Assembly (NCBI RefSeq): GCF_003688415.1
Contig: NZ_REFJ01000004.1
Span: forward strand, 186,001 to 250,000
Direction: 5' to 3'
Source of the DNA: Umboniibacter marinipuniceus
GTDB lineage: Bacteria; Pseudomonadota; Gammaproteobacteria; Pseudomonadales; DSM-25080
Length of the DNA: 64,000 nucleotides
Part shown: positions 1 through 64,000 of the stretch, one piece after another
Layout of the letters: every line of letters begins with the position of its first letter
Position numbering within the stretch: the stretch's first letter is position 1
The notes under the pieces: generated by a model
Told to the model about the DNA's origin: nothing
Database searches by the model: none
Seen by the model: only the letters and a program-made list of their open reading frames with translations
Position numbers and translations under genes: made by a program

Positions 1-12
1 CGAGACCAATCA

Positions 13-489
13 ATGACACTCACCGCCATCCATATTTGGGTGCTTGTTTTCTGTGGCGGAGCAGCGGCGCTAGCCGGCCTAATGTTGATGCAAAGCGCCG
101 CCGTCAGCCATAGAAGTTCCGCACGGCTTCGTTGTGACCTACTGGATCAGGCCGCCATCTTGATTGGCACCTCGGCCTCGGTGGCGCAACTCTGCCTTGC
201 CCGTCATCGTCGTGCTCAGCTAACCTCACATTTAGACGTCTTGGGCGAGAACTTAGTGCGCCTTCAGCAACTGAGCACGCGCTTGAAATTGAGTGGTGAA
301 GACGATGCCGTGGAAGTCATTAATAAATCACAACTATTACTCTCGCGGGCCTACAACCACTGCCTCAGCGACGAGGATTCACAAGTGAGCACGATCGTGG
401 CAAAATTCCAAACTGTCATCGAGCGACGTAAACAGCATGCGCTTGAAACCATCAACCTACGTTATCAACAAGCGTTAACTGAGCTCTAA
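13..489 (+). CDS. Hypothetical membrane-anchored helical protein
   Basis: Not recognised as a named family. The 158-residue product begins with one hydrophobic segment (about residues 5-28), then a cytoplasmic-looking part rich in Leu, Gln, Arg and Ala that should form long helices (about 60-155), so a single-span, possibly coiled-coil protein is likely. It ends 2 bases before the start of the S9 peptidase gene, suggesting co-transcription with that gene and greB. Only 12 bases precede the chosen ATG in the window, so an upstream start or a further upstream operon partner cannot be excluded. Function is unknown. Confidence 0.6.
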   Translation: MTLTAIHIWVLVFCGGAAALAGLMLMQSAAVSHRSSARLRCDLLDQAAILIGTSASVAQLCLARHRRAQLTSHLDVLGENLVRLQQLSTRLKLSGEDDAVEVINKSQLLLSRAYNHCLSDEDSQVSTIVAKFQTVIERRKQHALETINLRYQQALTEL

Positions 490-491
490 TT

Positions 492-2417
492 ATGCGTCCT
501 CTCAGCTTCGGCAGCTGGCCTTCGAAAATTTCTTCAGCCACCCTATCCTCAGCCAATCGTGCGGTAAATTATCCGCAAATCTGCAACGACACGCTCTTCT
601 GGCAAGAAGCCGTGACTGATGAGCGCAGAACCACTATTCGCTCACTCACCCCCGAAGGCGTTGCAAACATCCTTAAGCCTCCTTACGGGGTTGGTACCAA
701 GGCAAATATATACGGAGGGCAGTGCTGGACGCCAACACCTCATGGGCTGGTATTCGTTAACAAGAGCGACCAAAAAATCTATTTGGCGACTCATCAAAGG
801 ACCATTAATATCTCTCCGAAGGTTGCGGCCTATTACGCAGATTTTCACTACTGCGCGGCGTTGAATTCGGTCTTCTTTGTCGGCGAGCATCATCGCGAAG
901 CAGAGCACCCCCTCGCCACCATCGAGTCTATTCACCTGTTGACCGGCGAACACCAAATCCTCCATCGTACCGAGGACTTTTGTGCAGCACCTACGGTCAG
1001 CGAAACGGGCGAGCAGATCGCTTGGATGAGTTGGTCGAAGGAAGTGATGAACTGGGATGCCTCAACAATCAGCCTAGCAGCACTTCAAAACGGCTGCCTT
1101 AACCAATTATCCTCACTGGAAACCGACCCCTGCGATGGTGTCTTTCAACCTTGCTTCTACGACCAGGACCTCTGGTATTGCAGTGATAGAAGCGGCTGGT
1201 CAAAGCTCTACCGTTACGCCATAACAAACGGTAGCCAAGCACTGATGGTTGATCTAGACCGAGACATTGGCAGGCCGCTCTGGCTCTATGGCTGGAGCAG
1301 TTATTGCTTCAATTCAAACAGGGTCTATTCCGTATCAACTCGTGAGGGACTTACCCAGCTTTGGTGTTCATCACTGCAGGGCGAAATATTAGAGCAGATT
1401 GAATTACCCTATTCTCAGTTGGAGGCACTTCAGTCCTATCAAGACGGTGTCGTTTTCATCGCTTCAAATTGGTGTGAGCTACCTACGCTTTGCGCTTGGA
1501 GCCCCTCGAAAGGCCTTGTAGTCCTTCGCTCGAGTGCACTTGAACCCGCTGAAACCGAGTGGATATCCAAGCCGGAGCACCTTCGATTCCCTACCTCTGG
1601 TGAGTCCGAAGCCTATGGCTACTTTTATCCACCAAAGCACCCTCACTACCACGGCCCCGAACACAGCTTACCACCGCTAATTGTGATGGCCCATGGCGGA
1701 CCGACTGCGGCGAATACGGACGCTCTCAACTACAAGGTACAGTTTTGGACTAGCCGCGGTTACGCCGTAATGGATGTTAACTACCGCGGTTCTATTGGTT
1801 ATGGTCGTCACTACCGTGAATCACTTAACGGTCATTGGGGCTGCCGCGACGCAGACGATGTTATTGCTGCCGCAAATTATCTTATCCAAACCAAGCGAGT
1901 GAATGCTAAGCAAGTGGCCATTAAGGGAAGTAGTGCGGGCGCTTATACACTGCTCCAAGCTCTGCGCCGCCCCTCACCATTTCAGGCCGCGGCCTGTCAC
2001 TACGGAATTGGTGACCTCTTCGCCTTGGAAGCCGAAACGCATAAATTTGAGGCGGGATACAACCGTATTCTCATTGGCCCGCTTCCCGCTGCTGAGGCCC
2101 TATACCAAGCTCGCTCACCGCTCTTTCACGCAGAGCAAATTAACTGCCCCATTATCTTCTTCCAAGGCTTAGAAGACGAAGTGGTGAAGCCCGAGCAAAC
2201 CCAACTAATGTGTGCCGCGCTAGCAAAACGATCCGTCCCTTATGCCGCGCTCTACTTTGAGGGCGAAGGTCATGGCTTCCGAGATACAGATACTATTGAT
2301 CAAGTTCTCAAGGCTGAACACTGGTTCTACTCGCAGCGCTTCGGTTTCAACATAGACACCAATGACTTGCCAAAAATAGGTAACGCCCAAGACGAAGTGA
2401 GTATTCAGCATGGGTAG
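492..2417 (+). CDS. Cytoplasmic S9 family peptidase (prolyl oligopeptidase / acylaminoacyl-peptidase type)
   Basis: A serine peptidase that should cleave short peptides, probably after proline or from blocked N-termini. The N-terminal ~370 residues look like a beta-propeller gate (repeated W-S-x-D type blades). The C-terminal alpha/beta hydrolase domain shows the HGGP oxyanion motif, nucleophile Ser481 in GSSAG, Asp562 in the LEDEV segment and His594 in GEGHGF, so the triad is complete. There is no signal peptide, so it acts in the cytoplasm, unlike the two other S9 enzymes in this window (7313-9529 and 56393-58339). Length (641 aa) is normal. It overlaps greB by 8 bases. Exact substrate specificity is not readable from the sequence. 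Confidence 0.9.
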   Translation: MRPLSFGSWPSKISSATLSSANRAVNYPQICNDTLFWQEAVTDERRTTIRSLTPEGVANILKPPYGVGTKANIYGGQCWTPTPHGLVFVNKSDQKIYLATHQRTINISPKVAAYYADFHYCAALNSVFFVGEHHREAEHPLATIESIHLLTGEHQILHRTEDFCAAPTVSETGEQIAWMSWSKEVMNWDASTISLAALQNGCLNQLSSLETDPCDGVFQPCFYDQDLWYCSDRSGWSKLYRYAITNGSQALMVDLDRDIGRPLWLYGWSSYCFNSNRVYSVSTREGLTQLWCSSLQGEILEQIELPYSQLEALQSYQDGVVFIASNWCELPTLCAWSPSKGLVVLRSSALEPAETEWISKPEHLRFPTSGESEAYGYFYPPKHPHYHGPEHSLPPLIVMAHGGPTAANTDALNYKVQFWTSRGYAVMDVNYRGSIGYGRHYRESLNGHWGCRDADDVIAAANYLIQTKRVNAKQVAIKGSSAGAYTLLQALRRPSPFQAAACHYGIGDLFALEAETHKFEAGYNRILIGPLPAAEALYQARSPLFHAEQINCPIIFFQGLEDEVVKPEQTQLMCAALAKRSVPYAALYFEGEGHGFRDTDTIDQVLKAEHWFYSQRFGFNIDTNDLPKIGNAQDEVSIQHG

Positions 2418-2904
2418 ATGGCGGCCACCCAGCGAAAAGAAGTCCAACTACATCACCGCAGAGGGAGCCGAGTTACTTACCCAGGAGCTGCGCCAACTTT
2501 GGAAAGTAGAGCGCCCGGAGGTCACTGCAGTGGTATCCGCTGCGGCGAAAAACGGGGATCGCTCTGAAAACGGTGATTATATCTACGGAAAGAAGCGGCT
2601 TAGAGAAATTGATAGCCGCGTTAGGTATCTGACCAAACGCTTAGACGCCGCGACCATTGTGGATAGAAAACCCAGCGACAGCCACCGAGTGTTCTTTGGC
2701 GCTTGGGTGACCGTAGAGGACGATGATGGCAACGAGTCTAGATACCGTATCGTTGGCCCAGACGAATTTGACCGTGCGCCAAACTTCATCAGCATGGACG
2801 GGCCCCTTGCCAAGGCACTGCTTGGAAAACACCTCGATGATGAGGTTAACTTTGCTACGGTTGAGGGTGAAAGAACCGTAGCGATTATAGCCATTGAGTA
2901 TTAA
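2410..2904 (+). CDS. greB: Transcription elongation factor GreB
   Basis: GreB stimulates cleavage of backtracked RNA in stalled RNA polymerase. The 164-residue product has the N-terminal coiled coil carrying the acidic tip (NGDRSENGDY, about residues 48-57), which supplies the catalytic acids in the secondary channel, followed by the C-terminal FKBP-like domain (about 85-160). GreB rather than GreA is favoured by the basic N-terminal extension and the KKRLREIDSR-type helix. The ATG lies inside the end of the S9 peptidase gene (8-base overlap), suggesting translational coupling. It is the last gene of the plus-strand group and is followed by a hairpin. Confidence 0.92.
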   Translation: MGRWRPPSEKKSNYITAEGAELLTQELRQLWKVERPEVTAVVSAAAKNGDRSENGDYIYGKKRLREIDSRVRYLTKRLDAATIVDRKPSDSHRVFFGAWVTVEDDDGNESRYRIVGPDEFDRAPNFISMDGPLAKALLGKHLDDEVNFATVEGERTVAIIAIEY

Positions 2905-2965
2905 TTCACTCACGCAAACTGCGAGCGCGCTGCATTGCTAACCTTACTGAGATAGATAAGAGTAC

Positions 2966-2993
2966 TGCAGGCTCGCCATCTTCTGAGCCTGCA
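2966..2993. terminator. Hairpin between convergent greB and ABC permease
   Basis: Perfect 9-bp arms TGCAGGCTC and GAGCCTGCA flank a 10-base loop, midway between the 3' ends of two convergent genes. There is no clear T-run on either side, so it may be a weak or bidirectional terminator or a 3'-end stabiliser. Confidence 0.5.
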
Positions 2994-3004
2994 ATCTCGT
3001 CATA

Positions 3005-4168
3005 CTAACTCAACAGGCGATGCGGTTTATTGAGCGACCTCGAAGCCAAAGCCAAAACGCCCAACGCAAGGGCCACGGTAATTGCTACGCCGCCCCACGC
3101 CCACAGATCAAAGCTAGCATCTGCACTAAAGGAGGCTTTAATAATCTGCTGTTGAGACACGAAGGGTATTAACAGAAGTTCTTGTTCTATGACCTTGTCA
3201 CTCAAATCAATGGCCATCAAACCCACGAGCGGGGCTATCTGCAAAATCCCGAGTAGCGTTTGCGCTTCTTTAAAACTCTTGGCTTTCAGTGCCACCAGTA
3301 GCATGAGCGCGCCGGCAAACATGGCGACGGGCAGCAGTTGAAAACAAACCATTGCTAGCGCCGAATAGGAGACCTGCCAGCTGATGCCTAACTCCTGTAG
3401 CGGAAGCAATGACATCACCACACTTAATAACACCGCTGTCAGGGCGGCGCCAATCCAGCCAAATGCCGTGACAACACTCCACTTAGAACACATCAACAAC
3501 CAAGTTGAGGCGGGCTGAACGAGGAGCGGCTCTAGCGATAGTCGTTCACGCTCGCCCGAGGTGGTATCAATCGCCGTAGCCAGTGCACAGGCAAAGGCCG
3601 CAAAAATGATCATGCCGGGCATACTGCCCAGCACAATCGCTGCTCGACTACCGGGCTTTGCCGTATCCCTGCTAACAATAGCAATTGGCCTCATTGCAAC
3701 GGTCGGAACGCCAAACCCCGTCATTCGCTGCTGAGTAAGCTGCCGACTGAGCGCGCCGAGCTTTGCGCGAAGTTGACGAGCTGCCCCGTTGGAAGTTGAT
3801 TGGCTAGAGTTAAACCAGAGTTCTGAGGTAGCTGGGGAGAATTGAATTAGGTCTGACGAAAAATCTTCGTCAATGATGAGTACCGCATCGTATTCTTCGA
3901 GTAGCTCCTCGGGATTGTAGTTACCCGGTTCTAGCGCCTCAATTTGCATTCTCTCCCCGGCAAGATGGGGTAGCATATCCGGCGCCAAATGGCTGTTAAC
4001 CACTGCAACATCAAAGCTCGAACTCGACTCCTTCTCAATCAAGAAGCCGATCACCCCTCCCATCATGGCCGGCATCATTATTGGAATAATCAGCGCCATA
4101 GCGATGGATCGTTTATCTCTAATCGCCTCGAGCCATTCTTTTTTAATCGCGGAAAACCACTGAATCAT
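3005..4168 (-). CDS. ABC-2 type exporter permease (NatB-like)
   Basis: Membrane half of an ABC exporter. The 387-residue product starts with a cytoplasmic leader, a first membrane span (about 22-43), then a large extracytoplasmic domain (about 50-180), followed by five or so hydrophobic spans in the C-terminal half. This is the layout of the ABC-2/NatB group, which includes Na+ extrusion and drug exporters. Its ATG overlaps the TGA of the ATPase gene by 4 bases, so the two are translationally coupled and almost certainly form one complex. The transported substrate is not evident. Confidence 0.85.
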   Translation of the reverse strand: MIQWFSAIKKEWLEAIRDKRSIAMALIIPIMMPAMMGGVIGFLIEKESSSSFDVAVVNSHLAPDMLPHLAGERMQIEALEPGNYNPEELLEEYDAVLIIDEDFSSDLIQFSPATSELWFNSSQSTSNGAARQLRAKLGALSRQLTQQRMTGFGVPTVAMRPIAIVSRDTAKPGSRAAIVLGSMPGMIIFAAFACALATAIDTTSGERERLSLEPLLVQPASTWLLMCSKWSVVTAFGWIGAALTAVLLSVVMSLLPLQELGISWQVSYSALAMVCFQLLPVAMFAGALMLLVALKAKSFKEAQTLLGILQIAPLVGLMAIDLSDKVIEQELLLIPFVSQQQIIKASFSADASFDLWAWGGVAITVALALGVLALASRSLNKPHRLLS

Positions 4169-4893
4169 GCTAAGTCCTCCATTCCCGCAAGGCGAACAAA
4201 AGCGTCTTCGAGCCCCGTAACCTTAGCCTGCTCAATGAGCTCGGAGGTAGTGCCGTTCGCAACGATCGTGCCATCTGCCATGATTAATATTCGATCTGCC
4301 AACGCGTCGACCTCCTGCATTACATGACTAGAGAAAAGTAGTGCGCCACCTGCTTCTCGGTACCGGTTTAACACATCACGTAATAGCCTAACGCTGGGAA
4401 CATCCAACCCGCGCGTAGGTTCGTCGAGTACGAGTAACTTGGGGGCGTGTAACAACGCTCTCGCTAACGACACCTTCATTCTTTCGCCCTGCGAAAATCC
4501 TGCCGTTTTGCGATCTAACAGCGCCTCTAGTCTTAACATTTCCACAACGCGGTCAATTGCACTCGCACAGGCGCTACGATTTAAACCATGTAAGCCACCA
4601 AAGTAATTCAAATACTCACGAACACTCAGGCGTTCGTATAAACCTTCTCTATCACCGACCACTCCAATAAGACGACGAGCCTCAATGGGGTTAACCGCGG
4701 GGTCATAACCGTCAATACTGACACTGCCCCCGTCGCGATCGATTAGGCCGCATAGGATGCGTAGAGCTGTTGTCTTGCCCGCGCCATTGGCACCCAGGAG
4801 GGCTACTGATTCACCCTCAGCAACGTTAAACGTTGTGCCCTTAAGAACACGGGTCTTGGCAAAGGATTTGGTGACTTCCTGGTAGTTAATCAT
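4165..4893 (-). CDS. ABC exporter ATP-binding protein (NatA-like)
   Basis: Nucleotide-binding subunit that powers the adjacent permease. Walker A GANGAGKT lies at about residues 34-41, the ABC signature is FSQGERMKVSLARAL (degenerate SQGE rather than SGGQ, common in the NatA/CcmA group), Walker B is LLVLDEPTRGLD, and the switch His is in LFSSHVMQEV. Length 242 aa is usual for a stand-alone domain. It overlaps the upstream hydrolase gene by 8 bases and the downstream permease by 4, so the three are one operon. Confidence 0.9.
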   Translation of the reverse strand: MINYQEVTKSFAKTRVLKGTTFNVAEGESVALLGANGAGKTTALRILCGLIDRDGGSVSIDGYDPAVNPIEARRLIGVVGDREGLYERLSVREYLNYFGGLHGLNRSACASAIDRVVEMLRLEALLDRKTAGFSQGERMKVSLARALLHAPKLLVLDEPTRGLDVPSVRLLRDVLNRYREAGGALLFSSHVMQEVDALADRILIMADGTIVANGTTSELIEQAKVTGLEDAFVRLAGMEDLA

Positions 4894-6322
4894 TGTCTAA
4901 ACCTCCGCCCAGTTGAGATCCGAAGGCATTGGTCATAAACAATGGTGGCGGTAAGCCCTTCAGGCAGTCCGTATTAATTTCTTCATCCTTGGCTTCGAAA
5001 AAACGACCTATTTGCGTGGGCATACACCCACGCATTGAATTCATATGCCCGCCATAGGGCAACACAATTTCCAAGGCGTTTGCTAACCGTTGCGCGCTCA
5101 GCCCGGCATAGTTAGGTGGCGTCACAGGATCGAGTGCTCCTGATATCAGCAGCGTTGGATGATCCAACAGCGTTGGTTCGTCATACCCATAGGTTGCGGT
5201 GGGCCAGTGAGCGCATGCCAATTGCCAAAATTCCAGCCAAGACTGGCCAACGAACCCTTTGTTAAACTCTTCATCGAAGGCCGTTCTACTCACCCGCGGC
5301 AGCTCCTCAGAACATAAAACCGATAGTGTCAGACCAATATACATAGACTCTGCTGCGCTATTTTGGCTAGTACCCAGGCTAACAAGTGGCTGCCAATTGC
5401 CCCGCTGCGCCTGATCAACCACGTAAAACAGCTGACCAGAAATCTCTGGCATATATAACAAGCCGCGAATGACCTGGGCTACTTGACTGCGCGATAGCGT
5501 CTGCTGAACTTGCTCACCGCGCGCGGCATCAAATACGGAAATGGTAATGCCGTCCCCAACAGAGGCCAACAGCTGATTTAGTTGGGTAGTTGGATTTGGG
5601 AAACGTCGAAGACATTCATCATTAGCATGGCAAAGCAGAACGAGTTCATCCCATGCTCCCTGAGCTGCTTCAGCGGTTATTAAAACCGGCTGGCTAACTG
5701 GGGCCACGCCATCTAAGACCATACGATTCACTGAGTTGGGATATCGCTGTGCATAAAGTAGCGCGAAGCGAGTGCCCCAGCTCCCGCCCCACAAATTCAC
5801 AGTATCCGCTCCGATGAGGGTCCGAAGCGCTTCCAAGTCATCAATACTCGTTTGCGAATTGAGCTGGTCGAGTGGCCAGACTGATCTTTCGAAACAACGC
5901 TGTACTTCGTTGGCAATCTGCGCTTCCGTTACCACTGTTTCGTCCAGCTCGCACTGCCAAGGGTTACTTCTGCCCGTAGCACGACGATCAACGAAGTATA
6001 AATCATGGTACTGATTACTGGGGCCAAAAGCGGCGTCGATGAGCGAAACAAGCTCTGATGAAGCTTGGCCTGGGCCTCCCGCCAGCACGAAAATCGGCGG
6101 TTTGGTATCACCCAACTTCACCGCTGCCTTGCGAGTTACCGCTAGTACCGCACCATCATCAAGGCTTAGCTCTGCACAGCTTAGCTGCTTGGAATAGCCG
6201 TCGCGGAAACATGAAGACCACTCACTTAAACTAGCAGCCTCTGACAACGCAGAATAACTCAGTGCACTAATAAAAATAAACGTGGATAGAAAACGCAATG
6301 AAAGCTCCTTGCTCAGCACCAA
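4886..6322 (-). CDS. Exported alpha/beta hydrolase, S33 peptidase-like (tripeptidyl-aminopeptidase type)
   Basis: A secreted or periplasmic hydrolase. It has an N-terminal signal peptide (hydrophobic about 10-25, cleaved near SEAAS), the GGPG oxyanion-hole motif, nucleophile Ser181 in GGSWGT, and a C-terminal TAP-like region with the DPVTPP acid loop and GGHMNS histidine. These match the prolyl iminopeptidase/tripeptidyl aminopeptidase group. Several Cys residues in the mature part would allow disulphides. The gene overlaps the dCMP deaminase by 10 bases and the ABC ATPase by 8. A linked hydrolase plus ABC-2 exporter suggests processing or export of a peptide or similar compound, but this is inference. 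Confidence 0.82.
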   Translation of the reverse strand: MVLSKELSLRFLSTFIFISALSYSALSEAASLSEWSSCFRDGYSKQLSCAELSLDDGAVLAVTRKAAVKLGDTKPPIFVLAGGPGQASSELVSLIDAAFGPSNQYHDLYFVDRRATGRSNPWQCELDETVVTEAQIANEVQRCFERSVWPLDQLNSQTSIDDLEALRTLIGADTVNLWGGSWGTRFALLYAQRYPNSVNRMVLDGVAPVSQPVLITAEAAQGAWDELVLLCHANDECLRRFPNPTTQLNQLLASVGDGITISVFDAARGEQVQQTLSRSQVAQVIRGLLYMPEISGQLFYVVDQAQRGNWQPLVSLGTSQNSAAESMYIGLTLSVLCSEELPRVSRTAFDEEFNKGFVGQSWLEFWQLACAHWPTATYGYDEPTLLDHPTLLISGALDPVTPPNYAGLSAQRLANALEIVLPYGGHMNSMRGCMPTQIGRFFEAKDEEINTDCLKGLPPPLFMTNAFGSQLGGGLDND

Positions 6323-6738
6323 TTTACCACTACACCGGCTTCCGAAAACATGGTTTCACTCAAGGCGATCTTATCGCCCCATCGAGAGAGAAATTCGTCG
6401 GGCTGGGTACGGCAATAAACGTTAGTGATACCGGTTTGAATAATTTTGGCTGCACAGGTTGGGCACGGAAAGTGGGTGACAAAAATTTCACAGCCCGCCA
6501 GGTCACGTTTGGCATGGAGAATGGCATTCTCTTCAGCGTGAATAGTCTTTAATAGCTTAGTTTCACGACTATCTTGACCAGCGGAATCACTAACGCCGGA
6601 CGGGTAGCCATTAAACCCAAGACTTATCACACGGTTGCCTTTGGTAATGACCGCCCCAACTTGGGTACTTGGGTCCTTACTCCACGACGCGACTAAATCA
6701 GCCATCTGAAAAAAACGTTCAGTCCACTTAGCACTCAT
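6313..6738 (-). CDS. dCMP deaminase family protein
   Basis: A zinc-dependent deaminase, most likely converting dCMP to dUMP for thymidylate synthesis. The zinc site is complete: His67 and the proton-shuttle Glu69 in TIHAEENA, and Cys92 and Cys95 in PCPTC. The N-terminal SKDPSTQVGAVI and GFNGYPSG segments are typical of the deoxycytidylate deaminase branch rather than cytidine or tRNA-adenosine deaminases. Length 141 aa is normal. It is the promoter-proximal gene of the four-gene minus-strand operon ending at the ABC permease, an unexpected partner for an exporter. Confidence 0.88.
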   Translation of the reverse strand: MSAKWTERFFQMADLVASWSKDPSTQVGAVITKGNRVISLGFNGYPSGVSDSAGQDSRETKLLKTIHAEENAILHAKRDLAGCEIFVTHFPCPTCAAKIIQTGITNVYCRTQPDEFLSRWGDKIALSETMFSEAGVVVNWC

Positions 6739-7008
6739 GACTATGAATCCCTATCTGTATAGCGGTTGCTTGGGCTATTAGTCTACGCGAAAGCGTCAAA
6801 GGGCGTAACCCATTTTGTAGTAATGCAATGACTTACGACGAAGGAATAGAGCTTGCCACAACCGACCCGTAGCAGAATAGCCACTTTTGTTGAGTTCTTA
6901 GATTCAGGCGAATAGCCGCAACTTGGCCCACCGTTGACAATTAGTGACCAGGGATCTGGTTGCCGTTAATGACTTCGCTGAACTAAGGTGATGGCGTTCA
7001 ACAGCTGC
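6739..7008. other. Intergenic stretch without recognised gene
   Basis: This 270-base stretch lies upstream of the dCMP deaminase start (minus strand) and should hold its promoter. I saw a TTGACA hexamer near 6934 on the plus strand but no matching -10 element. No convincing coding frame is present. Confidence 0.4.
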
Positions 7009-7212
7009 TTAGGCGCAGATAGCTTCAACCGTCTGCTTATGGCGAGCAAGACTCTCGCAGCTTGTATACCAGCTACCACGATGATCTTGAAATTCAAGTT
7101 GGTGATTACTGCGGCGAATATTAGCGAGCTTTCCATAGCTGACTGCGCCCGTTTGCGCACAGCTAAACAGGCAAAAACTCTCAATTTTTGGGAGGCGATT
7201 AACAACGTCCAT
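7009..7212 (-). CDS. Possible small protein (67 aa), unknown
   Basis: Unrecognised. The case for a real gene is a GAGAAG ribosome-binding site 8 bases before the ATG, an in-frame open reading frame of 67 codons, and a soluble, mixed composition with Cys, Trp, His and Gln (for example KLANIRRSNHQLEFQDHRG), unlike the skewed translations of the other frames here. It sits in the 574-base gap between the dCMP deaminase and the DPP-IV gene, with a strong hairpin about 40 bases upstream. It could still be chance; an overlapping 103-codon frame on the same strand looks worse. Confidence 0.35.
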   Translation of the reverse strand: MDVVNRLPKIESFCLFSCAQTGAVSYGKLANIRRSNHQLEFQDHRGSWYTSCESLARHKQTVEAICA

Positions 7213-7248
7213 GTGATTAACTTCTCATTATTAGATACAAGCGCGAAC

Positions 7249-7299
7249 AATTTACGCCTAAATGACACAAAAATCAAATCGTGTCATTTAGGCTAAATT
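7249..7299 (-). terminator. Long AT-rich hairpin after the DPP-IV gene
   Basis: Arms GCCTAAATGACAC (7256-7268) and GTGTCATTTAGGC (7281-7293) are perfect over 13 bp around a 12-base loop. Pairing extends outward to about 7249 and 7299 with one bulged base. The hairpin starts 13 bases after the minus-strand DPP-IV stop, so a terminator role is natural. No U-run follows, so it may act as an mRNA stabiliser, a bidirectional barrier or a protein-binding dyad. Confidence 0.55.
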
Positions 7300-7312
7300 C
7301 GTTAGCGAGTCA

Positions 7313-9529
7313 TTAATTGGCAAGTGATTGCTTAAAGAACCGCTCTATCATGCGATACTGATGGGTGCGAGTACGCGCGTCACGCATACCGTGTTTCTCA
7401 CCAGGATAGTCCATGCTCCAAAAGGGAATCATCGCCTCCTGCAGTTTACGATAAACCTGAGTGCTATTGGTAAATAAGACGTTGTCATCGGCCATTCCAT
7501 GGTAGATGAACAAATCGCCCACTAGATTCTCCGCGTAAGGCAGTACCGAGGAGGCATCATAGCCAGCAGCGTTGGTCTCTGGGTGGCCCATATAGCGTTC
7601 GGTATAGTGGGTATCATAAAGACGCCAGTCACTCACTGAGCCACCAGCCGCGCCTGCGGCAAAGTAGTCACTAGCCGTAAACATGGCCATCAAGGTCATA
7701 TAGCCACCATAGCTATAACCAAAGACTCCCACGCGATTAGGATCCACCCATCCCGTTGCACGCAGGACTTCAACCGCCTTAATTTGATCACGAATCTCCA
7801 CATCTCCGGTACGAAGGTGGATAGCTGTTTCGAAGTCCATTCCCCGTGCAGCCGAGCCACGGTTATCAATGGTAATCACCGCAAAGCCCTGCTGAGCCAT
7901 ATAGTTCAAAAATAGCGAACTAAAGCTATTGGTTACTTGCTGTGAGCCCGGGCCACCATAGAGAAATACCAGCGCTGGATACTGTTTGGAAGTATCTAAG
8001 TTAACTGGCTCGAACAGCCGATAATGAAGGACAGTCTCGCCATCATCCGCAATGGTTGTACCAAAGGTTGGCGACACTAAGTCATTCCAATAGGGCGCCA
8101 TGGGGTGATTATCACCCACGGCGTTTTCGTTAATCCAGAGTAACCGCTCACCAGTTTGACTATGAAGACTTAACTGAGGAAGTGTATCAACAGAACTGAA
8201 GGTATCCAGATAGCGTGACCCATCACTACTAAAGCTAACGCTATGCATTCCTGAGCGCTGTGAAACCCGCTCTATAGGGGTAGCTTCCAACAACCCCGTT
8301 CGATAAAGGTGACGCTCTAATACCGTATCTTTACGACCCGAGAAGTAGAGCGTATCGGCGTCTACATCAACCGCTTCTAATCCATCTACAATCCACTCGC
8401 CCGAAGTGATTTGACGAATTAACTCGCCGTTGCCTCGGTAGAGATACAAGTGCTTATAGCCATCTCGTTCAGATGCCCAGATAAACTGCTCGCCACCGTT
8501 GATAAAACGAATATCAGCATCCAGATTTACCCACGCCGGATGGGCTTCAACAATTAAAATATGCTCATCATCGGCGGCAACATCATACTGACGCAACTCA
8601 ACACGTGTTTGGGCTCGGTTCTGCCACTGATAGCTAAGTAAACCTGGCTTTTGCCAGTTAACTCGAGCAAGGTAAATATCCTTGTCTTCGCCTAAATCAA
8701 TCCACTGAGTTTTCGCTCCCATCAGCGTGAATACAGCCAATTCGATCTCTACGTTCGCCGTACCTGCCCAGGGATATTTCTGTTCAATAGTATCTACGCG
8801 GTCGGCGTAGATTTCATTGCGAAGTGCCGTGGCGACCTGCGTGTCGTCAGTTCGCGTGAAGGCAATTTGCGTTTCATCCGGTGACCACCAGTAGCCCGTC
8901 ATTCTAGCCATCTCTTCTTGCGCTACAAACTCGGCCATGCCGTTGCGAATAACGCCGCCACCATCATGGGTTATTTGCGTTTCTTCACCCGTTGCAATGT
9001 GCTTGATGTAAAGATTCTGTTGGCGAATAAATGAGATGTAATTACCCTTTGGCGACACCTTGATATCCGTTTCAAATTCTGGGGTATTCAGGAGTCGAGT
9101 GGTTTCATCTTCAGCAAGATTGTAGAGATAGGCATCACCACCAAGCGGGAATAACAGTTGCTCTGAACTTCCCGCCCAAGAATAGCTGACAATACCGTTG
9201 CCTCGTAAACGAAGGCGTTCGCGCCGTGCCTTCTCCTCGTTAGAGAGTACTTCCTCAGTGGCGTTCAACCGGTTGGAATCAAACAGTAAGCGTTGCTCGC
9301 CTGACGACAAGTCAAACTCCCACAGATCCAACTGTTGGGCGTCGCTCTCTTTACCAGCTAAAAAGGTAACCCTAGAACCGTCGGGTGCCATCTGAACATT
9401 ACGTACCGTGGTGCCGTAGATACTTGGGGAGGAGAATATTCGCTCAATCGTTAACGGCTCAGCGGCCACCAACGCCGACGAAGACGCTATGATTGAGTAA
9501 GCTAAGAAACGGAGTAATCGCATGGTCAT
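7313..9529 (-). CDS. Exported dipeptidyl peptidase IV-like S9 peptidase
   Basis: A serine peptidase expected to remove X-Pro or X-Ala dipeptides from peptides outside the cytoplasm. A signal peptide (residues 1-23, ending near ALVAAEP) is followed by the DPP-IV beta-propeller. The propeller has the EFVAQEEMAR stretch, which carries the Glu pair that binds the free amino terminus in DPP-IV enzymes. The catalytic domain shows Ser606 in GYSYGG, Asp in MADDNVLF and His in GEKHGMRD near the C-terminus. Length 738 aa fits the family. It lies 38 bases downstream of ygiQ, whose terminator hairpin intervenes, and is followed by a long hairpin, so it is probably its own transcription unit. Confidence 0.92.
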   Translation of the reverse strand: MTMRLLRFLAYSIIASSSALVAAEPLTIERIFSSPSIYGTTVRNVQMAPDGSRVTFLAGKESDAQQLDLWEFDLSSGEQRLLFDSNRLNATEEVLSNEEKARRERLRLRGNGIVSYSWAGSSEQLLFPLGGDAYLYNLAEDETTRLLNTPEFETDIKVSPKGNYISFIRQQNLYIKHIATGEETQITHDGGGVIRNGMAEFVAQEEMARMTGYWWSPDETQIAFTRTDDTQVATALRNEIYADRVDTIEQKYPWAGTANVEIELAVFTLMGAKTQWIDLGEDKDIYLARVNWQKPGLLSYQWQNRAQTRVELRQYDVAADDEHILIVEAHPAWVNLDADIRFINGGEQFIWASERDGYKHLYLYRGNGELIRQITSGEWIVDGLEAVDVDADTLYFSGRKDTVLERHLYRTGLLEATPIERVSQRSGMHSVSFSSDGSRYLDTFSSVDTLPQLSLHSQTGERLLWINENAVGDNHPMAPYWNDLVSPTFGTTIADDGETVLHYRLFEPVNLDTSKQYPALVFLYGGPGSQQVTNSFSSLFLNYMAQQGFAVITIDNRGSAARGMDFETAIHLRTGDVEIRDQIKAVEVLRATGWVDPNRVGVFGYSYGGYMTLMAMFTASDYFAAGAAGGSVSDWRLYDTHYTERYMGHPETNAAGYDASSVLPYAENLVGDLFIYHGMADDNVLFTNSTQVYRKLQEAMIPFWSMDYPGEKHGMRDARTRTHQYRMIERFFKQSLAN

Positions 9530-9558
9530 CTCTCTTATTGTTGCGCAAGCCTAAGGTA

Positions 9559-9585
9559 AAACGCAGCCTATCGTTGGCTGCGTTT
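9559..9585 (-). terminator. Terminator overlapping the ygiQ 3' end
   Basis: On the minus strand, a 10-bp stem AAACGCAGCC / GGCTGCGTTT with a 7-base loop is followed by a short T-run (TTTT). The first arm encodes the last residues of YgiQ and the stop codon TAG sits at the loop/second-arm junction. It separates ygiQ from the DPP-IV gene. Confidence 0.65.
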
Positions 9586-11763
9586 CTTGGCAAATCTCTT
9601 CGCCGGTTGTTTTTTCGTTTCCAGGTTTCGGCGAACACCACTCGGCTTAGGTCGCGCCGAAGGTCTCTGAGGTCGCTTTGAAGCCTCCGGGACCAGTGCA
9701 TTGTCGCCCGAACCAATTAGATCCTTTCGCCCCATACTAGTGAAAGCTTCGCGAAGGTTGTCCCAGCCGTTTTCATCGTGGTACCTAAGAATCGCTTTTT
9801 GACGGCGACGCTGATCCAACGTTCGCGCCGTGTGCACCTGCTCCGATTTGTACTTAACGCGCTTCAGCGGATTACGGCGGGCGTGGTACATGGCCGTGGC
9901 TAAGGACATGGGCGACGGGTAGAAGGTCTGCACTTGATCTACTCGGAACTTATTCTTCTTCAACCAAAGCGCTAGATTAATCATATCCTCGTCATCACAA
10001 CCCGGGTGTGCAGCAATGAAGTACGGAATCAGATACTGTTTCTTACCCGCTTCTTTGGAGTACTTGTCAAAGAGACGTTTGAATTCATAATAAGAGCCCA
10101 TCTCGGGCTTCATCATCTTGGACAGCGTATTTTTTTCAGTATGCTCCGGGGCAATCTTTAAGTAGCCGCCAACGTGATGTGTCACCAATTCGCGAACATA
10201 CTCTGGATCCCGAACGGCCAGGTCATAACGTAACCCCGAGGCAATCGCAATGCGCTTGATGCCGGGGAGCGCACGCGCTCGACGGTAAAGTTGAGTAGTG
10301 GGCGTGTGATCGGTATTTAAGTTTTTACAAATGGTTGGGTACACACAGCTAAGGCGACGGCAATTTGCCTGAATATCATCACTCTTACACTTCAAGTGAT
10401 ACATATTGGCCGTAGGTCCGCCCAAATCTGAGATGGTACCGGTAAAACCCGGGACCTTGTCGCGAATATCTTCAATTTCTTTGATAACCGACTCTTCCGA
10501 TCGAGACTGGATGATACGACCTTCGTGCTCGGTAATAGAGCAGAAAGTACAGCCGCCAAAACAACCTCGCATAATATTGACCGAGAAACGAATCATTTCG
10601 TAAGCCGGAATATTGGCCTCACCATAGCTTGGGTGCGGCACACGTTGGTACTCAAATGCAAAGACTTGATCCATTTCTTCCGTTAGCAACGGAATGGGCG
10701 GCGGATTGACCCAGATCTCTCGGTTGCCGTGTTTCTGAACCAGCGGCACGGCATTATGAGGATTAGATTCCTGATGCAGCACCCTCGAAGCATGCGCATA
10801 GAGTACCGAGTCGGCAGAGACCTTCTCGAAGCTGGGTAGGCGAATATAAGACTTTTCTTTATCAAAGTCGGCCTTGGACTTAAGCGGCTGCGGAATAATT
10901 CGAATCGGCTCCGCCTTGACCTCAGTGTTGTCCGGCGCCGTGGCATCCACCGCAAGTGCTCCAGGTTTCCCAGATGCTTTGTCGCAGTTGGCCGCCTCTT
11001 CACTCATGGCGTAAGGGTTGAGTAATTGATCAATGTGCCCTGGCCAATCAACACGGGTAGAGTCTACCTCGGTCCAGCCCTCAGGAATATGAGAAAGCAC
11101 CACCGTGGTCCCGCGAATACTGCGCATGTCTGCCACGGTTTTACCGCGCGAAAACGCCAGCGCTACTTCGATAATGGCTCTTTCTGCATTGCCATAAAGC
11201 AGAATATCTGCGGTTGAATCAATCAACACCGAACGACGGATTTCATCGCTCCAGTAATCGTACTGAGCGATTCGACGTAAACTTGCTTCAATGCCGCCAA
11301 TAACTACCGGAATATCGCTAAACGCCTCTTTGCAGCGCTGAGTGTAAACAATGACCGCCCTATCTGGGCGCTTACCGCCCTCGCCGTTTGGCGTGTAGGC
11401 ATCATCATGACGAATACGCTTATCAGCCGTGTAGCGGTTGATCATCGAGTCCATGTTGCCCGCGGATACCGCAAAGAAAAGGTTTGGCTTGCCGAGGCGC
11501 ATGAAATCCTCGGCATTAGTCCAATCTGGCTGGCAAATTAGACCAACTCGATACCCCTGAGACTCCAAGAGACGACCAATGACCGCCATGCCGAAGCTGG
11601 GATGATCAACATAAGCATCACCACAGACAATAATAATATCGCAACTATCCCAGCCTAACTGGTCCATCTCCTCACGCGACATGGGCAAGAACGGTGCGGT
11701 ACCGTAGCATTCAGCCCAGTACTTGGGGTAGGAGGATAGAAGTGGTGCTTTGATTAAACTCAT
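9568..11763 (-). CDS. ygiQ: YgiQ family radical SAM protein
   Basis: A conserved radical SAM enzyme of unknown substrate. It has an N-terminal B12-binding-like/UPF0313 region (about 1-330, including [19 protein letters not shown]), then the radical SAM core with cluster ligands Cys401, Cys405 and Cys408 in GCFGGCTFC. The C-terminal part is the DUF3362-type extension, finishing in a Lys/Arg/Pro-rich tail (about 690-731) that may contact nucleic acid. Length 731 aa is normal for the family. It is transcribed alone, with a terminator at its very end. The biochemical role is not established; only cluster chemistry can be inferred. Confidence 0.9.
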
Positions 11764-11867
11764 GATGGGTTATCGCCTAAAACTGTGCAGGCATTATCGT
11801 TCATCACAGCGCCGATGCCAAATCAGGAGTTTCACTGGCGTCTATGTGATTACCACAACACGGATCA

Positions 11868-12770
11868 CTAACCGCCAGCGGAGATTGCCACAAAAAGCTG
11901 CCGCCATTTGTCCAGCTGAGTAACTAGCTGCGCCCGCTGTTGATCAGTTAGATCGCCTAAAAACGAGGCAATATGGCCGAAGCTTCGCTGTCGGTTATCC
12001 ACTTTCATCGCTTTGTATTCTGGCGAGTAGAGGGTTTCAGGATAAGCCATCACGGCCATCAAGCGGCTTTCATCCCGATCTTTTAGCGCCGAGGAAAACT
12101 CATCTAGCCAGCGGTGACGCCAGGTCATCCATTGCTCAGTGGTATCCTGTTGATCCGTTACCGAGTTCATAAGCGCCGTCTTCTGAGCCTCGCTGAGCTC
12201 ACCCACCATTTCTTCCACAAACTCAATCCGACCTTCAATCCAGCGGGCTTTACGCTCGCTAACATCGGCTTCGGCCAGCGATTCGTCATCGTCGTTCAGT
12301 CCTCGCTGCAGGTTAGCCAGCAATTCCTCGTGCTGTTCATCGGAGAGCTTAATTAGGAACTGAGCGCCTTGCGGCGCCAACCATTCCAAAGTTTCCGCTC
12401 GGTAGGTCACAATTCTTGTGTACCAAGACTTCACGTCATCTGGCGTCACATCACCCAACATTATTTCCGTTTCAACATCGGATAAAAAATTATAGTAGAG
12501 CGGCATATGCTCATTGCGGTTCACTTCCAGCGCGTCAGTCATTAGCACCATCAGTTCATCTTCTTGCTCATTATTGAGCGTGACGAACTCATCCATCTCC
12601 CAGAGGATATATCGGGGAATGAAATCATAGAGAAACGCTTGCGTACATCCAGTCAGTAACACAACCACCGAGAGCAGCGCGGCTCGGGTGCCCAAGCGCA
12701 GCCGTCGCCATCCGTCGGAAATACGATCTGCTATAGGAGTATTACGCGTTGCTATCCTAGATGTGTGCAT
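11868..12770 (-). CDS. DUF6279 family lipoprotein
   Basis: An outer-membrane-type lipoprotein of unknown function. A hydrophobic segment ends in the lipobox LLTGC (Cys42 from the chosen ATG). The N-terminal region before it is unusually long and basic, so a TTG start at 12695, giving a compact leader, is a real alternative. The mature part is helical and acidic and holds the FIPRYILWEMDEFV segment characteristic of this family, whose members I recall as short helical periplasmic proteins. The ATG lies 19 bases inside the end of the nitroreductase gene, so the two are probably co-transcribed. Confidence 0.8.
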   Translation of the reverse strand: MHTSRIATRNTPIADRISDGWRRLRLGTRAALLSVVVLLTGCTQAFLYDFIPRYILWEMDEFVTLNNEQEDELMVLMTDALEVNRNEHMPLYYNFLSDVETEIMLGDVTPDDVKSWYTRIVTYRAETLEWLAPQGAQFLIKLSDEQHEELLANLQRGLNDDDESLAEADVSERKARWIEGRIEFVEEMVGELSEAQKTALMNSVTDQQDTTEQWMTWRHRWLDEFSSALKDRDESRLMAVMAYPETLYSPEYKAMKVDNRQRSFGHIASFLGDLTDQQRAQLVTQLDKWRQLFVAISAGG

Positions 12771-13420
12771 ATTGTTTCAAATTCTCGTTTTGTTATCGCG
12801 GGGACTTCGGCCCCCTCTTTCGGGTAGCCGACAACTAATAAAACAAACGCTCGCTCATTGCTCGGGCGCTCCATAATCTCATTCATGAACCCCATGGGGC
12901 TTGGCGTGTGCGTCAGTGTAGCGAGACCGCTGAGGTGCAACGCGCTGATCAACATACCTGTGGCCAGACCAACCGATTCCGTTGGGTAGTAGACCTTTTG
13001 TTTCGCTCCCTGTTCATCAATCCGACTTCGCTCAGCGAACACCCCAATGAGAACAGGCGCTTCGCTCAGAAAGGGTTTGTGCTCGTCAGTACCCAACGGT
13101 GCCAAGACGTCAAGCCAATCCTGAGGCGCTCTGCTGGTGTAAAAAGCGCGCTCTTCGGCCTCGGCAGCTTCGCGTATTGCTCGCTTGCGCTCACTGTCTG
13201 TGACCACAACAAAGTGCCAAGGTTGCAAATTAGCTCCATTAGGGGCCGTTGCTGCTGATTGAATAGCATTCCAAATTACCTCCATGGGCACGGCTTCCGT
13301 GCTGAAATCTCGCACAGTTCGGCGAGTTTTCAACAGCCCAAGAAAGTCACGACTCCGCTCACACATAGTTGCTTTGGTAAAGCGGTTGAACTGCAGCGCC
13401 TCCATTGGAAAATCGGCCAT
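12752..13420 (-). CDS. Nitroreductase-fold flavoprotein, iodotyrosine deiodinase-like
   Basis: An FMN-dependent reductase of the nitroreductase superfamily. RRTVRDFS (FMN phosphate contact), APNGANLQPWHFVVV and the C-terminal PSPMGFMNEIMERPSNE segment resemble the iodotyrosine deiodinase (IYD) branch. Glu90, Tyr94 and Lys115 reproduce the E-x3-Y-x20-K spacing of the IYD lid triad that binds halotyrosine. Reductive dehalogenation of halotyrosine is therefore a reasonable guess, but a general quinone or nitro reductase is possible. The ATG at 13420 is chosen over the TTG one codon upstream because an AGGGG ribosome-binding site lies 7 bases before it. It is divergent from the tlyA-like gene. 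Confidence 0.85.
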   Translation of the reverse strand: MADFPMEALQFNRFTKATMCERSRDFLGLLKTRRTVRDFSTEAVPMEVIWNAIQSAATAPNGANLQPWHFVVVTDSERKRAIREAAEAEERAFYTSRAPQDWLDVLAPLGTDEHKPFLSEAPVLIGVFAERSRIDEQGAKQKVYYPTESVGLATGMLISALHLSGLATLTHTPSPMGFMNEIMERPSNERAFVLLVVGYPKEGAEVPAITKREFETICTHLG

Positions 13421-13432
13421 CAAAACACCCCT

Positions 13433-13466
13433 TTGTTACGTCTTTTTATTAGGATTAGATTACAAT
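13433..13466 (+). promoter_or_regulatory. Candidate sigma-70 promoter of the TlyA-like gene
   Basis: TTGTTA (13433-13438) and TAGATT (13456-13461) are spaced 17 bases, about 30 bases before the TlyA-like ATG. The -35 box lies near the divergent nitroreductase ribosome-binding site. This is a pattern match only. Confidence 0.3.
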
Positions 13467-13492
13467 AGGGCAATCAGCCTAGTGAGACAACC

Positions 13493-14260
13493 ATGGACCG
13501 TTTAGACCAACTACTCGTTAACCAAAAGCTCTGTGATTCCAGAAACCGAGCCCAGCGCATGATAAAGCAGGGGAAAGTTCGTTTTCGATTATCCGATAGC
13601 CACGAGTGGTCAACGGCCTCCAAGCCTAGTCTTAAGTTACCAAGTGACGTACAGCTTTCCCTTGAGTTAAGTGATGAGGATAGATTTGTCTCTCGCGCCG
13701 GCCTGAAACTCGAAGGTATTTTAAGCGGCCAAGGGATCAGCTTAGCGGGTCATTCGGTACTAGACATTGGCTGTTCAACGGGCGGGTTCTCAGACTGCGC
13801 ACTGCAGTATGGTGCGGATCGGGTGGTAGGTATTGACGTAGGGCATGGCCAATTACATCCAACCCTACTCAACAACCCCAAAATGGTCCTACGGGAGGGC
13901 GTTAACGCTCGAAATATGCCATTCGATGAGCTCTTAGCTATTGTTCCCGGCGGCTTCGACACGATTGTGATGGATGTATCCTTCATCTCCCAAACCTTGA
14001 TCTTGCCGAACATCCAACCACTACTGAAGCCCTCTGGGCAGCTGATCAGCCTCGTGAAACCCCAGTTCGAAGTAGGCAAAGCACATATTGGCAAAGGCGG
14101 TATTGTTCGTGACACAGGGCTTTTTACCAAGGTTGCTGCGCAGATTCAGGAGTGCTGTGCGCAACACTTGCTCACCGTTAGGCATTATGAAGAAAGCCAG
14201 ATTCAGGGCTCGGATGGCAATCGTGAATTCCTGTTAATCGCCACCCCGAAAACCAATTAG
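13493..14260 (+). CDS. TlyA family rRNA 2'-O-methyltransferase / hemolysin-like
   Basis: Two-domain RNA methyltransferase. An N-terminal S4 RNA-binding domain (about residues 1-65, starting MDRLDQLLVNQKLCDSRNRAQRMIKQGKV) precedes an FtsJ-like SAM fold with VLDIGCSTGGFSDCALQYGA (motif I, about 86-105) and the VSFIS and LVKPQFEVGK segments. TlyA of mycobacteria methylates 16S and 23S rRNA ribose and affects capreomycin sensitivity; the same reaction is inferred here. Length 255 aa is usual. It is a single gene, divergent from the nitroreductase gene. Confidence 0.9.
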   Translation: MDRLDQLLVNQKLCDSRNRAQRMIKQGKVRFRLSDSHEWSTASKPSLKLPSDVQLSLELSDEDRFVSRAGLKLEGILSGQGISLAGHSVLDIGCSTGGFSDCALQYGADRVVGIDVGHGQLHPTLLNNPKMVLREGVNARNMPFDELLAIVPGGFDTIVMDVSFISQTLILPNIQPLLKPSGQLISLVKPQFEVGKAHIGKGGIVRDTGLFTKVAAQIQECCAQHLLTVRHYEESQIQGSDGNREFLLIATPKTN

Positions 14261-14340
14261 CCCGAAATCCAAAGCTTCTTCCCTTTTGTCTATCTAGCTC
14301 ATTCATCACGACTGCCCTATCGTCTACGCAGTGATTTCAG

Positions 14341-14426
14341 TAAGCGTTATTGCGCTAAATTGCCATCTAAGCTAATCCACTAAGCGTTATCGCGCTCGCT
14401 CGGCTTCTCAGCTAAACTGAGTTTAG
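14341..14426 (+). promoter_or_regulatory. Phased direct repeats and palindrome upstream of lipoprotein gene
   Basis: Two 16-bp near-identical repeats, TAAGCGTTATTGCGCT (14341-14356) and TAAGCGTTATCGCGCT (14381-14396), are spaced exactly 40 bp, close to four helical turns. Each contains the dyad AGCG-N6-CGCT. A third element, CTAAAC-TGA-GTTTAG (14412-14426), lies 30 bases before the ATG. Together they look like operators for an unknown regulator. Confidence 0.4.
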
Positions 14427-14457
14427 TTACCGCCGATTTGACTTAGAGGAGTTACCG

Positions 14458-15711
14458 ATGGAGTACTTCCGTTCGCTTGCGTTATTAACTGCAACTCATT
14501 TGCTGCTAATAGGTTGCGCGCATCAGTCATCGTTAACGGGCTTGCCGGCCCCTGTTTCGTCCGAGTTAATTATGCAAGGTCCGTCCACCGAGGTTATGAA
14601 GCCTGTAGACGTCGGCTTTATGGCGGATTCACCCTCGCTCACTGGCTTCGCAGAGCAACTTTTAGCTGCAAACAACCACCAGCTATTTAGCCCGCTTCGC
14701 CTCAGTAGCTCGGGTGACAACATTGCTACCACAACCCAAGTAAGCCGAATCTATGACACCACTGTGGTCGGTACGCCCAGACAGAGAAAGGCACGCATTG
14801 ACGACATCATCAACTCCTTCTATCGCAACGACAACTACCAGTTCCAATACCAAGCCGATGGTAATTTCAGCGCCGCAGAAGCCTTTGAGCGACAGGCCGG
14901 AAATTGCGTAGCCTTCTCTGCGCTCATGGTAAAACTTGCCCGCTCGCAAGGCTTAGAGGCGTCCTTCCAGATTGTCGAAACGCTCCCTGGATGGGATCAA
15001 ATTGATGCCGAAACGGTGATGTATATTCGCCATATCAACACCAATATTGGCATCAGCGCCTACGAGTCAATTAACGTTGATATCAACAGCCCGCGCGATG
15101 CAGTGACAGTCCGAAGCCGACTCATTAGCGACCAAGAAGCCGAAGCAGAATTCCTAAATAATCTCGCCATTGACGCGCTTGCCAGCGACGACTTCTCGCT
15201 TGCCCACCAACTACTTTACCAGTCGCTGTCTTTGAACGATCAATCGGGGGGTTCTTGGTCTAACCTCGGTACTTTATATCGGCGAATGGGCTATGATGAC
15301 TGGGCTGAGCAGGCATTTCTAAAAGGGGCTACTGCGCTCTACAACGTTGAAACCGCACAGAGCAACCTAGAACGCTTCTATCGTCAACGCCAGCAACTCG
15401 CCTATGCAGATATCCTCGCCGATGCGCTCCAGGAGTATCGGGAGAGCAACCCTATTACCCACCAGCGACGCGCACGAGAACAAATGATTGCCGGAGACTT
15501 CGATGCGGCTATAGACCACTTAGAGGTCGCGTTGGCGATAGCGCCCAACTTGCACTCCACGCTCTACATGCTGGCAATTAGCCACGAATTTTCCGGGGAC
15601 AACGAGCTTGCTGATAGCTATCAACAAGCTGCCAACGATATCAGCGAGCAGCGAGACTCGTTGCGTTTTGAGGCAAAACGCCAAGCGCTATTAAGCATCC
15701 ATAGCGATTAG
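14458..15711 (+). CDS. Lipoprotein with transglutaminase-like and TPR domains
   Basis: A lipoprotein (lipobox LLIGC, Cys20) facing the periplasm. The middle region (about 100-205) resembles a transglutaminase/cysteine-protease-like fold: Cys150 in AGNCVAFSALMVKLARSQG, and His192 in YIRHINTN as the likely partner. It is followed by tetratricopeptide-like helix pairs (about 235-305 and 340-400, for example GSWSNLGTLYRRMGYDDWAEQAF). The Cys-His pair suggests an active protease or amidase acting on a protein or peptidoglycan partner bound by the TPRs; this is inference. A GAGGAG ribosome-binding site precedes the ATG. It is convergent with the HIBYL-CoA hydrolase gene. Confidence 0.8.
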   Translation: MEYFRSLALLTATHLLLIGCAHQSSLTGLPAPVSSELIMQGPSTEVMKPVDVGFMADSPSLTGFAEQLLAANNHQLFSPLRLSSSGDNIATTTQVSRIYDTTVVGTPRQRKARIDDIINSFYRNDNYQFQYQADGNFSAAEAFERQAGNCVAFSALMVKLARSQGLEASFQIVETLPGWDQIDAETVMYIRHINTNIGISAYESINVDINSPRDAVTVRSRLISDQEAEAEFLNNLAIDALASDDFSLAHQLLYQSLSLNDQSGGSWSNLGTLYRRMGYDDWAEQAFLKGATALYNVETAQSNLERFYRQRQQLAYADILADALQEYRESNPITHQRRAREQMIAGDFDAAIDHLEVALAIAPNLHSTLYMLAISHEFSGDNELADSYQQAANDISEQRDSLRFEAKRQALLSIHSD

Positions 15712-15751
15712 CTTGCCCACCTCTCAAGGCGTGACTAACCCTGCAAAGCGG

Positions 15752-16834
15752 TCACTCGCCAAGCAATGCCAGAGGGTGCGCTTCGTTGCAGGTGAAGAAG
15801 GATTCAATCAAACTTGGGCTGACTTCATTGATGTCCGCATGCTGCCAGTTTGGGGACTGGTCTTTATCAATCACAAGCGCCCGAACGCCCTCAGCGAAAT
15901 CAGCTTGCTGAAGACAGCGAACGCTCATCCACCATTCCATTCGAAAGACATCGGCCAACGACATCTCGCCAGCCCGATGCATCTGTTCCCAAACAAGGCA
16001 GGCGGTTAATGGACAGCCTGAGCGATACTTCTTCGCGGCAGACTCAATAAAGTCGATACCCTGGTAAGACTTCAACGCCTGATCAATCTCACTCAGGTCA
16101 TTGCTGGCGCAAAGCGAATCAATCTCTTCACGGTAAGCCAACAGGCGCGGTGCTAATGAGCTTGCCGAGGACGCCAGCTGGGCCAATAACTCCGTGAGCT
16201 GCTGCCGCGGCTGCTCCCAAGTCAACATAGCCATTGCCTTGGTGAGCTCCGAGTATTGCAGATCATCCAAACGATAGTCAGCCAAACCCACCCCAACCGC
16301 ATCCGTACCATTGATTGAACAGCCGGTTAAGCCCATGAATAAACCGAGCTTGCCCGGTGCCCGCGAGAGAAAGTACGAACCGCCAACATCTGGATACAAA
16401 CCAATAGTAATTTCAGGCATGGCAATGCGAGTAGTGGTAGTGACCACTCGGAAGGGCGCTTCAGCCAGCAGTCCTAAACCGCCTCCCATAACAATCCCAT
16501 TCCCCCAAACCACAAGCGGTTTGGAGAACGAGTGAATGGCGTAATCAAGGGCATACTCCTTGGCAAAAAAGCTGCGGCCTTGGTCGCCATTCAAGCTTAA
16601 TTCACGTAAATTCTTGATGTCTCCACCAGCACAAAGCGCTCTTTCCCCAGCGCCCTTGATGATCACCGCTACCACTGAGTCATCGGCTTCGCAGCTACGA
16701 AGCGCTTGGTGTAATTCAGCCACCATTTGCTCAGTCAAGGCGTTTAGCGTTTTTGGCGCATTGAGGGTGAGTTCAACGATGGAATGGCTATCCGCGGTAG
16801 TGAGGCGCGAAGTTAACATGACAGAATCAGACAT
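15752..16834 (-). CDS. Enoyl-CoA hydratase/isomerase family, 3-hydroxyisobutyryl-CoA hydrolase-like
   Basis: A crotonase-fold CoA thioesterase, probably releasing 3-hydroxyisobutyrate in valine breakdown. It shows the CAGGDIKNL oxyanion/CoA loop near residue 70, GNGIVMGGGLGL (about 110-122) and AMPEITIGLYPDVGGSYFL, the segment that separates 3-hydroxyisobutyryl-CoA hydrolases from simple hydratases. Length 360 aa, longer than ordinary crotonases (about 260), also fits. No other branched-chain catabolic genes are adjacent. It is convergent with the lipoprotein gene and divergent from aceK. Confidence 0.85.
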   Translation of the reverse strand: MSDSVMLTSRLTTADSHSIVELTLNAPKTLNALTEQMVAELHQALRSCEADDSVVAVIIKGAGERALCAGGDIKNLRELSLNGDQGRSFFAKEYALDYAIHSFSKPLVVWGNGIVMGGGLGLLAEAPFRVVTTTTRIAMPEITIGLYPDVGGSYFLSRAPGKLGLFMGLTGCSINGTDAVGVGLADYRLDDLQYSELTKAMAMLTWEQPRQQLTELLAQLASSASSLAPRLLAYREEIDSLCASNDLSEIDQALKSYQGIDFIESAAKKYRSGCPLTACLVWEQMHRAGEMSLADVFRMEWWMSVRCLQQADFAEGVRALVIDKDQSPNWQHADINEVSPSLIESFFTCNEAHPLALLGE

Positions 16835-16918
16835 AGGTTTTTCTTATTATGGTTGCTAAGTTGTCATGAGTATAACAAGCTAAAGTGGAAACAATCACCT
16901 TTAACAGAATCCAAGATC

Positions 16919-18652
16919 ATGCTTAAGTTTACTGCTACCCGAATCGCTACCGCCATTTTAAATGGCTTCGAAGCCGCTATTGAAGATCATAACCGCGTGA
17001 CCCTAGGCGCACGCGAACGTTTCGAACAGGCCGATTGGCAAGCTGCTGCCGACGCGCAAAAGCATCGTGCCGATGTGTACCGAGCGGGCATTGAAAAGGC
17101 TGCCTCGAAGCTGAGACTGGTAGCCGATGAAGCGTTGCATAATCAAGCGCTCTGGGCCGATGTTAAGCGTGAGTTTGCGCAGATGATAGAAGATCATGAT
17201 AACCGCAATATCACCCAGACCTTTTACAATTCCGTTTACAGTAATTGGTTTAGCTTCGAACGCTATGACAATCAGTATTTATTTGTTGAGGGTGAAGGCG
17301 AGAAAAATCGTGACGTCAGCGCACGCGTATTTAATCGGTTCCGTCAGCAAAATAGCTTTCTCGAGTTAGCTATCAACCTATTAGATAGATATCAGTTTAG
17401 CGTCGCATGGCGACACCTAGAAAACGACGCACAGCATATCGCCAAAGCACTGGAATCACAGTTGCAGCCTCAGCTCACAACGTCGCTTGCCAATATCGAG
17501 GTGCAGGTACTCAAGTCGGTTTTCTACCGCAACAAAGGCGCTTACCTAGTGGGGCGAATTCTTCATGGCGATGCAATTACCCCGCTGGTGCTTCCCATCT
17601 CGAACATCCCTAGTGAAGGTGTCTTTGTCGACGCGGCGATCATCAATTCTGACGATGTTAGTGTTATCTTTAGTTTTACCCGCTCTCACTTCATGGTTGA
17701 TGCCCCAATTCCACAAGCCTACGTAAATTTTTTGCATACAATTATGCCCGAAAAGCACCGCTACGAGCTCTACACTAGCCTCGGCTTCATTAAGCACGGC
17801 AAAACTGAGTTCGTCCGTAATTTCGTCGGTCATAGTGAAACGTCAGATGACCAGCTCGTGATGGCGGCTGGTACTCGCGGGATGGTAATGAGTGTGTTCA
17901 CCTTAGAAAGTTACGATGTGGTCTTTAAAATCATCAAGGACCGCTTTCGTCCACCAAAATCCGTGACGCGAGCGCAGGTCAAAGCAAAATATCGTTTGGT
18001 TAGCCGTCATGATCGAGCGGGCCGAATGGCCGATACGCAGGAGTTTAATAATTTCTGGTTCGAACAGCAGGAATTCGACCCTGACTGTCTGGCGGAGCTC
18101 CTGCGTGAATGCGCAGCAACCGTAGAGCTCAAAGATAACCGAGTCTTAATTAAACATCTTTACATTGAGAGGCGGATGGAACCGCTCAACCTGTTTGTAA
18201 ATAGCCAGCCCGTTGACGCCATCAACAACGCCATGGAAGATTACGGTAACGCGATTCGCGAAATTGCCGGTGCGAATATCTTCCCAGGAGACATGTTACT
18301 TAAAAATTTTGGGGTGACACGCCACGGTCGAGTCATTTTTTACGATTATGATGAAATTTGCTTTTTGGATGAGTGTAACTTCCGCGATATCCCGCCACCG
18401 CGAAATGCTCGCGACGAGATGTCATCGGCTCCGTGGTATTCAGTAGGCGAGAATGACGTATTTCCTGAGGAGTTCAGCTATTTCTTCAGCGGTAACCCTC
18501 ATGCCAAAAAAGCCTTCGAGGCGTTTCATTCCGACCTTTATCAACGGCAGACCTGGCAGGAAATACAGCGACGAATTCGCGACGGCGAGAGTAGCTATGT
18601 CTATCCGTATCGAGTTGCTCAACGATTTTACCCGGAGATCAAAGCGCGCTAA
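16919..18652 (+). CDS. aceK: Isocitrate dehydrogenase kinase/phosphatase
   Basis: Bifunctional regulator that phosphorylates and dephosphorylates isocitrate dehydrogenase, steering carbon to the glyoxylate shunt. The sequence follows AceK throughout: ERFEQADWQAAADAQKHR near the N-terminus, FYNSVYSNWFSFERYDNQ, and the C-terminal kinase-like core with FPGDMLLKNFGVTRHGRVIFYDYDEICFL. The ATG at 16919 gives 577 aa, matching the usual ~578; the frame stays open upstream to a TTG at 16853, but that 22-residue extension is unlike the family. aceA/aceB are not adjacent, so aceK stands alone here, unlike the aceBAK operon of enterics. Confidence 0.95.
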   Translation: MLKFTATRIATAILNGFEAAIEDHNRVTLGARERFEQADWQAAADAQKHRADVYRAGIEKAASKLRLVADEALHNQALWADVKREFAQMIEDHDNRNITQTFYNSVYSNWFSFERYDNQYLFVEGEGEKNRDVSARVFNRFRQQNSFLELAINLLDRYQFSVAWRHLENDAQHIAKALESQLQPQLTTSLANIEVQVLKSVFYRNKGAYLVGRILHGDAITPLVLPISNIPSEGVFVDAAIINSDDVSVIFSFTRSHFMVDAPIPQAYVNFLHTIMPEKHRYELYTSLGFIKHGKTEFVRNFVGHSETSDDQLVMAAGTRGMVMSVFTLESYDVVFKIIKDRFRPPKSVTRAQVKAKYRLVSRHDRAGRMADTQEFNNFWFEQQEFDPDCLAELLRECAATVELKDNRVLIKHLYIERRMEPLNLFVNSQPVDAINNAMEDYGNAIREIAGANIFPGDMLLKNFGVTRHGRVIFYDYDEICFLDECNFRDIPPPRNARDEMSSAPWYSVGENDVFPEEFSYFFSGNPHAKKAFEAFHSDLYQRQTWQEIQRRIRDGESSYVYPYRVAQRFYPEIKAR

Positions 18653-18697
18653 TCAGCCCCGTAAAAACCACAATTTTTTTCATGTTATTTCACCTCG

Positions 18698-18753
18698 CAC
18701 TCCTCGTTTTTTGAACTAGTCTTTAAATATAGAGCTAATAACATCGAGGAGTG
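18698..18753 (+). promoter_or_regulatory. Inverted repeat that can pair with the Yip1 gene ribosome-binding site
   Basis: CACTCCTCG (18698-18706) is exactly complementary to CGAGGAGTG (18745-18753), which contains the GAGGAG ribosome-binding site 4 bases before the ATG. If transcription starts upstream of 18698 the mRNA could hide its own ribosome-binding site. A TTGAAC box at 18711-18716 could instead be a -35 element, in which case only DNA-level symmetry remains. Confidence 0.35.
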
Positions 18754-18757
18754 ACCT

Positions 18758-19372
18758 ATGAAGCTGTTAAATCACACTGTAGGCATCCTGACCCATCCAG
18801 ATCAAGAATGGGCTCAGATTCGCAGTGAAAAAGAAAACAAACTCAGCGTGTTCTTAACACACGTCCCAATTCTTGCATTGATCCCCGTCTTAGCAACGTT
18901 CTATGGCGTGACTGAAATTGGCTGGGCATTCAATGGTAATCACATGTACCTCACCCAAGAGAGCGCCGCGAGTTTAGCAGCGGTTTCATACGTCGCCAAT
19001 TTAGGCGTGGTATACATGTTAGGTGAATTCATTAATTGGATGACCGAGACCTTTGCCGAAAAAGAGATGGAAACCGGTAGAGGAATGACCATGGCAGTAT
19101 TCCTGATGACGCCCGTCTTTCTGTCTGGCCTCGTTTTTGTTTACCCACACCTCTGGCTCTGCGCAACGGTGGCCATAGCCGGTATCGCCTGGGCGGTCTA
19201 CCTCTGTTACGAGGGCATGCCAATTCTCATGAAAATCCCCAAAGAACGTGCGTTCATGTTCTCGTCTTCCGTGATGACGGTGGGCTTGGTGCTCCTCGTT
19301 ATCATGAAGGTAGCTAGTGTGATTGTTTGGAGTATTGGTATTGGACCGGAATATACCAGTATGCCTTCGTAG
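18758..19372 (+). CDS. Yip1 family inner-membrane protein
   Basis: A polytopic membrane protein of the Yip1/DUF1282 type. The N-terminus (HTVGILTHPDQEWAQIRSE) is the family's typical short cytoplasmic lead-in, followed by about five hydrophobic segments (roughly 30-52, 68-90, 108-130, 132-152, 165-195). Function in bacteria is unknown. A strong GAGGAG ribosome-binding site precedes the ATG and can be occluded by an upstream complementary segment. Two hairpins follow the stop. It appears to be monocistronic. Confidence 0.85.
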   Translation: MKLLNHTVGILTHPDQEWAQIRSEKENKLSVFLTHVPILALIPVLATFYGVTEIGWAFNGNHMYLTQESAASLAAVSYVANLGVVYMLGEFINWMTETFAEKEMETGRGMTMAVFLMTPVFLSGLVFVYPHLWLCATVAIAGIAWAVYLCYEGMPILMKIPKERAFMFSSSVMTVGLVLLVIMKVASVIVWSIGIGPEYTSMPS

Positions 19373-19398
19373 GTAGCAGGTAACAGTAATTCAACTTT

Positions 19399-19418
19399 GG
19401 ACTCCTTAGGTGGAGTCC
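19399..19418 (+). terminator. Hairpin downstream of the Yip1 gene
   Basis: Perfect 7-bp stem GGACTCC / GGAGTCC with a 6-base loop, followed by TTGTT. This is the first of two hairpins after the stop; the T-run is short. Confidence 0.45.
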
Positions 19419-19448
19419 TTGTTACACAAATTTAACTTCTCTCTGTTT

Positions 19449-19480
19449 GGCGCAACGATTTATTCACTGCGCCTTTTTTT
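19449..19480 (+). terminator. Rho-independent terminator
   Basis: Stem GGCGCA / TGCGCC with a 13-base loop runs directly into seven Ts (19474-19480). It is correctly placed to end plus-strand transcription of the Yip1 gene before the convergent hydrolase gene. Confidence 0.65.
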
Positions 19481-19520
19481 CGTCTTTACTATCTGGACTA
19501 ACACCCAACACCAACGCGCT

Positions 19521-20303
19521 TCACTTATGAGCCCTAGTACACCAATTCACTAGCTGCTCTTGCCAGTGTTCGCGTGAGCTATCATTGTGTACCTCATGCC
19601 GCACGCCAGGGTATACCTCTAATTGTTTCTGACCTGCCACCGACGAAGATAAGCGATAAGACGACTCCACCTCGTTGATCGCATCATCGGCGCCATGGCC
19701 TATCAAAGTAGGCACATCAATTAGTGATAATTGGGTGTTCACCTCAGCCAAAGTTTTTAGTAGTTCATTACCCCACCTAGCGGAAACTATTCCATGAACT
19801 AAGGGGTCTGCGAGGTAATCACTCACCACTTCCTTCTGAGTTGATATTTCCTCAGCCGAGAGGCCCAACGGCAAACTGAGCTTAGGGGTGATTGATGACA
19901 GCAGTTTAGCCGCAGCAATCCGCCACCAGCTTGCTTTAGCCGCCAACAGGGTTCCGCTGACCACAAGGCCGTTTATTGTTTGCGTTGACGACAGCCACCA
20001 GTCCAAGACTACCAGGCTTCCCATAGAGTGCCCCCAAACAAACAGCGGCAAATCCGATTCGTCTTTCAACGCTTTAACGGTGGCTTCAACTGGATCACGA
20101 TAGTCACGCCAACTATTAATATGACCCCGAGCGCCCTCAGAACGACCATGACCAAGCTGGTCAAAGCCGTAAACGGAGATACCCGCTTGGTTAAGCTTCT
20201 TAGCAAGCGCTTCGTAGCGATGAATATGCTCGCCAACTCCGTGTACTATCAATAATTGGCTAACCGGCTTTTCCGCTTGCCATCTGGCGTGGTAAAGACT
20301 CAT
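19521..20303 (-). CDS. Alpha/beta hydrolase (monoacylglycerol lipase-like)
   Basis: A serine hydrolase of the lysophospholipase/monoglyceride lipase group. It has the HGVGEHIHRYEALA oxyanion segment near the N-terminus, nucleophile Ser93 in GHSMGS, the acid in GHGADDAINE and the histidine in PGVRHEVHND. Length 260 aa is normal and there is no signal peptide, so the substrate is probably a cytoplasmic acyl ester. A GGAGGAG ribosome-binding site precedes the ATG. The gene starts 9 bases after the free methionine sulfoxide reductase gene, so the two share a transcript although no functional link is obvious. Confidence 0.85.
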   Translation of the reverse strand: MSLYHARWQAEKPVSQLLIVHGVGEHIHRYEALAKKLNQAGISVYGFDQLGHGRSEGARGHINSWRDYRDPVEATVKALKDESDLPLFVWGHSMGSLVVLDWWLSSTQTINGLVVSGTLLAAKASWWRIAAAKLLSSITPKLSLPLGLSAEEISTQKEVVSDYLADPLVHGIVSARWGNELLKTLAEVNTQLSLIDVPTLIGHGADDAINEVESSYRLSSSVAGQKQLEVYPGVRHEVHNDSSREHWQEQLVNWCTRAHK

Positions 20304-20312
20304 GACTCCTCC

Positions 20313-20795
20313 CTAAATGAGATACTCTCGCGTGCCCAATAGCTCACCAATCCACTGGCAAAGCTGCTCTAGATACTGTTGATCGATTTCATCAAAAGCG
20401 GCTGGATCATCTGAATCTACATCTAACACGGCTATCACTTGGCCGTTCTGATTCGTTACCGGCACCACGATTTCAGAGTTCGTTGTTGAGGCGCAGGCAA
20501 TATGGTCAGCACGAGCGTGGACATCTTCAACAAGTTGGGTTTCGGCTTGTTTGGCCGCCGCGCCGCAAATCCCCCGATCAAAGTGAATATCAAGGCAGCC
20601 GTGTCCGCCTTGGTATGGGCCCACCTTCAATTGCTGAGGCGCTACCGTGCGATAAAACCCAGTCCAGTGGTAGTAATCAAAGCTCTGATGGAGCTCGCAG
20701 CAAATGGTGGACAGCAGTGCTATCAGGTCCGTCTCGCCGGCACAAACGGCTTGGATTCTTCTTAGCGTTTCTTGATACTGCTCGGACTTATTCAC
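20313..20795 (-). CDS. GAF-domain free methionine-(R)-sulfoxide reductase
   Basis: Repairs free methionine-R-sulfoxide, an oxidative-damage product. The whole 160-residue protein is one GAF domain. Cys67, Cys77 and Cys101 have the same 10- and 24-residue spacing as the three redox cysteines of E. coli fRMsr (C84, C94, C118). RGICGAA and VEDVHARADHIACASTTNSEIVVPV are family signatures. The start is GTG at 20795, preceded by GAGG; an ATG one base off is immediately followed by a stop. It is the first gene of a two-gene minus-strand unit with the lipase-like hydrolase. Confidence 0.92.
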   Translation of the reverse strand: MNKSEQYQETLRRIQAVCAGETDLIALLSTICCELHQSFDYYHWTGFYRTVAPQQLKVGPYQGGHGCLDIHFDRGICGAAAKQAETQLVEDVHARADHIACASTTNSEIVVPVTNQNGQVIAVLDVDSDDPAAFDEIDQQYLEQLCQWIGELLGTREYLI

Positions 20796-20880
20796 ATTTA
20801 CCTCTAAATGATAGGATTAAGGTTGGTTAAACGCATCTTGGCAATTACACTGCCAAACTCAGCTTTTGGAACAATTGTAA

Positions 20881-21777
20881 ATGGTCAATGCCAACAAACA
20901 AGGTGTAATTGCCGCATTCGGAGCCTACCTATTATGGGGGTTGTTACCCGTCTACTTTAAGTGGATTGCGGACACTGGCGCGCTTGAAATCTTAGCTCAC
21001 CGTGTGGTGTGGAGCGTAATCTTTTTGGCCATCATCGCCAGCATTGTCAAAGAATGGCGACAGGTTTGGCGAGCTTTGAGTGATTGGAAGACGCTAAAGT
21101 GGCTAATGGGTAGCTCCGCGTTTATCGCCCTAAACTGGCTGGTGTTCATTTGGGCTGTGAATGACGGTCGAATTCTTGAAACCAGCCTCGGCTACTACAT
21201 CAATCCAATCATCAATTGTTTCCTAGCCATGCTGTTACTCGGGGAGCGAATGCGCCCTATCCAATGGCTCGCCTTCGCGCTAGCCTTTGTTGGCGTGAGT
21301 ATTCAAATCTTTCAGGTTGGTTACCTACCTTGGGTCACACTTGTGTTGGCACTGAGCTTCGGTGGCTACGGGATCATTAAGAAGAAACGGCCCGTTGAGG
21401 CGAGAGTGGGGCTGTTCGTGGAAACCTTACTGATGCTGCCTTTAGCCATTGGCTATTTAGGCTATCTTTTCCACTCGGGTGACATGGTCTTTGGCCAATC
21501 TACTTCGGCGACTTGGCTGCTGCCCCTAGCTGGCGTGCTAACGGCGGTGCCATTACTGCTATTCACCGCGGCCGCAAACCGCATGCCTTTCACGGTATTA
21601 AGCTTCTTCCAATACGTTGCGCCCTCTATGACCTTCCTGTTGGCCATTTTGGTTTACGGAGAAACTTTGAGCGTCAGCATGCTCCTCACCTTTGCCTGTA
21701 TTTGGACGGGCTTAGTGTTCTACAGCATCGACTCACTACGACGAGCTAACTCAGCTCGCCGGAGCGATCATGGCTAA
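20881..21777 (+). CDS. rarD: RarD family EamA transporter
   Basis: A ten-span inner-membrane permease of the drug/metabolite transporter superfamily. KQGVIAAFGAYLLWGLLPVYFKW opens the first span, and the internal duplication of two EamA units (about 8-145 and 150-290) is visible from the repeated hydrophobic pattern. RarD is linked to chloramphenicol sensitivity in E. coli but its natural substrate is unknown. Length 298 aa is standard. The stop codon abuts the stop of the convergent pepD gene with no base between, so both transcripts must end inside each other's coding region or overlap. Confidence 0.9.
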   Translation: MVNANKQGVIAAFGAYLLWGLLPVYFKWIADTGALEILAHRVVWSVIFLAIIASIVKEWRQVWRALSDWKTLKWLMGSSAFIALNWLVFIWAVNDGRILETSLGYYINPIINCFLAMLLLGERMRPIQWLAFALAFVGVSIQIFQVGYLPWVTLVLALSFGGYGIIKKKRPVEARVGLFVETLLMLPLAIGYLGYLFHSGDMVFGQSTSATWLLPLAGVLTAVPLLLFTAAANRMPFTVLSFFQYVAPSMTFLLAILVYGETLSVSMLLTFACIWTGLVFYSIDSLRRANSARRSDHG

Positions 21778-23244
21778 TCAGGCTGCGGGTACTCGCTCCA
21801 GCGCCGCTTTGAGTAAATCCCAGAAACGCGCTACTGCCGCAATCTCCACTCGCTCATCGGGCGAGTGAGCTCCTCGAATAGTTGGGCCGAAACTAATCAT
21901 ATCCCAATTCGGATAGATGGCTCCCAATATGCCACACTCAAGTCCCGCATGAATGACCTTTACCTTTGGAGCAAAACCAAACAGGTCTTCGTGGGTGTCG
22001 CTCATTGCCTTCAGCAACGGCGAATCCATCTTTGGCGCCCAGCCTGGATAAGCCCCCGTGAAACTAACGTTGGCCCCAGCCAGATAGAACCCTGCCGCCA
22101 CCTCTTCACAGAATTCGTCGCGAGCTGAGTCCATTAGACTGCGAACCAAACAGCGTACCTTAATCTTTGATTTGCCAGCGCGAATAACACCCAAATTGTT
22201 AGAGGTTTCCACAATCCCCGGCAAACTCACGCTCATCTTCGTCACGCCGTGTGGCGTAGCATCAATGGCTCGAAGCAACCTCAGGATATCATCGAGTGGG
22301 ATATAGTCAGCGGGTGATTTCGTGGGGACCACGGTAATTGACAGATTAGGCTCTGCCAGTTGCCATTCGGCGGCGATTTCCTCGGCGATTTCATCCAATA
22401 CCGTAATCAGCTCATCTTCCTGAAAATCTGGGACTAGCAAGGTCGCGAAAGCTTCGCGAGCAATTGCATTACGAAGACTACCACCCTTAATATCAGCAAC
22501 ATTCAGCTCAATTCCTGCTTGAAGAAGCTTGCGGATAACCCGATTCAAGAGCTTATTGGCATTACCTCGAGTAAGATGAATGTCCACCCCTGAATGCCCA
22601 CCCAACAGTCCTTTGACAGAGAGCTGCCAGGCGTTAACGTCTGCCGGCACCTCAAGGGGCTCGTAATCAAAATCCACATTCACATCTACGCCACCGGCAC
22701 AGCCCACATACAGCTCGCCATCATCTTCGGTGTCAAGGTTGAACAGCAGGCTGCCCTTAAGCATACCGGGATCTAAGTTCATCGCCCCGGTCATTCCCGC
22801 TTCTTCATCAATAGTAAACAGCGCCTCAATGGGTCCATGCTGGATGTCGCTGGCATCCAGCACCGCCATCATCGCCGCCACACCCATACCATTGTCGGCG
22901 CCTAGCGTGGTGCCGTCAGCTTTTACCCAATCACCGTCAACGTAGGCTTTAATGGGGTCAACAAGGAAGTCATGCTTAGTCTCCGCGTTTTTCTGCGGGA
23001 CCATATCAATATGGCTCTGTAGAATTGCCGTTTGAAGATGTTCGCAGCCCGGCATCGCCGACTTACGAACAATTACATTGCCAATACTATCCTGTTCCCA
23101 AGCTAGCTCTCGCGCCTCGGCAAAAGCCACGATCCAGTCAATAACGGCTTGCTCGTGCTTAGACGGACGAGGAATTTGAGTGAGTTCGGCAAAGAATGAC
23201 CAGATTTTCTCTGGCTGAAGTTGTACATCAACAAGCGCTGTCAC
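21778..23244 (-). CDS. pepD: Aminoacyl-histidine dipeptidase (M20)
   Basis: Cytoplasmic di-zinc dipeptidase with broad specificity including Xaa-His (carnosine). The metal-site segments are all present: SHIDMVPQK, LGADNGMGVAAMMAV, IDEEAGMTGA and HAGLECGI. The lid (dimerisation) domain lies between about 205 and 390. Length 488 aa matches E. coli PepD (485). There is no signal peptide. Together with the S9 peptidases in this window it would finish degradation of imported peptides. It is convergent with rarD, with zero spacing. Confidence 0.93.
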   Translation of the reverse strand: MTALVDVQLQPEKIWSFFAELTQIPRPSKHEQAVIDWIVAFAEARELAWEQDSIGNVIVRKSAMPGCEHLQTAILQSHIDMVPQKNAETKHDFLVDPIKAYVDGDWVKADGTTLGADNGMGVAAMMAVLDASDIQHGPIEALFTIDEEAGMTGAMNLDPGMLKGSLLFNLDTEDDGELYVGCAGGVDVNVDFDYEPLEVPADVNAWQLSVKGLLGGHSGVDIHLTRGNANKLLNRVIRKLLQAGIELNVADIKGGSLRNAIAREAFATLLVPDFQEDELITVLDEIAEEIAAEWQLAEPNLSITVVPTKSPADYIPLDDILRLLRAIDATPHGVTKMSVSLPGIVETSNNLGVIRAGKSKIKVRCLVRSLMDSARDEFCEEVAAGFYLAGANVSFTGAYPGWAPKMDSPLLKAMSDTHEDLFGFAPKVKVIHAGLECGILGAIYPNWDMISFGPTIRGAHSPDERVEIAAVARFWDLLKAALERVPAA

Positions 23245-23418
23245 GGAGTTAGTATCCCATTACTAAAAACACCATTTTAGCGTGAATACGCTGACAGACA
23301 AAATCCGTAACACTGCCGATGTAAATTACCACAACACCATGCGCTTAATCGTTGGCACCAACGAGGGATTAGCAGTAACATGCTACAGTTAGACAAGCTC
23401 CACTTAAGAGGGATAATC

Positions 23419-24015
23419 ATGAGTCAACAAATCGAATTTTACTACGATATCGCCAGCCCATTTAGCTATCTAGCTTGGCACCGACTCAATCAGCTTGTCA
23501 GCGAATATGATGCTCAGCTTATTCTTATGCCGGTAGCACTGGCTGACGTCTTCAATGAAACCGGCAATCTATCTCCCGGAAAAGTAGCGGCCAAAGCCAA
23601 GTATCTGCGCCGTGATATTGATCGTTATGCCAATCGCTATCGTGTTAACTTCACGCTCAATCCGCATTTTCCTATAGACACCAAGCTCATCATGAAAGCG
23701 GCCTTCGTTGCCAAAGAAAATAGCGCCTTGGCGGAGTATACCCACGCCCTCTTCGAAGCCATGTGGAGCGACGGCAAGAACTTAGCCGACGAATCAGTTT
23801 TCAAGCAGGTGCTCGAGGCAAGTGATCTTCCTAGCAAATGGGTTGATGACGCAAAAGATGACCATTACGGTGATCAACTGGATTCTGCAACACAGGCCGC
23901 TATAGGTAGAGGTATCTTTGGCGCACCAACTATGTTCGCCAACGGCGAAATGCTTTTTGGCCAAGACCGTATTTGGGTTATCGACGAATTACTTGGCGCG
24001 CGCTCGCCATTCTAA
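23419..24015 (+). CDS. DsbA-family 2-hydroxychromene-2-carboxylate isomerase-like protein
   Basis: A thioredoxin-fold protein of the kappa-GST/HCCA isomerase group. The N-terminal IEFYYDIASPFSYLAWHRL replaces the CxxC of true DsbA with SPFS, typical of glutathione-dependent isomerases. GIFGAPTMFANGEMLFGQDR near the C-terminus holds the cis-proline loop. The ATG at 23419 (AAGAGGG ribosome-binding site, 198 aa) is preferred over the open extension to 23380. The 43-base gap to the MATE gene suggests possible co-transcription. The physiological substrate is unknown; an aromatic-degradation role is not supported by neighbours. Confidence 0.88.
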   Translation: MSQQIEFYYDIASPFSYLAWHRLNQLVSEYDAQLILMPVALADVFNETGNLSPGKVAAKAKYLRRDIDRYANRYRVNFTLNPHFPIDTKLIMKAAFVAKENSALAEYTHALFEAMWSDGKNLADESVFKQVLEASDLPSKWVDDAKDDHYGDQLDSATQAAIGRGIFGAPTMFANGEMLFGQDRIWVIDELLGARSPF

Positions 24016-24058
24016 ATCTATAATCCCTTCACCTAAGATTGACGTTTAAGAGAACAAC

Positions 24059-25435
24059 GTGCCTCGAATCAAAGCGATTACCGAAGGGAAACGGCTGTTT
24101 CACCTCGGCATCCCCCTTATCATCTCTCAGGTGGCCCTCATTGGTATGTCGGTCACCGATACTTTCATGGCCGGTCAGTATGGTACTGATGACCTGGCAG
24201 GTATTGCCGTGGCGGCAGGACTCTGGCATCCACTCTTAGTTCTTCTGCTGGGTGTACTATCGGGCGTATCACCGTTTATGGCGCAAGCCTTCGGCGCTTC
24301 GGATTGGCGTTTACTCGGTCGCAAACTTGTGCAGGGCTGCTGGTTAGGCATTTTTAGTTCCGTGGTCATTATTGCCATGATCTACTGGCTTCTCCCTCAG
24401 CTCTTTGATTTTAGCGAGGCGCCAGAAGTAGATCGCGTGACCGATGGCTACCTCTTTGCCATTGCCTTCGGCGTGCCCGGCCTAGCTTTTGCTACCGTAC
24501 TTAGATGCTTCTGCGAAGCGAATGGACACACCAAAGCGCCGATGATTGTGAACATTCTGGCCTTCTTCGCCAATATCGTGCTGGACTATGTGTTGGTATT
24601 TGGTGTGGGTGATAGTGAAGGTTTTGGCGGTATTGGCTGCGGCATCGCTACCGCCACCATATACTGGCTAACCGGTTTAGGCCTACTGGTTCATCTCCGT
24701 TTCAGCAAGAGCTATGACCACATCTGGGACACCCTGAAAGCGGAAGGCCCTCATCGGCAAACAATCGCTGACATTGTCAAAGTAGGCCTCCCTTCAAGCA
24801 TCGGTTTTTGTGCCGAGGTCAGCTTCTTTGCTGTAGTCGCTATTCTGTTGGTTCCCTTCGGCTCAGACACCGTAGCAGCTCACCAGATTGCGCTAAACAT
24901 GGCGAGTATGATCTTCATGATTCCCTACGGGATGAGCATGGCAATTTGCATTCGCGTTGGGCATCTGATTGGCCAGGGAGACCTAGACCAAGCTCGCTAC
25001 GCTAGCTTTCTCACCATTGCAATGAGCTGCTCTATTGCCGTTATTACAGCCACGGCAACCTTGGTGTTTAAGGACGGCATCGTTGCCCTTTACACCAGCG
25101 ATCCAACGGTACTCACCATTGCGCGTAATCTACTATTTTTCTCGGCGGCATTCCAAATTATCGATGCGGTACAGATCATTTCGGTGGGCGCACTACGTGG
25201 TTATAAAGACACCCGAATCCCCATGGTGATTCAGATTCTCAGTTACTGGGGAGTGGGCTTTACCGTAAGTTGGTCACTCAGCCTTGGGAATATCACTGGG
25301 ACATCCTGGGAGGCCAGCGGCTTCTGGATGGGCTTCGTTGCCGGCCTAACGGCTGCAGGGCTACTTTTGATCTCCAGACTAAATAGGGTCTCAAAGAAAT
25401 ATCGTGTGAGTGGTACTGAATACTATCAGGGCTGA
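24059..25435 (+). CDS. MATE family efflux transporter (NorM-like)
   Basis: Cation-coupled multidrug exporter of the inner membrane. Twelve hydrophobic spans form two six-span halves. The first contains GIPLIISQVALIGMSVTDTFMAGQYG and the second repeats the layout from about residue 240 (VGLPSSIGFCAEVSFFAVVAIL). Family-typical VSPFMAQAFGA and VAAHQIALNMAS are present. It starts at GTG 24059 after an AAGAGA ribosome-binding site, giving 458 aa. The substrate cannot be read from sequence. It is followed by heptamer tandem repeats and a terminator shared with gpmA. Confidence 0.9.
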   Translation: MPRIKAITEGKRLFHLGIPLIISQVALIGMSVTDTFMAGQYGTDDLAGIAVAAGLWHPLLVLLLGVLSGVSPFMAQAFGASDWRLLGRKLVQGCWLGIFSSVVIIAMIYWLLPQLFDFSEAPEVDRVTDGYLFAIAFGVPGLAFATVLRCFCEANGHTKAPMIVNILAFFANIVLDYVLVFGVGDSEGFGGIGCGIATATIYWLTGLGLLVHLRFSKSYDHIWDTLKAEGPHRQTIADIVKVGLPSSIGFCAEVSFFAVVAILLVPFGSDTVAAHQIALNMASMIFMIPYGMSMAICIRVGHLIGQGDLDQARYASFLTIAMSCSIAVITATATLVFKDGIVALYTSDPTVLTIARNLLFFSAAFQIIDAVQIISVGALRGYKDTRIPMVIQILSYWGVGFTVSWSLSLGNITGTSWEASGFWMGFVAGLTAAGLLLISRLNRVSKKYRVSGTEYYQG

Positions 25436-25485
25436 GATTGCTCGGCACTGCAGCACTTTGGCTCACGAGTCATCACTCGCAAATT

Positions 25486-25590
25486 CCGACTACCGACTAC
25501 CGACTACCGACTACCGACTACCGACTACCGACTACTGAATGCTGAATGCTGAATGTCGAATGCCGAATGCTAACTACGGACTGGTGACTC
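25486..25590. repeat. Heptamer tandem repeat array
   Basis: Seven exact copies of CCGACTA (25486-25534) run in phase into three of CTGAATG (25535-25555), then TCGAATG, CCGAATG, CTAACTA, CGGACTG and GTGACTC. That is 15 heptamers, decaying outward, in the gap between the MATE and gpmA 3' ends. The units share a GAnT core. Slippage-prone microsatellite of unknown role. Confidence 0.85.
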
Positions 25591-25610
25591 AGTTAGCCCG
25601 CTAGCCCAAC

Positions 25611-25640
25611 AAAAAAGGGCTACCTCATGGCAGCCCTTTT
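25611..25640. terminator. Bidirectional rho-independent terminator
   Basis: Stem GGGCT / AGCCC with further pairing of the flanking A6 and T4 tracts, reading as a terminator on both strands. On the minus strand it follows gpmA and ends in six Ts; on the plus strand it serves the MATE gene. Confidence 0.75.
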
Positions 25641-25667
25641 CTCGTCAAGCATTTCAGTGTTTGAAAC

Positions 25668-26414
25668 TTACTTGGCTTTACCCTGCGCGGCAACTTCTGC
25701 CATCAGCTTAGCAACCTCTTCAGGATCACCAACATACTCACTAGACACTACCTGGAAGTTTTCGTCTAAGGTGTACAACAACGGCATTCCGGTTGGAATA
25801 TTGATGCCCATTATCGCTTCATCGGAATAGTTCTCAAGGTACTTAACCAAGGCACGAAGGCTGTTGCCGTGAGCAACAACTAGTGGCTTCTTCCCGGCTT
25901 TCAAAGCCGGGGCAATGGCATCATGCCAATAGGGTAAAACTCGATCGATAGTGCACTTTAGGCTTTCCGCATTCGGTAATGCGCGAGCGTCAAGGCCTGC
26001 ATAGCGAGGATCATTACATGGGTGCTCAGGGTCATCTACTGACATTGCTGGAGGTGGGGTATCAAAACTACGACGCCAGATCAGTACCTGCTCTTCGCCA
26101 TGCTTTGCCGCCGTTTCAGATTTATCAAGTCCCTGGAGACCGCCGTAATGACGTTCATTAAGACGATAATTACGCTGAACTGGAAGCCAGCTTAGGTCCA
26201 TCTCTTCAAGGATATTGTTCGAAGTGATAATTGCACGGCGCAACACGGAAGTAAAAACCGTATCGAACTCGATACCCTTTGCCTTTAGCATCTGGCCCGC
26301 TTTCTTAGCTTCGTCCAATCCGCGCTCTGATAGCGGGACATCTTTCCAGCCAGTAAAACGATTTTCTTTATTCCAAGTACTTTGACCGTGACGAACCAAA
26401 ACCAACTGATACAT
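25668..26414 (-). CDS. gpmA: 2,3-bisphosphoglycerate-dependent phosphoglycerate mutase
   Basis: Glycolytic and gluconeogenic enzyme interconverting 3- and 2-phosphoglycerate. The phospho-acceptor His is in [12 protein letters not shown] (residue 8 from the chosen start), the second catalytic His in [11 protein letters not shown], with [16 protein letters not shown] and [14 protein letters not shown] as signatures. The ATG at 26414 (248 aa, GGGAGC ribosome-binding site 7 bases upstream) is preferred to an ATG six codons earlier because it matches the family N-terminus. It is a single gene ending in a shared terminator. Confidence 0.96.
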
Positions 26415-26517
26415 GTAACTGCTCCCGTGCATGTTGAGATGCGCCGCAGTATAGCGTGACTTACAACGATATACGACCTTGGCGTGACTGAATTATAGGC
26501 ATAGTGACTATATCTCG

Positions 26518-26569
26518 TGACAATATGGGTAACTAAATTCGCATGACAATATCAGCAACTAAATTTCGC
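26518..26569. repeat. Tandem 26-bp direct repeat upstream of gpmA
   Basis: Two adjacent copies of TGACAATAT...AACTAAATT...CGC (26518-26542 and 26544-26569) differ at only a few positions. They lie about 105-155 bases upstream of the gpmA start, between it and the unknown membrane-protein gene. Possible operator pair; not matched to a known regulator. Confidence 0.5.
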
Positions 26570-26585
26570 TAAACACAGCCCCAGT

Positions 26586-27239
26586 TTACGATAAGCTCGG
26601 TCGCACCCGCTTGCTAGCCTCACGTACTACGTTGGTGATGCGACCTGCTTCGATGTCCAACCGCATGCCGCCACCCGGCGGAAAACTATCACCGCCTAAC
26701 TGCTTAATGAACTGCTGCACCGCTTCGTCATCGCGGACTCGCTCTGAAGACCAGCTACCAGCGTTAACGCACAACAGTGCAACATCTTCAGCGCTAGCCA
26801 CTGCGCGCCATATTGGCCAATCATAGGCATTAGACGGGCCGTGTAAGATCCAAACCTGTCGATAGCCTTGCAGAAATTCCGGTAACGCTAACGTTTTGTT
26901 CAGCGGGCCGTTAAACTGCACACTCTGCACCCACTTAACAAAGAGTACATAGCCCAATATGGCAACAATACTGGGTACAGTTCCCGTATAGGTCTCATCC
27001 GTGGTTAGGAGTACTCCCATGTACAAGAGCCCCAGCACAAGCATCGCAATGGGTGATTTCTCAGTTAGAATAGGGGCTGTGGCGAAGCGCCTTGCCCATT
27101 GTAATTGGCATTCAGGCACCAGAAAAATTAGCAATACGAGCACGGCATTTATCGTGATACCATCGGAGAGATTGGTAAGTTGCCAGATCACCGCTATCAG
27201 TAATAACAGTCTAAAAATGATTCCATAGGCAATTTTCAT
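26586..27239 (-). CDS. Unknown inner-membrane protein
   Basis: Not recognised. The first half has four hydrophobic segments (about 5-20, 29-42, 64-79, 88-104). The remainder (about 110-217) is soluble, with HGPSNAYDWPIWRAVASAEDVALLCVNAG, an acidic helix and a FPPGGGMRLDIEAGR segment, ending in a basic tail. There is no known catalytic motif. It starts 36 bases from the divergent response-regulator gene, so both probably share a control region and might act together. A small cytoplasmic domain tied to four spans could be a sensor or a transport accessory; this is speculation. Confidence 0.75.
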   Translation of the reverse strand: MKIAYGIIFRLLLLIAVIWQLTNLSDGITINAVLVLLIFLVPECQLQWARRFATAPILTEKSPIAMLVLGLLYMGVLLTTDETYTGTVPSIVAILGYVLFVKWVQSVQFNGPLNKTLALPEFLQGYRQVWILHGPSNAYDWPIWRAVASAEDVALLCVNAGSWSSERVRDDEAVQQFIKQLGGDSFPPGGGMRLDIEAGRITNVVREASKRVRPSLS

Positions 27240-27275
27240 CGCAGCCTCTTAATTGGTCATTCAGGGAGATTCATT

Positions 27276-27968
27276 ATGGCTAAGACCATCGCCATCGTCG
27301 AGGACGAACCAACGCTTGCCAGCAATTATCGCGATTTATTTGAACAGGATGGCTTCAAAGTTGTTCACTATCCTAATCGCCAAACCGCCGAAGCGGGGAT
27401 TCTAGATGAATTGCCGAATCTAATTATGCTGGATGTTGGCCTAGACGACGAACGCGATGGAGGCTTTCAACTGCTGCGAAAATTACGCGATAGCGCTCCA
27501 ACAATCCCCATCATTTTTCTTACTCACCGAGATAGCGACTTCGACAAAGTAGCCGGTCTTCATTTGGGTGCCGATGATTACTTAACCAAAGACATTGGTC
27601 TTGAACATCTCAGAGTAAGAGTTAGAAACCTTATCCAACGTTTCGAAATTCTTGCTCAGGGTCAGTCCGATACTAGCGATGAGATTACGGTTGGCAGTTT
27701 ACGAATCAACGATAAAAGCCTTCAGGTTTGGTGGCAAGACCAGCTTGTTGACTTAAAAGTGCCCGAATTTTATTTAGTGAAGGCACTTGCGGAAAGACCT
27801 GGACACGTTAAGTCAAAAGACGCCCTGATGTATGCGGCTAATATGACCGTTGATGACGCAACCATCACCTCTTACATTAAACGCATTCGCGGTAAGTTTG
27901 AGCTACTTGATTCAGACTTCAGCGCTATCGAGACAATCTATGCACAGGGCTATCGCTGGCGCAGCTGA
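27276..27968 (+). CDS. OmpR-type response regulator resembling sortase-system regulator PdsR
   Basis: DNA-binding response regulator. The receiver domain (1-120) has acidic residues Glu9-Asp10, phospho-acceptor Asp53 in LIMLDVGL, and Lys in LTKDIG; the winged-helix effector domain spans about 130-230 (DDATITSYIKRIRGKFE recognition-helix region). The segment IIFLTHRDSDFDKVAGLHLGADDYLTKDIGLEHL closely recalls the family annotated as the proteobacterial dedicated sortase system response regulator. No histidine kinase, sortase or target protein is adjacent, so it is an orphan here. Family assignment is from memory of the motif; general RR identity is certain. Confidence 0.85.
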   Translation: MAKTIAIVEDEPTLASNYRDLFEQDGFKVVHYPNRQTAEAGILDELPNLIMLDVGLDDERDGGFQLLRKLRDSAPTIPIIFLTHRDSDFDKVAGLHLGADDYLTKDIGLEHLRVRVRNLIQRFEILAQGQSDTSDEITVGSLRINDKSLQVWWQDQLVDLKVPEFYLVKALAERPGHVKSKDALMYAANMTVDDATITSYIKRIRGKFELLDSDFSAIETIYAQGYRWRS

Positions 27969-27991
27969 GGATGTCTACGCCAACGATTAGT

Positions 27992-29071
27992 TTAGGAGGT
28001 CAAATTCTCCAAACTACTTTCAATCGCCGACAACAACAGAGTGTTATCGGAAATACTAGAAACCGTGATACGGACACAATGTTTGAACAGCGGGTGAGTG
28101 CCACAGAGGTTTTTAATCAGCACCCCGCGCGCCTTCAGCTCATTACAAAGTAAAGCGCCCTCGTGAGCTGTTCGCACCACTAAAAAGTTGGCCTGTGACG
28201 GGAAAACCTCAAGACCAAGTTCAACGAGTGAATCACTTAACTCCTGGCGATTTTCGGCAAGCTGCCCTGCTTCAAGACCTAAAGGTTCCCAGGCATCGGC
28301 TACAAACTCAGCCGTTGCTTGAGTGAGCACATTGATATTGTAGGGCATGCGGACTTTATTGAACTCATCCAACCACGCTTGCTTAGCAATAAGCATTCCC
28401 AAACGGATTCCTGCAAAGCCCTGCTTTGATAACGTTCGCACAATGACGACGTTATCGTAACGGCGAATCCACTCAAGGTGATGGCGGTCACTGTAGGCAT
28501 AATAAGCCTCATCAATAACAACGAGTCCCTCTGCACACTCAACAATAGCCTGAAGATCTTCTACGGCCCAGTTGTTAGCCGTTGGGTTATTAGGCTGCGC
28601 CAAGAAAATAAGCGCCGGTTGATGGGTGTTTATCTGCTCCAACATTGCCGGCATATTCAAAGAAAAATCAGCGTTCAGATCCACACCAACAAATTCAATA
28701 CGATTCCAAAGGCACAGCGTCTCATACATCACAAATGATGGCGACGGTGCCAGCACCTTAGTGCCATCGGCGGCAACGGCTTGGATGAGTATCTGCAACA
28801 ACTCATCGGAGCCATTACCAAACAAAATCCCCTCATCCTCGGCCAAAGCAAAAACCTCGGCGAATCGCTTCGCTGCCTTGCCCGCTGTTGGGTCTGGGTA
28901 GCGATTTAATGAAGTACTCGAGATGGCTTGCAGCCATTGCTGCAACAATTCGCCGCTCAGTTTGAATGGGCTCTCCATGGCGTCAAGCTTCAGCAAACCC
29001 TGGCTACTCTGTACATGATAAGCAGATTGCGCCAACAATTCCGGGCGGATAACTCGTTTTATTCGCGACAC
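27992..29071 (-). CDS. hisC: Histidinol-phosphate aminotransferase
   Basis: PLP-dependent aminotransferase of histidine synthesis, imidazole-acetol phosphate to histidinol phosphate. The fold-type I pattern is clear: NGSDELLQILIQA, AQPNNPTANNW, VVIDEAYYAYSD and the PLP lysine in RTLSKQGFAGIRLGM. Length 359 aa is normal. It is the last gene of the mlaC-ibaG-murA-hisG-hisD-hisC run, 3 bases after hisD, and is convergent with the response regulator at a 23-base spacing with no obvious terminator. Confidence 0.95.
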   Translation of the reverse strand: MSRIKRVIRPELLAQSAYHVQSSQGLLKLDAMESPFKLSGELLQQWLQAISSTSLNRYPDPTAGKAAKRFAEVFALAEDEGILFGNGSDELLQILIQAVAADGTKVLAPSPSFVMYETLCLWNRIEFVGVDLNADFSLNMPAMLEQINTHQPALIFLAQPNNPTANNWAVEDLQAIVECAEGLVVIDEAYYAYSDRHHLEWIRRYDNVVIVRTLSKQGFAGIRLGMLIAKQAWLDEFNKVRMPYNINVLTQATAEFVADAWEPLGLEAGQLAENRQELSDSLVELGLEVFPSQANFLVVRTAHEGALLCNELKARGVLIKNLCGTHPLFKHCVRITVSSISDNTLLLSAIESSLENLTS

Positions 29072-29074
29072 GAC

Positions 29075-30379
29075 TTAACCCTCTTTTCTCAGTCGCGCGG
29101 AGAGCGCGTGAGCGGAAAGCGATTCGTGGTCGGCCAGTAAGCCGGCACAATCCGCTAAAATCTTAGCGCCATCGGCACTCACATTAATCACAGAACTTCG
29201 CTTCTGAAAGTCATAAACTCCCAGCGGTGACGAAAAGCGTGCCGTACCCGATGTTGGCAGGACGTGATTAGGTCCTGCGCAGTAATCTCCGAAAGCTTCA
29301 GGCGTATAGCCGCCAACAAAAATCGCTCCAGCATGACGGATTTTCGACACCCATTGATCGGCGTTTTTAAAGGCGAGTTCTAAATGTTCGGCCGCTATTT
29401 GATTCGCCAACTCCACGGCTTCGTTGAGTGAGGCTACCTGAATCAAAGCTCCACGCCCTTCAATTGAGGCGCGAATAATAGCTTGGCGAGGCATGGTATC
29501 AATGAGCTCATTCAACGCCTGTTGGACCGCCGATAACACTTCGGGGTTCGGGCTGATAAGTATGGATTGCGCCAATTCATCGTGCTCAGCTTGAGCGAAA
29601 AGATCGGCCGCTAACCACTGCGGAGAAACCGTCTCATCAGCAATGATTAAAATTTCCGAAGGCCCTGCAATCATATCCAAACCAACACGGCCGAATACCT
29701 GACGTTTGGCAGCGGCAACAAAGCGGTTTCCTGGGCCAACAATTTTATCAACCTTCGGAACCGTAGCGGTGCCATAACAAAGTGCCGCCACGGCCTGCGC
29801 ACCACCAATGGCAAAGAAGCGGCTCACTCCGGCTAGTGCAGCGGCAGCCATCACCAGCGGATTTAGCTCACCGCTAGGTGTTGGACTCACCATGATGATT
29901 TCGTCCACCCCGGCAACCTGGGCCGGCAAGGCATTCATAAGCACCGATGAGGGGTAGGAAGCCTTGCCTCCCGGAACGTAGATACCCACGCGCTCCAGCG
30001 GCGTTACTTGCTGTCCAAGTGAGCTGCCATAGTCGTCGGTGATGGTCCAACTCTCTGCAAGTTGATGACCATGATAAGTACGAATTCGCTCAGCCGCCAA
30101 CTCAAGCGCCGCGCGAACCTGATCATCCAAATTAGCGAGTGCGTCGTGGCAGACAGCCATAGGGATCTCGAAACTACTGGCATCAGTAAAATCGGTATTG
30201 TCGAATTGATTACTCAAGGCAATCAGCGCCTCATCCCCGTCTCTTCGAACCGAACTAATAATATTTCGCACCGCGAGGTCTAACTGATCGTCATTCGTGG
30301 CTTCCCACGCTAAAAGATCAGCCAGTTGAGCTTGAAAGTTGTCCTGAGCACTATCTAGTTGCTTGATCTTCATGTTCAC
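29075..30379 (-). CDS. hisD: Histidinol dehydrogenase
   Basis: NAD- and zinc-dependent enzyme that oxidises histidinol to histidine in two steps. Family segments are present in order: [81 protein letters not shown] (zinc-binding Gln/His region) and the C-terminal [21 protein letters not shown]. Length 434 aa is standard. It overlaps hisG by 4 bases, showing translational coupling. Confidence 0.96.
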
Positions 30380-31005
30380 TGAGTAATAGCCTCGCGCAAT
30401 GCATCGATAATGGCAGTAACGGCTCTATGCTTCGTTTTCATCGAGGCACGATTAACAATCACTCGGGAACTGACATGGCAAATAAACTCGCGGGGTTCTA
30501 GGCCGTTAGCCTTGAGGGTGTTCCCGGTATCCACGATATCGACAATCTCGTCCGCCAAATCCAAAATTGGCGCCAACTCCATTGCTCCGTAGAGCTTGAT
30601 AAGATCTACCTGGCGGCCCTGCTCAGCGTAGAATTGTTCCGCTACCTTGAGGTATTTTGTAGCCACGCGAATGCGTCCAGTTTGAACTGCCGAACCTTTT
30701 TTTGCCGCCGTCATCAAATCGCAAGTCGCAATCCCTAAATCAAGCGGTTCATAGAAATCACTATTGTCGATTTCTAATAAAATATCTTTACCCGAGATAC
30801 CGATATCGGCACTACCAAAGCGGACATAGGTTGGTACGTCAACACCGCGAAGTATCAATAATTGGATATCAGGGCGGTTGGTAGCAAAGACTAACTTTCT
30901 ACTGGTGTAAATATCTTCGATAGGCTCAATGCCAGCTTTGGCAAGAAGAGGTAGCGTTTCTTTAAGAATCCGGCCTTTGGTCAAGGCAATTGTAATGGTG
31001 CTCAT
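30376..31005 (-). CDS. hisG: ATP phosphoribosyltransferase, short form
   Basis: First enzyme of histidine synthesis, joining PRPP and ATP. The 209-residue product has the N-terminal [27 protein letters not shown] and the PRPP loop [17 protein letters not shown], but lacks the ~80-residue C-terminal regulatory domain of long HisG. Short HisG enzymes form an octamer with HisZ, a HisRS-like regulatory subunit; hisZ is not in this window and must be elsewhere. It follows murA by 27 bases, the order also known from pseudomonads. Confidence 0.94.
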
Positions 31006-31032
31006 TTATCCCCCAGTAATGAACGCATCAAA

Positions 31033-32292
31033 TTATTTGATGCGTTCTACGCGTGCTCCGAGCTGAGCAAATTTTGTTTCAATCGATTCATAACCACGGT
31101 CGATGTGATAAATACGATCGATTAAGGTTTCGCCGCTGGCTAATAAACCTGCGATGACTAAACTCGCCGACGCTCGCAAGTCCGTAGCCATCACTGGCGC
31201 TGCACTCAGTGATTCAACCCCAGTGACCTTAGCGGTATTTGACTCGAGCAGAATTTGAGCGCCCATTCGATTCATTTCTTGCGCTGCTACGAGGCGGTTT
31301 TCAAAGATAGTTTCAACTACCTCTGCAGTACCTTCCGCCACCGCATTCATCGCCAAAAATTGCGACTGCATATCGGTGGGAAACTCTGGATGAGGCGCGG
31401 TGACGAAGCTTACCGCCTTCGGCCGCTTGTTGTTCATAGTCAGATGGATGGTGGTGCCGTCTATCTGGATATCTGCCCCAGCTTCGCGCAGCTTGAATAA
31501 CACGACATCCATGGTTTCAGGTGCTGCATCTAGCAAGGTAATACTGCCACGTGTTGCGGCCGCAGCCACGAGAAAGGTTCCCGCCTCGATACGATCAGCA
31601 ACAACTCGATATTCACAGCCATGCAGCGCCTCAACGCCATCGATAACGAGCGTTTCGGTACCAATGCCACTCACCTGAGCACCCATCGCATTTAAGAAAT
31701 GGCACAGGTCGACGACTTCAGGTTCTCGTGCAGCATTACGAAGAATGGTTCGACCGTTAGCCAGCGTAGCAGCCATTACCAGATTTTCCGTGGCGCCAAC
31801 GGACACCACATCAAAATGAATATCCGCACCCTTCAAGCCCTGGGCGGGCGCCTCGGCAACAATATAGCCATCTCGGATATCAATCTTTGCACCCATAGCT
31901 TCGAATCCCTTAAGATGCAGATCTACAGGTCTGCTGCCGATTGCGCAGCCACCCGGGAAGGAAACTTCGGCCTTACCAAGACGCGCAAGCAGCGGCCCTA
32001 ACACCAGAATGCTTGCTCGCATGGTTTTTACCAGCTCATAGGGCGCGACTATTTTATCGACTGCTGTGGCATCCACTTTGGCGACATTCCCGTCCAACTC
32101 CACCCGAGCACCTAGGCACTCTATGAGCTTAGCAAGGGTTCGGATGTCATTTAACTGAGGAACGTTGCTTAAGGTCAGCGCGCCATTGGGCAGCAGTGCC
32201 GCAGCCATGATGGGCAACGCCGCATTTTTAGCTCCCGATACCGCTACTGTTCCCGCAATCTTTGTTGGTCCATAAACCTTAAACTTATCCAT
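31033..32292 (-). CDS. murA: UDP-N-acetylglucosamine 1-carboxyvinyltransferase
   Basis: First committed step of peptidoglycan synthesis: transfers enolpyruvate from PEP to UDP-GlcNAc, in the cytoplasm. The catalytic Cys116 is in [15 protein letters not shown], so the fosfomycin target residue is present. [16 protein letters not shown] and the C-terminal [16 protein letters not shown] are diagnostic. Length 419 aa equals E. coli MurA. It begins 3 bases after ibaG and leads into hisG. Confidence 0.97.
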
Positions 32293-32295
32293 AGT

Positions 32296-32538
32296 TCAGC
32301 CTTGTTTTGCAGCCCATTGTGCTGGTGTCAGCGCTTGAATATGCAGTGCATGAAGCGCACCGGAAGCAATGTGTTCATTCAAGCAAGCGTATACACTCTG
32401 CTGCTTTTTAACTGGTGTCATACCCGCAAAGCTCTCACTTACCACGCGAATTGAGTAATGACTGCCGTCACGACCTACGTCGACCTGCGCTTCAGGAAAA
32501 GCCGCCACGACGATTTCTTTAACTTGTTCTGCTTCCAT
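32296..32538 (-). CDS. ibaG: BolA family protein IbaG
   Basis: Small BolA-type protein (80 aa) thought to work with monothiol glutaredoxins in Fe-S or iron handling and acid stress. It has the class II KH-like fold pattern with DGSHYSIRVVSESFAGMTPVKKQQSVYACL and the conserved His in ALHALHIQALTP. The position directly before murA is the conserved gammaproteobacterial location. It lies 23 bases after mlaC; the mlaB gene usually found between them is absent. Confidence 0.92.
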   Translation of the reverse strand: MEAEQVKEIVVAAFPEAQVDVGRDGSHYSIRVVSESFAGMTPVKKQQSVYACLNEHIASGALHALHIQALTPAQWAAKQG

Positions 32539-32561
32539 AATATCCTCTGGTCTGGATAGGC

Positions 32562-33152
32562 TTATTGCCCCCAGTTATCGATTACCGCGTCAACGGAGTT
32601 GAACTCCGTCATCATTCGCGAAAATTGTTGATTGTAGGTCTGCCCTAAATTCACACCATTAACACGTAAATTCAACATGACCCAACGGCCGTCTGAACGC
32701 TGCCCCATAGTGTAGATAACGTTTAAACCGCCAGCGATCCCCTCGACAGTTTGTCGAACAGGCACTCTTCGCTCGCCAGCATAGCGCTCTTCTACCGGTA
32801 AGGTGGTGACGCGCTCGCCGTTATAGGCTAAAAAGCTTTTTGCATAGGTAGAAATCATGACCGACCTGAAACGACTTCCAAAGCGGGTGATCTGCTCGGG
32901 CGAGGCACCCTGACGATAACGCCCCATGATTTGGGCGGCAATCCAATCGAAGTCTGCGTAATAGGTCATTAATTGGTCTAGACGCGGCATAAAGCCATCT
33001 AGATCATTACCATTCTCCTTAGCTTCCATGACCACCTCAATGACGTCGTTAGTCATTTTGGCTACCGCTTCATCTGCCGACAGTTCTTCTGCCACTACGG
33101 TGTTAACCAACAGTGCACACAGTGCTAGTAATACAATTTGCAAACGCTTCAT
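32562..33152 (-). CDS. mlaC: MlaC periplasmic phospholipid-binding protein
   Basis: Shuttles phospholipids between the outer-membrane MlaA complex and the inner-membrane MlaFEDB transporter. Signal peptide at 1-21 (cut near VVAEE), then the Tol_Tol_Ttg2 fold: VMEAKENGNDLDGFMPRLDQLM, FDWIAAQIMGRYRQGASPEQ and the C-terminal DGRWVMLNLRVNGVNLGQTYNQQFSRMM, all typical. Length 196 aa is normal. The genes mlaF, mlaE and mlaD that usually precede it, and mlaB that usually follows, are missing; upstream is directly the divergent yrbG. Confidence 0.9.
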   Translation of the reverse strand: MKRLQIVLLALCALLVNTVVAEELSADEAVAKMTNDVIEVVMEAKENGNDLDGFMPRLDQLMTYYADFDWIAAQIMGRYRQGASPEQITRFGSRFRSVMISTYAKSFLAYNGERVTTLPVEERYAGERRVPVRQTVEGIAGGLNVIYTMGQRSDGRWVMLNLRVNGVNLGQTYNQQFSRMMTEFNSVDAVIDNWGQ

Positions 33153-33298
33153 AACTCAAGCTTCCTATCTCTGCTGATGCCATTCTACCGCTACTAGGGG
33201 TAAGTTCCAATGAAAGGGCACCGAATTCTACTGACATTAACTCGTTCTGAGTTTAAAATTACAAGTTCATCTAATCATACGTTGTAGTACCTGCTTTT

Positions 33299-34240
33299 AT
33301 GTCAACAGAAATCATCTATCAAACACTTGCCATCCTACTCGGTTTTGCCGGACTCATTTGGAGTGCAGACCGATTCGTAGCAAGCTCCGCTTCTATTGCC
33401 AAAAACCTAGGTATGTCAACCATGACCATTGGTTTAACCATTGTCTCCTTGGGCACGTCTGCGCCTGAGGTACTGGTCGCGCTAAGCGCGAGCCTGAGTG
33501 ACTCTGGAAGCCTCGCAATGGGTAATGCTTTAGGATCAAACGTGGCCAACATTGCGCTGGTGTTGGCCATTACCGCTATTGTTGCCCCCATTCCCATTGC
33601 GAAACAGTTATTCAAGATGGAAGCACCCTTTCTGGTGGGCGTTACCGCGCTCCTTGGGTTATTCATCTTTAACGGCGAGCTTAGCCGACTCGAGGGATTG
33701 ATTCTCCTGTTACTTATACCTGTTTTTCTCTGGCTGGTATCGCGAACTCAAACCGGGGTAGAACAAGAAGAAATTGAACGCAGCGAAGGGTTCAAGACGT
33801 TTGCCTGGTTTATCGTTAGTCTGGCCATTCTGATTGGCAGCGCCAATACACTGGTTTGGGGCGCTAAGGGCGTCGCGCTCACGCTGGGAGTCAGCGAGCT
33901 CCTTATTGGCTTGACGATTGTGGCGGTAGGGACCAGCCTCCCCGAACTTGCGGCGTCAGTCGCCAGTGCACTGAAAGGTCATCACGACATCGCACTCGGC
34001 AATATTATTGGCTCAAACATTTTTAATATCATCGCCGTAGCGAGCATTCCTGGCGTTGTCGGGCCATTGGCCATTGACCCAGATATTCTGTCACGTGACT
34101 ACTATGTCATGGCTGGCTTAACCGCGTTGCTTGTCATCGCCTGCGCACTCACATTGAAACGCCGCGGCAGTAAGCTAGGCAGAAGCTTTGGCGTGGTTAT
34201 GTTAAGCTCATTCTGTGCCTACTATTACTTTCTTGTTTAA
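33299..34240 (+). CDS. yrbG: Calcium/sodium antiporter YrbG
   Basis: Inner-membrane K+-dependent or independent Na+/Ca2+ exchanger (CaCA family). It has two inverted repeats of about five spans, each with the alpha motif: GLTIVSLGTSAPEVLVALSAS...GNALGSNVANIAL, and GLTIVAVGTSLPELAASVASA...GNIIGSNIFNIIAV, holding the ion-binding acids. Length 313 aa is usual. It is the first gene of the plus-strand LPS/rpoN cluster, 8 bases before kdsD, in its conserved position. Confidence 0.93.
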   Translation: MSTEIIYQTLAILLGFAGLIWSADRFVASSASIAKNLGMSTMTIGLTIVSLGTSAPEVLVALSASLSDSGSLAMGNALGSNVANIALVLAITAIVAPIPIAKQLFKMEAPFLVGVTALLGLFIFNGELSRLEGLILLLLIPVFLWLVSRTQTGVEQEEIERSEGFKTFAWFIVSLAILIGSANTLVWGAKGVALTLGVSELLIGLTIVAVGTSLPELAASVASALKGHHDIALGNIIGSNIFNIIAVASIPGVVGPLAIDPDILSRDYYVMAGLTALLVIACALTLKRRGSKLGRSFGVVMLSSFCAYYYFLV

Positions 34241-34248
34241 GGACGTTT

Positions 34249-35211
34249 ATGACCATTGATCACCTTGCCTCTGCAAAGCGAACCATAGACCTTGAAGCTA
34301 AAGCGGTTAGCGGCCTTCTGAGCCGTCTAAACAATAATTTCTCCACCGCCTGTGACATCGTGATGAACTGCTCCGGCCGAGTCATTGTGACTGGCATGGG
34401 CAAGTCTGGCCATATTGGTAAAAAAGTAGCGGCTACGCTCGCCTCAACGGGCACACCTGCCTTCTTTGTTCATCCCGCCGAAGCGAGCCACGGCGACTTG
34501 GGAATGATGACCGAAGACGATGTTGTCTTAGCGCTCAGTAATAGCGGCACAACTGCTGAAGTCGTTTCGCTACTGCCACTTATCAAGCGCCTTGGTATTA
34601 AGCTTATCAGTGTGACCGGCAACCTCTCTTCAACGCTATCGCTAGCGTCCGATGCACCACTGAATAGTGGCGTTGATACGGAAGCCTGCCCACTCAACCT
34701 GGCGCCAACCTCAAGCACTACGGCACAATTGGTCTTGGGTGACGCGCTAGCCATCGCGCTCCTGGAAGCTCGAGGCTTCAGCGCCGAGGACTTTGCTTTT
34801 TCTCATCCTGGCGGAGCACTGGGGCGAAAGCTTTTATTAAAAGTCAGCGATGTCATGCATGGTGACGACGACCTACCCGTCTGTTCACCCTCTACCTCCG
34901 TCCGCGATGCACTCTTTGAGATTACCAGCAAAGGCCTTGGTATGACCTTAGTGCTAGACAACGGGACGCTCAAAGGTATTTTCACCGATGGAGACCTCCG
35001 CCGCGCGATGGATCACTATGATCGCGTCATGCCGGTAGCGCTGTCGGAAGTCATGTCAACCGAATGCAAAACGGTTGGCCCGAACATGCTCGCGGCCGAG
35101 GCACTCGCACTCATGGAAGACTGGCAAATTACTAGCTTGGTGGTCACCGATAATAATGAAGTGGTGGGAGTGGTTCATCTGCATAATCTTCTCAAAGCAG
35201 GAGTCGCCTAA
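34249..35211 (+). CDS. kdsD: Arabinose-5-phosphate isomerase
   Basis: Makes D-arabinose 5-phosphate from ribulose 5-phosphate for Kdo synthesis. The SIS domain (about 30-180) has GMGKSGHIGKKVAATLASTGTPAFFVHPAEASHGDLGM with the catalytic His/Lys/Glu set, followed by two CBS domains (about 205-320). Length 320 aa is standard. An AAGGA ribosome-binding site precedes the ATG. Its stop overlaps the kdsC start as TAATG. Confidence 0.95.
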   Translation: MTIDHLASAKRTIDLEAKAVSGLLSRLNNNFSTACDIVMNCSGRVIVTGMGKSGHIGKKVAATLASTGTPAFFVHPAEASHGDLGMMTEDDVVLALSNSGTTAEVVSLLPLIKRLGIKLISVTGNLSSTLSLASDAPLNSGVDTEACPLNLAPTSSTTAQLVLGDALAIALLEARGFSAEDFAFSHPGGALGRKLLLKVSDVMHGDDDLPVCSPSTSVRDALFEITSKGLGMTLVLDNGTLKGIFTDGDLRRAMDHYDRVMPVALSEVMSTECKTVGPNMLAAEALALMEDWQITSLVVTDNNEVVGVVHLHNLLKAGVA

Positions 35212-35729
35212 TGAATGCGAATGAACTTGCGCAGCAAATACGCTTCGTGGTCACGGATGTTGACGGTGTGCTCACTAATGGGCAGCTGATGTTCACTGCT
35301 CAAGGTGAGCAGTTCAAAAACTTCAACACCCTAGACGGCCACGGCATCAAGCTCTTGCAGTCTGAGGGTATCGAAGTTGCTATCATTACCGGGCGCACTA
35401 GCGACATGGTGCTAAAACGTGCTGCCGATTTAGGCATCAAAACCATCATTCAAGGCCGTGAGGATAAATGGGTCCCGCTCAGTGAAATGCTCGCGGAACG
35501 ACAGTTAGCGCCATCTCAAGTTGCCTATGTTGGTGACGATTGGCCAGACTTAGCTTGTATTCGCCGCGTTGGACTTGGCATCGCGGTAGCAAACGCTGAC
35601 GGCGCGGTTAAAGACCATGCCGACTACATTACTGAGCGCCGTGGTGGTGAAGGCGCATTCCGCGAAGTTGCCGATATGATCTTGAAAGCACAAGGCCGCT
35701 ATGACAGCGTCCTGGAAAAGTGGCTGTGA
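35211..35729 (+). CDS. kdsC: 3-deoxy-D-manno-octulosonate 8-phosphate phosphatase
   Basis: Releases Kdo from Kdo-8-phosphate. HAD-fold tetrameric phosphatase without a cap: nucleophile Asp16 and acid Asp18 in VVTDVDGVLTNG, IITGRTS (motif II), and GDDWPDLACIRRVGLGIAVANA (motif IV). Length 172 aa is normal. It is coupled by a 1-base overlap to kdsD and overlaps lptC. Confidence 0.95.
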   Translation: MNANELAQQIRFVVTDVDGVLTNGQLMFTAQGEQFKNFNTLDGHGIKLLQSEGIEVAIITGRTSDMVLKRAADLGIKTIIQGREDKWVPLSEMLAERQLAPSQVAYVGDDWPDLACIRRVGLGIAVANADGAVKDHADYITERRGGEGAFREVADMILKAQGRYDSVLEKWL

Positions 35730-36295
35730 TCAGTCAGCGTGCTAAAGTCGTCATCGGTTTCTTAGTTGGCTGCACTGCCATCTACTTGCTTTTGATTGCA
35801 AACCAAGTCGAACAAGCTCAACCTGCGCCAACGGAGCAGGTACCACCTTCACTATTTCTAGTGGATGCAGAGATTCGCCATTACTCAAACTTAGTGGGCA
35901 ACCTTGAGTGGCAACTGAACTCTCCAGACCTCAAATATTTCGAAGCCGCCGAGTTGATGGTAGCTGAACAACCTACCATGAAACTTTACGATCAAAGCGA
36001 CCTAAACCCTTGGGAAGTCCAAGCAGGAAGAGCGGCCTTTTATCGCCGAGATGATATGATTCGCCTCAACCAACAGGTCAAACTGTTCCAAGAGCTTGGT
36101 GACGGCGAATACCAATTGATTGAAACCGCTCGGATTGATTACTATCCTAACGAAGCATTCGCTCAAGCGATTTATCCTGTGACCATTGATAGTCATTTCG
36201 GAAAGTCACGCGGCGACCGTCTCAAACTTTGGCTCGCACGCGAGTATTACGAACTTCAAGGCAATGTTGAAACCTATTATGAACCTACTCGTTAA
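35720..36295 (+). CDS. lptC: LPS export protein LptC
   Basis: Bitopic inner-membrane component linking LptB2FG to periplasmic LptA in LPS transport. One N-terminal span (about 9-27) is followed by a beta-jellyroll domain with LFLVDAEIRHYSNLVGNLEWQL and the segment [16 protein letters not shown] at the end, typical of the family. Two GTG starts, at 35720 and 35726, are possible; the second gives a GTGA overlap with kdsC. Length 189-191 aa is normal. The 3' end overlaps lptA by 17 bases. Confidence 0.9.
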   Translation: MAVISQRAKVVIGFLVGCTAIYLLLIANQVEQAQPAPTEQVPPSLFLVDAEIRHYSNLVGNLEWQLNSPDLKYFEAAELMVAEQPTMKLYDQSDLNPWEVQAGRAAFYRRDDMIRLNQQVKLFQELGDGEYQLIETARIDYYPNEAFAQAIYPVTIDSHFGKSRGDRLKLWLAREYYELQGNVETYYEPTR

Positions 36296-36779
36296 CGCCA
36301 CCCTGCTGCTTTTAATATGCGTTTTTCTTTCGTCTGCAAACGCTCACGGGCTGCCCGAGGATAGAGACAAACCCATTGAGATGTTTTCCGAGGATTTTTC
36401 TCAAGACGTTGCACGGGGCATTACCTCGTACATTGGTAACGCGAAGATTATTCAGGGTTCATTGATCATCGAAGCCGGGCGTATCGATGTTTTTTACGAA
36501 GATGGAGAAGTAGTTCGAGTCTTAGCTATCGGCCCGCCGGCAACGTTTAAAGATACGCCGTCTAGCGAAGTTGGCGAGGTTTACGCGCAAGGCAATCAAG
36601 TTGATTATGACTTGCTAACAAAGCTCGTAGTGGTTACCGGTGAGGCACTCTTCAGCAATAAAGGCTCGGAAGTCTCAGCCAATCGTATTGAATTCGATCT
36701 AGAACGCGGAGCGGCGAACGCTTCGGGTGGCGTTAGGCACGTCATTCAACCACCAGCTCAAACACCGAGTGAGGAGTAA
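36279..36779 (+). CDS. lptA: LPS transport periplasmic protein LptA
   Basis: Periplasmic bridge protein carrying LPS across to LptD. Starting at the ATG at 36279 gives a proper signal peptide ([22 protein letters not shown]); the frame is open further upstream but that would put 31 non-signal residues in front. The OstA-like beta-jellyroll has [42 protein letters not shown] and [18 protein letters not shown]. Mature length about 145 aa fits. It is embedded in the lptC-lptA-lptB run with a 2-base gap to lptB. Confidence 0.93.
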
Positions 36780-36781
36780 TC

Positions 36782-37507
36782 ATGGCTACGCTTAGCGCGA
36801 AACACCTCGCCAAGAGTTATAACAAGCGACCGGTTGTTATCGATGTCTCCATTGAAGTAAGCAGCGGTGAAGTGGTTGGTCTGCTCGGGCCAAACGGCGC
36901 CGGAAAGACCACCTGCTTCTACATGATTGTCGGCCTAGTTCCTTCTGATAAAGGAACCGTCAAACTTGACGAGCTCGATATCACTCAACAGCCTATGCAT
37001 GGTCGAGCTATTTCTGGCATTGGCTACCTACCGCAGGAAGCGTCGATTTTTCGCAAACTTACCGTCAGCCAAAACATTCTAGCCATCCTAGAGAATCGAG
37101 CAGACCTCACGCAGAGCCAGCGCCGCGAGCGGATGAATGAGTTACTCGAAGAATTCAGCATCACGCATATCAAGGACGCCATGGGCATTGCGTTGTCGGG
37201 CGGCGAACGCCGTCGGGTCGAAATTGCTCGTGCCCTGGCAATGGAACCCAAATTTATTCTTCTCGACGAGCCCTTTGCGGGCGTAGATCCAATTTCCGTT
37301 AACGAGATCATGTCTATTATTGAGCATGTACGTTCGAAAGGTATCGGCATCCTTATTACCGATCACAATGTGCGCGAAACGCTTGCGATTTGTGAACGAG
37401 CATACATTGTGGGTGGTGGCCACATCATTGCACATGGCGGGAAAGACGATATTCTGAATAACGCGAAGGTAAAAGAACTTTATCTTGGTGAAAACTTTCA
37501 GTATTAG
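36782..37507 (+). CDS. lptB: LPS export ATPase LptB
   Basis: ATPase subunit that drives LPS extraction by LptFG. Walker [10 protein letters not shown] (about 37-45), Q-loop [14 protein letters not shown], signature [15 protein letters not shown], Walker [14 protein letters not shown] and the switch His in [10 protein letters not shown] are complete. Length 241 aa equals E. coli LptB. lptF and lptG are not nearby, as usual. rpoN follows after 30 bases. Confidence 0.97.
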
Positions 37508-37537
37508 TGCTGGGTATTACCTCATGGATGGTTTGTC

Positions 37538-39019
37538 ATGAAACAGAGCTTACAATTAAAGACCAGCCTTAAGATGACCATGACACCGCAGCTTCAGCTG
37601 GCGGTGAAAGTACTACAACTCTCAACGCTTGATTTGCAAGCAGAGATTCAAGACACCCTTGACCGCAATCCGCTCTTAGACGTAGAGGATAGTAGCCCCG
37701 CATTACCTAGCGAGAGCAACTCGCTGAGTAACGAGCAGCGTGACGATAACTCGCCAGATAGCTATCAACTAACCGAGTCAGCCTCAGAGCCTAAGTGGGA
37801 GAAAGATATCCCCAGCGATATGCCCGTGGACAGTCAATGGGATGACGTCTATTCAGGTGGTCCCGCAAAGGCTGCCCCAGAGAATGACTTTGATTTCCTA
37901 GCGAACCGCAGCCAAGACGCTAGCCTGCAGGATCACCTGAGCTTTCAGTTAGCGATGAAGCCACTCTCGATCCGCGATCGCCTTATTGGTGACTATCTGA
38001 TTGACAGCATTAACTCGAATGGCTGGCTAACCGCCGAACTCGCATCCATCGCGGACGATTTAAACCGCCACGAAGAAACCGATGACAACGAATTCGAGAT
38101 CGACGAGGTCGAGGCCATCTTACACCTCATCCAAAGCTTCGACCCAATTGGTGTAGGTGCGCGAGACCTTGGTGAGTGTATTGCACTCCAGCTGAGCGAA
38201 ATGGACCCTAAGCATCCCACCGTTGCCAGGGCCATCATCATTGCTAGCAATCATATGCCCGCGATCCTAAAGCAAGACTTCAAGAAATTGGCGAAGTTGC
38301 TGAAATGCTCCGAGGGTGAACTCGAACTATCAATTGACTTGATTCAACAACAAAACCCCCACCCAGGCGATAGTTTTTCGGAGTCTGATTCTGAGTATGT
38401 TATTCCCGATGTACTGGTTTCACTGCGTAAAGATCTTTGGCACGTTGAAATAAACCCCGATGTGGCACCACGACTCTGTGTGAATCGCGAGTACTCAGCG
38501 TTGATCAAACGCGGCGATGCCAGTGATGACAACAAATTTCTCCGTGAAAACCTGCAACAAGCTCAGTGGTTTATCAAGAGTGTAGAAAGCCGTTTCGATA
38601 CCCTTTTTAACGTTGCATCGGCCATTGTAGAACGCCAGCGAGCTTTCTTTGACTATGGCCCCGAGGCAATGAAGCCCATGGTACTCGCCGATGTAGCGGA
38701 AGAGCTTGGTCTTGCGGAATCTACTATCTCGCGGGCAACAGCCGGCAAGTATATGCTAACTCCAAGAGGCGTTTTTGAACTCAAGTATTTCTTCTCGTCT
38801 CACGTATCGTCGGACTCAGGTGACACCACCTCGGCAACGGCCATTAAGGCCTTCATCAAAAAGCTTGTAGAGAGTGAGCCGCCAAATAAACCCCTGTCCG
38901 ATGCAAAATTGATGGCACTTTTGGAAGCCGATGGTGTCAAAGTAGCAAGAAGAACTGTGGCGAAGTATCGAGAAGCAATTGGCATTGCGCCGTCAAGTCA
39001 ACGAAAGCGTCTCAAATAG
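37538..39019 (+). CDS. rpoN: RNA polymerase sigma-54 factor
   Basis: Sigma factor for -24/-12 promoters that need AAA+ activators. It has the Gln/Leu-rich region I (QLKTSLKMTMTPQLQLAVKVLQLS), an acidic region II (about 60-110), the core-binding domain, and the C-terminal RpoN box ARRTVAKYRE. Length 493 aa is normal. The location between lptB and hpf-ptsN-rapZ-ptsO is the classic one, linking sigma-54 with the nitrogen PTS. Confidence 0.97.
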   Translation: MKQSLQLKTSLKMTMTPQLQLAVKVLQLSTLDLQAEIQDTLDRNPLLDVEDSSPALPSESNSLSNEQRDDNSPDSYQLTESASEPKWEKDIPSDMPVDSQWDDVYSGGPAKAAPENDFDFLANRSQDASLQDHLSFQLAMKPLSIRDRLIGDYLIDSINSNGWLTAELASIADDLNRHEETDDNEFEIDEVEAILHLIQSFDPIGVGARDLGECIALQLSEMDPKHPTVARAIIIASNHMPAILKQDFKKLAKLLKCSEGELELSIDLIQQQNPHPGDSFSESDSEYVIPDVLVSLRKDLWHVEINPDVAPRLCVNREYSALIKRGDASDDNKFLRENLQQAQWFIKSVESRFDTLFNVASAIVERQRAFFDYGPEAMKPMVLADVAEELGLAESTISRATAGKYMLTPRGVFELKYFFSSHVSSDSGDTTSATAIKAFIKKLVESEPPNKPLSDAKLMALLEADGVKVARRTVAKYREAIGIAPSSQRKRLK

Positions 39020-39125
39020 TAGAATTTTTTCCCACAGTTTCGTAAAAACCTATTACCTTTAAATAAGGGAAAGTTATTCCTGCTTTCAGACGGTTTGTGA
39101 CGAAGACAGCCCGCCGAACCGTTCA

Positions 39126-39149
39126 CTAGAAGGGGCCATTTCCCCCTAG
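39126..39149 (+). terminator. Weak hairpin in the rpoN-hpf gap
   Basis: CTAG-AA-GGGG, 6-base loop, CCCC-CTAG: a stem of 4+4 bp with a two-base bulge and no T-run. It may be a weak attenuator or stabiliser between rpoN and hpf. Confidence 0.3.
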
Positions 39150-39192
39150 GCTGTTCTGTTAATCTACTGTAATACGAAGAGGGTCAATACTT

Positions 39193-39492
39193 ATGCAAGT
39201 AAACATCGCTGGACACCAACTTCCTCTCACCGACGCCATCCGCGCTCACACCATGTCGAAACTAGAAAAGCTTGAACGCCACTTTGACAACATCAATAAT
39301 GTAAATGTGACATTTAGTGTTGAAAAGAACGGCCAAAAAGCGGAAGCTACGCTTCATGTTCTAGGTGAAGATATTCACGCCGAGAGCGTGGAAGATGATC
39401 TTTATGTAGCGATTGACCATATGGTTGACAAGCTCGACCGACAAATTTTAAAGCACAAGGAGAAAGGGATAGCGGCACGACGCCAAGGCTAA
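39193..39492 (+). CDS. hpf: Ribosome hibernation promoting factor (short form)
   Basis: Binds the 30S decoding region to inactivate and protect ribosomes in stationary phase. The 99-residue product has the S30AE fold: NIAGHQLPLTDAIRAHTMSKLEKLERHFD, then VEKNGQKAEATLHVLGEDIHAESVEDDLYVAIDHMVDKLDRQI. It lacks the C-terminal dimerisation domain of long HPF, as is typical of gammaproteobacteria. A 173-base gap separates it from rpoN and may hold its own promoter. ptsN follows after 12 bases. Confidence 0.95.
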   Translation: MQVNIAGHQLPLTDAIRAHTMSKLEKLERHFDNINNVNVTFSVEKNGQKAEATLHVLGEDIHAESVEDDLYVAIDHMVDKLDRQILKHKEKGIAARRQG

Positions 39493-39504
39493 TCCCAACC
39501 CGCC

Positions 39505-39945
39505 ATGGAGTTAGCACAACTTCTAACCCCTGATACAACCCGAGCATCCGCTCGGGTTGGCAGCAAAAAAACCTGTCTAGAATTGATTGCTGAGATCGTT
39601 TCTGAATCGATGGGAATCCACGACACTGAACTATTTAAGGCGCTGTTCGAACGCGAGCGCCTTGGGAGCACGGGTCTTGGCAATGGCATTGCTATTCCCC
39701 ACTGCAGAATTCCCGGTTGCCCTGAGGTCATTGGTGTCCTACTTACCCTTGAAAACCCTATAGACTTTGACGCTCACGACGGCCAACCTGTTGATGTCGT
39801 CTGTGCGCTGATTGTCCCTCAAGAAGCTACCGAAGATCATTTACAGGCATTGAGCGCAATAGCCGAGCGTTTTAATGACTCTCGTTTTATCGAACAACTT
39901 CGTCAATCAACGAGTGCCAGCGAGCTCTATGAACTGGTAGGCTAA
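39505..39945 (+). CDS. ptsN: PTS EIIA-Ntr
   Basis: Terminal phosphoryl acceptor of the nitrogen PTS, a regulator of potassium and nitrogen responses rather than a sugar transporter subunit. The phosphorylated His65 lies in GLGNGIAIPHCRIPG. The fold runs over the whole 146 aa (RVGSKKTCLELIAEIVSE, VVCALIVPQEATEDHLQALSAIAE). It forms a chain with ptsO (40955-41224); ptsP, the EI partner, is not in this window. Confidence 0.95.
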   Translation: MELAQLLTPDTTRASARVGSKKTCLELIAEIVSESMGIHDTELFKALFERERLGSTGLGNGIAIPHCRIPGCPEVIGVLLTLENPIDFDAHDGQPVDVVCALIVPQEATEDHLQALSAIAERFNDSRFIEQLRQSTSASELYELVG

Positions 39946-39986
39946 GGCCAACGTAAAATTTAGACAAACTAAAGAAGGAACTTCAA

Positions 39987-40877
39987 ATGACTGCGCCAAC
40001 GCAGCTTGTAATCGTAACGGGTCGATCAGGCTCCGGTAAAAGCCAAGTACTTAACACCTTAGAGGACAACGGCTTCTATACGGTAGACAATCTCCCCGCT
40101 TCTCTTATTCCTGATTTAGTTGACAAAGTTAACCAAAATAACGACGTGTTTCGCGGTATTGCTGTGGGAATCGACGCTCGGAACAGCCGTACTGAAATTG
40201 CAAGATTTGGCGCCATTGTTGAGCTCCTCAAGGAACTTGGCATTCAGGTACGGATTGTGTTCTTGGACGCCAACACTGAAGTATTAATGACTCGCTTTTC
40301 CGAGACACGCCGCCGACATCCGCTCTCCGGTGATAGTCAAGCATTGCGGGAGTCACTTCAGGAAGAGCTCACTCTATTAGACCAACTTTCCAGTTTGGCT
40401 GACCTCAGAGTAGACACCAGCACCACCACCGTGCACGAACTCCGGGCGCTCGTAAAAGATAAAATTGCGAGCGACCAGCATGAGAGTCGACTCAACCTGA
40501 CCTTACAATCTTTCGGTTTTAAACACGGTGTCCCCAACGATTCGGACTTTGTGTTCGATGTTCGCTGCCTTCCTAATCCTCATTGGGATGAAAAACTAAG
40601 AGCTTTTACTGGTCGCGACATTCAAGTGGTTAATTTCCTCAAAGATGAACCCATGGTTAAGGCTATGCTCGAAGATATTTCGCACTTAGCCGAACGCTGG
40701 ATTCCGGAATATGAGGGTGAGAACCGCGCCTATTTCACTATCTCAATTGGCTGTACTGGTGGCAAACACCGTTCAGTTTATCTTGCCGAGGCACTGGCAC
40801 GACGGCTGCTAGCGCAACATCCCAACCTTGTCGTTCGTCATCGAGAACGCCATCGCTGGCCTGCCACCCCAAAGTAA
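39987..40877 (+). CDS. rapZ: RNase adapter protein RapZ
   Basis: Nucleotide-binding protein that in enterics delivers the sRNA GlmZ to RNase E and so controls glucosamine-6-phosphate synthesis. P-loop GRSGSGKS (residues 12-19) and VDNLPASLIPDL in the N-terminal kinase-like domain; the C-terminal domain (about 165-296) has FGFKHGVPNDSDFVFDVRCLPNPHW and the conserved ISIGCTGGKHRSVYLAE. Length 296 aa is slightly above E. coli's 284. A GAAGGA ribosome-binding site precedes the ATG. The RNA role is inferred by homology. Confidence 0.95.
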   Translation: MTAPTQLVIVTGRSGSGKSQVLNTLEDNGFYTVDNLPASLIPDLVDKVNQNNDVFRGIAVGIDARNSRTEIARFGAIVELLKELGIQVRIVFLDANTEVLMTRFSETRRRHPLSGDSQALRESLQEELTLLDQLSSLADLRVDTSTTTVHELRALVKDKIASDQHESRLNLTLQSFGFKHGVPNDSDFVFDVRCLPNPHWDEKLRAFTGRDIQVVNFLKDEPMVKAMLEDISHLAERWIPEYEGENRAYFTISIGCTGGKHRSVYLAEALARRLLAQHPNLVVRHRERHRWPATPK

Positions 40878-40954
40878 CGAGCGAACCCTTCGAGATCTTC
40901 GCTGATTAGTGATAGACTAAGCAGCAATAAACAACTCCCAACCTGTGGCTTGCT

Positions 40955-41224
40955 ATGATCAAGAAGAAAATTTCTATTATCAATAAGCTTGGCCTGCATG
41001 CTCGAGCGGCAGCTAAGCTAACCAAATGTGCCTGCGAGTTTAGTGCTTCGGTGCAAATAGGCTACGCTCAACGAGAGATTGATGCGAAAAGCATTATGTC
41101 CGTGATGATGCTTGCGGCCGCCCAAGGCGCCGAAATTGAGATTAGCTGTGAAGGCAAAGATGAAGAGGCCGCGATGCAAAGTTTAGAGGCGCTAATTAAC
41201 AATCGTTTTGACGAAGACGAGTAG
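40955..41224 (+). CDS. ptsO: Nitrogen-PTS phosphocarrier NPr
   Basis: HPr-like carrier that passes phosphate from EI-Ntr to EIIA-Ntr. His15 in NKLGLHARAAAKL is the phosphorylation site and Ser46 in AKSIMSVMMLAA occupies the HPr regulatory position. Length 89 aa is normal. The context with rpoN, ptsN and rapZ identifies it as NPr rather than sugar HPr. mgtE begins 8 bases later. Confidence 0.93.
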   Translation: MIKKKISIINKLGLHARAAAKLTKCACEFSASVQIGYAQREIDAKSIMSVMMLAAAQGAEIEISCEGKDEEAAMQSLEALINNRFDEDE

Positions 41225-41232
41225 TAGTCATT

Positions 41233-42582
41233 ATGTACGATGATGCCTTAACCCGCGAACAGTTCCACGAGCTAAGCGATGCCGTCGCTCAGGATGACGG
41301 CGCGCGTATTCGCAGTATCATCAAGCACTTACCCCCCGTCAACCAAGCACGATTAATCGAAAGCTCTACTCCGCCTACTCGTCGCCTACTCTGGGCAAAT
41401 ATCGCCGACGAGACTCAACCAGAGGTTCTTACCGAGCTCTCAGAGGATATCCAAAGTCAATTTTTGGAACGGATGGAGGCTTCTGAAGTTGCCGCGGCCA
41501 CCGAGGGCCTCGAAACCGACGATATCGTCGATATTCTTCAGCAACTTCCTGAGAATGTCATCCAAGACGTACTCCAAGAAATGTCTTGGCAAGACCGTCA
41601 TCGTGTTGAGCGAGTTTTAAGTTTCGATGAAGACACCGCTGGCGGCCTCATGAACACCGATACCATCACGGTGCGACCGAAGTTTACCCTCGATGTGGTG
41701 TTACGCTACCTTCGCCGTCACGATGACCTACCCAACACCACAGACAGCCTATTTGTAGTGAACAGCGGCGACGAGTACGTTGGAACGCTGCCGCTATCAC
41801 GCGTGCTTACCTCAGATCCTAGCATGACTGTGCGCGAAGTGATGGTGACCAGCGTCGAACCTATTATTGCAACCGCCACGGATAGAGAAGTAGCACAGCT
41901 GTTCGAACGAAACGACTTGGTTTCCGCTCCGGTGGTGGACAGTAACGGCTGTTTACTGGGTCGAATTACCATTGACGATGTGGTGGACGTGATCCGAGAG
42001 GACACGGACCATAACATGATGGGACTGGCGGGATTAGATGACGATATCGACACCTTTGCTACCGTCCGCAAGTCACTCCCGCGCCGAGCACTGTGGTTAT
42101 CTATTAATCTGCTCGCCGCCTTCACCTCTTCCACTGTCATCAAAATGTTTGAGGCGACCATCGAGCAGGTTGTCGCTCTCGCCATCCTAATGCCCATCGT
42201 GGCGAGTATGGGGGGCGTAGCTGGCAATCAAACGTTAACGGTAGTCATCCGTGGTATGGCGCTTGGACAGATCAGCAGAAGCAACTTAGGCTGGTTACTT
42301 CGCCGTGAACTCACAATGGGCCTTATCAACGGCATTTTCTTCGCCGTGTCAGTTGGAATCATGAGCTACTTCTGGTTTGGCGCGTGGACCTTAGGACTCG
42401 TCATTGGCCTGGCATTGATATTTAACCTGTTAAATGCGGCAATAGCGGGCACAGTCATCCCGCTCGTGTTAAAATCAATGAAAATCGACCCAGCGCTAGC
42501 CGGCGGTATGATTCAAACAACTGCTACGGATGTACTGGGATTCCTGTCCTTCTTAGGACTAGCGACCATTTTTTACGGCTAA
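41233..42582 (+). CDS. mgtE: Magnesium transporter MgtE
   Basis: Mg2+ channel of the inner membrane. It has an N-terminal superhelical MgtE_N domain (about 1-125), a CBS pair (about 130-255) that senses cytoplasmic Mg2+, a connecting helix and five C-terminal spans (about 285-449) with MPIVASMGGVAGNQT and GGMIQTTATDV, family pore motifs. Length 449 aa is standard. It sits at the end of the ptsO transcript, 3 bases before darP. Confidence 0.95.
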   Translation: MYDDALTREQFHELSDAVAQDDGARIRSIIKHLPPVNQARLIESSTPPTRRLLWANIADETQPEVLTELSEDIQSQFLERMEASEVAAATEGLETDDIVDILQQLPENVIQDVLQEMSWQDRHRVERVLSFDEDTAGGLMNTDTITVRPKFTLDVVLRYLRRHDDLPNTTDSLFVVNSGDEYVGTLPLSRVLTSDPSMTVREVMVTSVEPIIATATDREVAQLFERNDLVSAPVVDSNGCLLGRITIDDVVDVIREDTDHNMMGLAGLDDDIDTFATVRKSLPRRALWLSINLLAAFTSSTVIKMFEATIEQVVALAILMPIVASMGGVAGNQTLTVVIRGMALGQISRSNLGWLLRRELTMGLINGIFFAVSVGIMSYFWFGAWTLGLVIGLALIFNLLNAAIAGTVIPLVLKSMKIDPALAGGMIQTTATDVLGFLSFLGLATIFYG

Positions 42583-42585
42583 AAC

Positions 42586-43104
42586 ATGACCGAGCATAAC
42601 GACGAATACGAAGACGATTGGATCAGCAAATCCGAAGTAAAACGCCAGATGGAAGCGCTCCAGTCGCTTGGCACTTCACTCATTGAACTCAATAAGAAGC
42701 AACGCGCGACGATTCCTATGTCGGAACTGCTTGCCGAAGCGATTGATGAGTACGACCGTCTAAAGCATAAAGAAGCTAAACGCCGAATGATGCAACGTAT
42801 TGGTAAGCTGATGCGTGATGAAGATAGCGAAGCCATTCAACAGGCCTATGAGCTAACTCAGCCTGGCTCTGAGGCTAACGTTAGGCGCGAGAAGCAATTA
42901 GAGTCCTGGCGTGCCCGACTCATTGACCGAGGTGATCAAGCTGTTTTTCAGCTTATTGAAGAATTCCCTCAGGTGGACCGTCAACAAATGCGCAACCTAG
43001 TTCGTAATGCTCAGAAGGCTGCCGCTAAACAGCCCGACAACCCCTATTCAACCAACGATGCCAAGAAGCTATTCAAAGCCCTACGTGACTATTTAATTGA
43101 CTAG
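42586..43104 (+). CDS. darP: Ribosome biogenesis factor DarP (YjgA, DUF615)
   Basis: Helical protein associated with late 50S assembly in E. coli. The 172-residue, very charged product has the family opening DDWISKSEVKRQMEALQSLG, then LIELNKKQRATIPMSELLAEAI and KHKEAKRRMMQRIGKLMRDED, and LRNLVRNAQKAA near the end. No signal peptide. It is the last plus-strand gene of the long rpoN-linked run, 3 bases after mgtE, and is convergent with yhdP. Confidence 0.93.
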   Translation: MTEHNDEYEDDWISKSEVKRQMEALQSLGTSLIELNKKQRATIPMSELLAEAIDEYDRLKHKEAKRRMMQRIGKLMRDEDSEAIQQAYELTQPGSEANVRREKQLESWRARLIDRGDQAVFQLIEEFPQVDRQQMRNLVRNAQKAAAKQPDNPYSTNDAKKLFKALRDYLID

Positions 43105-43119
43105 CGAGCCGCCGGTTAC

Positions 43120-43159
43120 ACTGAAATAGAAGCTTAGATACTGAAATAGCAGCTTAGAG
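43120..43159. repeat. Tandem 20-bp repeat in the darP/yhdP gap
   Basis: Two adjacent copies, ACTGAAATAGAAGCTTAGAT (43120-43139) and ACTGAAATAGCAGCTTAGAG (43140-43159), differ at two positions. The second copy supplies the left arm of the terminator stem that overlaps the yhdP stop, suggesting the duplication arose from that arm. Confidence 0.7.
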
Positions 43160-43173
43160 CCCACTGCTATTTC
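43143..43173. terminator. Bidirectional terminator overlapping the yhdP stop
   Basis: Perfect 10-bp stem GAAATAGCAG / CTGCTATTTC with an 11-base loop, followed on the plus strand by TCTTCGTTTTT. The yhdP stop codon TAG lies within the right arm. It probably ends plus-strand transcription from darP; the minus-strand run after it is not T-rich. Confidence 0.6.
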
Positions 43174-46100
43174 TCTTCGTTTTTCCCAAAGAATCGTTCG
43201 AAACTGACATCGGGCTCGTCAATGGAACCACTCACTTTGTAACTGAGCGTGGAAAGCTGATCCATCTGTTCCTCAAACAGCTGCCCTGCCAAGAACACGC
43301 CCGCTGCGGCAGGTAAACTCACTGCGATGGCCGTAATCCAAGCCACATTATTGCCAACGGGTAAGGTTACATTTAAGCGCGAGTCAACGGTATTTTCATT
43401 CAAGTCAGCGGTGCCGGTCATAACGAATCGCGAGGATGGGCTATCAAGCTCTACGGGAGTGACAACACTTAAGTGGCCAACATCCAAAATAAACCGCCCC
43501 GATAGCTCATCAAAACTAATTCCACCCTTCTCCAAGTCCGAGAAGTCTAACTGGAGCCTTCTGGCCCAGGTATTAAAGTTAAATAGGTTAAACAATCTCA
43601 TCGCATCCGTACTCGCGGACGTGGTCTCTAGCTTTCCACGAGTAAGACTAAATTCAACATCGGCCGCAGCCGTGAGCAACTCAAAATCGAATGGGTTCCC
43701 GAACCAACTTGAACGCAGGGTCAGCTCAGATTGCTCTGCGGCAATGGGAATCGCCCAGTCCATTTCCTCACGTAGCTGCGCAAAGTTAGCCGTCTCCATG
43801 CGCAGGTTCATCGCCGTGGAATTACCCTCTTGACGTTCCCGCCACTCTATCCATAGCGGTCCGCTCGCGGAGGGTTCAACGGTCAAACCGCCATATTCAC
43901 CACTAATATCCTGCAAGCGGAAGCCATCATCCAAGCGCCTGGTATTGAATTCCCAGCGGCCGTAGTCCTGCCCATCTACGCTTAAATCATCTACTCGGGC
44001 GTTGAGCTCCGGAAGCCGGTGAAGCATCATTGGAGAGATTGCTTGCTGTCGACCACCTTGAGCACCACCACCGGAAGTATTTATGGCCGGGAGCTTAAGA
44101 TAGTCGAGGTTTAGCTCCCAAGGCTGATCACCGTCGGCAATACGTACGCCGCCCGAGAACTCGTTGGCACTGGCATCAAACTGCCAAGCCATAGACTCTC
44201 TGCTAGCAATGCCCTCCACTTCTGTTAACAGGATATCATCGGCCAAGCGCAACTGATTAGTTCGCGCCGCAGCCCCAATGGTCAACCCTGACACTGACTC
44301 CCCGCCGCCGCCAAAGTTGGTTTGCTTTCGCCCGAACCAGTCCAGAAAACGGTTAGGATCTAAATAATCAAGCTCTGCACTCAACCAGATATCAGCGCGG
44401 GGCTCGTGAAGCTCTGAGTCAAGTTTACCGAGGGAGATGATCAACTGCCGCAGCGATCCGCCAGCGATCTCCATCTTGCTCCGAAAATCATCGCGATAAT
44501 CAATCTGGACGGTGTAGCCGTTTTCGTAAAAGGGGATAGTAACTCTAAAGGGCGTCTCTTCTGCCGCGGTCTTTGACCAACGATCGGGTAGGTCAACCGC
44601 TACGCCTACTAGCTTGGACTCCACAATCACTCGCGGCGGCAACTCCTTGCGCAAACTAAAGCTACCGTTAAAATCGGTAGTGCCAACACCGAATAGATCC
44701 AGCGGCTGGCCCACCCAATCGGCCAACTCATTGATTGTGGCGCTCGTATTAAAGCCCAGAGACAAATTATCTAGATTACCGCTCAGCGTCAGTGCTAGGG
44801 GGTCACTGTAGAAGAAACCTTGAAGATCGGTGGATTCTAGGGAGTAAAGATCCGATTCCACACGTCCCGTTAAGTCCGCAATGGAAAGCCCTACGTCATC
44901 AATTCTCAGGTCAACGCCATTCAGCTCCGCATCAATTAATATCTCTGGCGTAGCGCCAGGCGACAGCTCGCTGCGAATACTTACCTCTGCGTCAACACCC
45001 CCGGTGAATTGCCAGCTACCGAGAGTCCCTGCAATATTATCCCATACCGGAGTTTGTTGGAATGCACCGATAATTTCACCACTCTCTCCAGCAGTAAGCA
45101 CATCAACCTCTAGCGCCATTACCCCACGGTGGTTCGGTTCTAAGTAGACTTTCTCAACCACTAGGTTTCCACCTAAGTAGGAAAGAGGCTGGATATCCGC
45201 GGTCACTACGGAATTATCGAGGATGACTCTTCCATTTACTCCGTTAATAGCAGGCCAGCCGTCCAGGTAGTTCAATGTCGCGTTCTGTGCGTCTACCTTG
45301 AGTTGCACAACATTACAGCTTGAACAGTCGTTACCCAATTCAGCGAGCATCACAAAATCCGCCTCGGCAATGTCTCCTGCTACCAGCGCACTGTCCAGCC
45401 AATCTCTTAAGCCGGGCGAAACGATAAAGGGCACAAGTCGCTCATGCCAGACTACCTGAGAGTGGTCCAAACCAATCTGTAAGGTCAGCTTACTGGTCAC
45501 ATTCTCAACAGGCTTAGTGAGCCCATCTAGATAAAAGGCGCCAGACATTACCCCCATTGGCCCAAGCATTTGCAGGTCACTTGCCCCAACCTGTACTCGA
45601 TCAATACTGGTATCGACTTGCCAAAATACACGCCCTGAAGCTTGATCCGTTTCAAACGCTGCATCATAGATAGTTGGGAAAGCCATGGTAAAATTAGTAG
45701 CGCGGATGTCTACATAGCCACTCAGCGCCGTGGCAACCAGGCTCCCTGAAAGGTTAGTGACGGCAGGAGCCCCTCCCCACGCCTCGACGTTGACCACATC
45801 AAGCTCGGCGCTGAAAGCGGTATCCATTAGCGAGGCGAAAGGCAGCTTAACTGACACATCTCGAAGCGTACCAGTGGGGTTAAGTGTGGCGAATACCTCA
45901 GTCAACTTACTCGACGGCAACCTCGCAATCGCTTTAGCGGTATCAGCTAAATTGACCCTGGGAATATCAACCTGAATAAATGCACCCGGCCCCGTAAGCT
46001 CGCCTTCAACCAAGATAGCAGGTAACGTATAGGCGTCCTCGTTTAAATGAAAGGCCGCATTCTCCACTAGGAGCCGGCTGACTCGCTGGCCATCCCACTG

Positions 46101-47015
46101 CATCGCAAGATCAGCTCGAACAGTATGAAGGCTAAACTGCTCCCAGCTGGCGGGTAGCGGAATATAGCTAAACGACATTTCGCCCTGAGCTCGAACTTGA
46201 TCGATGGAGTCCCAATCTACCCAAAGCTGTCCGCCAATAGCCAAATCTTCAGTCAGATTCAGTTCACCCGAAAAGATACGTGATTCCAGAGCAAGCGCCT
46301 TGACGTCATCATCAATGACCTGATTGCGGATATCAAGATAGGCCTCTCCATCGAACTTGGGTGACCAAGGAAGTCCTTCAAAGTCCGCGAGAAAGCTGAC
46401 CTGCCGAGCTAAACGCCCTACTAATAACTCAGCCTCTATGGTATTCCCTGTGCGGTGAGCTTGAATATCGGCAACGGCTATCACCAACGGCAGCTCAACG
46501 TTATTTCGGGTAATAAGCCTGATGGTCGAATCTCGCAACGTTAACGACTTGGCACGAAACAGACTATTTAGAAACTGTTTCACATCCGCGCCTTCGGTTG
46601 AACCACCACTATCCGCAGAAAACCAAAGGCCGTCAGTACGTTGCTGCAGAGAGAAGTCGAGCCCCGAAATCTCGCCACTGCGCGTTGTTAAGGCGCCATT
46701 CCAGAGCGAACTCAGTAAATCAATTTGGAGAAACAAACGCTCGAAAGTGGCTATAATATTGCCGTCGCGATCTACGACTTGGACGCCTCTTATCTCAATC
46801 TCCGGCGCCAAGCCAGGCCAATCTGCGGAGAGTGAGTCACTTTGGACCTGCAATCCTGTGATGGCTGAGAGGTAGCCATCGAATTCCGCTCGGTACTTAG
46901 CGGCATTCGGAGTTAATTCACGCGCAAGGCTTATCACAATGGCACAGATAACCAGCAAACTTAATAAAGTCCACCAAAAGGCGGTGATAAGAAAAGGAAC
47001 GATGCGCTTCGTCAT
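43167..47015 (-). CDS. yhdP: YhdP family AsmA-like protein (DUF3971)
   Basis: Very large (1282 aa) envelope protein of the AsmA/VPS13-like group, thought to form a periplasmic bridge carrying phospholipid to the outer membrane. One N-terminal span (about 10-30) anchors it; the rest is repeated beta-strand segments, with the DUF3971 block in the middle and the AsmA-like C-terminal block (about 1000-1260, with DLNENTVDSRLNVTLPVG). Length compares with 1266 aa in E. coli. A small C-terminal segment (about 1225-1250) is again hydrophobic. It overlaps rng by 4 bases. Confidence 0.92.
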   Translation of the reverse strand: MTKRIVPFLITAFWWTLLSLLVICAIVISLARELTPNAAKYRAEFDGYLSAITGLQVQSDSLSADWPGLAPEIEIRGVQVVDRDGNIIATFERLFLQIDLLSSLWNGALTTRSGEISGLDFSLQQRTDGLWFSADSGGSTEGADVKQFLNSLFRAKSLTLRDSTIRLITRNNVELPLVIAVADIQAHRTGNTIEAELLVGRLARQVSFLADFEGLPWSPKFDGEAYLDIRNQVIDDDVKALALESRIFSGELNLTEDLAIGGQLWVDWDSIDQVRAQGEMSFSYIPLPASWEQFSLHTVRADLAMQWDGQRVSRLLVENAAFHLNEDAYTLPAILVEGELTGPGAFIQVDIPRVNLADTAKAIARLPSSKLTEVFATLNPTGTLRDVSVKLPFASLMDTAFSAELDVVNVEAWGGAPAVTNLSGSLVATALSGYVDIRATNFTMAFPTIYDAAFETDQASGRVFWQVDTSIDRVQVGASDLQMLGPMGVMSGAFYLDGLTKPVENVTSKLTLQIGLDHSQVVWHERLVPFIVSPGLRDWLDSALVAGDIAEADFVMLAELGNDCSSCNVVQLKVDAQNATLNYLDGWPAINGVNGRVILDNSVVTADIQPLSYLGGNLVVEKVYLEPNHRGVMALEVDVLTAGESGEIIGAFQQTPVWDNIAGTLGSWQFTGGVDAEVSIRSELSPGATPEILIDAELNGVDLRIDDVGLSIADLTGRVESDLYSLESTDLQGFFYSDPLALTLSGNLDNLSLGFNTSATINELADWVGQPLDLFGVGTTDFNGSFSLRKELPPRVIVESKLVGVAVDLPDRWSKTAAEETPFRVTIPFYENGYTVQIDYRDDFRSKMEIAGGSLRQLIISLGKLDSELHEPRADIWLSAELDYLDPNRFLDWFGRKQTNFGGGGESVSGLTIGAAARTNQLRLADDILLTEVEGIASRESMAWQFDASANEFSGGVRIADGDQPWELNLDYLKLPAINTSGGGAQGGRQQAISPMMLHRLPELNARVDDLSVDGQDYGRWEFNTRRLDDGFRLQDISGEYGGLTVEPSASGPLWIEWRERQEGNSTAMNLRMETANFAQLREEMDWAIPIAAEQSELTLRSSWFGNPFDFELLTAAADVEFSLTRGKLETTSASTDAMRLFNLFNFNTWARRLQLDFSDLEKGGISFDELSGRFILDVGHLSVVTPVELDSPSSRFVMTGTADLNENTVDSRLNVTLPVGNNVAWITAIAVSLPAAAGVFLAGQLFEEQMDQLSTLSYKVSGSIDEPDVSFERFFGKNEEK

Positions 47016-48490
47016 ACTAAAATAATATCGTACTGTTCTTGGCTATAGAGGGGTTCATGGCGGAACTCGATGATTTTACCGGACAGCAGTTCAATATCTG
47101 CTACCGCCGTTGATTCTTCATCCAACAGACGATCAATGACGGTTGAAGAGGCCACTACAACAAGCTTTTCGCCCTCAAACTGGCGCGCGTCACGAAGAAT
47201 TTCGCGGAATACTTCATAACATACGGATTCCGCGGACTTAACAACACCCCGCCCATCGCAGACCGAACATAAATCACAGACCTGCTGCTCTAAACTCTCG
47301 CGGGTACGCTTTCGTGTCAGTTCAATCAGACCGATTTCTGAAATGCCGGTGATCGTTGTCTTGACTGAATCTTTGACCATGACCTTAGCAAAGGCTCTGT
47401 GCACGGTTCTTCGGTGTTCTGGATCCTTCATGTCAATGAAGTCGAGAATAATAATCCCGCCAATATTACGTAGCCTCAACTGCCTCGCTATAACACCAAC
47501 CGCCTCCAGGTTAGTCTTAAAAATGGTTTCCTCAAGGGTTTTCCCACCCACGTAGCCACCAGTGTTCACATCCACGGTGGTCATGGCTTCCGTTTCATCA
47601 ATAACAATATGACCACCGGACTTGAGCTGAACGGTGCGTTTCAGTGCTTTCTGAATCTCGTCTTCAACGCCAAACAAGTCGAACAGCGGAGTCTTGCCCT
47701 TACTTAGCGAGAGCCTGGCGGTAATGTTGGGGAAATATTTATTGGTAAAACGAGTAAGCTCTTCGTAAACGTCTTCGTCGTCTATACGAATACGGTCTAT
47801 ATCGGGGCGAACATAATCTCGAATCACTCGGAGGTACAAGGGTAAATCTTGATGAACGCGGCGCGGAAATTTTTGGTTGGTATCCGTAAGCTGACGCTCA
47901 ATATCCAGCCAAAGCTTCTGAAGAAACTTGGCATCTGAAGCGAGTTCAGACTCATCAGCGCCTTCGGCCACTGTGCGAATAATGAAGCCTCCACCGCGCT
48001 CATCTCTGCAGTGCTCGGTGATCTGCTTTAGTCGCTCGCGTTCAACTTCATCATCAATACGCTGGGAAACGCCAACGTGATCCGTCTTCGGCATGTATAC
48101 CAAATATCTGGAAGATAAACTAAGGTGAGTGGTAACTCGGGCACCCTTTGTGGCAATGGGATCTTTTATCACTTGAACCGCAATGCGCTTCCCTTCATGC
48201 AGTAGTTCGCGAATGGGTGGGGTTGCCGATGACGGCTTTCGCAACTCCATACCATGCTGGTCTAATTCCACAACATCTTGAGCGTGGATAAAGGCCGCTT
48301 TCTCCAAGCCAATATCTACAAACGCGGCTTGCATGCCGGGCAGTACGCGCTGAACTTTGCCCACATAGATGTTGCCAACGAGGCCTCTGTGGTTAGCACG
48401 CTCTAAGTAGAGCTCGTGCGCCAAGCCGTCTTCCACAATCGCAACACGCGTCTCAAGTGGGGTGATATTGATTAGTATTTCGTTACTCAT
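47012..48490 (-). CDS. rng: Ribonuclease G
   Basis: Endoribonuclease that matures the 16S rRNA 5' end and degrades some mRNAs. It has an S1 RNA-binding domain (about 36-120, GNIYVGKVQRVLPGMQAAFVDIG), the RNase E/G catalytic core with the Mg-binding Asp residues in TTVDVNTGGYVG and IIILDFIDMKD, and the zinc-link-type cysteines in CDLCSVCDGRG. At 492 aa it lacks the long C-terminal scaffold of RNase E. It lies between maf and yhdP, overlapping both. Confidence 0.95.
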   Translation of the reverse strand: MSNEILINITPLETRVAIVEDGLAHELYLERANHRGLVGNIYVGKVQRVLPGMQAAFVDIGLEKAAFIHAQDVVELDQHGMELRKPSSATPPIRELLHEGKRIAVQVIKDPIATKGARVTTHLSLSSRYLVYMPKTDHVGVSQRIDDEVERERLKQITEHCRDERGGGFIIRTVAEGADESELASDAKFLQKLWLDIERQLTDTNQKFPRRVHQDLPLYLRVIRDYVRPDIDRIRIDDEDVYEELTRFTNKYFPNITARLSLSKGKTPLFDLFGVEDEIQKALKRTVQLKSGGHIVIDETEAMTTVDVNTGGYVGGKTLEETIFKTNLEAVGVIARQLRLRNIGGIIILDFIDMKDPEHRRTVHRAFAKVMVKDSVKTTITGISEIGLIELTRKRTRESLEQQVCDLCSVCDGRGVVKSAESVCYEVFREILRDARQFEGEKLVVVASSTVIDRLLDEESTAVADIELLSGKIIEFRHEPLYSQEQYDIILV

Positions 48491-49067
48491 CGCTGTTCAG
48501 TACTCGAATTCCATAGATAGACAATAGCTCAGCGGTTTCCACCAGTGGTAGCCCGACCACGGCATGGTAACTACCATTGATTCGCTCAACGAAAGCACCG
48601 CCCACTCCCTGTATTGCATAAGCCCCCGCTTTGTCCTGAGGCTCTCCCGTCGTCCAATAGTAAGCCATCTCGGATTCGGATAGACGCCGGAAAAAAACTT
48701 CCGTTAACACTACGCGGCTTTCGGTACTGGTGCCATCCGTAACAGCCACCGCGGTAAGAATTTCATGGCTGCGCCCCGACATGGCGCGCCACATGCGCAG
48801 AGCGTCCTCTTTATCCCTTGGTTTTTCTAGCACCACACCATCAAGCACACCTAAGGTATCCGAGCCAATCACTACGCCGCTTCTACCTTGAATACCCGCT
48901 TCAGCCTTCTCTCTAGCCAAGCGCTCAACATAAGCATAGGCGGACTCGCCTTTAGCTTGTCGCTCCACAATGTCATTGCTCACCACCTCAAAGGGAATAC
49001 CCAACAGCGCTAGTAACTCTCGGCGACGCGGCGACGCTGACGCTAGAAAAAGATTGCTCTTGGTCAT
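48483..49067 (-). CDS. maf: Maf-like nucleoside triphosphate pyrophosphatase
   Basis: House-cleaning pyrophosphatase hydrolysing dTTP/UTP or modified nucleotides (YhdE type by position). It starts LFLASASPRRRELLALLGIPFEV and has the conserved ERLAREKAEAG, IGSDTLGVLDG and QDKAGAYAIQGVGGAFVE segments. The ATG at 49067 is chosen: it overlaps the mreD stop as ATGA and matches the family N-terminus, giving 194 aa; the frame upstream to 49124 is only open by chance inside mreD. It overlaps rng by 8 bases. Confidence 0.93.
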   Translation of the reverse strand: MTKSNLFLASASPRRRELLALLGIPFEVVSNDIVERQAKGESAYAYVERLAREKAEAGIQGRSGVVIGSDTLGVLDGVVLEKPRDKEDALRMWRAMSGRSHEILTAVAVTDGTSTESRVVLTEVFFRRLSESEMAYYWTTGEPQDKAGAYAIQGVGGAFVERINGSYHAVVGLPLVETAELLSIYGIRVLNSDE

Positions 49068-49540
49068 CGCGGCATTGCTCGTTTTGGGTGGAGCCATTTC
49101 ATAAACACTTTCCAGATTGGCCAAACTAGGGCAGAGGTGGTGGCGGGAAGCAAATAACTCAGTCCAGGCATCGCCTCCCCGCGAATAGCAAAGCCCCAGT
49201 TAATGATAGCTTGAGAAATTCCCATTAGAACGAATACGAACAGAATTCGCTGTACCCACGTGAACATTAGTAAGCGGCGATTCATCAACGTGGTGAGATA
49301 GGCAACAACGCAGAAGCCTAGCACGTGAGAACCAAACAGCGCACCGGTGAGTGCATCGGCAATGATGCCGCAAATAAAAGCGGTCCCTAAGGAGACTTTA
49401 TCGGGAAAATAGATACACCAAAACACCACACTCAACCCTAAGAGCGAAGGACGATAAATGGGGTCGACAACACTCGCCACAGTGAATAAGACTGCTACCA
49501 GCACAGTAATCACCGCTGCCATCCAAACCTGCGGCAACAT
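49064..49540 (-). CDS. mreD: Rod shape-determining protein MreD
   Basis: Five- or six-span inner-membrane protein of the elongasome, acting with MreB, MreC, RodA and PBP2. The 158-residue product is almost wholly hydrophobic; the FICGIIADALTGALFGSHVLGFCVVAYL stretch with its Asp and Gly residues is the MreD hallmark. The start overlaps the mreC stop by one base (TAATG), so translation is coupled. Confidence 0.92.
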   Translation of the reverse strand: MLPQVWMAAVITVLVAVLFTVASVVDPIYRPSLLGLSVVFWCIYFPDKVSLGTAFICGIIADALTGALFGSHVLGFCVVAYLTTLMNRRLLMFTWVQRILFVFVLMGISQAIINWGFAIRGEAMPGLSYLLPATTSALVWPIWKVFMKWLHPKRAMPR

Positions 49541-50421
49541 TAGTCTAACTCACCTGGTTCAGTTGCTGGCAAATCCGCGTCTTGAAGGCCCTCGGTGTCC
49601 ACTGACAGATGAGGAACCAAGATCATATAGAAGCGGCTCTTATTAAGCTGAGCGTAAGGGCGTACACGAATCTCCATGAACGGCTGATTCGGATCGCGAA
49701 GCAGAAAATCTACCTCGCCTACGGGATAGCCTTCGGGGAATACGTCTCCCAACCCAGATGTAACGATGACATCACCTGGCTGTACGGAAGAGGTTTGTGG
49801 CACGAAGAGAAGCTGCAGTTGACTGATATCTCCCGCGCCTTCAGCTACCGAGCGTTCATCGCTCGACAAGAAACGAACCGGAAGCGCGTGACTTTGATCC
49901 GTTAGCAGCAGAATGCTTGCGGTGGTGGCAGACACATCAATAACTTGACCCGCAACCCCTAAACGATCCAAAACGGGAAGGCCAATTCGAACACCGTCCT
50001 CCTTGCCCTTATCAACGATAATTACCTGTCGGACCGGATCAGGCGCAACACCAATAAGCTGCCCGGTAATGACGTCGTGACTTAAACGCTCAGAGGCACC
50101 CATCATCTGTCGCAGACGATCGTTCTCGCTAGTCACTGACTGAAACTGTTGCAGCATCCGTTGCAGCTGCTCATTTTCCGCCCGCAGCGCAGAATTCTGA
50201 GCCATAAGACGTTCTCGACTGACTAGATTATCGTCACCCCATTGGTCGACGCGATCCGGTAAACTGCTCAGCCAATAAAAAGGCGCCGACAAAGTTGTCA
50301 GCGCCATTCGCATTGAGCTTAAGCCCACGTTCTTATCAACAGCTAATAGGATGACTGCCACGACGATGAGCCGAACAAGGTAACTTCCTAACTTGGCATC
50401 ACGTTTAAACAGCGGTTTGAT
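49540..50421 (-). CDS. mreC: Rod shape-determining protein MreC, likely non-canonical start
   Basis: Bitopic elongasome protein: short cytoplasmic tail, one span, coiled coil (about 70-110) and periplasmic beta-barrel domains. Family segments DKGKEDGVRIGLPVLDRLGVAGQV and TSGLGDVFPEGYPVG are clear. The first usable GTG (50361) would begin in the middle of the span (MAVILLAVDK). Reading back in frame gives IKPLFKRDAKLGSYLVRLI, which aligns with the normal N-terminus (E. coli MKPIFSRGPSL), but no ATG, GTG or TTG occurs before the in-frame TGA. GAGGTG lies 5 bases before an ATC at 50421, taken here as start (293 aa); CTT at 50424 is the other choice. Confidence 0.85.
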   Translation of the reverse strand: MKPLFKRDAKLGSYLVRLIVVAVILLAVDKNVGLSSMRMALTTLSAPFYWLSSLPDRVDQWGDDNLVSRERLMAQNSALRAENEQLQRMLQQFQSVTSENDRLRQMMGASERLSHDVITGQLIGVAPDPVRQVIIVDKGKEDGVRIGLPVLDRLGVAGQVIDVSATTASILLLTDQSHALPVRFLSSDERSVAEGAGDISQLQLLFVPQTSSVQPGDVIVTSGLGDVFPEGYPVGEVDFLLRDPNQPFMEIRVRPYAQLNKSRFYMILVPHLSVDTEGLQDADLPATEPGELD

Positions 50422-50434
50422 AAGATCACCTCAA

Positions 50435-51475
<1,041 letters not shown>

Positions 51476-51540
51476 TTAGTTAACCTTTTTAACTGTGCTC
51501 GGCCACTCGTCATAACGGTGAGATCTAGGCGCCAAACTTT

Positions 51541-51568
51541 TTTATATAGAATGATGCAACTCTAACAA
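51541..51568 (-). promoter_or_regulatory. Candidate sigma-70 promoter for mreB
   Basis: On the minus strand, TTGTTA (51563-51568) and TATAAA (51541-51546) are spaced 16 bases, placing a transcription start about 60 bases before the mreB ATG. The rest of the 219-base mreB/gatC divergent gap shows no gene or strong structure. Confidence 0.45.
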
Positions 51569-51694
51569 CCATGGGGTTTTAGAGCAAGGAGCTAATGTGT
51601 TAAGTTACCCCCATTGGTCGGTTTTTTAGGCACGGTTCGCTTTTATGACCACAGAGTGCCAAATTCGTTCGCTTTTAAGAGGTTTTTACGCGGT

Positions 51695-51982
51695 ATGTCC
51701 ATCACTAATGAGTCCGTTCAACACGTTGCTGAACTCGCAATGTTATCACTCGATCAACCCGCCATTGACAAGGCAACAGAGAAGCTCAACCAAGTGCTTA
51801 ATCTGATTGATAATCTGCAAGCGGTGGACACCGATGATGTGGAGCCATTAGCTCACCCACTGGACGCAATTCAGATCCTGCGAGCTGACGAGGTCACCAA
51901 GCAAAACAATCGCGACGCGCTGTTAAGTAACGCGCCTGAATCCCAAGATGGACAATTCGTTGTTCCACGCGTTGTAGAATAG
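51695..51982 (+). CDS. gatC: Aspartyl/glutamyl-tRNA amidotransferase subunit C
   Basis: Small stabilising subunit of GatCAB, which amidates misacylated Glu-tRNA(Gln) or Asp-tRNA(Asn). The ATG at 51695 ([19 protein letters not shown]) matches the family N-terminus and gives 95 aa; the frame is open upstream to 51614 but that part is unlike Gat[20 protein letters not shown] is the typical C-terminal segment. It is the first gene of gatCAB, divergent from mreB. Confidence 0.95.
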
Positions 51983-51983
51983 G

Positions 51984-53468
51984 ATGAGCGATATGACACT
52001 GCACACTCAATCGGTAGCACAACTCAGTCAGCTGTTAAGCCAGGGCACCGTATCAAGCACCGAACTTACCGAACACTTTCTGAAGCGAATCGAATCACTC
52101 GATAGCGACATTAACAGCTTCATCACGGTGAATCGCGATGGCGCGCTAAAGCAGGCTCAGATGGCCGACAAACAAAGAGCCGACGGCTTAGCTGGCCCAC
52201 TCACCGGCGTACCGATTGCCCATAAAGATATTTTCTGTACCCAGGGGATTAAAACTACCTGCGCTAGCCGCATGTTAGAGAACTTCATACCTCCCTATGA
52301 ATCCACTGTTACCGCCAACATCGCCGCGGCAGGAATGGTTAATCTGGGGAAAACCAACATGGATGAATTTGCCATGGGTTCGTCCAACGAAACGAGCTTT
52401 TTTGGTGCCTCACGTAACCCTTGGAATACTAACCACATCCCAGGAGGCTCATCGGGAGGCTCTGCAGCAGCCGTCGCGGCGGCCCTAGCGCCCATCGCAA
52501 CCGGCACCGACACTGGCGGCTCTATTCGTCAACCCGCCGCGCACACGGGGCTCACCGGCATAAAGCCTACCTATGGCTCGGTTTCGCGCTGGGGGATGAT
52601 TGCTTTCGCGTCCAGCCTAGACCAAGCGGGCCCTATGGCAACATCCGCTGAAGATGCCGCGTTGCTGCTCAACACCATGGTGAGTCACGACAACCGAGAC
52701 TCAACTAGCGTAGCCCATCCAAATAGCGATTTTCTAACCAAGCTCAACACACCAATTAGCGGTTTACGGATCGGTGTCCCAGCCTCCTTTTTTAGCGCTG
52801 ACTTGGATTCGGAAGTCGGGGACGCTATTCAGCTTGCTATTAGCCAACTGCAGCAGCAGGGGGCAGTTATCGTTCCCATCTCTCTCGAAATGAACCAACA
52901 CGCTCTGAGCGCTTACTATGTCATTGCGCCATCGGAAGCCTCGGCGAACTTATCGCGGTTTGATGGCGTTCGATTCGGCCATCGATGCGAAGATCCAAAG
53001 GACCTCAAGGATCTCTATAGCCGTTCGCGTAGCGAAGGGTTTGGAGCCGAGGTACAGACCCGAATATTAGTGGGTACTTACGCCCTTTCGGCCGGTTACT
53101 ACGACGCCTACTATCGCAAGGCCCAAAAACTCCGCCGCCTCATCAAAGACGACTTCGAGCAGGCGTTCAAACAGGTTGATGTGATTCTCGCCCCAACCAC
53201 TCCTTCTACCGCTTGCAAACTTGGCGAGAAATTTGGTGACCCGGCCAAAATGTATCTCGAAGACATTTACACCCTCGCCGTGAACCTAGCCGGCTTGCCC
53301 GCAATGTCTCTACCCTGCGGCATGGCTAAAGGCCTGCCGATTGGCATGCAACTCATTGGCCCTGCATTCGGCGAAGCGAATATTCTTCACCTTGGCCACC
53401 AATTCCAACAACACAGCGACTGGCACAAGCAGCGAGCGCCTATTGCCTTGCAGGAGGTTTCAGCATGA
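51984..53468 (+). CDS. gatA: Aspartyl/glutamyl-tRNA amidotransferase subunit A
   Basis: Amidase subunit that frees ammonia from glutamine. Ser-cisSer-Lys triad: Lys in [10 protein letters not shown], cis-Ser in [13 protein letters not shown] and nucleophile Ser in [10 protein letters not shown]. Length 494 aa is normal. It starts 1 base after gatC and overlaps gatB by 4 bases (ATGA). GatCAB presence indicates that at least one of GlnRS or AsnRS specificity is replaced or backed up by the indirect route. Confidence 0.97.
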
Positions 53469-54922
53469 AGTGGGATGTTGTTATTGGCCTAGAAATTCAC
53501 GTTCAGCTTGCCACCAAGAGTAAGATTTTCTCTGGTAGCTCCACGCAATTTGGTGCAGCACCCAACACCCAAATTGACGAAGTCGATATGGCGCTTCCAG
53601 GTACCTTACCGGTAGTAAATCGTGGCGCGATTGAAATGGCGACTAAGTTCGGATTGGCCATTGGCGCGGAAATTGGCCGAGAGTCGGTCTTCGAGCGCAA
53701 GAATTACTTTTACGCCGACTTACCCAAGGGATATCAAACCACTCAGCTCGACAAACCCATTGTTGGCGCTGGCGTAGTGACCGTAACACTTGAAGATGGT
53801 TCGGAGCGAAACATTCGAATTCATCACGCTCATCTCGAAGAAGATGCCGGCAAATCCATTCACACTGAAATTCCAGGTAAGACGGCAATCGACCTCAATC
53901 GTGCGGGCACCCCACTCATTGAAATCGTTACCGAGCCCGATATCAGCTCCGCTGAGGAAGCTGTCGCTTTCCTGCGGAAGATCCACTCGCTAATTACCTA
54001 CATTGGCATCTCAGACGGCGATATGTCGCAGGGGTCTATGCGTTGCGACGCGAACGTATCGGTTAAACCTGCCGGCCAGGAAGCGCTTGGCACACGGGCC
54101 GAAATCAAAAACATCAACTCATTTCGCTTCGTAGAAAAGGCAATCAAAGTTGAAACCCAACGGCAAATTGAACTCATCGAAGATGGTGGGACCGTGGTTC
54201 AGGAGACTCGCCTTTACGACAGCGAAAAAAATGAGACCCGCAGTATGCGTTCGAAGGAAGTGGCCAATGACTATCGCTACTTCCCATGTCCTGATTTATT
54301 ACCCATACATATTGATGATAGTTTTATTGAGGCGCTGCGCGCAACGCTACCGGAGCTCCCTGATGACAAGGCCGAACGCTTTGTAAGCGATTATCAAATA
54401 CCTAGATATGACGCATTACTTATTGCTAGTGATCGCTTACTATCTGAGTATTACGAAGCGGTTGTTGAAGGCTGCCAGCAAGCCAAATTGGCGGCCAACT
54501 GGGTGATGGGGGAGCTCTCTGCCGCACTCAATCGCGATGGTATTAGCATTGCTGAGTCGCGCGTCAGCGCAACCCATCTGGCACAACTTATCACCCGAAT
54601 TGATGACGGCACGCTTTCATCCAAAATTGCAAAGCAAGTGTTTGAGACTTGCTGGAAGGACCAACTCACCCCAGATGAAATCATCGAACGTGACGGTCTT
54701 AAGCAGAATTCCGATAGTGGCGCATTAGCATCCATGATCGATGAGGTTATCGCTAATTCGGCCGCTCAAGTAGCTAACTACAGCAAAGCCGCCGCGGATA
54801 AGCGACCGAAAATGCTTGGTTATTTCGTGGGTCAGATCATGAAGGCTAGCAAGGGTCAGGCAAACCCTAAGATGGTCAATGAGTTATTAGTTGCCAAATT
54901 AAACGCATTCATTGAGGAGTAA
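53465..54922 (+). CDS. gatB: Aspartyl/glutamyl-tRNA amidotransferase subunit B
   Basis: Kinase-type subunit that activates the tRNA-bound Glu/Asp and binds tRNA. The opening [22 protein letters not shown], the zinc/Mg cradle region [10 protein letters not shown] and the C-terminal YqeY/GatB tail domain (about 330-485, ending [20 protein letters not shown]) are all present. Length 485 aa is standard. cysZ follows after 2 bases, with its ribosome-binding site inside gatB's end. Confidence 0.97.
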
Positions 54923-54924
54923 CC

Positions 54925-55737
54925 ATGGCTCCACCGCAACTGCCTATCTCTTCTTTCACCTATGTTGCTAAAGGCTTACGCTTGCTACTAGATAAACGAA
55001 TTCGCCCTTTTGTGGTGATTCCTATCAGCATCAACGCGGTGTTGTTTATTGCGCTGAACATCTATGTCTTTAGCCATCTTAGCGAATGGAATCAGTGGCT
55101 GGTTGATACCTATCTTCCTGACTGGGATTGGCTCCGCGCACTGGTAGGCTGGTTAGTGGCAATTCTTGCTACACTGGGAATCTTGGTTGGTAGCGCCTAT
55201 ACCTTCAACTTCGTTGCCGGGCTGATTGCGGCGCCGTTTAACGGCTTACTGGCTGAAAAAGCGGAAGAGTTGTTGTCGGGTAGAAAACCCCCACCAGAGA
55301 AGATCTCCGCCATGGTTTGGCGCACACTTGGACGTGAATTTCGCAAACTCGGCTACTTCATTCCCCGCGCGATAGGCGTATTGTTAGGTTGCTTCCTACT
55401 CGGTTTCATACCGGTCGTAGGCTTAGCGGCCCCATTCCTAGCTTTCGCATGGGCCGCTTGGTCGTTGTGCATTCAATATTCGGACTATTGTTTTGATAAC
55501 CACCAAATCAACTTCAATGAAACGCTTAACAAGCTGCGTCAGACCCGCCCACAGAGCTACGGTTTCGGCGCCACCATTGCTGGCGCCTCGATGATACCCA
55601 TTATTAATTGGTTTGTGATGCCAGCCGCGGTGATTGGAGGCGTTGTCTACTGGGTAGAAAAACACCAAGACCCGCATTTTAAGGCCAAAGATACGACCAA
55701 CGACAAGGCTATTCGCGACCAAAACACCCCTAGCTAG
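54925..55737 (+). CDS. cysZ: Sulfate transporter CysZ
   Basis: Inner-membrane sulfate permease (EI24/CysZ family) feeding cysteine synthesis. Hydrophobic regions at about 28-50, 68-100, 145-185 and 210-235, with the family segments FNFVAGLIAAPFNGLLAEKAE and FDNHQINFNETLNKLRQTRPQSYGFG. Length 270 aa is normal. It is placed directly after gatB (GAGGAG ribosome-binding site), an arrangement seen when cysZ is not with cysK. No other sulfur genes are near. A hairpin spans its stop. Confidence 0.88.
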   Translation: MAPPQLPISSFTYVAKGLRLLLDKRIRPFVVIPISINAVLFIALNIYVFSHLSEWNQWLVDTYLPDWDWLRALVGWLVAILATLGILVGSAYTFNFVAGLIAAPFNGLLAEKAEELLSGRKPPPEKISAMVWRTLGREFRKLGYFIPRAIGVLLGCFLLGFIPVVGLAAPFLAFAWAAWSLCIQYSDYCFDNHQINFNETLNKLRQTRPQSYGFGATIAGASMIPIINWFVMPAAVIGGVVYWVEKHQDPHFKAKDTTNDKAIRDQNTPS

Positions 55738-55752
55738 GAATCAGCTAGGGGT
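55726..55752. terminator. Hairpin spanning the cysZ stop codon
   Basis: Perfect 10-bp arms ACCCCTAGCT / AGCTAGGGGT around a 7-base loop, between convergent cysZ and the MarC gene. The cysZ stop TAG ends at the left arm/loop junction. No T-run follows on either strand, so terminator activity is plausible but unproven. Confidence 0.5.
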
Positions 55753-55757
55753 ACCTG

Positions 55758-56345
55758 CTAATGGAGTACATGCGTTAAACCGTCGAGCGCCATCTGGACG
55801 GAGATCATCACTAGAATCATCCCCATTAAACGCTCTACCGCAACCAAGCCACGATCGCCCAACAACTGATAGAACTTAGTTGAGAAGAACAAGATCACCG
55901 CTGACACGCCCCATGCAGCAAGCAGCGCCCCAGTCCACTCCATCATCATATCCGGATTTTGACCCACCAATAGCATCAAGAATGCCAAGGCTGAAGGCCC
56001 CGCAACCAGTGGGATGGCTAAAGGCACAATGAATGGTTCGCCGGAGGCATGCTCCCCCATAATTCCGCCTTCAGCCGGCGGAAAAATCATCCGGATAGCA
56101 ATAATGAATAGCACAATGGCGCCACCGATTGAGATGGTCTCGGTTTGCAAGCCCAGCGCATCCAGTACAACTTTACCAAAGAAGAGGAAAAACAAAAGAA
56201 TCCCAAGCGCAATGAGAAGCTCGCGGATAAGCACCCGCTTACGTCGCTTCTCATCCACATCACGAAGCACCGCCAAGAATACAGGGATATTTCCAAGCGG
56301 ATCCATTACCAGCAATAGTGTTAAAAAGGCGGTTAGCCAATCCAT
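55758..56345 (-). CDS. MarC/YhgN family integral membrane protein
   Basis: Six-span inner-membrane protein of the UPF0056/MarC family, function unknown (the old link to antibiotic resistance is not supported). It opens FLTLLLVMDPLGNIPVFLAVL and has the paired motif AIPLVAGPSALAFLML, both family signatures. Length 195 aa suggests the YhgN branch. An AAGGACG ribosome-binding site precedes the ATG. It lies 47 bases after the exported S9 peptidase gene and may be the last gene of that transcript. Confidence 0.9.
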   Translation of the reverse strand: MDWLTAFLTLLLVMDPLGNIPVFLAVLRDVDEKRRKRVLIRELLIALGILLFFLFFGKVVLDALGLQTETISIGGAIVLFIIAIRMIFPPAEGGIMGEHASGEPFIVPLAIPLVAGPSALAFLMLLVGQNPDMMMEWTGALLAAWGVSAVILFFSTKFYQLLGDRGLVAVERLMGMILVMISVQMALDGLTHVLH

Positions 56346-56392
56346 TTTAAGCGTCCTTTGTTTATGTCCAATACACTCGTCAATTCTAGCGG

Positions 56393-58339
56393 CTAGTCTA
56401 AGGCATCACAGCGCTGAAGGAATGATTGTATCTTCTCGTACTGATCCAAGCGGTTCTCCTTAAAATATAGCCCATGACCTTCTTTGTCATAGAAGTAATA
56501 TTCATAATCAAGGTCAGTAGTCTCAAGCGCTTCAATCATCGTTTCTGCTCCCACCATTGGTGTCCGCGTATCCTCTCGGCCGTGCACAATCATAAAGGGA
56601 ACCTTGATGCGATCAAGATTGTGGATTGGTGAGTTAACACGAAGGAATTCTGGATCTGAACCAATTGCCTTGTTCTCGTAGCCTCCGGTATTAAAACCTG
56701 AGCCGGCATCCCACGTGTCCAGCTGCTGAGCTAAATCAAAAACCCCTGCGATGATCACACTACAATCGTAGTAGTCATTATGACGAACGATACTCTGAGC
56801 TGAGGCATAGCCCCCGTAACTGATGCCCATTATGTAGATCTTCTCACCCACTTCGTAGTTAGCTTGAACATACTCAGCACCTTCGCGCATATCATCAAGC
56901 ATACGAGTGCCCCATTGACGATAACCCGCCTCTTCGAAGTTGAGGCCATAACCACCTGATCCACGGAAATTCGGGGCAAATACCGCGTAGCCAAGCTCCG
57001 CCATCATTTGCATCCGCCCGTCAAACTCATAGGGGATATAGGGTCCGTGAGGGCCACCATGAATATAGTTAACCAAACCCTTAGGTTGCCCACTTCGCGG
57101 CATGAGTAGCCAACCCTGAAGTTGGATACCATCCGATGACTGGTAGTTGATTGCCTCAAAGGAGTTCAGCCCTAGCTGATCTATCGCATCTGCTGAACCA
57201 ACCAAAAAGCGTGCTTGTCCTTTCTCGGCCTCCCATGCGTAGTACTCTCCGTTAATACCCGGTGAGCCAACATGAAGCGTAAAGTTCTCAGCGTTATCGT
57301 CAGCACCCGATAGGGTGACGTTATAACCGTCAAAGCTTCGAACAAACCCGCCCACGATACGCGCGGCCTTCGTCTCTTGGTACATCTTAAATTCAGGCTT
57401 GTCAGCAACCCACTGGGCAAATTCAGGGTAACCGTCTCTATCGTAGTTAACATCCACCGATGACACGAATCCATATTCGTCTTCAACCGTTACGGCTCCG
57501 CTCTGCAGCGCAATTTTCACTAGCTGCTGAGACGCATTCAGATCATCACCTACCTGCGAGAGACCGAATACAAAGTTACCGTCACTGGTGAGCGATTGCG
57601 CGTAGAAACCACCGGGCAAGTCAACGTCAATCTCAGTCCAGCGTTCATTTCTGCCGCGATGAAAATAGCGAGTCTCATAGTCAGGCGTAACTGCCCAACT
57701 AAAAGCTTTAGTCGCCTCGCGATTGGTCAAGAATTCTGCACCACGAGCAGGCCCTGTCACCATCTTCTTCATATCACCGGTAGCCAATTCTAAACGATAG
57801 ATGGACGGTCGAACGCCACCATCGGCCTTCTCCCAAGGCATGATAGAAACCAAGATATTATTTGGGTCATCAGGAAGCGTTGACAAGACCCGCATACCGC
57901 CGCGAATTAGATCTCCTCGACCACGGGTATTATCTTCGTAGTTACCTTGGTAATACCAAATACGCTCATTATTGCCCGTTGAGACGTCAAGCAGGAAAAG
58001 GTCACCTACATCCGCTGGACGCTGACCTTCATTAATCTCTGTCAGTACCGCGTAGGCATAGCGTTCATTGTCAATCCAATAGCCATAGGAGACCTCGATA
58101 TTGTCGCTTTCCTCGTACCGCACACTCTGCAATGGCTGCATGGTCTCTCGCGACAGAATAATAAGTGTGTTCCTTCCATCACGCTTTTGAATAACCGAAA
58201 AGTACTCGCCCGACGGTGAAACGGAGAGGTTGCGAAAGTCTCGCCCATCGAGTAACGCATTAAAGCTGCCAGGCAACTCGGCCTGTGCAGCAAAACTAGT
58301 GAATGCCAAGACTAGGCATAGAGCAATCGTTCTGATCAT
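56393..58339 (-). CDS. Exported S9 family prolyl oligopeptidase-like peptidase
   Basis: A serine peptidase acting outside the cytoplasm. Signal peptide 1-20 (ending AAQAELPG), a beta-propeller from about 30 to 390 starting DGRDFRNLSVSPSGEYFSVIQ, then the hydrolase domain with IHGGPHGP (oxyanion), nucleophile Ser507 in GISYGGYAS, Asp in HGREDTRTP and His in YDKEGHGLYF. Length 648 aa. It is in the block downstream of the TonB-dependent receptor gene, 3 bases after the small secreted protein gene, so it may process peptides that the receptor imports; inference only. Confidence 0.9.
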   Translation of the reverse strand: MIRTIALCLVLAFTSFAAQAELPGSFNALLDGRDFRNLSVSPSGEYFSVIQKRDGRNTLIILSRETMQPLQSVRYEESDNIEVSYGYWIDNERYAYAVLTEINEGQRPADVGDLFLLDVSTGNNERIWYYQGNYEDNTRGRGDLIRGGMRVLSTLPDDPNNILVSIMPWEKADGGVRPSIYRLELATGDMKKMVTGPARGAEFLTNREATKAFSWAVTPDYETRYFHRGRNERWTEIDVDLPGGFYAQSLTSDGNFVFGLSQVGDDLNASQQLVKIALQSGAVTVEDEYGFVSSVDVNYDRDGYPEFAQWVADKPEFKMYQETKAARIVGGFVRSFDGYNVTLSGADDNAENFTLHVGSPGINGEYYAWEAEKGQARFLVGSADAIDQLGLNSFEAINYQSSDGIQLQGWLLMPRSGQPKGLVNYIHGGPHGPYIPYEFDGRMQMMAELGYAVFAPNFRGSGGYGLNFEEAGYRQWGTRMLDDMREGAEYVQANYEVGEKIYIMGISYGGYASAQSIVRHNDYYDCSVIIAGVFDLAQQLDTWDAGSGFNTGGYENKAIGSDPEFLRVNSPIHNLDRIKVPFMIVHGREDTRTPMVGAETMIEALETTDLDYEYYFYDKEGHGLYFKENRLDQYEKIQSFLQRCDALD

Positions 58340-58342
58340 TTT

Positions 58343-59011
58343 TTATAATTCCTTTACTTTGATACGTAAGCCGTCTTGATTCACAAGAAACATCGATGAC
58401 ATCATGCCACTCTCGATAGATAGCTGATCGCCTTCTTTAAACGATGCATAACTCCCAGATTCTCTGCGGAAAGTTCTCCCCTGCTCGGTGGCAAAGAAAA
58501 CCTGGCGTCGGGAGTTGCGGCGAACATCCGTTACAACTAGTGTTTGTGCATTGGCAATGACTTCGTCATAAGCTTCCTGTGCCCGCGCCGCTACTTCAGT
58601 ATCCACCTGAGCAGCCCCCTCTCCTGCGGCAGCAGAAGTAGAAGTTAACACTGAAGTTGAAGTCGGACTGGGCTCGCTAGCTAGTAAGGCCGCCTCGGCA
58701 TCAGAGCGCGTTACTTCGCTAGCTGATGCTATCGGCGCGTCATCCAGTGTAGAAGTTGAACTAGCTGGCATCACCACCTGAGGAGCTGGAGTAGCATTCG
58801 CGGGATCAGACGTAGCAGCCATCCCTGAGGTGGTAGATACCGCATCAGCGACTATGGCTGGCGAATCAAACAACGCGTCATAGCACGCGAGCCTTAGGCT
58901 ATCACTTCGCTCTTGACGACATGCTTCAACTGACTGCCCCATCGCGAATGACGAAGCCATAACGCTGCTTACCATCAACGGTACTATAAGGCTTTGGCGG
59001 TTATTGCCCAT
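58343..59011 (-). CDS. Secreted protein of unknown function with CYD motif
   Basis: No firm family. A signal peptide (1-25, ending FAMGQ) is followed by SVEACRQERSDSLRLACYDALFD, a C-x9-RLxCYD motif found in diverse periplasmic proteins and likely to hold a disulphide. A long low-complexity Ser/Thr/Ala/Pro linker spans about 50-135. The last ~75 residues form a compact beta-rich segment (VVTDVRRNSRRQVFFATEQGRTFRRE...GDQLSIESG). It starts 28 bases inside the methyltransferase gene and ends 3 bases before the S9 peptidase gene, so it is translated as part of that operon. Confidence 0.78.
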   Translation of the reverse strand: MGNNRQSLIVPLMVSSVMASSFAMGQSVEACRQERSDSLRLACYDALFDSPAIVADAVSTTSGMAATSDPANATPAPQVVMPASSTSTLDDAPIASASEVTRSDAEAALLASEPSPTSTSVLTSTSAAAGEGAAQVDTEVAARAQEAYDEVIANAQTLVVTDVRRNSRRQVFFATEQGRTFRRESGSYASFKEGDQLSIESGMMSSMFLVNQDGLRIKVKEL

Positions 59012-59922
59012 GCTACAGGTGCTCCTTCATGTTCGAGAGATTGTTTGTGAACTTCAGCAAATCCAGCTTGCCTAAACTGCTCACAGATTGCTTCGGCGCC
59101 CGCTTCATCTTGGGCCACATCCACCATTTGACGGAAACGCTCCTTTGAGGCTTCAAAGTCAGGCAGAATCGAATTAATTCGCTGCTTTCTGGATTTAGCG
59201 TCGTCGCGAATATGTTTAAAATAGAGTAACACCTGAGTCACAAAGTCCACAAGAATTGGGTTTCGCGCCTCAGGCTCCACATTCATAATCTTCGAAACTT
59301 CGTCATTAACGACTTCACGTGCCGCCACGGCCTTGGCGCTTTGCGGTAGACGCGATGGATCGCCTTGGTACTCGTTTAAGCAAATATCAATATCTACGAG
59401 CGCCTGAACAACAATAGCCATAACGATGAAATCAAACTCACCCAACGCTTTCTCTGACATTTTAGTGATAATTGATCCATTATGGTGAACAAGTAGCTCT
59501 ACCCTGCCTGTCGGCGTCAACGCTCTAAGCCGCGGTATAGATTCATCTATGTTGCTATATTCAAGTCCGTAAACCGAAGCGATGATATCGTATTCTTCGC
59601 GCGGAAGTTGCGCCACTTCGATACCCTGCTTGCCAACAAGCTCCACACTGAAACTTCCGTTGTCGCGCTTTTTAACCGCGTCTGATAGCGCAACTTCAGC
59701 TGCATCAACGCCAACGTAGTGACCTTCTAAGCTGGACTCGAATAGCGCTGGCAGTAGTGAGGCATTTCCGCAACCTACTTCAAGTACCGTCAACGGTGAT
59801 GAACTTCCAGCTAGTACCTCGCGCCACCAATTATTGATATATCCTCGTGTGTAACCATCTGCATAGTACTCACCGAAAGTAGTGCTATGACCCTTCTGCC
59901 AAAAGTTACCCCATGCATCCAT
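58984..59922 (-). CDS. SAM-dependent methyltransferase, unknown substrate
   Basis: Class I methyltransferase. Motif I VLEVGCGNASLLPALFE (about 45-62), acidic loop HYVGVDAAEVALSDA, and a post-core region rich in helices (about 130-285) with no match I can name. The N-terminal MDAWGNFWQKGHSTTFGEYYADGYTRGY is aromatic-rich, as in small-molecule or lipid-tail methyltransferases. Length 312 aa. Its GGAG ribosome-binding site directly touches the T-run of the upstream receptor gene's terminator. It leads the block with the secreted protein, S9 peptidase and MarC genes. Confidence 0.82.
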   Translation of the reverse strand: MDAWGNFWQKGHSTTFGEYYADGYTRGYINNWWREVLAGSSSPLTVLEVGCGNASLLPALFESSLEGHYVGVDAAEVALSDAVKKRDNGSFSVELVGKQGIEVAQLPREEYDIIASVYGLEYSNIDESIPRLRALTPTGRVELLVHHNGSIITKMSEKALGEFDFIVMAIVVQALVDIDICLNEYQGDPSRLPQSAKAVAAREVVNDEVSKIMNVEPEARNPILVDFVTQVLLYFKHIRDDAKSRKQRINSILPDFEASKERFRQMVDVAQDEAGAEAICEQFRQAGFAEVHKQSLEHEGAPVAWAITAKAL

Positions 59923-59933
59923 TATTATTCTCC

Positions 59934-59960
59934 AAAAAAAAAGCCCGCTAATGCGGGCTT
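59934..59960 (-). terminator. Rho-independent terminator of the receptor gene
   Basis: On the minus strand an 8-bp stem AAGCCCGC / GCGGGCTT with a 4-base loop is followed by nine Ts (59934-59942 read in complement). It lies 25-50 bases after the TonB-dependent receptor stop. The next base group is the GGAG ribosome-binding site of the methyltransferase gene, so read-through would be needed for that gene unless a promoter lies inside the receptor gene. Confidence 0.85.
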
Positions 59961-59984
59961 TATTTTATATCAATCTAGCAAGTA

Positions 59985-62582
59985 TTAAAGCTCGATTGAG
60001 TACTCTACGAAGATAACACGACCTGTGTTGTCGTACATGTACTCATCAGCTTGCTCGCCGAATTGGTCTAGCAACGGATCTTCGTTAAGGATGTTGTTAG
60101 CACCTACTTTAACTGTACCGTAGTCAGTGAAAGAGTAACCAACAGAAGCGTTGTGTACCATCCATGCATCGTACTCAGTACCGTTGATTGCGTCTTTAGA
60201 CTCGCCGATGTAATCAACGTTCCAAGATGCAAATACGTTACCCATAGACCACTGAACGAAACCGTTTGAGCGCCACTCTGGGAAACCTAGGTCGCCCGCT
60301 GCGTTCGCAACGTTACCCTGACCAAAGTCCTGCTCGTATTCGTAAGTTAGGTAGTAAGATGAGTTACCACGTAGCTCGAACATACCGAAGCTAGTTTCGA
60401 TCAAACCGCTCAACGAGAAGTCAACTGCTTCGCGAGTTAGGTCACCTACAGCATTCTGGTAGCCAGCGCTGATCTCTTCAACACGACCGTTCGCAGAACG
60501 AACAACTGCAGAGTTACCACCTTGCGAGTAGTAGTCAACATTAAGCATGTCCTGAGCAGAAACGTACTCGATTGAGTCAGAGATAGTTAGGTTGAAGTAG
60601 TTAACACCAACATTCCACGCGTCGAAGAAGTTGTAGTTAGCACCCAATGAGAAAGTCTGAGACGTTTCTGCATCAAGGTTAGGGTTAGAACCGATGTAAG
60701 TATCGAACTGACGTGAGTTACAGTCAGCTTCTGAGATACCGTTTAGCTGACAACCGTAGTAGTCAGTAGCAGTTTCAGCAGAGAATGATGTTACGCCGTA
60801 AAGGTCAGACAAGTCTGGAGCACGGAAACCTTCACCGTAAGATGCCTTGATGGTTAGATCAGGAATCATAGTGAATGTTGCACCCAAACGAGGAGATACT
60901 GCGCTACCGAAGTCAGAGTAGTCATCGTAACGAACAGCTGCATCAATATCTAACCAATCAGTGACTGGGAAGATTGCTTCCGCAGAGATTGCGCCAACGT
61001 TACGTGAACCTTCCGCAGAGTTACCTGCAGAACCACCAACTAGACCAGCTTCAGACTGACCATCAACGATTGCTGCGTACTTAACTTCGAAACCTTCGAT
61101 TGCGAAGTAAGAAGACGCCATGCCGCCAGCCATATCGAACATATCCCACTGAAGACCGTAGAAAACCTTCTGAAGGTTCATGCGGTCGTCATTGATAGTA
61201 GTCGACTTAAGGTTAGCAACGTACTGATCGTAATCAGTGATGTTGTAGTTGATGTTGTACTCGAAACCACCGTAGCTCAAGTAGTAAGTACCGATAGATA
61301 CTGACTTGTAGTCTGAGTAGGTGTAGTAAGCTTCGTAAGATAGTGAATCGTTGATGTCACCACGAAGACCTAAGTTGACGTCAGTCAAGTTGTCGTTAAC
61401 TGTGTTGTCACGAGTACCGATGTCAACCCAACGGAAGTAACCGTTTACTGGCTGACCATACGGGTTCTTAGGATCAGAAGCTAGCGCCGCACCTGGTGCT
61501 GCTGGCGGAGCGTAACGACCGAAAGATTCGTTCTGAGCAATAACCGCGTCAGCGAACAACTCGATTTCGTCAGTTAGTTCGAACGTAGAGCTTACCCATG
61601 CGTTAACACGCTCAGAACCAGCGCGGTTTGCTGATACGTTAGCGTAAGCGTAACCACAGTAGAAACCTGTGTCTGGACCGAATACTAGGTCAGCCTGCAT
61701 TTCACCAACGAATGAACCGTCATCAACACAGTTGTTACCTGGAGTTACTTCCCAAGTATCACGATCCATAGGGTCAAAAGGCTGACCATTGTAGTTAGGG
61801 TTTAGTAGCGTGTAACCGTAGAATGATACACCAGCTGTCTCGCCGTAACCCATGATGTAACCATCACCGTCAAGGTCAGAGTAACGTGCTGCAGTGTAGT
61901 CACGATCTTTGTCGAATACAGGATCACGGCTGTCGTACTCAAGACCGAACGTTACAGAACCACGATCGCCTTTAGCACCAGTCAAGAAAGAGAAGCTCTT
62001 CTCAACGCCGTCATCTTCAGAACGATCACCGTAGCGAGCGTTGAACTTCATTCCTTCGTAACCAGACTTAAGAATAACGTTTACAACACCAGCAACCGCG
62101 TCAGAACCGTATACCGCAGACGCGCCGTCAGCGATAATTTCTAGACGGTCAACTGCAGAGAAAGGAATCATGTTCAAGTTGACGGTACCGCCACCACCTA
62201 GTGATGGAGAACCTACTGTACGACGACCGTTCAAAAGAACAAGCGTCCGGCCAGCACCAGCACCACGAAGGTCAACAGTCGCGTTTGACTGAGCTGAGCT
62301 ACCTGAAGACTCACGGAAAGAACCCAAAGAGTTCAAAGTAGAAGAACGTAGTGCATCAGCAACTGAGATGTCACCAGAGATCTTCATGTCATCAGCACTG
62401 ATAGTGATGATTTCCTGAGAGTCAGTGTTAGTTGAACGCTGAATACGCGAACCGGTTACGAAGATTTCTTCAACCTGTGCGCCGTCTTCGGCTTCCTGTG
62501 CAAACGCAGGAAGAGCAACACCAGCCAAGACTGATGCACTAATCGCCGCGCGAATAGCATTTGATAAAGGTGCAGTTTTCAT
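59985..62582 (-). CDS. TonB-dependent outer-membrane receptor
   Basis: Outer-membrane active transporter. Signal peptide 1-28 (ending PAFAQE), a TonB-box-like stretch VEEIFVTGSRIQ, plug domain (about 50-175) with GRTLVLLNGRRTVG and ASAVYGSDAVAGVVNVILKSG, then a beta-barrel to the C-terminus ending in RVIFVEYSIEL. Length 865 aa. The plug and barrel resemble receptors often found in marine heterotrophs for peptide or oligosaccharide uptake; the ligand is not evident. Coding sequence uses a narrow set of codons compared with neighbours (frequent GTA, ACT, CGT), a sign of high expression. A GGGGG ribosome-binding site precedes the ATG. Confidence 0.93.
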   Translation of the reverse strand: MKTAPLSNAIRAAISASVLAGVALPAFAQEAEDGAQVEEIFVTGSRIQRSTNTDSQEIITISADDMKISGDISVADALRSSTLNSLGSFRESSGSSAQSNATVDLRGAGAGRTLVLLNGRRTVGSPSLGGGGTVNLNMIPFSAVDRLEIIADGASAVYGSDAVAGVVNVILKSGYEGMKFNARYGDRSEDDGVEKSFSFLTGAKGDRGSVTFGLEYDSRDPVFDKDRDYTAARYSDLDGDGYIMGYGETAGVSFYGYTLLNPNYNGQPFDPMDRDTWEVTPGNNCVDDGSFVGEMQADLVFGPDTGFYCGYAYANVSANRAGSERVNAWVSSTFELTDEIELFADAVIAQNESFGRYAPPAAPGAALASDPKNPYGQPVNGYFRWVDIGTRDNTVNDNLTDVNLGLRGDINDSLSYEAYYTYSDYKSVSIGTYYLSYGGFEYNINYNITDYDQYVANLKSTTINDDRMNLQKVFYGLQWDMFDMAGGMASSYFAIEGFEVKYAAIVDGQSEAGLVGGSAGNSAEGSRNVGAISAEAIFPVTDWLDIDAAVRYDDYSDFGSAVSPRLGATFTMIPDLTIKASYGEGFRAPDLSDLYGVTSFSAETATDYYGCQLNGISEADCNSRQFDTYIGSNPNLDAETSQTFSLGANYNFFDAWNVGVNYFNLTISDSIEYVSAQDMLNVDYYSQGGNSAVVRSANGRVEEISAGYQNAVGDLTREAVDFSLSGLIETSFGMFELRGNSSYYLTYEYEQDFGQGNVANAAGDLGFPEWRSNGFVQWSMGNVFASWNVDYIGESKDAINGTEYDAWMVHNASVGYSFTDYGTVKVGANNILNEDPLLDQFGEQADEYMYDNTGRVIFVEYSIEL

Positions 62583-62774
62583 TAAATATCCCCCAAATGG
62601 TATTAATTGTTATTACTGCTTCCACCCACAAATGTAACCGAAACTAATAACAAAAAAAACCTTTTTTTTACGTATAACCCCGTAAACACCCTAGTAATTT
62701 CGTAGATGCATACTGCGAAACTACAGTATCCACAGCTGAAATCACCCTCGGCGTTTGCTTTGTGATCGTCTAAA

Positions 62775-62810
62775 CTGCAGCATTGGTTGTACATACAATG
62801 GATGCTGTAG
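62775..62810. promoter_or_regulatory. 36-bp interrupted dyad (operator or structured leader)
   Basis: Left half CTGCAGCAT-TGG-TTGTA and right half TACAA-TGG-ATGCTGTAG flank a 2-base centre. The outer arms match at 8 of 9 positions, the inner arms at 5 of 5, and the unpaired TGG occurs on both sides. This is much better than chance symmetry and could be an operator or an RNA hairpin in the receptor leader. Confidence 0.6.
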
Positions 62811-62862
62811 CAATTCACATCATTGATCAGTCCGCGGGCATCGCCATTTTTATGATTCGAAA

Positions 62863-62891
62863 TTGGTCATATTTTCGATAAAAGGTATAAA
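62863..62891 (+). promoter_or_regulatory. Candidate sigma-70 promoter
   Basis: TTGGTC (62863-62868) and TATAAA (62886-62891) are spaced 17 bases, about 50 bases before the GTG start of the plus-strand methyltransferase gene. Confidence 0.45.
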
Positions 62892-62941
62892 ACTAGCAGT
62901 GAATGGCATTTCAACCCCTTTAAAGACCGCTGGAGACGAGC

Positions 62942-64000
62942 GTGAATTTCAACCCAACCCAACGATTTGAACAACTCGATCAGCTACTGGTCCAATATTG
63001 GTCAGCGTGGCAGCCTACCTTTGGCCATTCCGATAAACACTGGCTAGATCAGGCAAGCCTGCAAACTATTTACAGGGAATTGGCGCCGGCAACAACGCTC
63101 CCTCGCTCGCCAGCTTCGATAAAGAAATCAGAACCACCCGCCGGCATGAAACTGCGAAAGTGGCAGCAGATAGAGCAATTCAAAGCCCGCTTCAGCTCCA
63201 ACGCCAGCAGCGTGGTAGACTGGTGTTGCGGCATAGGCCATCTCTCCCGGCATCTTGCAAGTAGCGAGCAATCGGTGGTCGGTTTGGAAATTGATCCTGC
63301 GCTGGTCGCCAAGGCTATGACTCACCAAGCAAAGTCGGCAATATTCCACCAGTGTGATGTCCTAGCGGATCCAGAGCGCTACTTACACCCCGGACAGTCC
63401 TTCGTAGCGCTGCACGCATGCGGGTCCTTACATACGGCGATGGTAGAGGCTACCGTCAAGACGCGCGGCAGCGATCTTCACCTAGCCCCCTGTTGCTATC
63501 ATAAACGCTTCCACCAAGGCTTAAAGATGCTATCCCGTCCCGCGAGGCGCTCCGAACTAAAGCTGACCGAGCGAAATATCCAGTTAGCAGTCCGGCAGTC
63601 GGTCACCGCAGCGAACCGCGAACTCCAAGCAAGAGAGCAGCTAAGGCTGTATAGATTAGGTTTTGATGAATGGGTCAAGCGGGAGCTCAAGGTAACCCAT
63701 TACACCCCACTCCCTAGTGTCTCGTCAGCCATCATAAATAAAGGGTTCGCTGCTTTTTGTCAGTGGGGCGCTTCGCAACGGGTACCGCAACTGGCAAACA
63801 AAGAGGTGACCGCCGAAGCGAAGCTCCTAAACAGTGCAAAATCCCGGCTTGAACGAGAGGTTGCCTACGAAGCTCAGTGCGAACTGTTTCGAAGAGCACT
63901 GGAAATCCGTCTCTGCTTAGACAACGTAATGTTTCTGGAAGAAAATGGCTTTCGGGCTGAACTGATTGAATTCTGTTCACCTACCATCACGCCACGCAAC
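62942..64000 (+). CDS. Methyltransferase-domain protein (METTL25/PF13679-like), 3' truncated
   Basis: Open from a GTG at 62942 (GGAG ribosome-binding site 7 bases upstream) to the window end, at least 353 codons with no stop. Residues about 85-195 carry VVDWCCGIGHLSRHLA (a Cys-rich version of motif I, in place of D-x-G-x-G-x-G), GLEIDPALV, ALHACGSLHTAMV and LAPCCYHKRF. The HACG and CCYH motifs recall the Methyltransferase_32 group that includes eukaryotic METTL25 and RRNAD1, whose substrates are poorly defined. The far C-terminal part is helical and charged. Partial at the right edge. Confidence 0.82.
   Translation, partial: MNFNPTQRFEQLDQLLVQYWSAWQPTFGHSDKHWLDQASLQTIYRELAPATTLPRSPASIKKSEPPAGMKLRKWQQIEQFKARFSSNASSVVDWCCGIGHLSRHLASSEQSVVGLEIDPALVAKAMTHQAKSAIFHQCDVLADPERYLHPGQSFVALHACGSLHTAMVEATVKTRGSDLHLAPCCYHKRFHQGLKMLSRPARRSELKLTERNIQLAVRQSVTAANRELQAREQLRLYRLGFDEWVKRELKVTHYTPLPSVSSAIINKGFAAFCQWGASQRVPQLANKEVTAEAKLLNSAKSRLEREVAYEAQCELFRRALEIRLCLDNVMFLEENGFRAELIEFCSPTITPRN

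Follow-up and report, generated by a model that had tools for sequence, protein, structure and literature searches.

The Mla pathway of E. coli and Pseudomonas has six components, the MlaA-OmpC/F pair, MlaC and the MlaFEDB complex. The Umboniibacter marinipuniceus genome resembles this system in having MlaA and MlaC, with mlaC at the same chromosomal place, an acidic MlaA tail and a predicted Ttg2D-like MlaC fold. It differs in that MlaD and MlaE are absent from the genome, and mlaF and mlaB from the locus. Part-sets of Mla have been treated as working systems before. In Veillonella parvula, MlaEFD is described without MlaA and MlaC (PMC10665443), which makes the arrangement described here, MlaA and MlaC without MlaED, its mirror image. 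The same work surveyed 1083 genomes with the four Pfam models that we use, and takes MlaEFD to be the ancestral core, to which MlaABC were added later; its text covers the reverse case and is silent on MlaA and MlaC without MlaDEF, and its supplementary table may hold some (PMC10665443). Ttg2D of P. putida and P. aeruginosa (5uwb, 4fcz, 6hsy), the best match to our MlaC by both sequence and fold, is described as belonging to an ABC system (PMC8035174), whereas no ABC partner was found for the MlaC studied here. The AsmA-like bridges YhdP, TamB and YdbH offer a possible inter-membrane lipid route and are described as a redundant set that is essential in lipid homeostasis (PMC8593681). Genes for YhdP and TamB are present here, the former within the window, but these bridges have no known link to MlaC. 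A literature search that did not extend to subscription papers and outside preprints returned no report of MlaA and MlaC without MlaFEDB.

The window is a stretch of 64,000 nucleotides from U. marinipuniceus. The earlier note on this DNA held that mlaC is retained without mlaF, mlaE, mlaD or mlaB at their usual place, and this stands: relatives and E. coli carry the missing genes exactly there (Table 1). Beyond ibaG and murA the order continues with hisG-hisD-hisC, and beyond yrbG with kdsD and lpt genes. The layout of the mlaC-ibaG locus is identical in both congeners, and E. coli K-12 has the full mla cluster within the same frame of neighbors. Because the full cluster occupies this place in relatives and in E. 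coli K-12, what we see is a conserved locus in deleted form rather than a stray gene.

Table 1. Features of the mlaC locus and of a candidate partner gene in the window.
Feature	Position	Strand	Description	Evidence
mlaC	32562..33152	-	196 aa, N-terminal signal-like segment; periplasmic phospholipid-binding family	PF05494
Gap mlaC/yrbG, 146 bp	33153..33298		Where relatives carry mlaF-mlaE-mlaD	No remnant by tblastn
Gap mlaC/ibaG, 23 bp	32539..32561		Position of mlaB in relatives	Sequence, relatives' loci
ibaG	32296..32538	-	BolA family; conserved neighbor	PF01722 E 2.3e-15
murA	31033..32292	-	Conserved neighbor	PF00275 E 2.7e-111
yrbG	33299..34240	+	Na/Ca exchanger family; divergent conserved neighbor	PF01699 E 5e-64
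kdsD	34249..35211	+	Conserved neighbor, far side	ORF; named by similarity and order as in E. coli yrbG-kdsD
yhdP	43167..47015	-	AsmA-like bridge protein; candidate lipid partner	PF13116 E 7.9e-165

The genome (2.69 Mb in 16 contigs, completeness 99.42%) was searched as a whole with profile models. Neither the MCE domain (PF02470) nor MlaE (PF02405) gave any match, and each was likewise absent from all three genomes of the family, which belong to one genus; the same two models do find matches in control genomes (4 of 14, including E. coli). MlaC and MlaA are each present in one copy, the MlaA match lying at G000:C5:233178-233747 (E 2.8e-70). Judged by the MCE domain, the genome holds no Pqi or Let transporter. 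With MlaE and MCE proteins both missing, no transporter of the MlaFEDB, Pqi or Let type is visible to these models. Because the families of MlaF and MlaB are generic ones, the absence of these two holds for the window and the loci rather than genome-wide. The suggestion in the earlier note that MlaC depends on a transporter elsewhere thus finds no support in a genome that has neither MlaE nor any MCE-domain protein, but the note is right that MlaC must then have some other partner. The search for MlaD (none), MlaE (none) and mlaA (one) that the note called for also excludes the case that would have spoken against its reading, a full set elsewhere with its own mlaC: zero MCE, zero MlaE and one MlaC rule out a complete Mla set elsewhere in the genome, and the single MlaC rules out a paralogue of a second copy.

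MlaF, MlaE, MlaD and MlaB, each taken from G230, G037 and E. coli, were used as tblastn queries against the window. They hit only LptB, an ABC ATPase at 4165-4893 and chance matches (E 0.18 or worse), and there was no mla remnant in the gaps. On a positive control, a full cluster from G230 (L102), MlaF, MlaE and MlaD were recovered with all or most references, while MlaB was recovered only by its own sequence, so the tblastn search is insensitive for MlaB; the mlaC-ibaG gap of 23 bp, though, is too short to hold mlaB in its usual position. We considered the ATPase at 4165-4893 as a stray MlaF and rejected it, given an adjoining ABC-2-like permease and an identity to MlaF of ~27-30%, the same as for LptB.

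The retained MlaC is a regular member of its family (PF05494, E 5e-33, 114.7 bits against a curated cut-off of 26), and its best sequence matches in the PDB are the Ttg2D proteins of the two Pseudomonas species. An AlphaFold2 model built with 19 aligned relatives has a mean pLDDT of 90.3. When this model was compared with the PDB by Foldseek, the best match was lipid-bound Ttg2D (5uwb; E 2.5e-13, TM 0.79, rmsd 2.0, 29% identity), and all 11 matches at E <= 0.001 were MlaC/Ttg2D or related phospholipid-binding proteins, with MlaC from the solved MlaCD complex (8ojg) at rank 10. We infer that the protein would still bind lipid.

MlaC is also kept under selection, with a constraint like that of its neighbors. 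Between U. marinipuniceus and the congener G002, dN/dS for mlaC is 0.028 (NG86) or 0.048 (YN00), compared with 0.024-0.042 for kdsD, 0.048-0.049 for yrbG, 0.014-0.017 for hisG and 0.076-0.109 for lptA; values were saturated for murA and for every pair with the more distant congener, G001. As a second measure, the MlaC distance was divided by the distance of six housekeeping proteins for pairs of genomes, binned by housekeeping p-distance. The bin medians with and without mlaFED were 2.48 and 2.41, 1.95 (three pairs) and 2.52, 3.63 and 3.06, 3.10 and 3.05, and 2.25 and 2.71. The relative rate therefore shows no consistent rise without mlaFED, being higher in two of five bins, with the limits that the pairs are non-independent and the larger distances near saturation.

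MlaD and MlaA share a cleft on MlaC in the published work (PMC10245069; PMC11289387). Most E. coli residues at which a change weakens MlaD binding are different in the window MlaC, which carries W for Y72, Q for L76, R for Y82, R for I130, N for R147, G for R153 and T for R186, and many relatives that have MlaD also diverge at these positions. A comparison of 23 MlaC with mlaFED and 56 without gave no clear pattern of a MlaD-binding face relaxed after MlaD loss, and we give this idea no weight. The comparison is uninformative because the cleft also binds MlaA and because the E. coli residues vary even where MlaD is present.

On the MlaA side, acidic residues outnumber basic ones in the C-terminal tail (the part beyond E. 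coli position 205) in all 20 loci read, 18 of them from MlaE-negative genomes, and the tail mostly ends with a DDF-like acidic stretch; the E. coli tail has 10 acidic and 4 basic residues. Published E. coli experiments describe the acidic tail as binding or recruiting MlaC, and show that truncations and point changes in it eliminate function and weaken or eliminate binding (PMC10245069; PMC10719372). By its sequence, the MlaA face toward MlaC seems to be kept. The tail is long in Umboniibacter, with 118 residues in U. marinipuniceus and 107 in G002, against 29-48 in the other relatives read, and the acidic stretch is followed by tandem GESYGGESYGG-like repeats (e.g., L144:4957-6051).

In E. 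coli, MlaA is a lipoprotein that works with porins. In both congeners read, a porin gene lies directly upstream of mlaA on the same strand, ~153 bp away (L144:3820-4803 and 4957-6051 in U. marinipuniceus, where the porin matches Porin_4; L145:6313-7296 and 5077-6159 in G002). With the E. coli partnership in mind, this adjacency means that a functional pair may exist. A simple lipobox pattern was found in the MlaA of 4 of 38 MlaE-negative and 7 of 22 MlaE-positive genomes and was not recognized in the remaining 34 and 15 (L144-L163, L245-L284), so the anchoring of MlaA in this order may differ from that in E. coli. Since the missing lipobox is common both with and without MlaE, we rejected the idea that MlaA lost its lipid anchor specifically because the transporter was lost.

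The same 244 genomes of the order were searched with all four models, which matched in 173 (MCE), 226 (MlaC), 137 (MlaE) and 223 (MlaA). MlaC is present in all 137 genomes with MlaE. It occurs without MlaE in 89 of the 244, of which 85 keep MlaA, and without MlaE or any MCE protein in 54, of which 50 keep MlaA. One of the 226 MlaC genomes, G128, falls below the curated cut-off, and dropping it moves one genome from MlaC only to neither. Some genomes counted as MlaE-positive carry, as their sole MlaE, a longer version situated away from the mla locus (e.g., G042, G157, G220, G045, G223), so the number lacking a transporter at that locus is higher than 89. MlaC and MlaA come and go together in the order: across the 244 genomes, 219 have both, 7 MlaC only, 4 MlaA only and 14 neither, and across the 107 without MlaE the corresponding counts are 85, 4, 4 and 14 (Fisher odds ratio 74, p 6.5e-11, with descent ignored). 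Neither the retention of MlaA nor the commonness of the arrangement in the order was foreseen in the earlier note.

Several other arrangements were seen. In G035 (L133) and G222 (L121), mlaC stands alone at ibaG, and another contig carries MlaE and MlaD, each of the usual size, a split that may be a step toward loss. In the loci L108-L112 (family f39) and L116 and L117 (f29), all from MlaE-positive genomes, the MlaC matches lie away from the ibaG locus and, judging by their coordinates, also from MlaE and MlaD, and may represent another MlaC subfamily. Six near-complete genomes of family f36 (G073, G153, G174, G195, G215, G235) lack MCE, MlaE, MlaC and MlaA, while its members G037 and G101 have all four, pointing to loss of the whole pathway in the six.

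Mapping the deletion across relatives, as the note had proposed, bore out its view of the locus. We examined 100 stretches around MlaC matches in the order, one of them a stub. The 99 usable loci were a non-random choice (the first 59 mainly from genomes that lack MlaE or carry it elsewhere, the remaining 40 from MlaE-positive ones); 56 have mlaC beside ibaG with no mlaFED or mlaB recognized, 24 have the full mlaFED-mlaC-(mlaB)-ibaG cluster, with mlaB recognized in 21, and 19 have the MlaC match at another place. By the whole-genome counts, the arrangement is common in the order and no local oddity. A scan for named loci with the window MurA matched more than the 80 that were then classed by ORF similarity. 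Of these 80, 56 carry MlaE and MlaD near murA, 10 lack mlaC at that place and 2 stop short of it. The other 12 were first classed as mlaC-ibaG only, but 2 of them run into a contig edge and do have MlaD, leaving 10. These 10, which are evidence at the level of the locus and not of whole genomes, include Luminiphilus syltensis NOR5-1B, Sessilibacter corallicola, Cellvibrionaceae bacterium AOL6, a Porticoccaceae MAG, a Saccharophagus MAG and Alteromonadaceae bacterium Bs31. NCBI taxonomy places Luminiphilus in Halieaceae and Sessilibacter in Cellvibrionaceae, both in Cellvibrionales.

In a sample of 143 genomes from the wider class, 126 have MlaE and 129 have MlaC. MlaE occurs without MlaC in 9, and MlaC without MlaE in 12, one of which is the U. 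marinipuniceus genome. Of the 127 MlaC-bearing genomes among the 141 that lie outside the order, 11 lack MlaE, so MlaC without MlaE is found far more often in this order than in the rest of the class.

The state of the locus was mapped on trees built from six neighboring proteins, giving 8 changes on a 78-row tree and 7 on 75-row trees from which three rows of family f40, one of them long-branched, were left out; many deep branches of these locus trees are weak. An AU test did not reject a tree with all 55 deleted-form rows on one side of a branch (p 0.093). Several losses appear likely by eye, and a single ancient loss is compatible with the AU test. Because a single ancient loss is not rejected, retention of mlaC after loss may count as few events.

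With a little more confidence than doubt, we propose that mlaFEDB was deleted while mlaC and mlaA were kept under selection, and that MlaA and MlaC form a self-standing phospholipid module of the outer membrane and periplasm. In this proposal, mlaF, mlaE, mlaD and mlaB would have been deleted from the mla operon, with mlaC left in place and mlaA elsewhere in the genome. In the E. coli model MlaFEDB is needed to empty MlaC, which counts against a pump-free module; here, MlaA and MlaC probably do without that pump. The MlaA-porin pair would load MlaC with no use of ATP, in the manner of the spontaneous transfer considered for E. coli (PMC10719372); both the binding of MlaC to MlaA and the direction of transfer are inferred. 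MlaC would then unload to a non-MCE acceptor, which could be an AsmA-like bridge (TamB or YhdP), the membrane directly, or an enzyme. Naming TamB or YhdP, the latter already suggested in the earlier note, is a guess. Both proteins are ordinary in bacteria that have Mla as well. A broader version, in which the order widely runs an MCE-free and ATP-free Mla, with MlaA-porin loading MlaC downhill and MlaC unloading to TamB/YhdP or the membrane, is one that we hold tentatively and consider rather unlikely.

The pathway could instead still be driven by ATP, if some other inner-membrane transporter that the MCE and MlaE models miss had replaced MlaFEDB. Full retention of MlaC and MlaA is easiest to understand if the whole route was kept, E. 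coli MlaC is described as handing on to an ABC complex (PMC11289387), and generic ABC proteins do occur, for example at 3005-4893 in the window. That pair is an ABC-2 exporter by eye with no link to MlaC, however, and there is no candidate gene beside mlaC in the deleted loci, where the same yrbG/kdsD and ibaG-murA neighbors close the gap in nearly all 56; we regard replacement as unlikely. We find it distinctly unlikely that MlaC has moved to another lipid-binding job without MlaA, for instance as a periplasmic chaperone for some other lipid or lipoprotein. Its stay at ibaG-murA while its operon partners were lost fits such a job, as do the four genomes that have MlaC without MlaE or MlaA (one of them the sub-threshold G128), but the strong joint presence and absence of the two proteins in MlaE-less genomes and the acidic tail kept by MlaA argue for a continued partnership.

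That the transporter is present and was missed, through an assembly gap or a weak profile, is very improbable. The genome is in 16 contigs and the search for MlaF and MlaB covered the window and the loci, yet the locus itself is continuous without the genes in a nearly complete assembly, both congeners also lack MCE and MlaE, the models match control genomes, and 54 MlaC-bearing genomes of the order share the double absence. We give almost no credence to MlaC as a decaying leftover of a lost operon: the transporter genes are indeed gone, but the low dN/dS (0.028-0.048), a relative rate like that of MlaC with a transporter and the intact ORFs in the 56 deleted-form loci from many families mean that constraint on MlaC already refutes decay.

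In the terms of the published survey, it is the later additions MlaA and MlaC that outlast the core here, in 85 of the 244 genomes sampled. If they work alone, the role of ATP in MlaFEDB and the direction of lipid movement become testable in a natural species that was never mutated. If the ATP-free reading is true, MlaA and MlaC would be the core of the pathway and MlaFEDB a dispensable motor, a reading that fits the E. coli work on spontaneous transfer from MlaA to MlaC.
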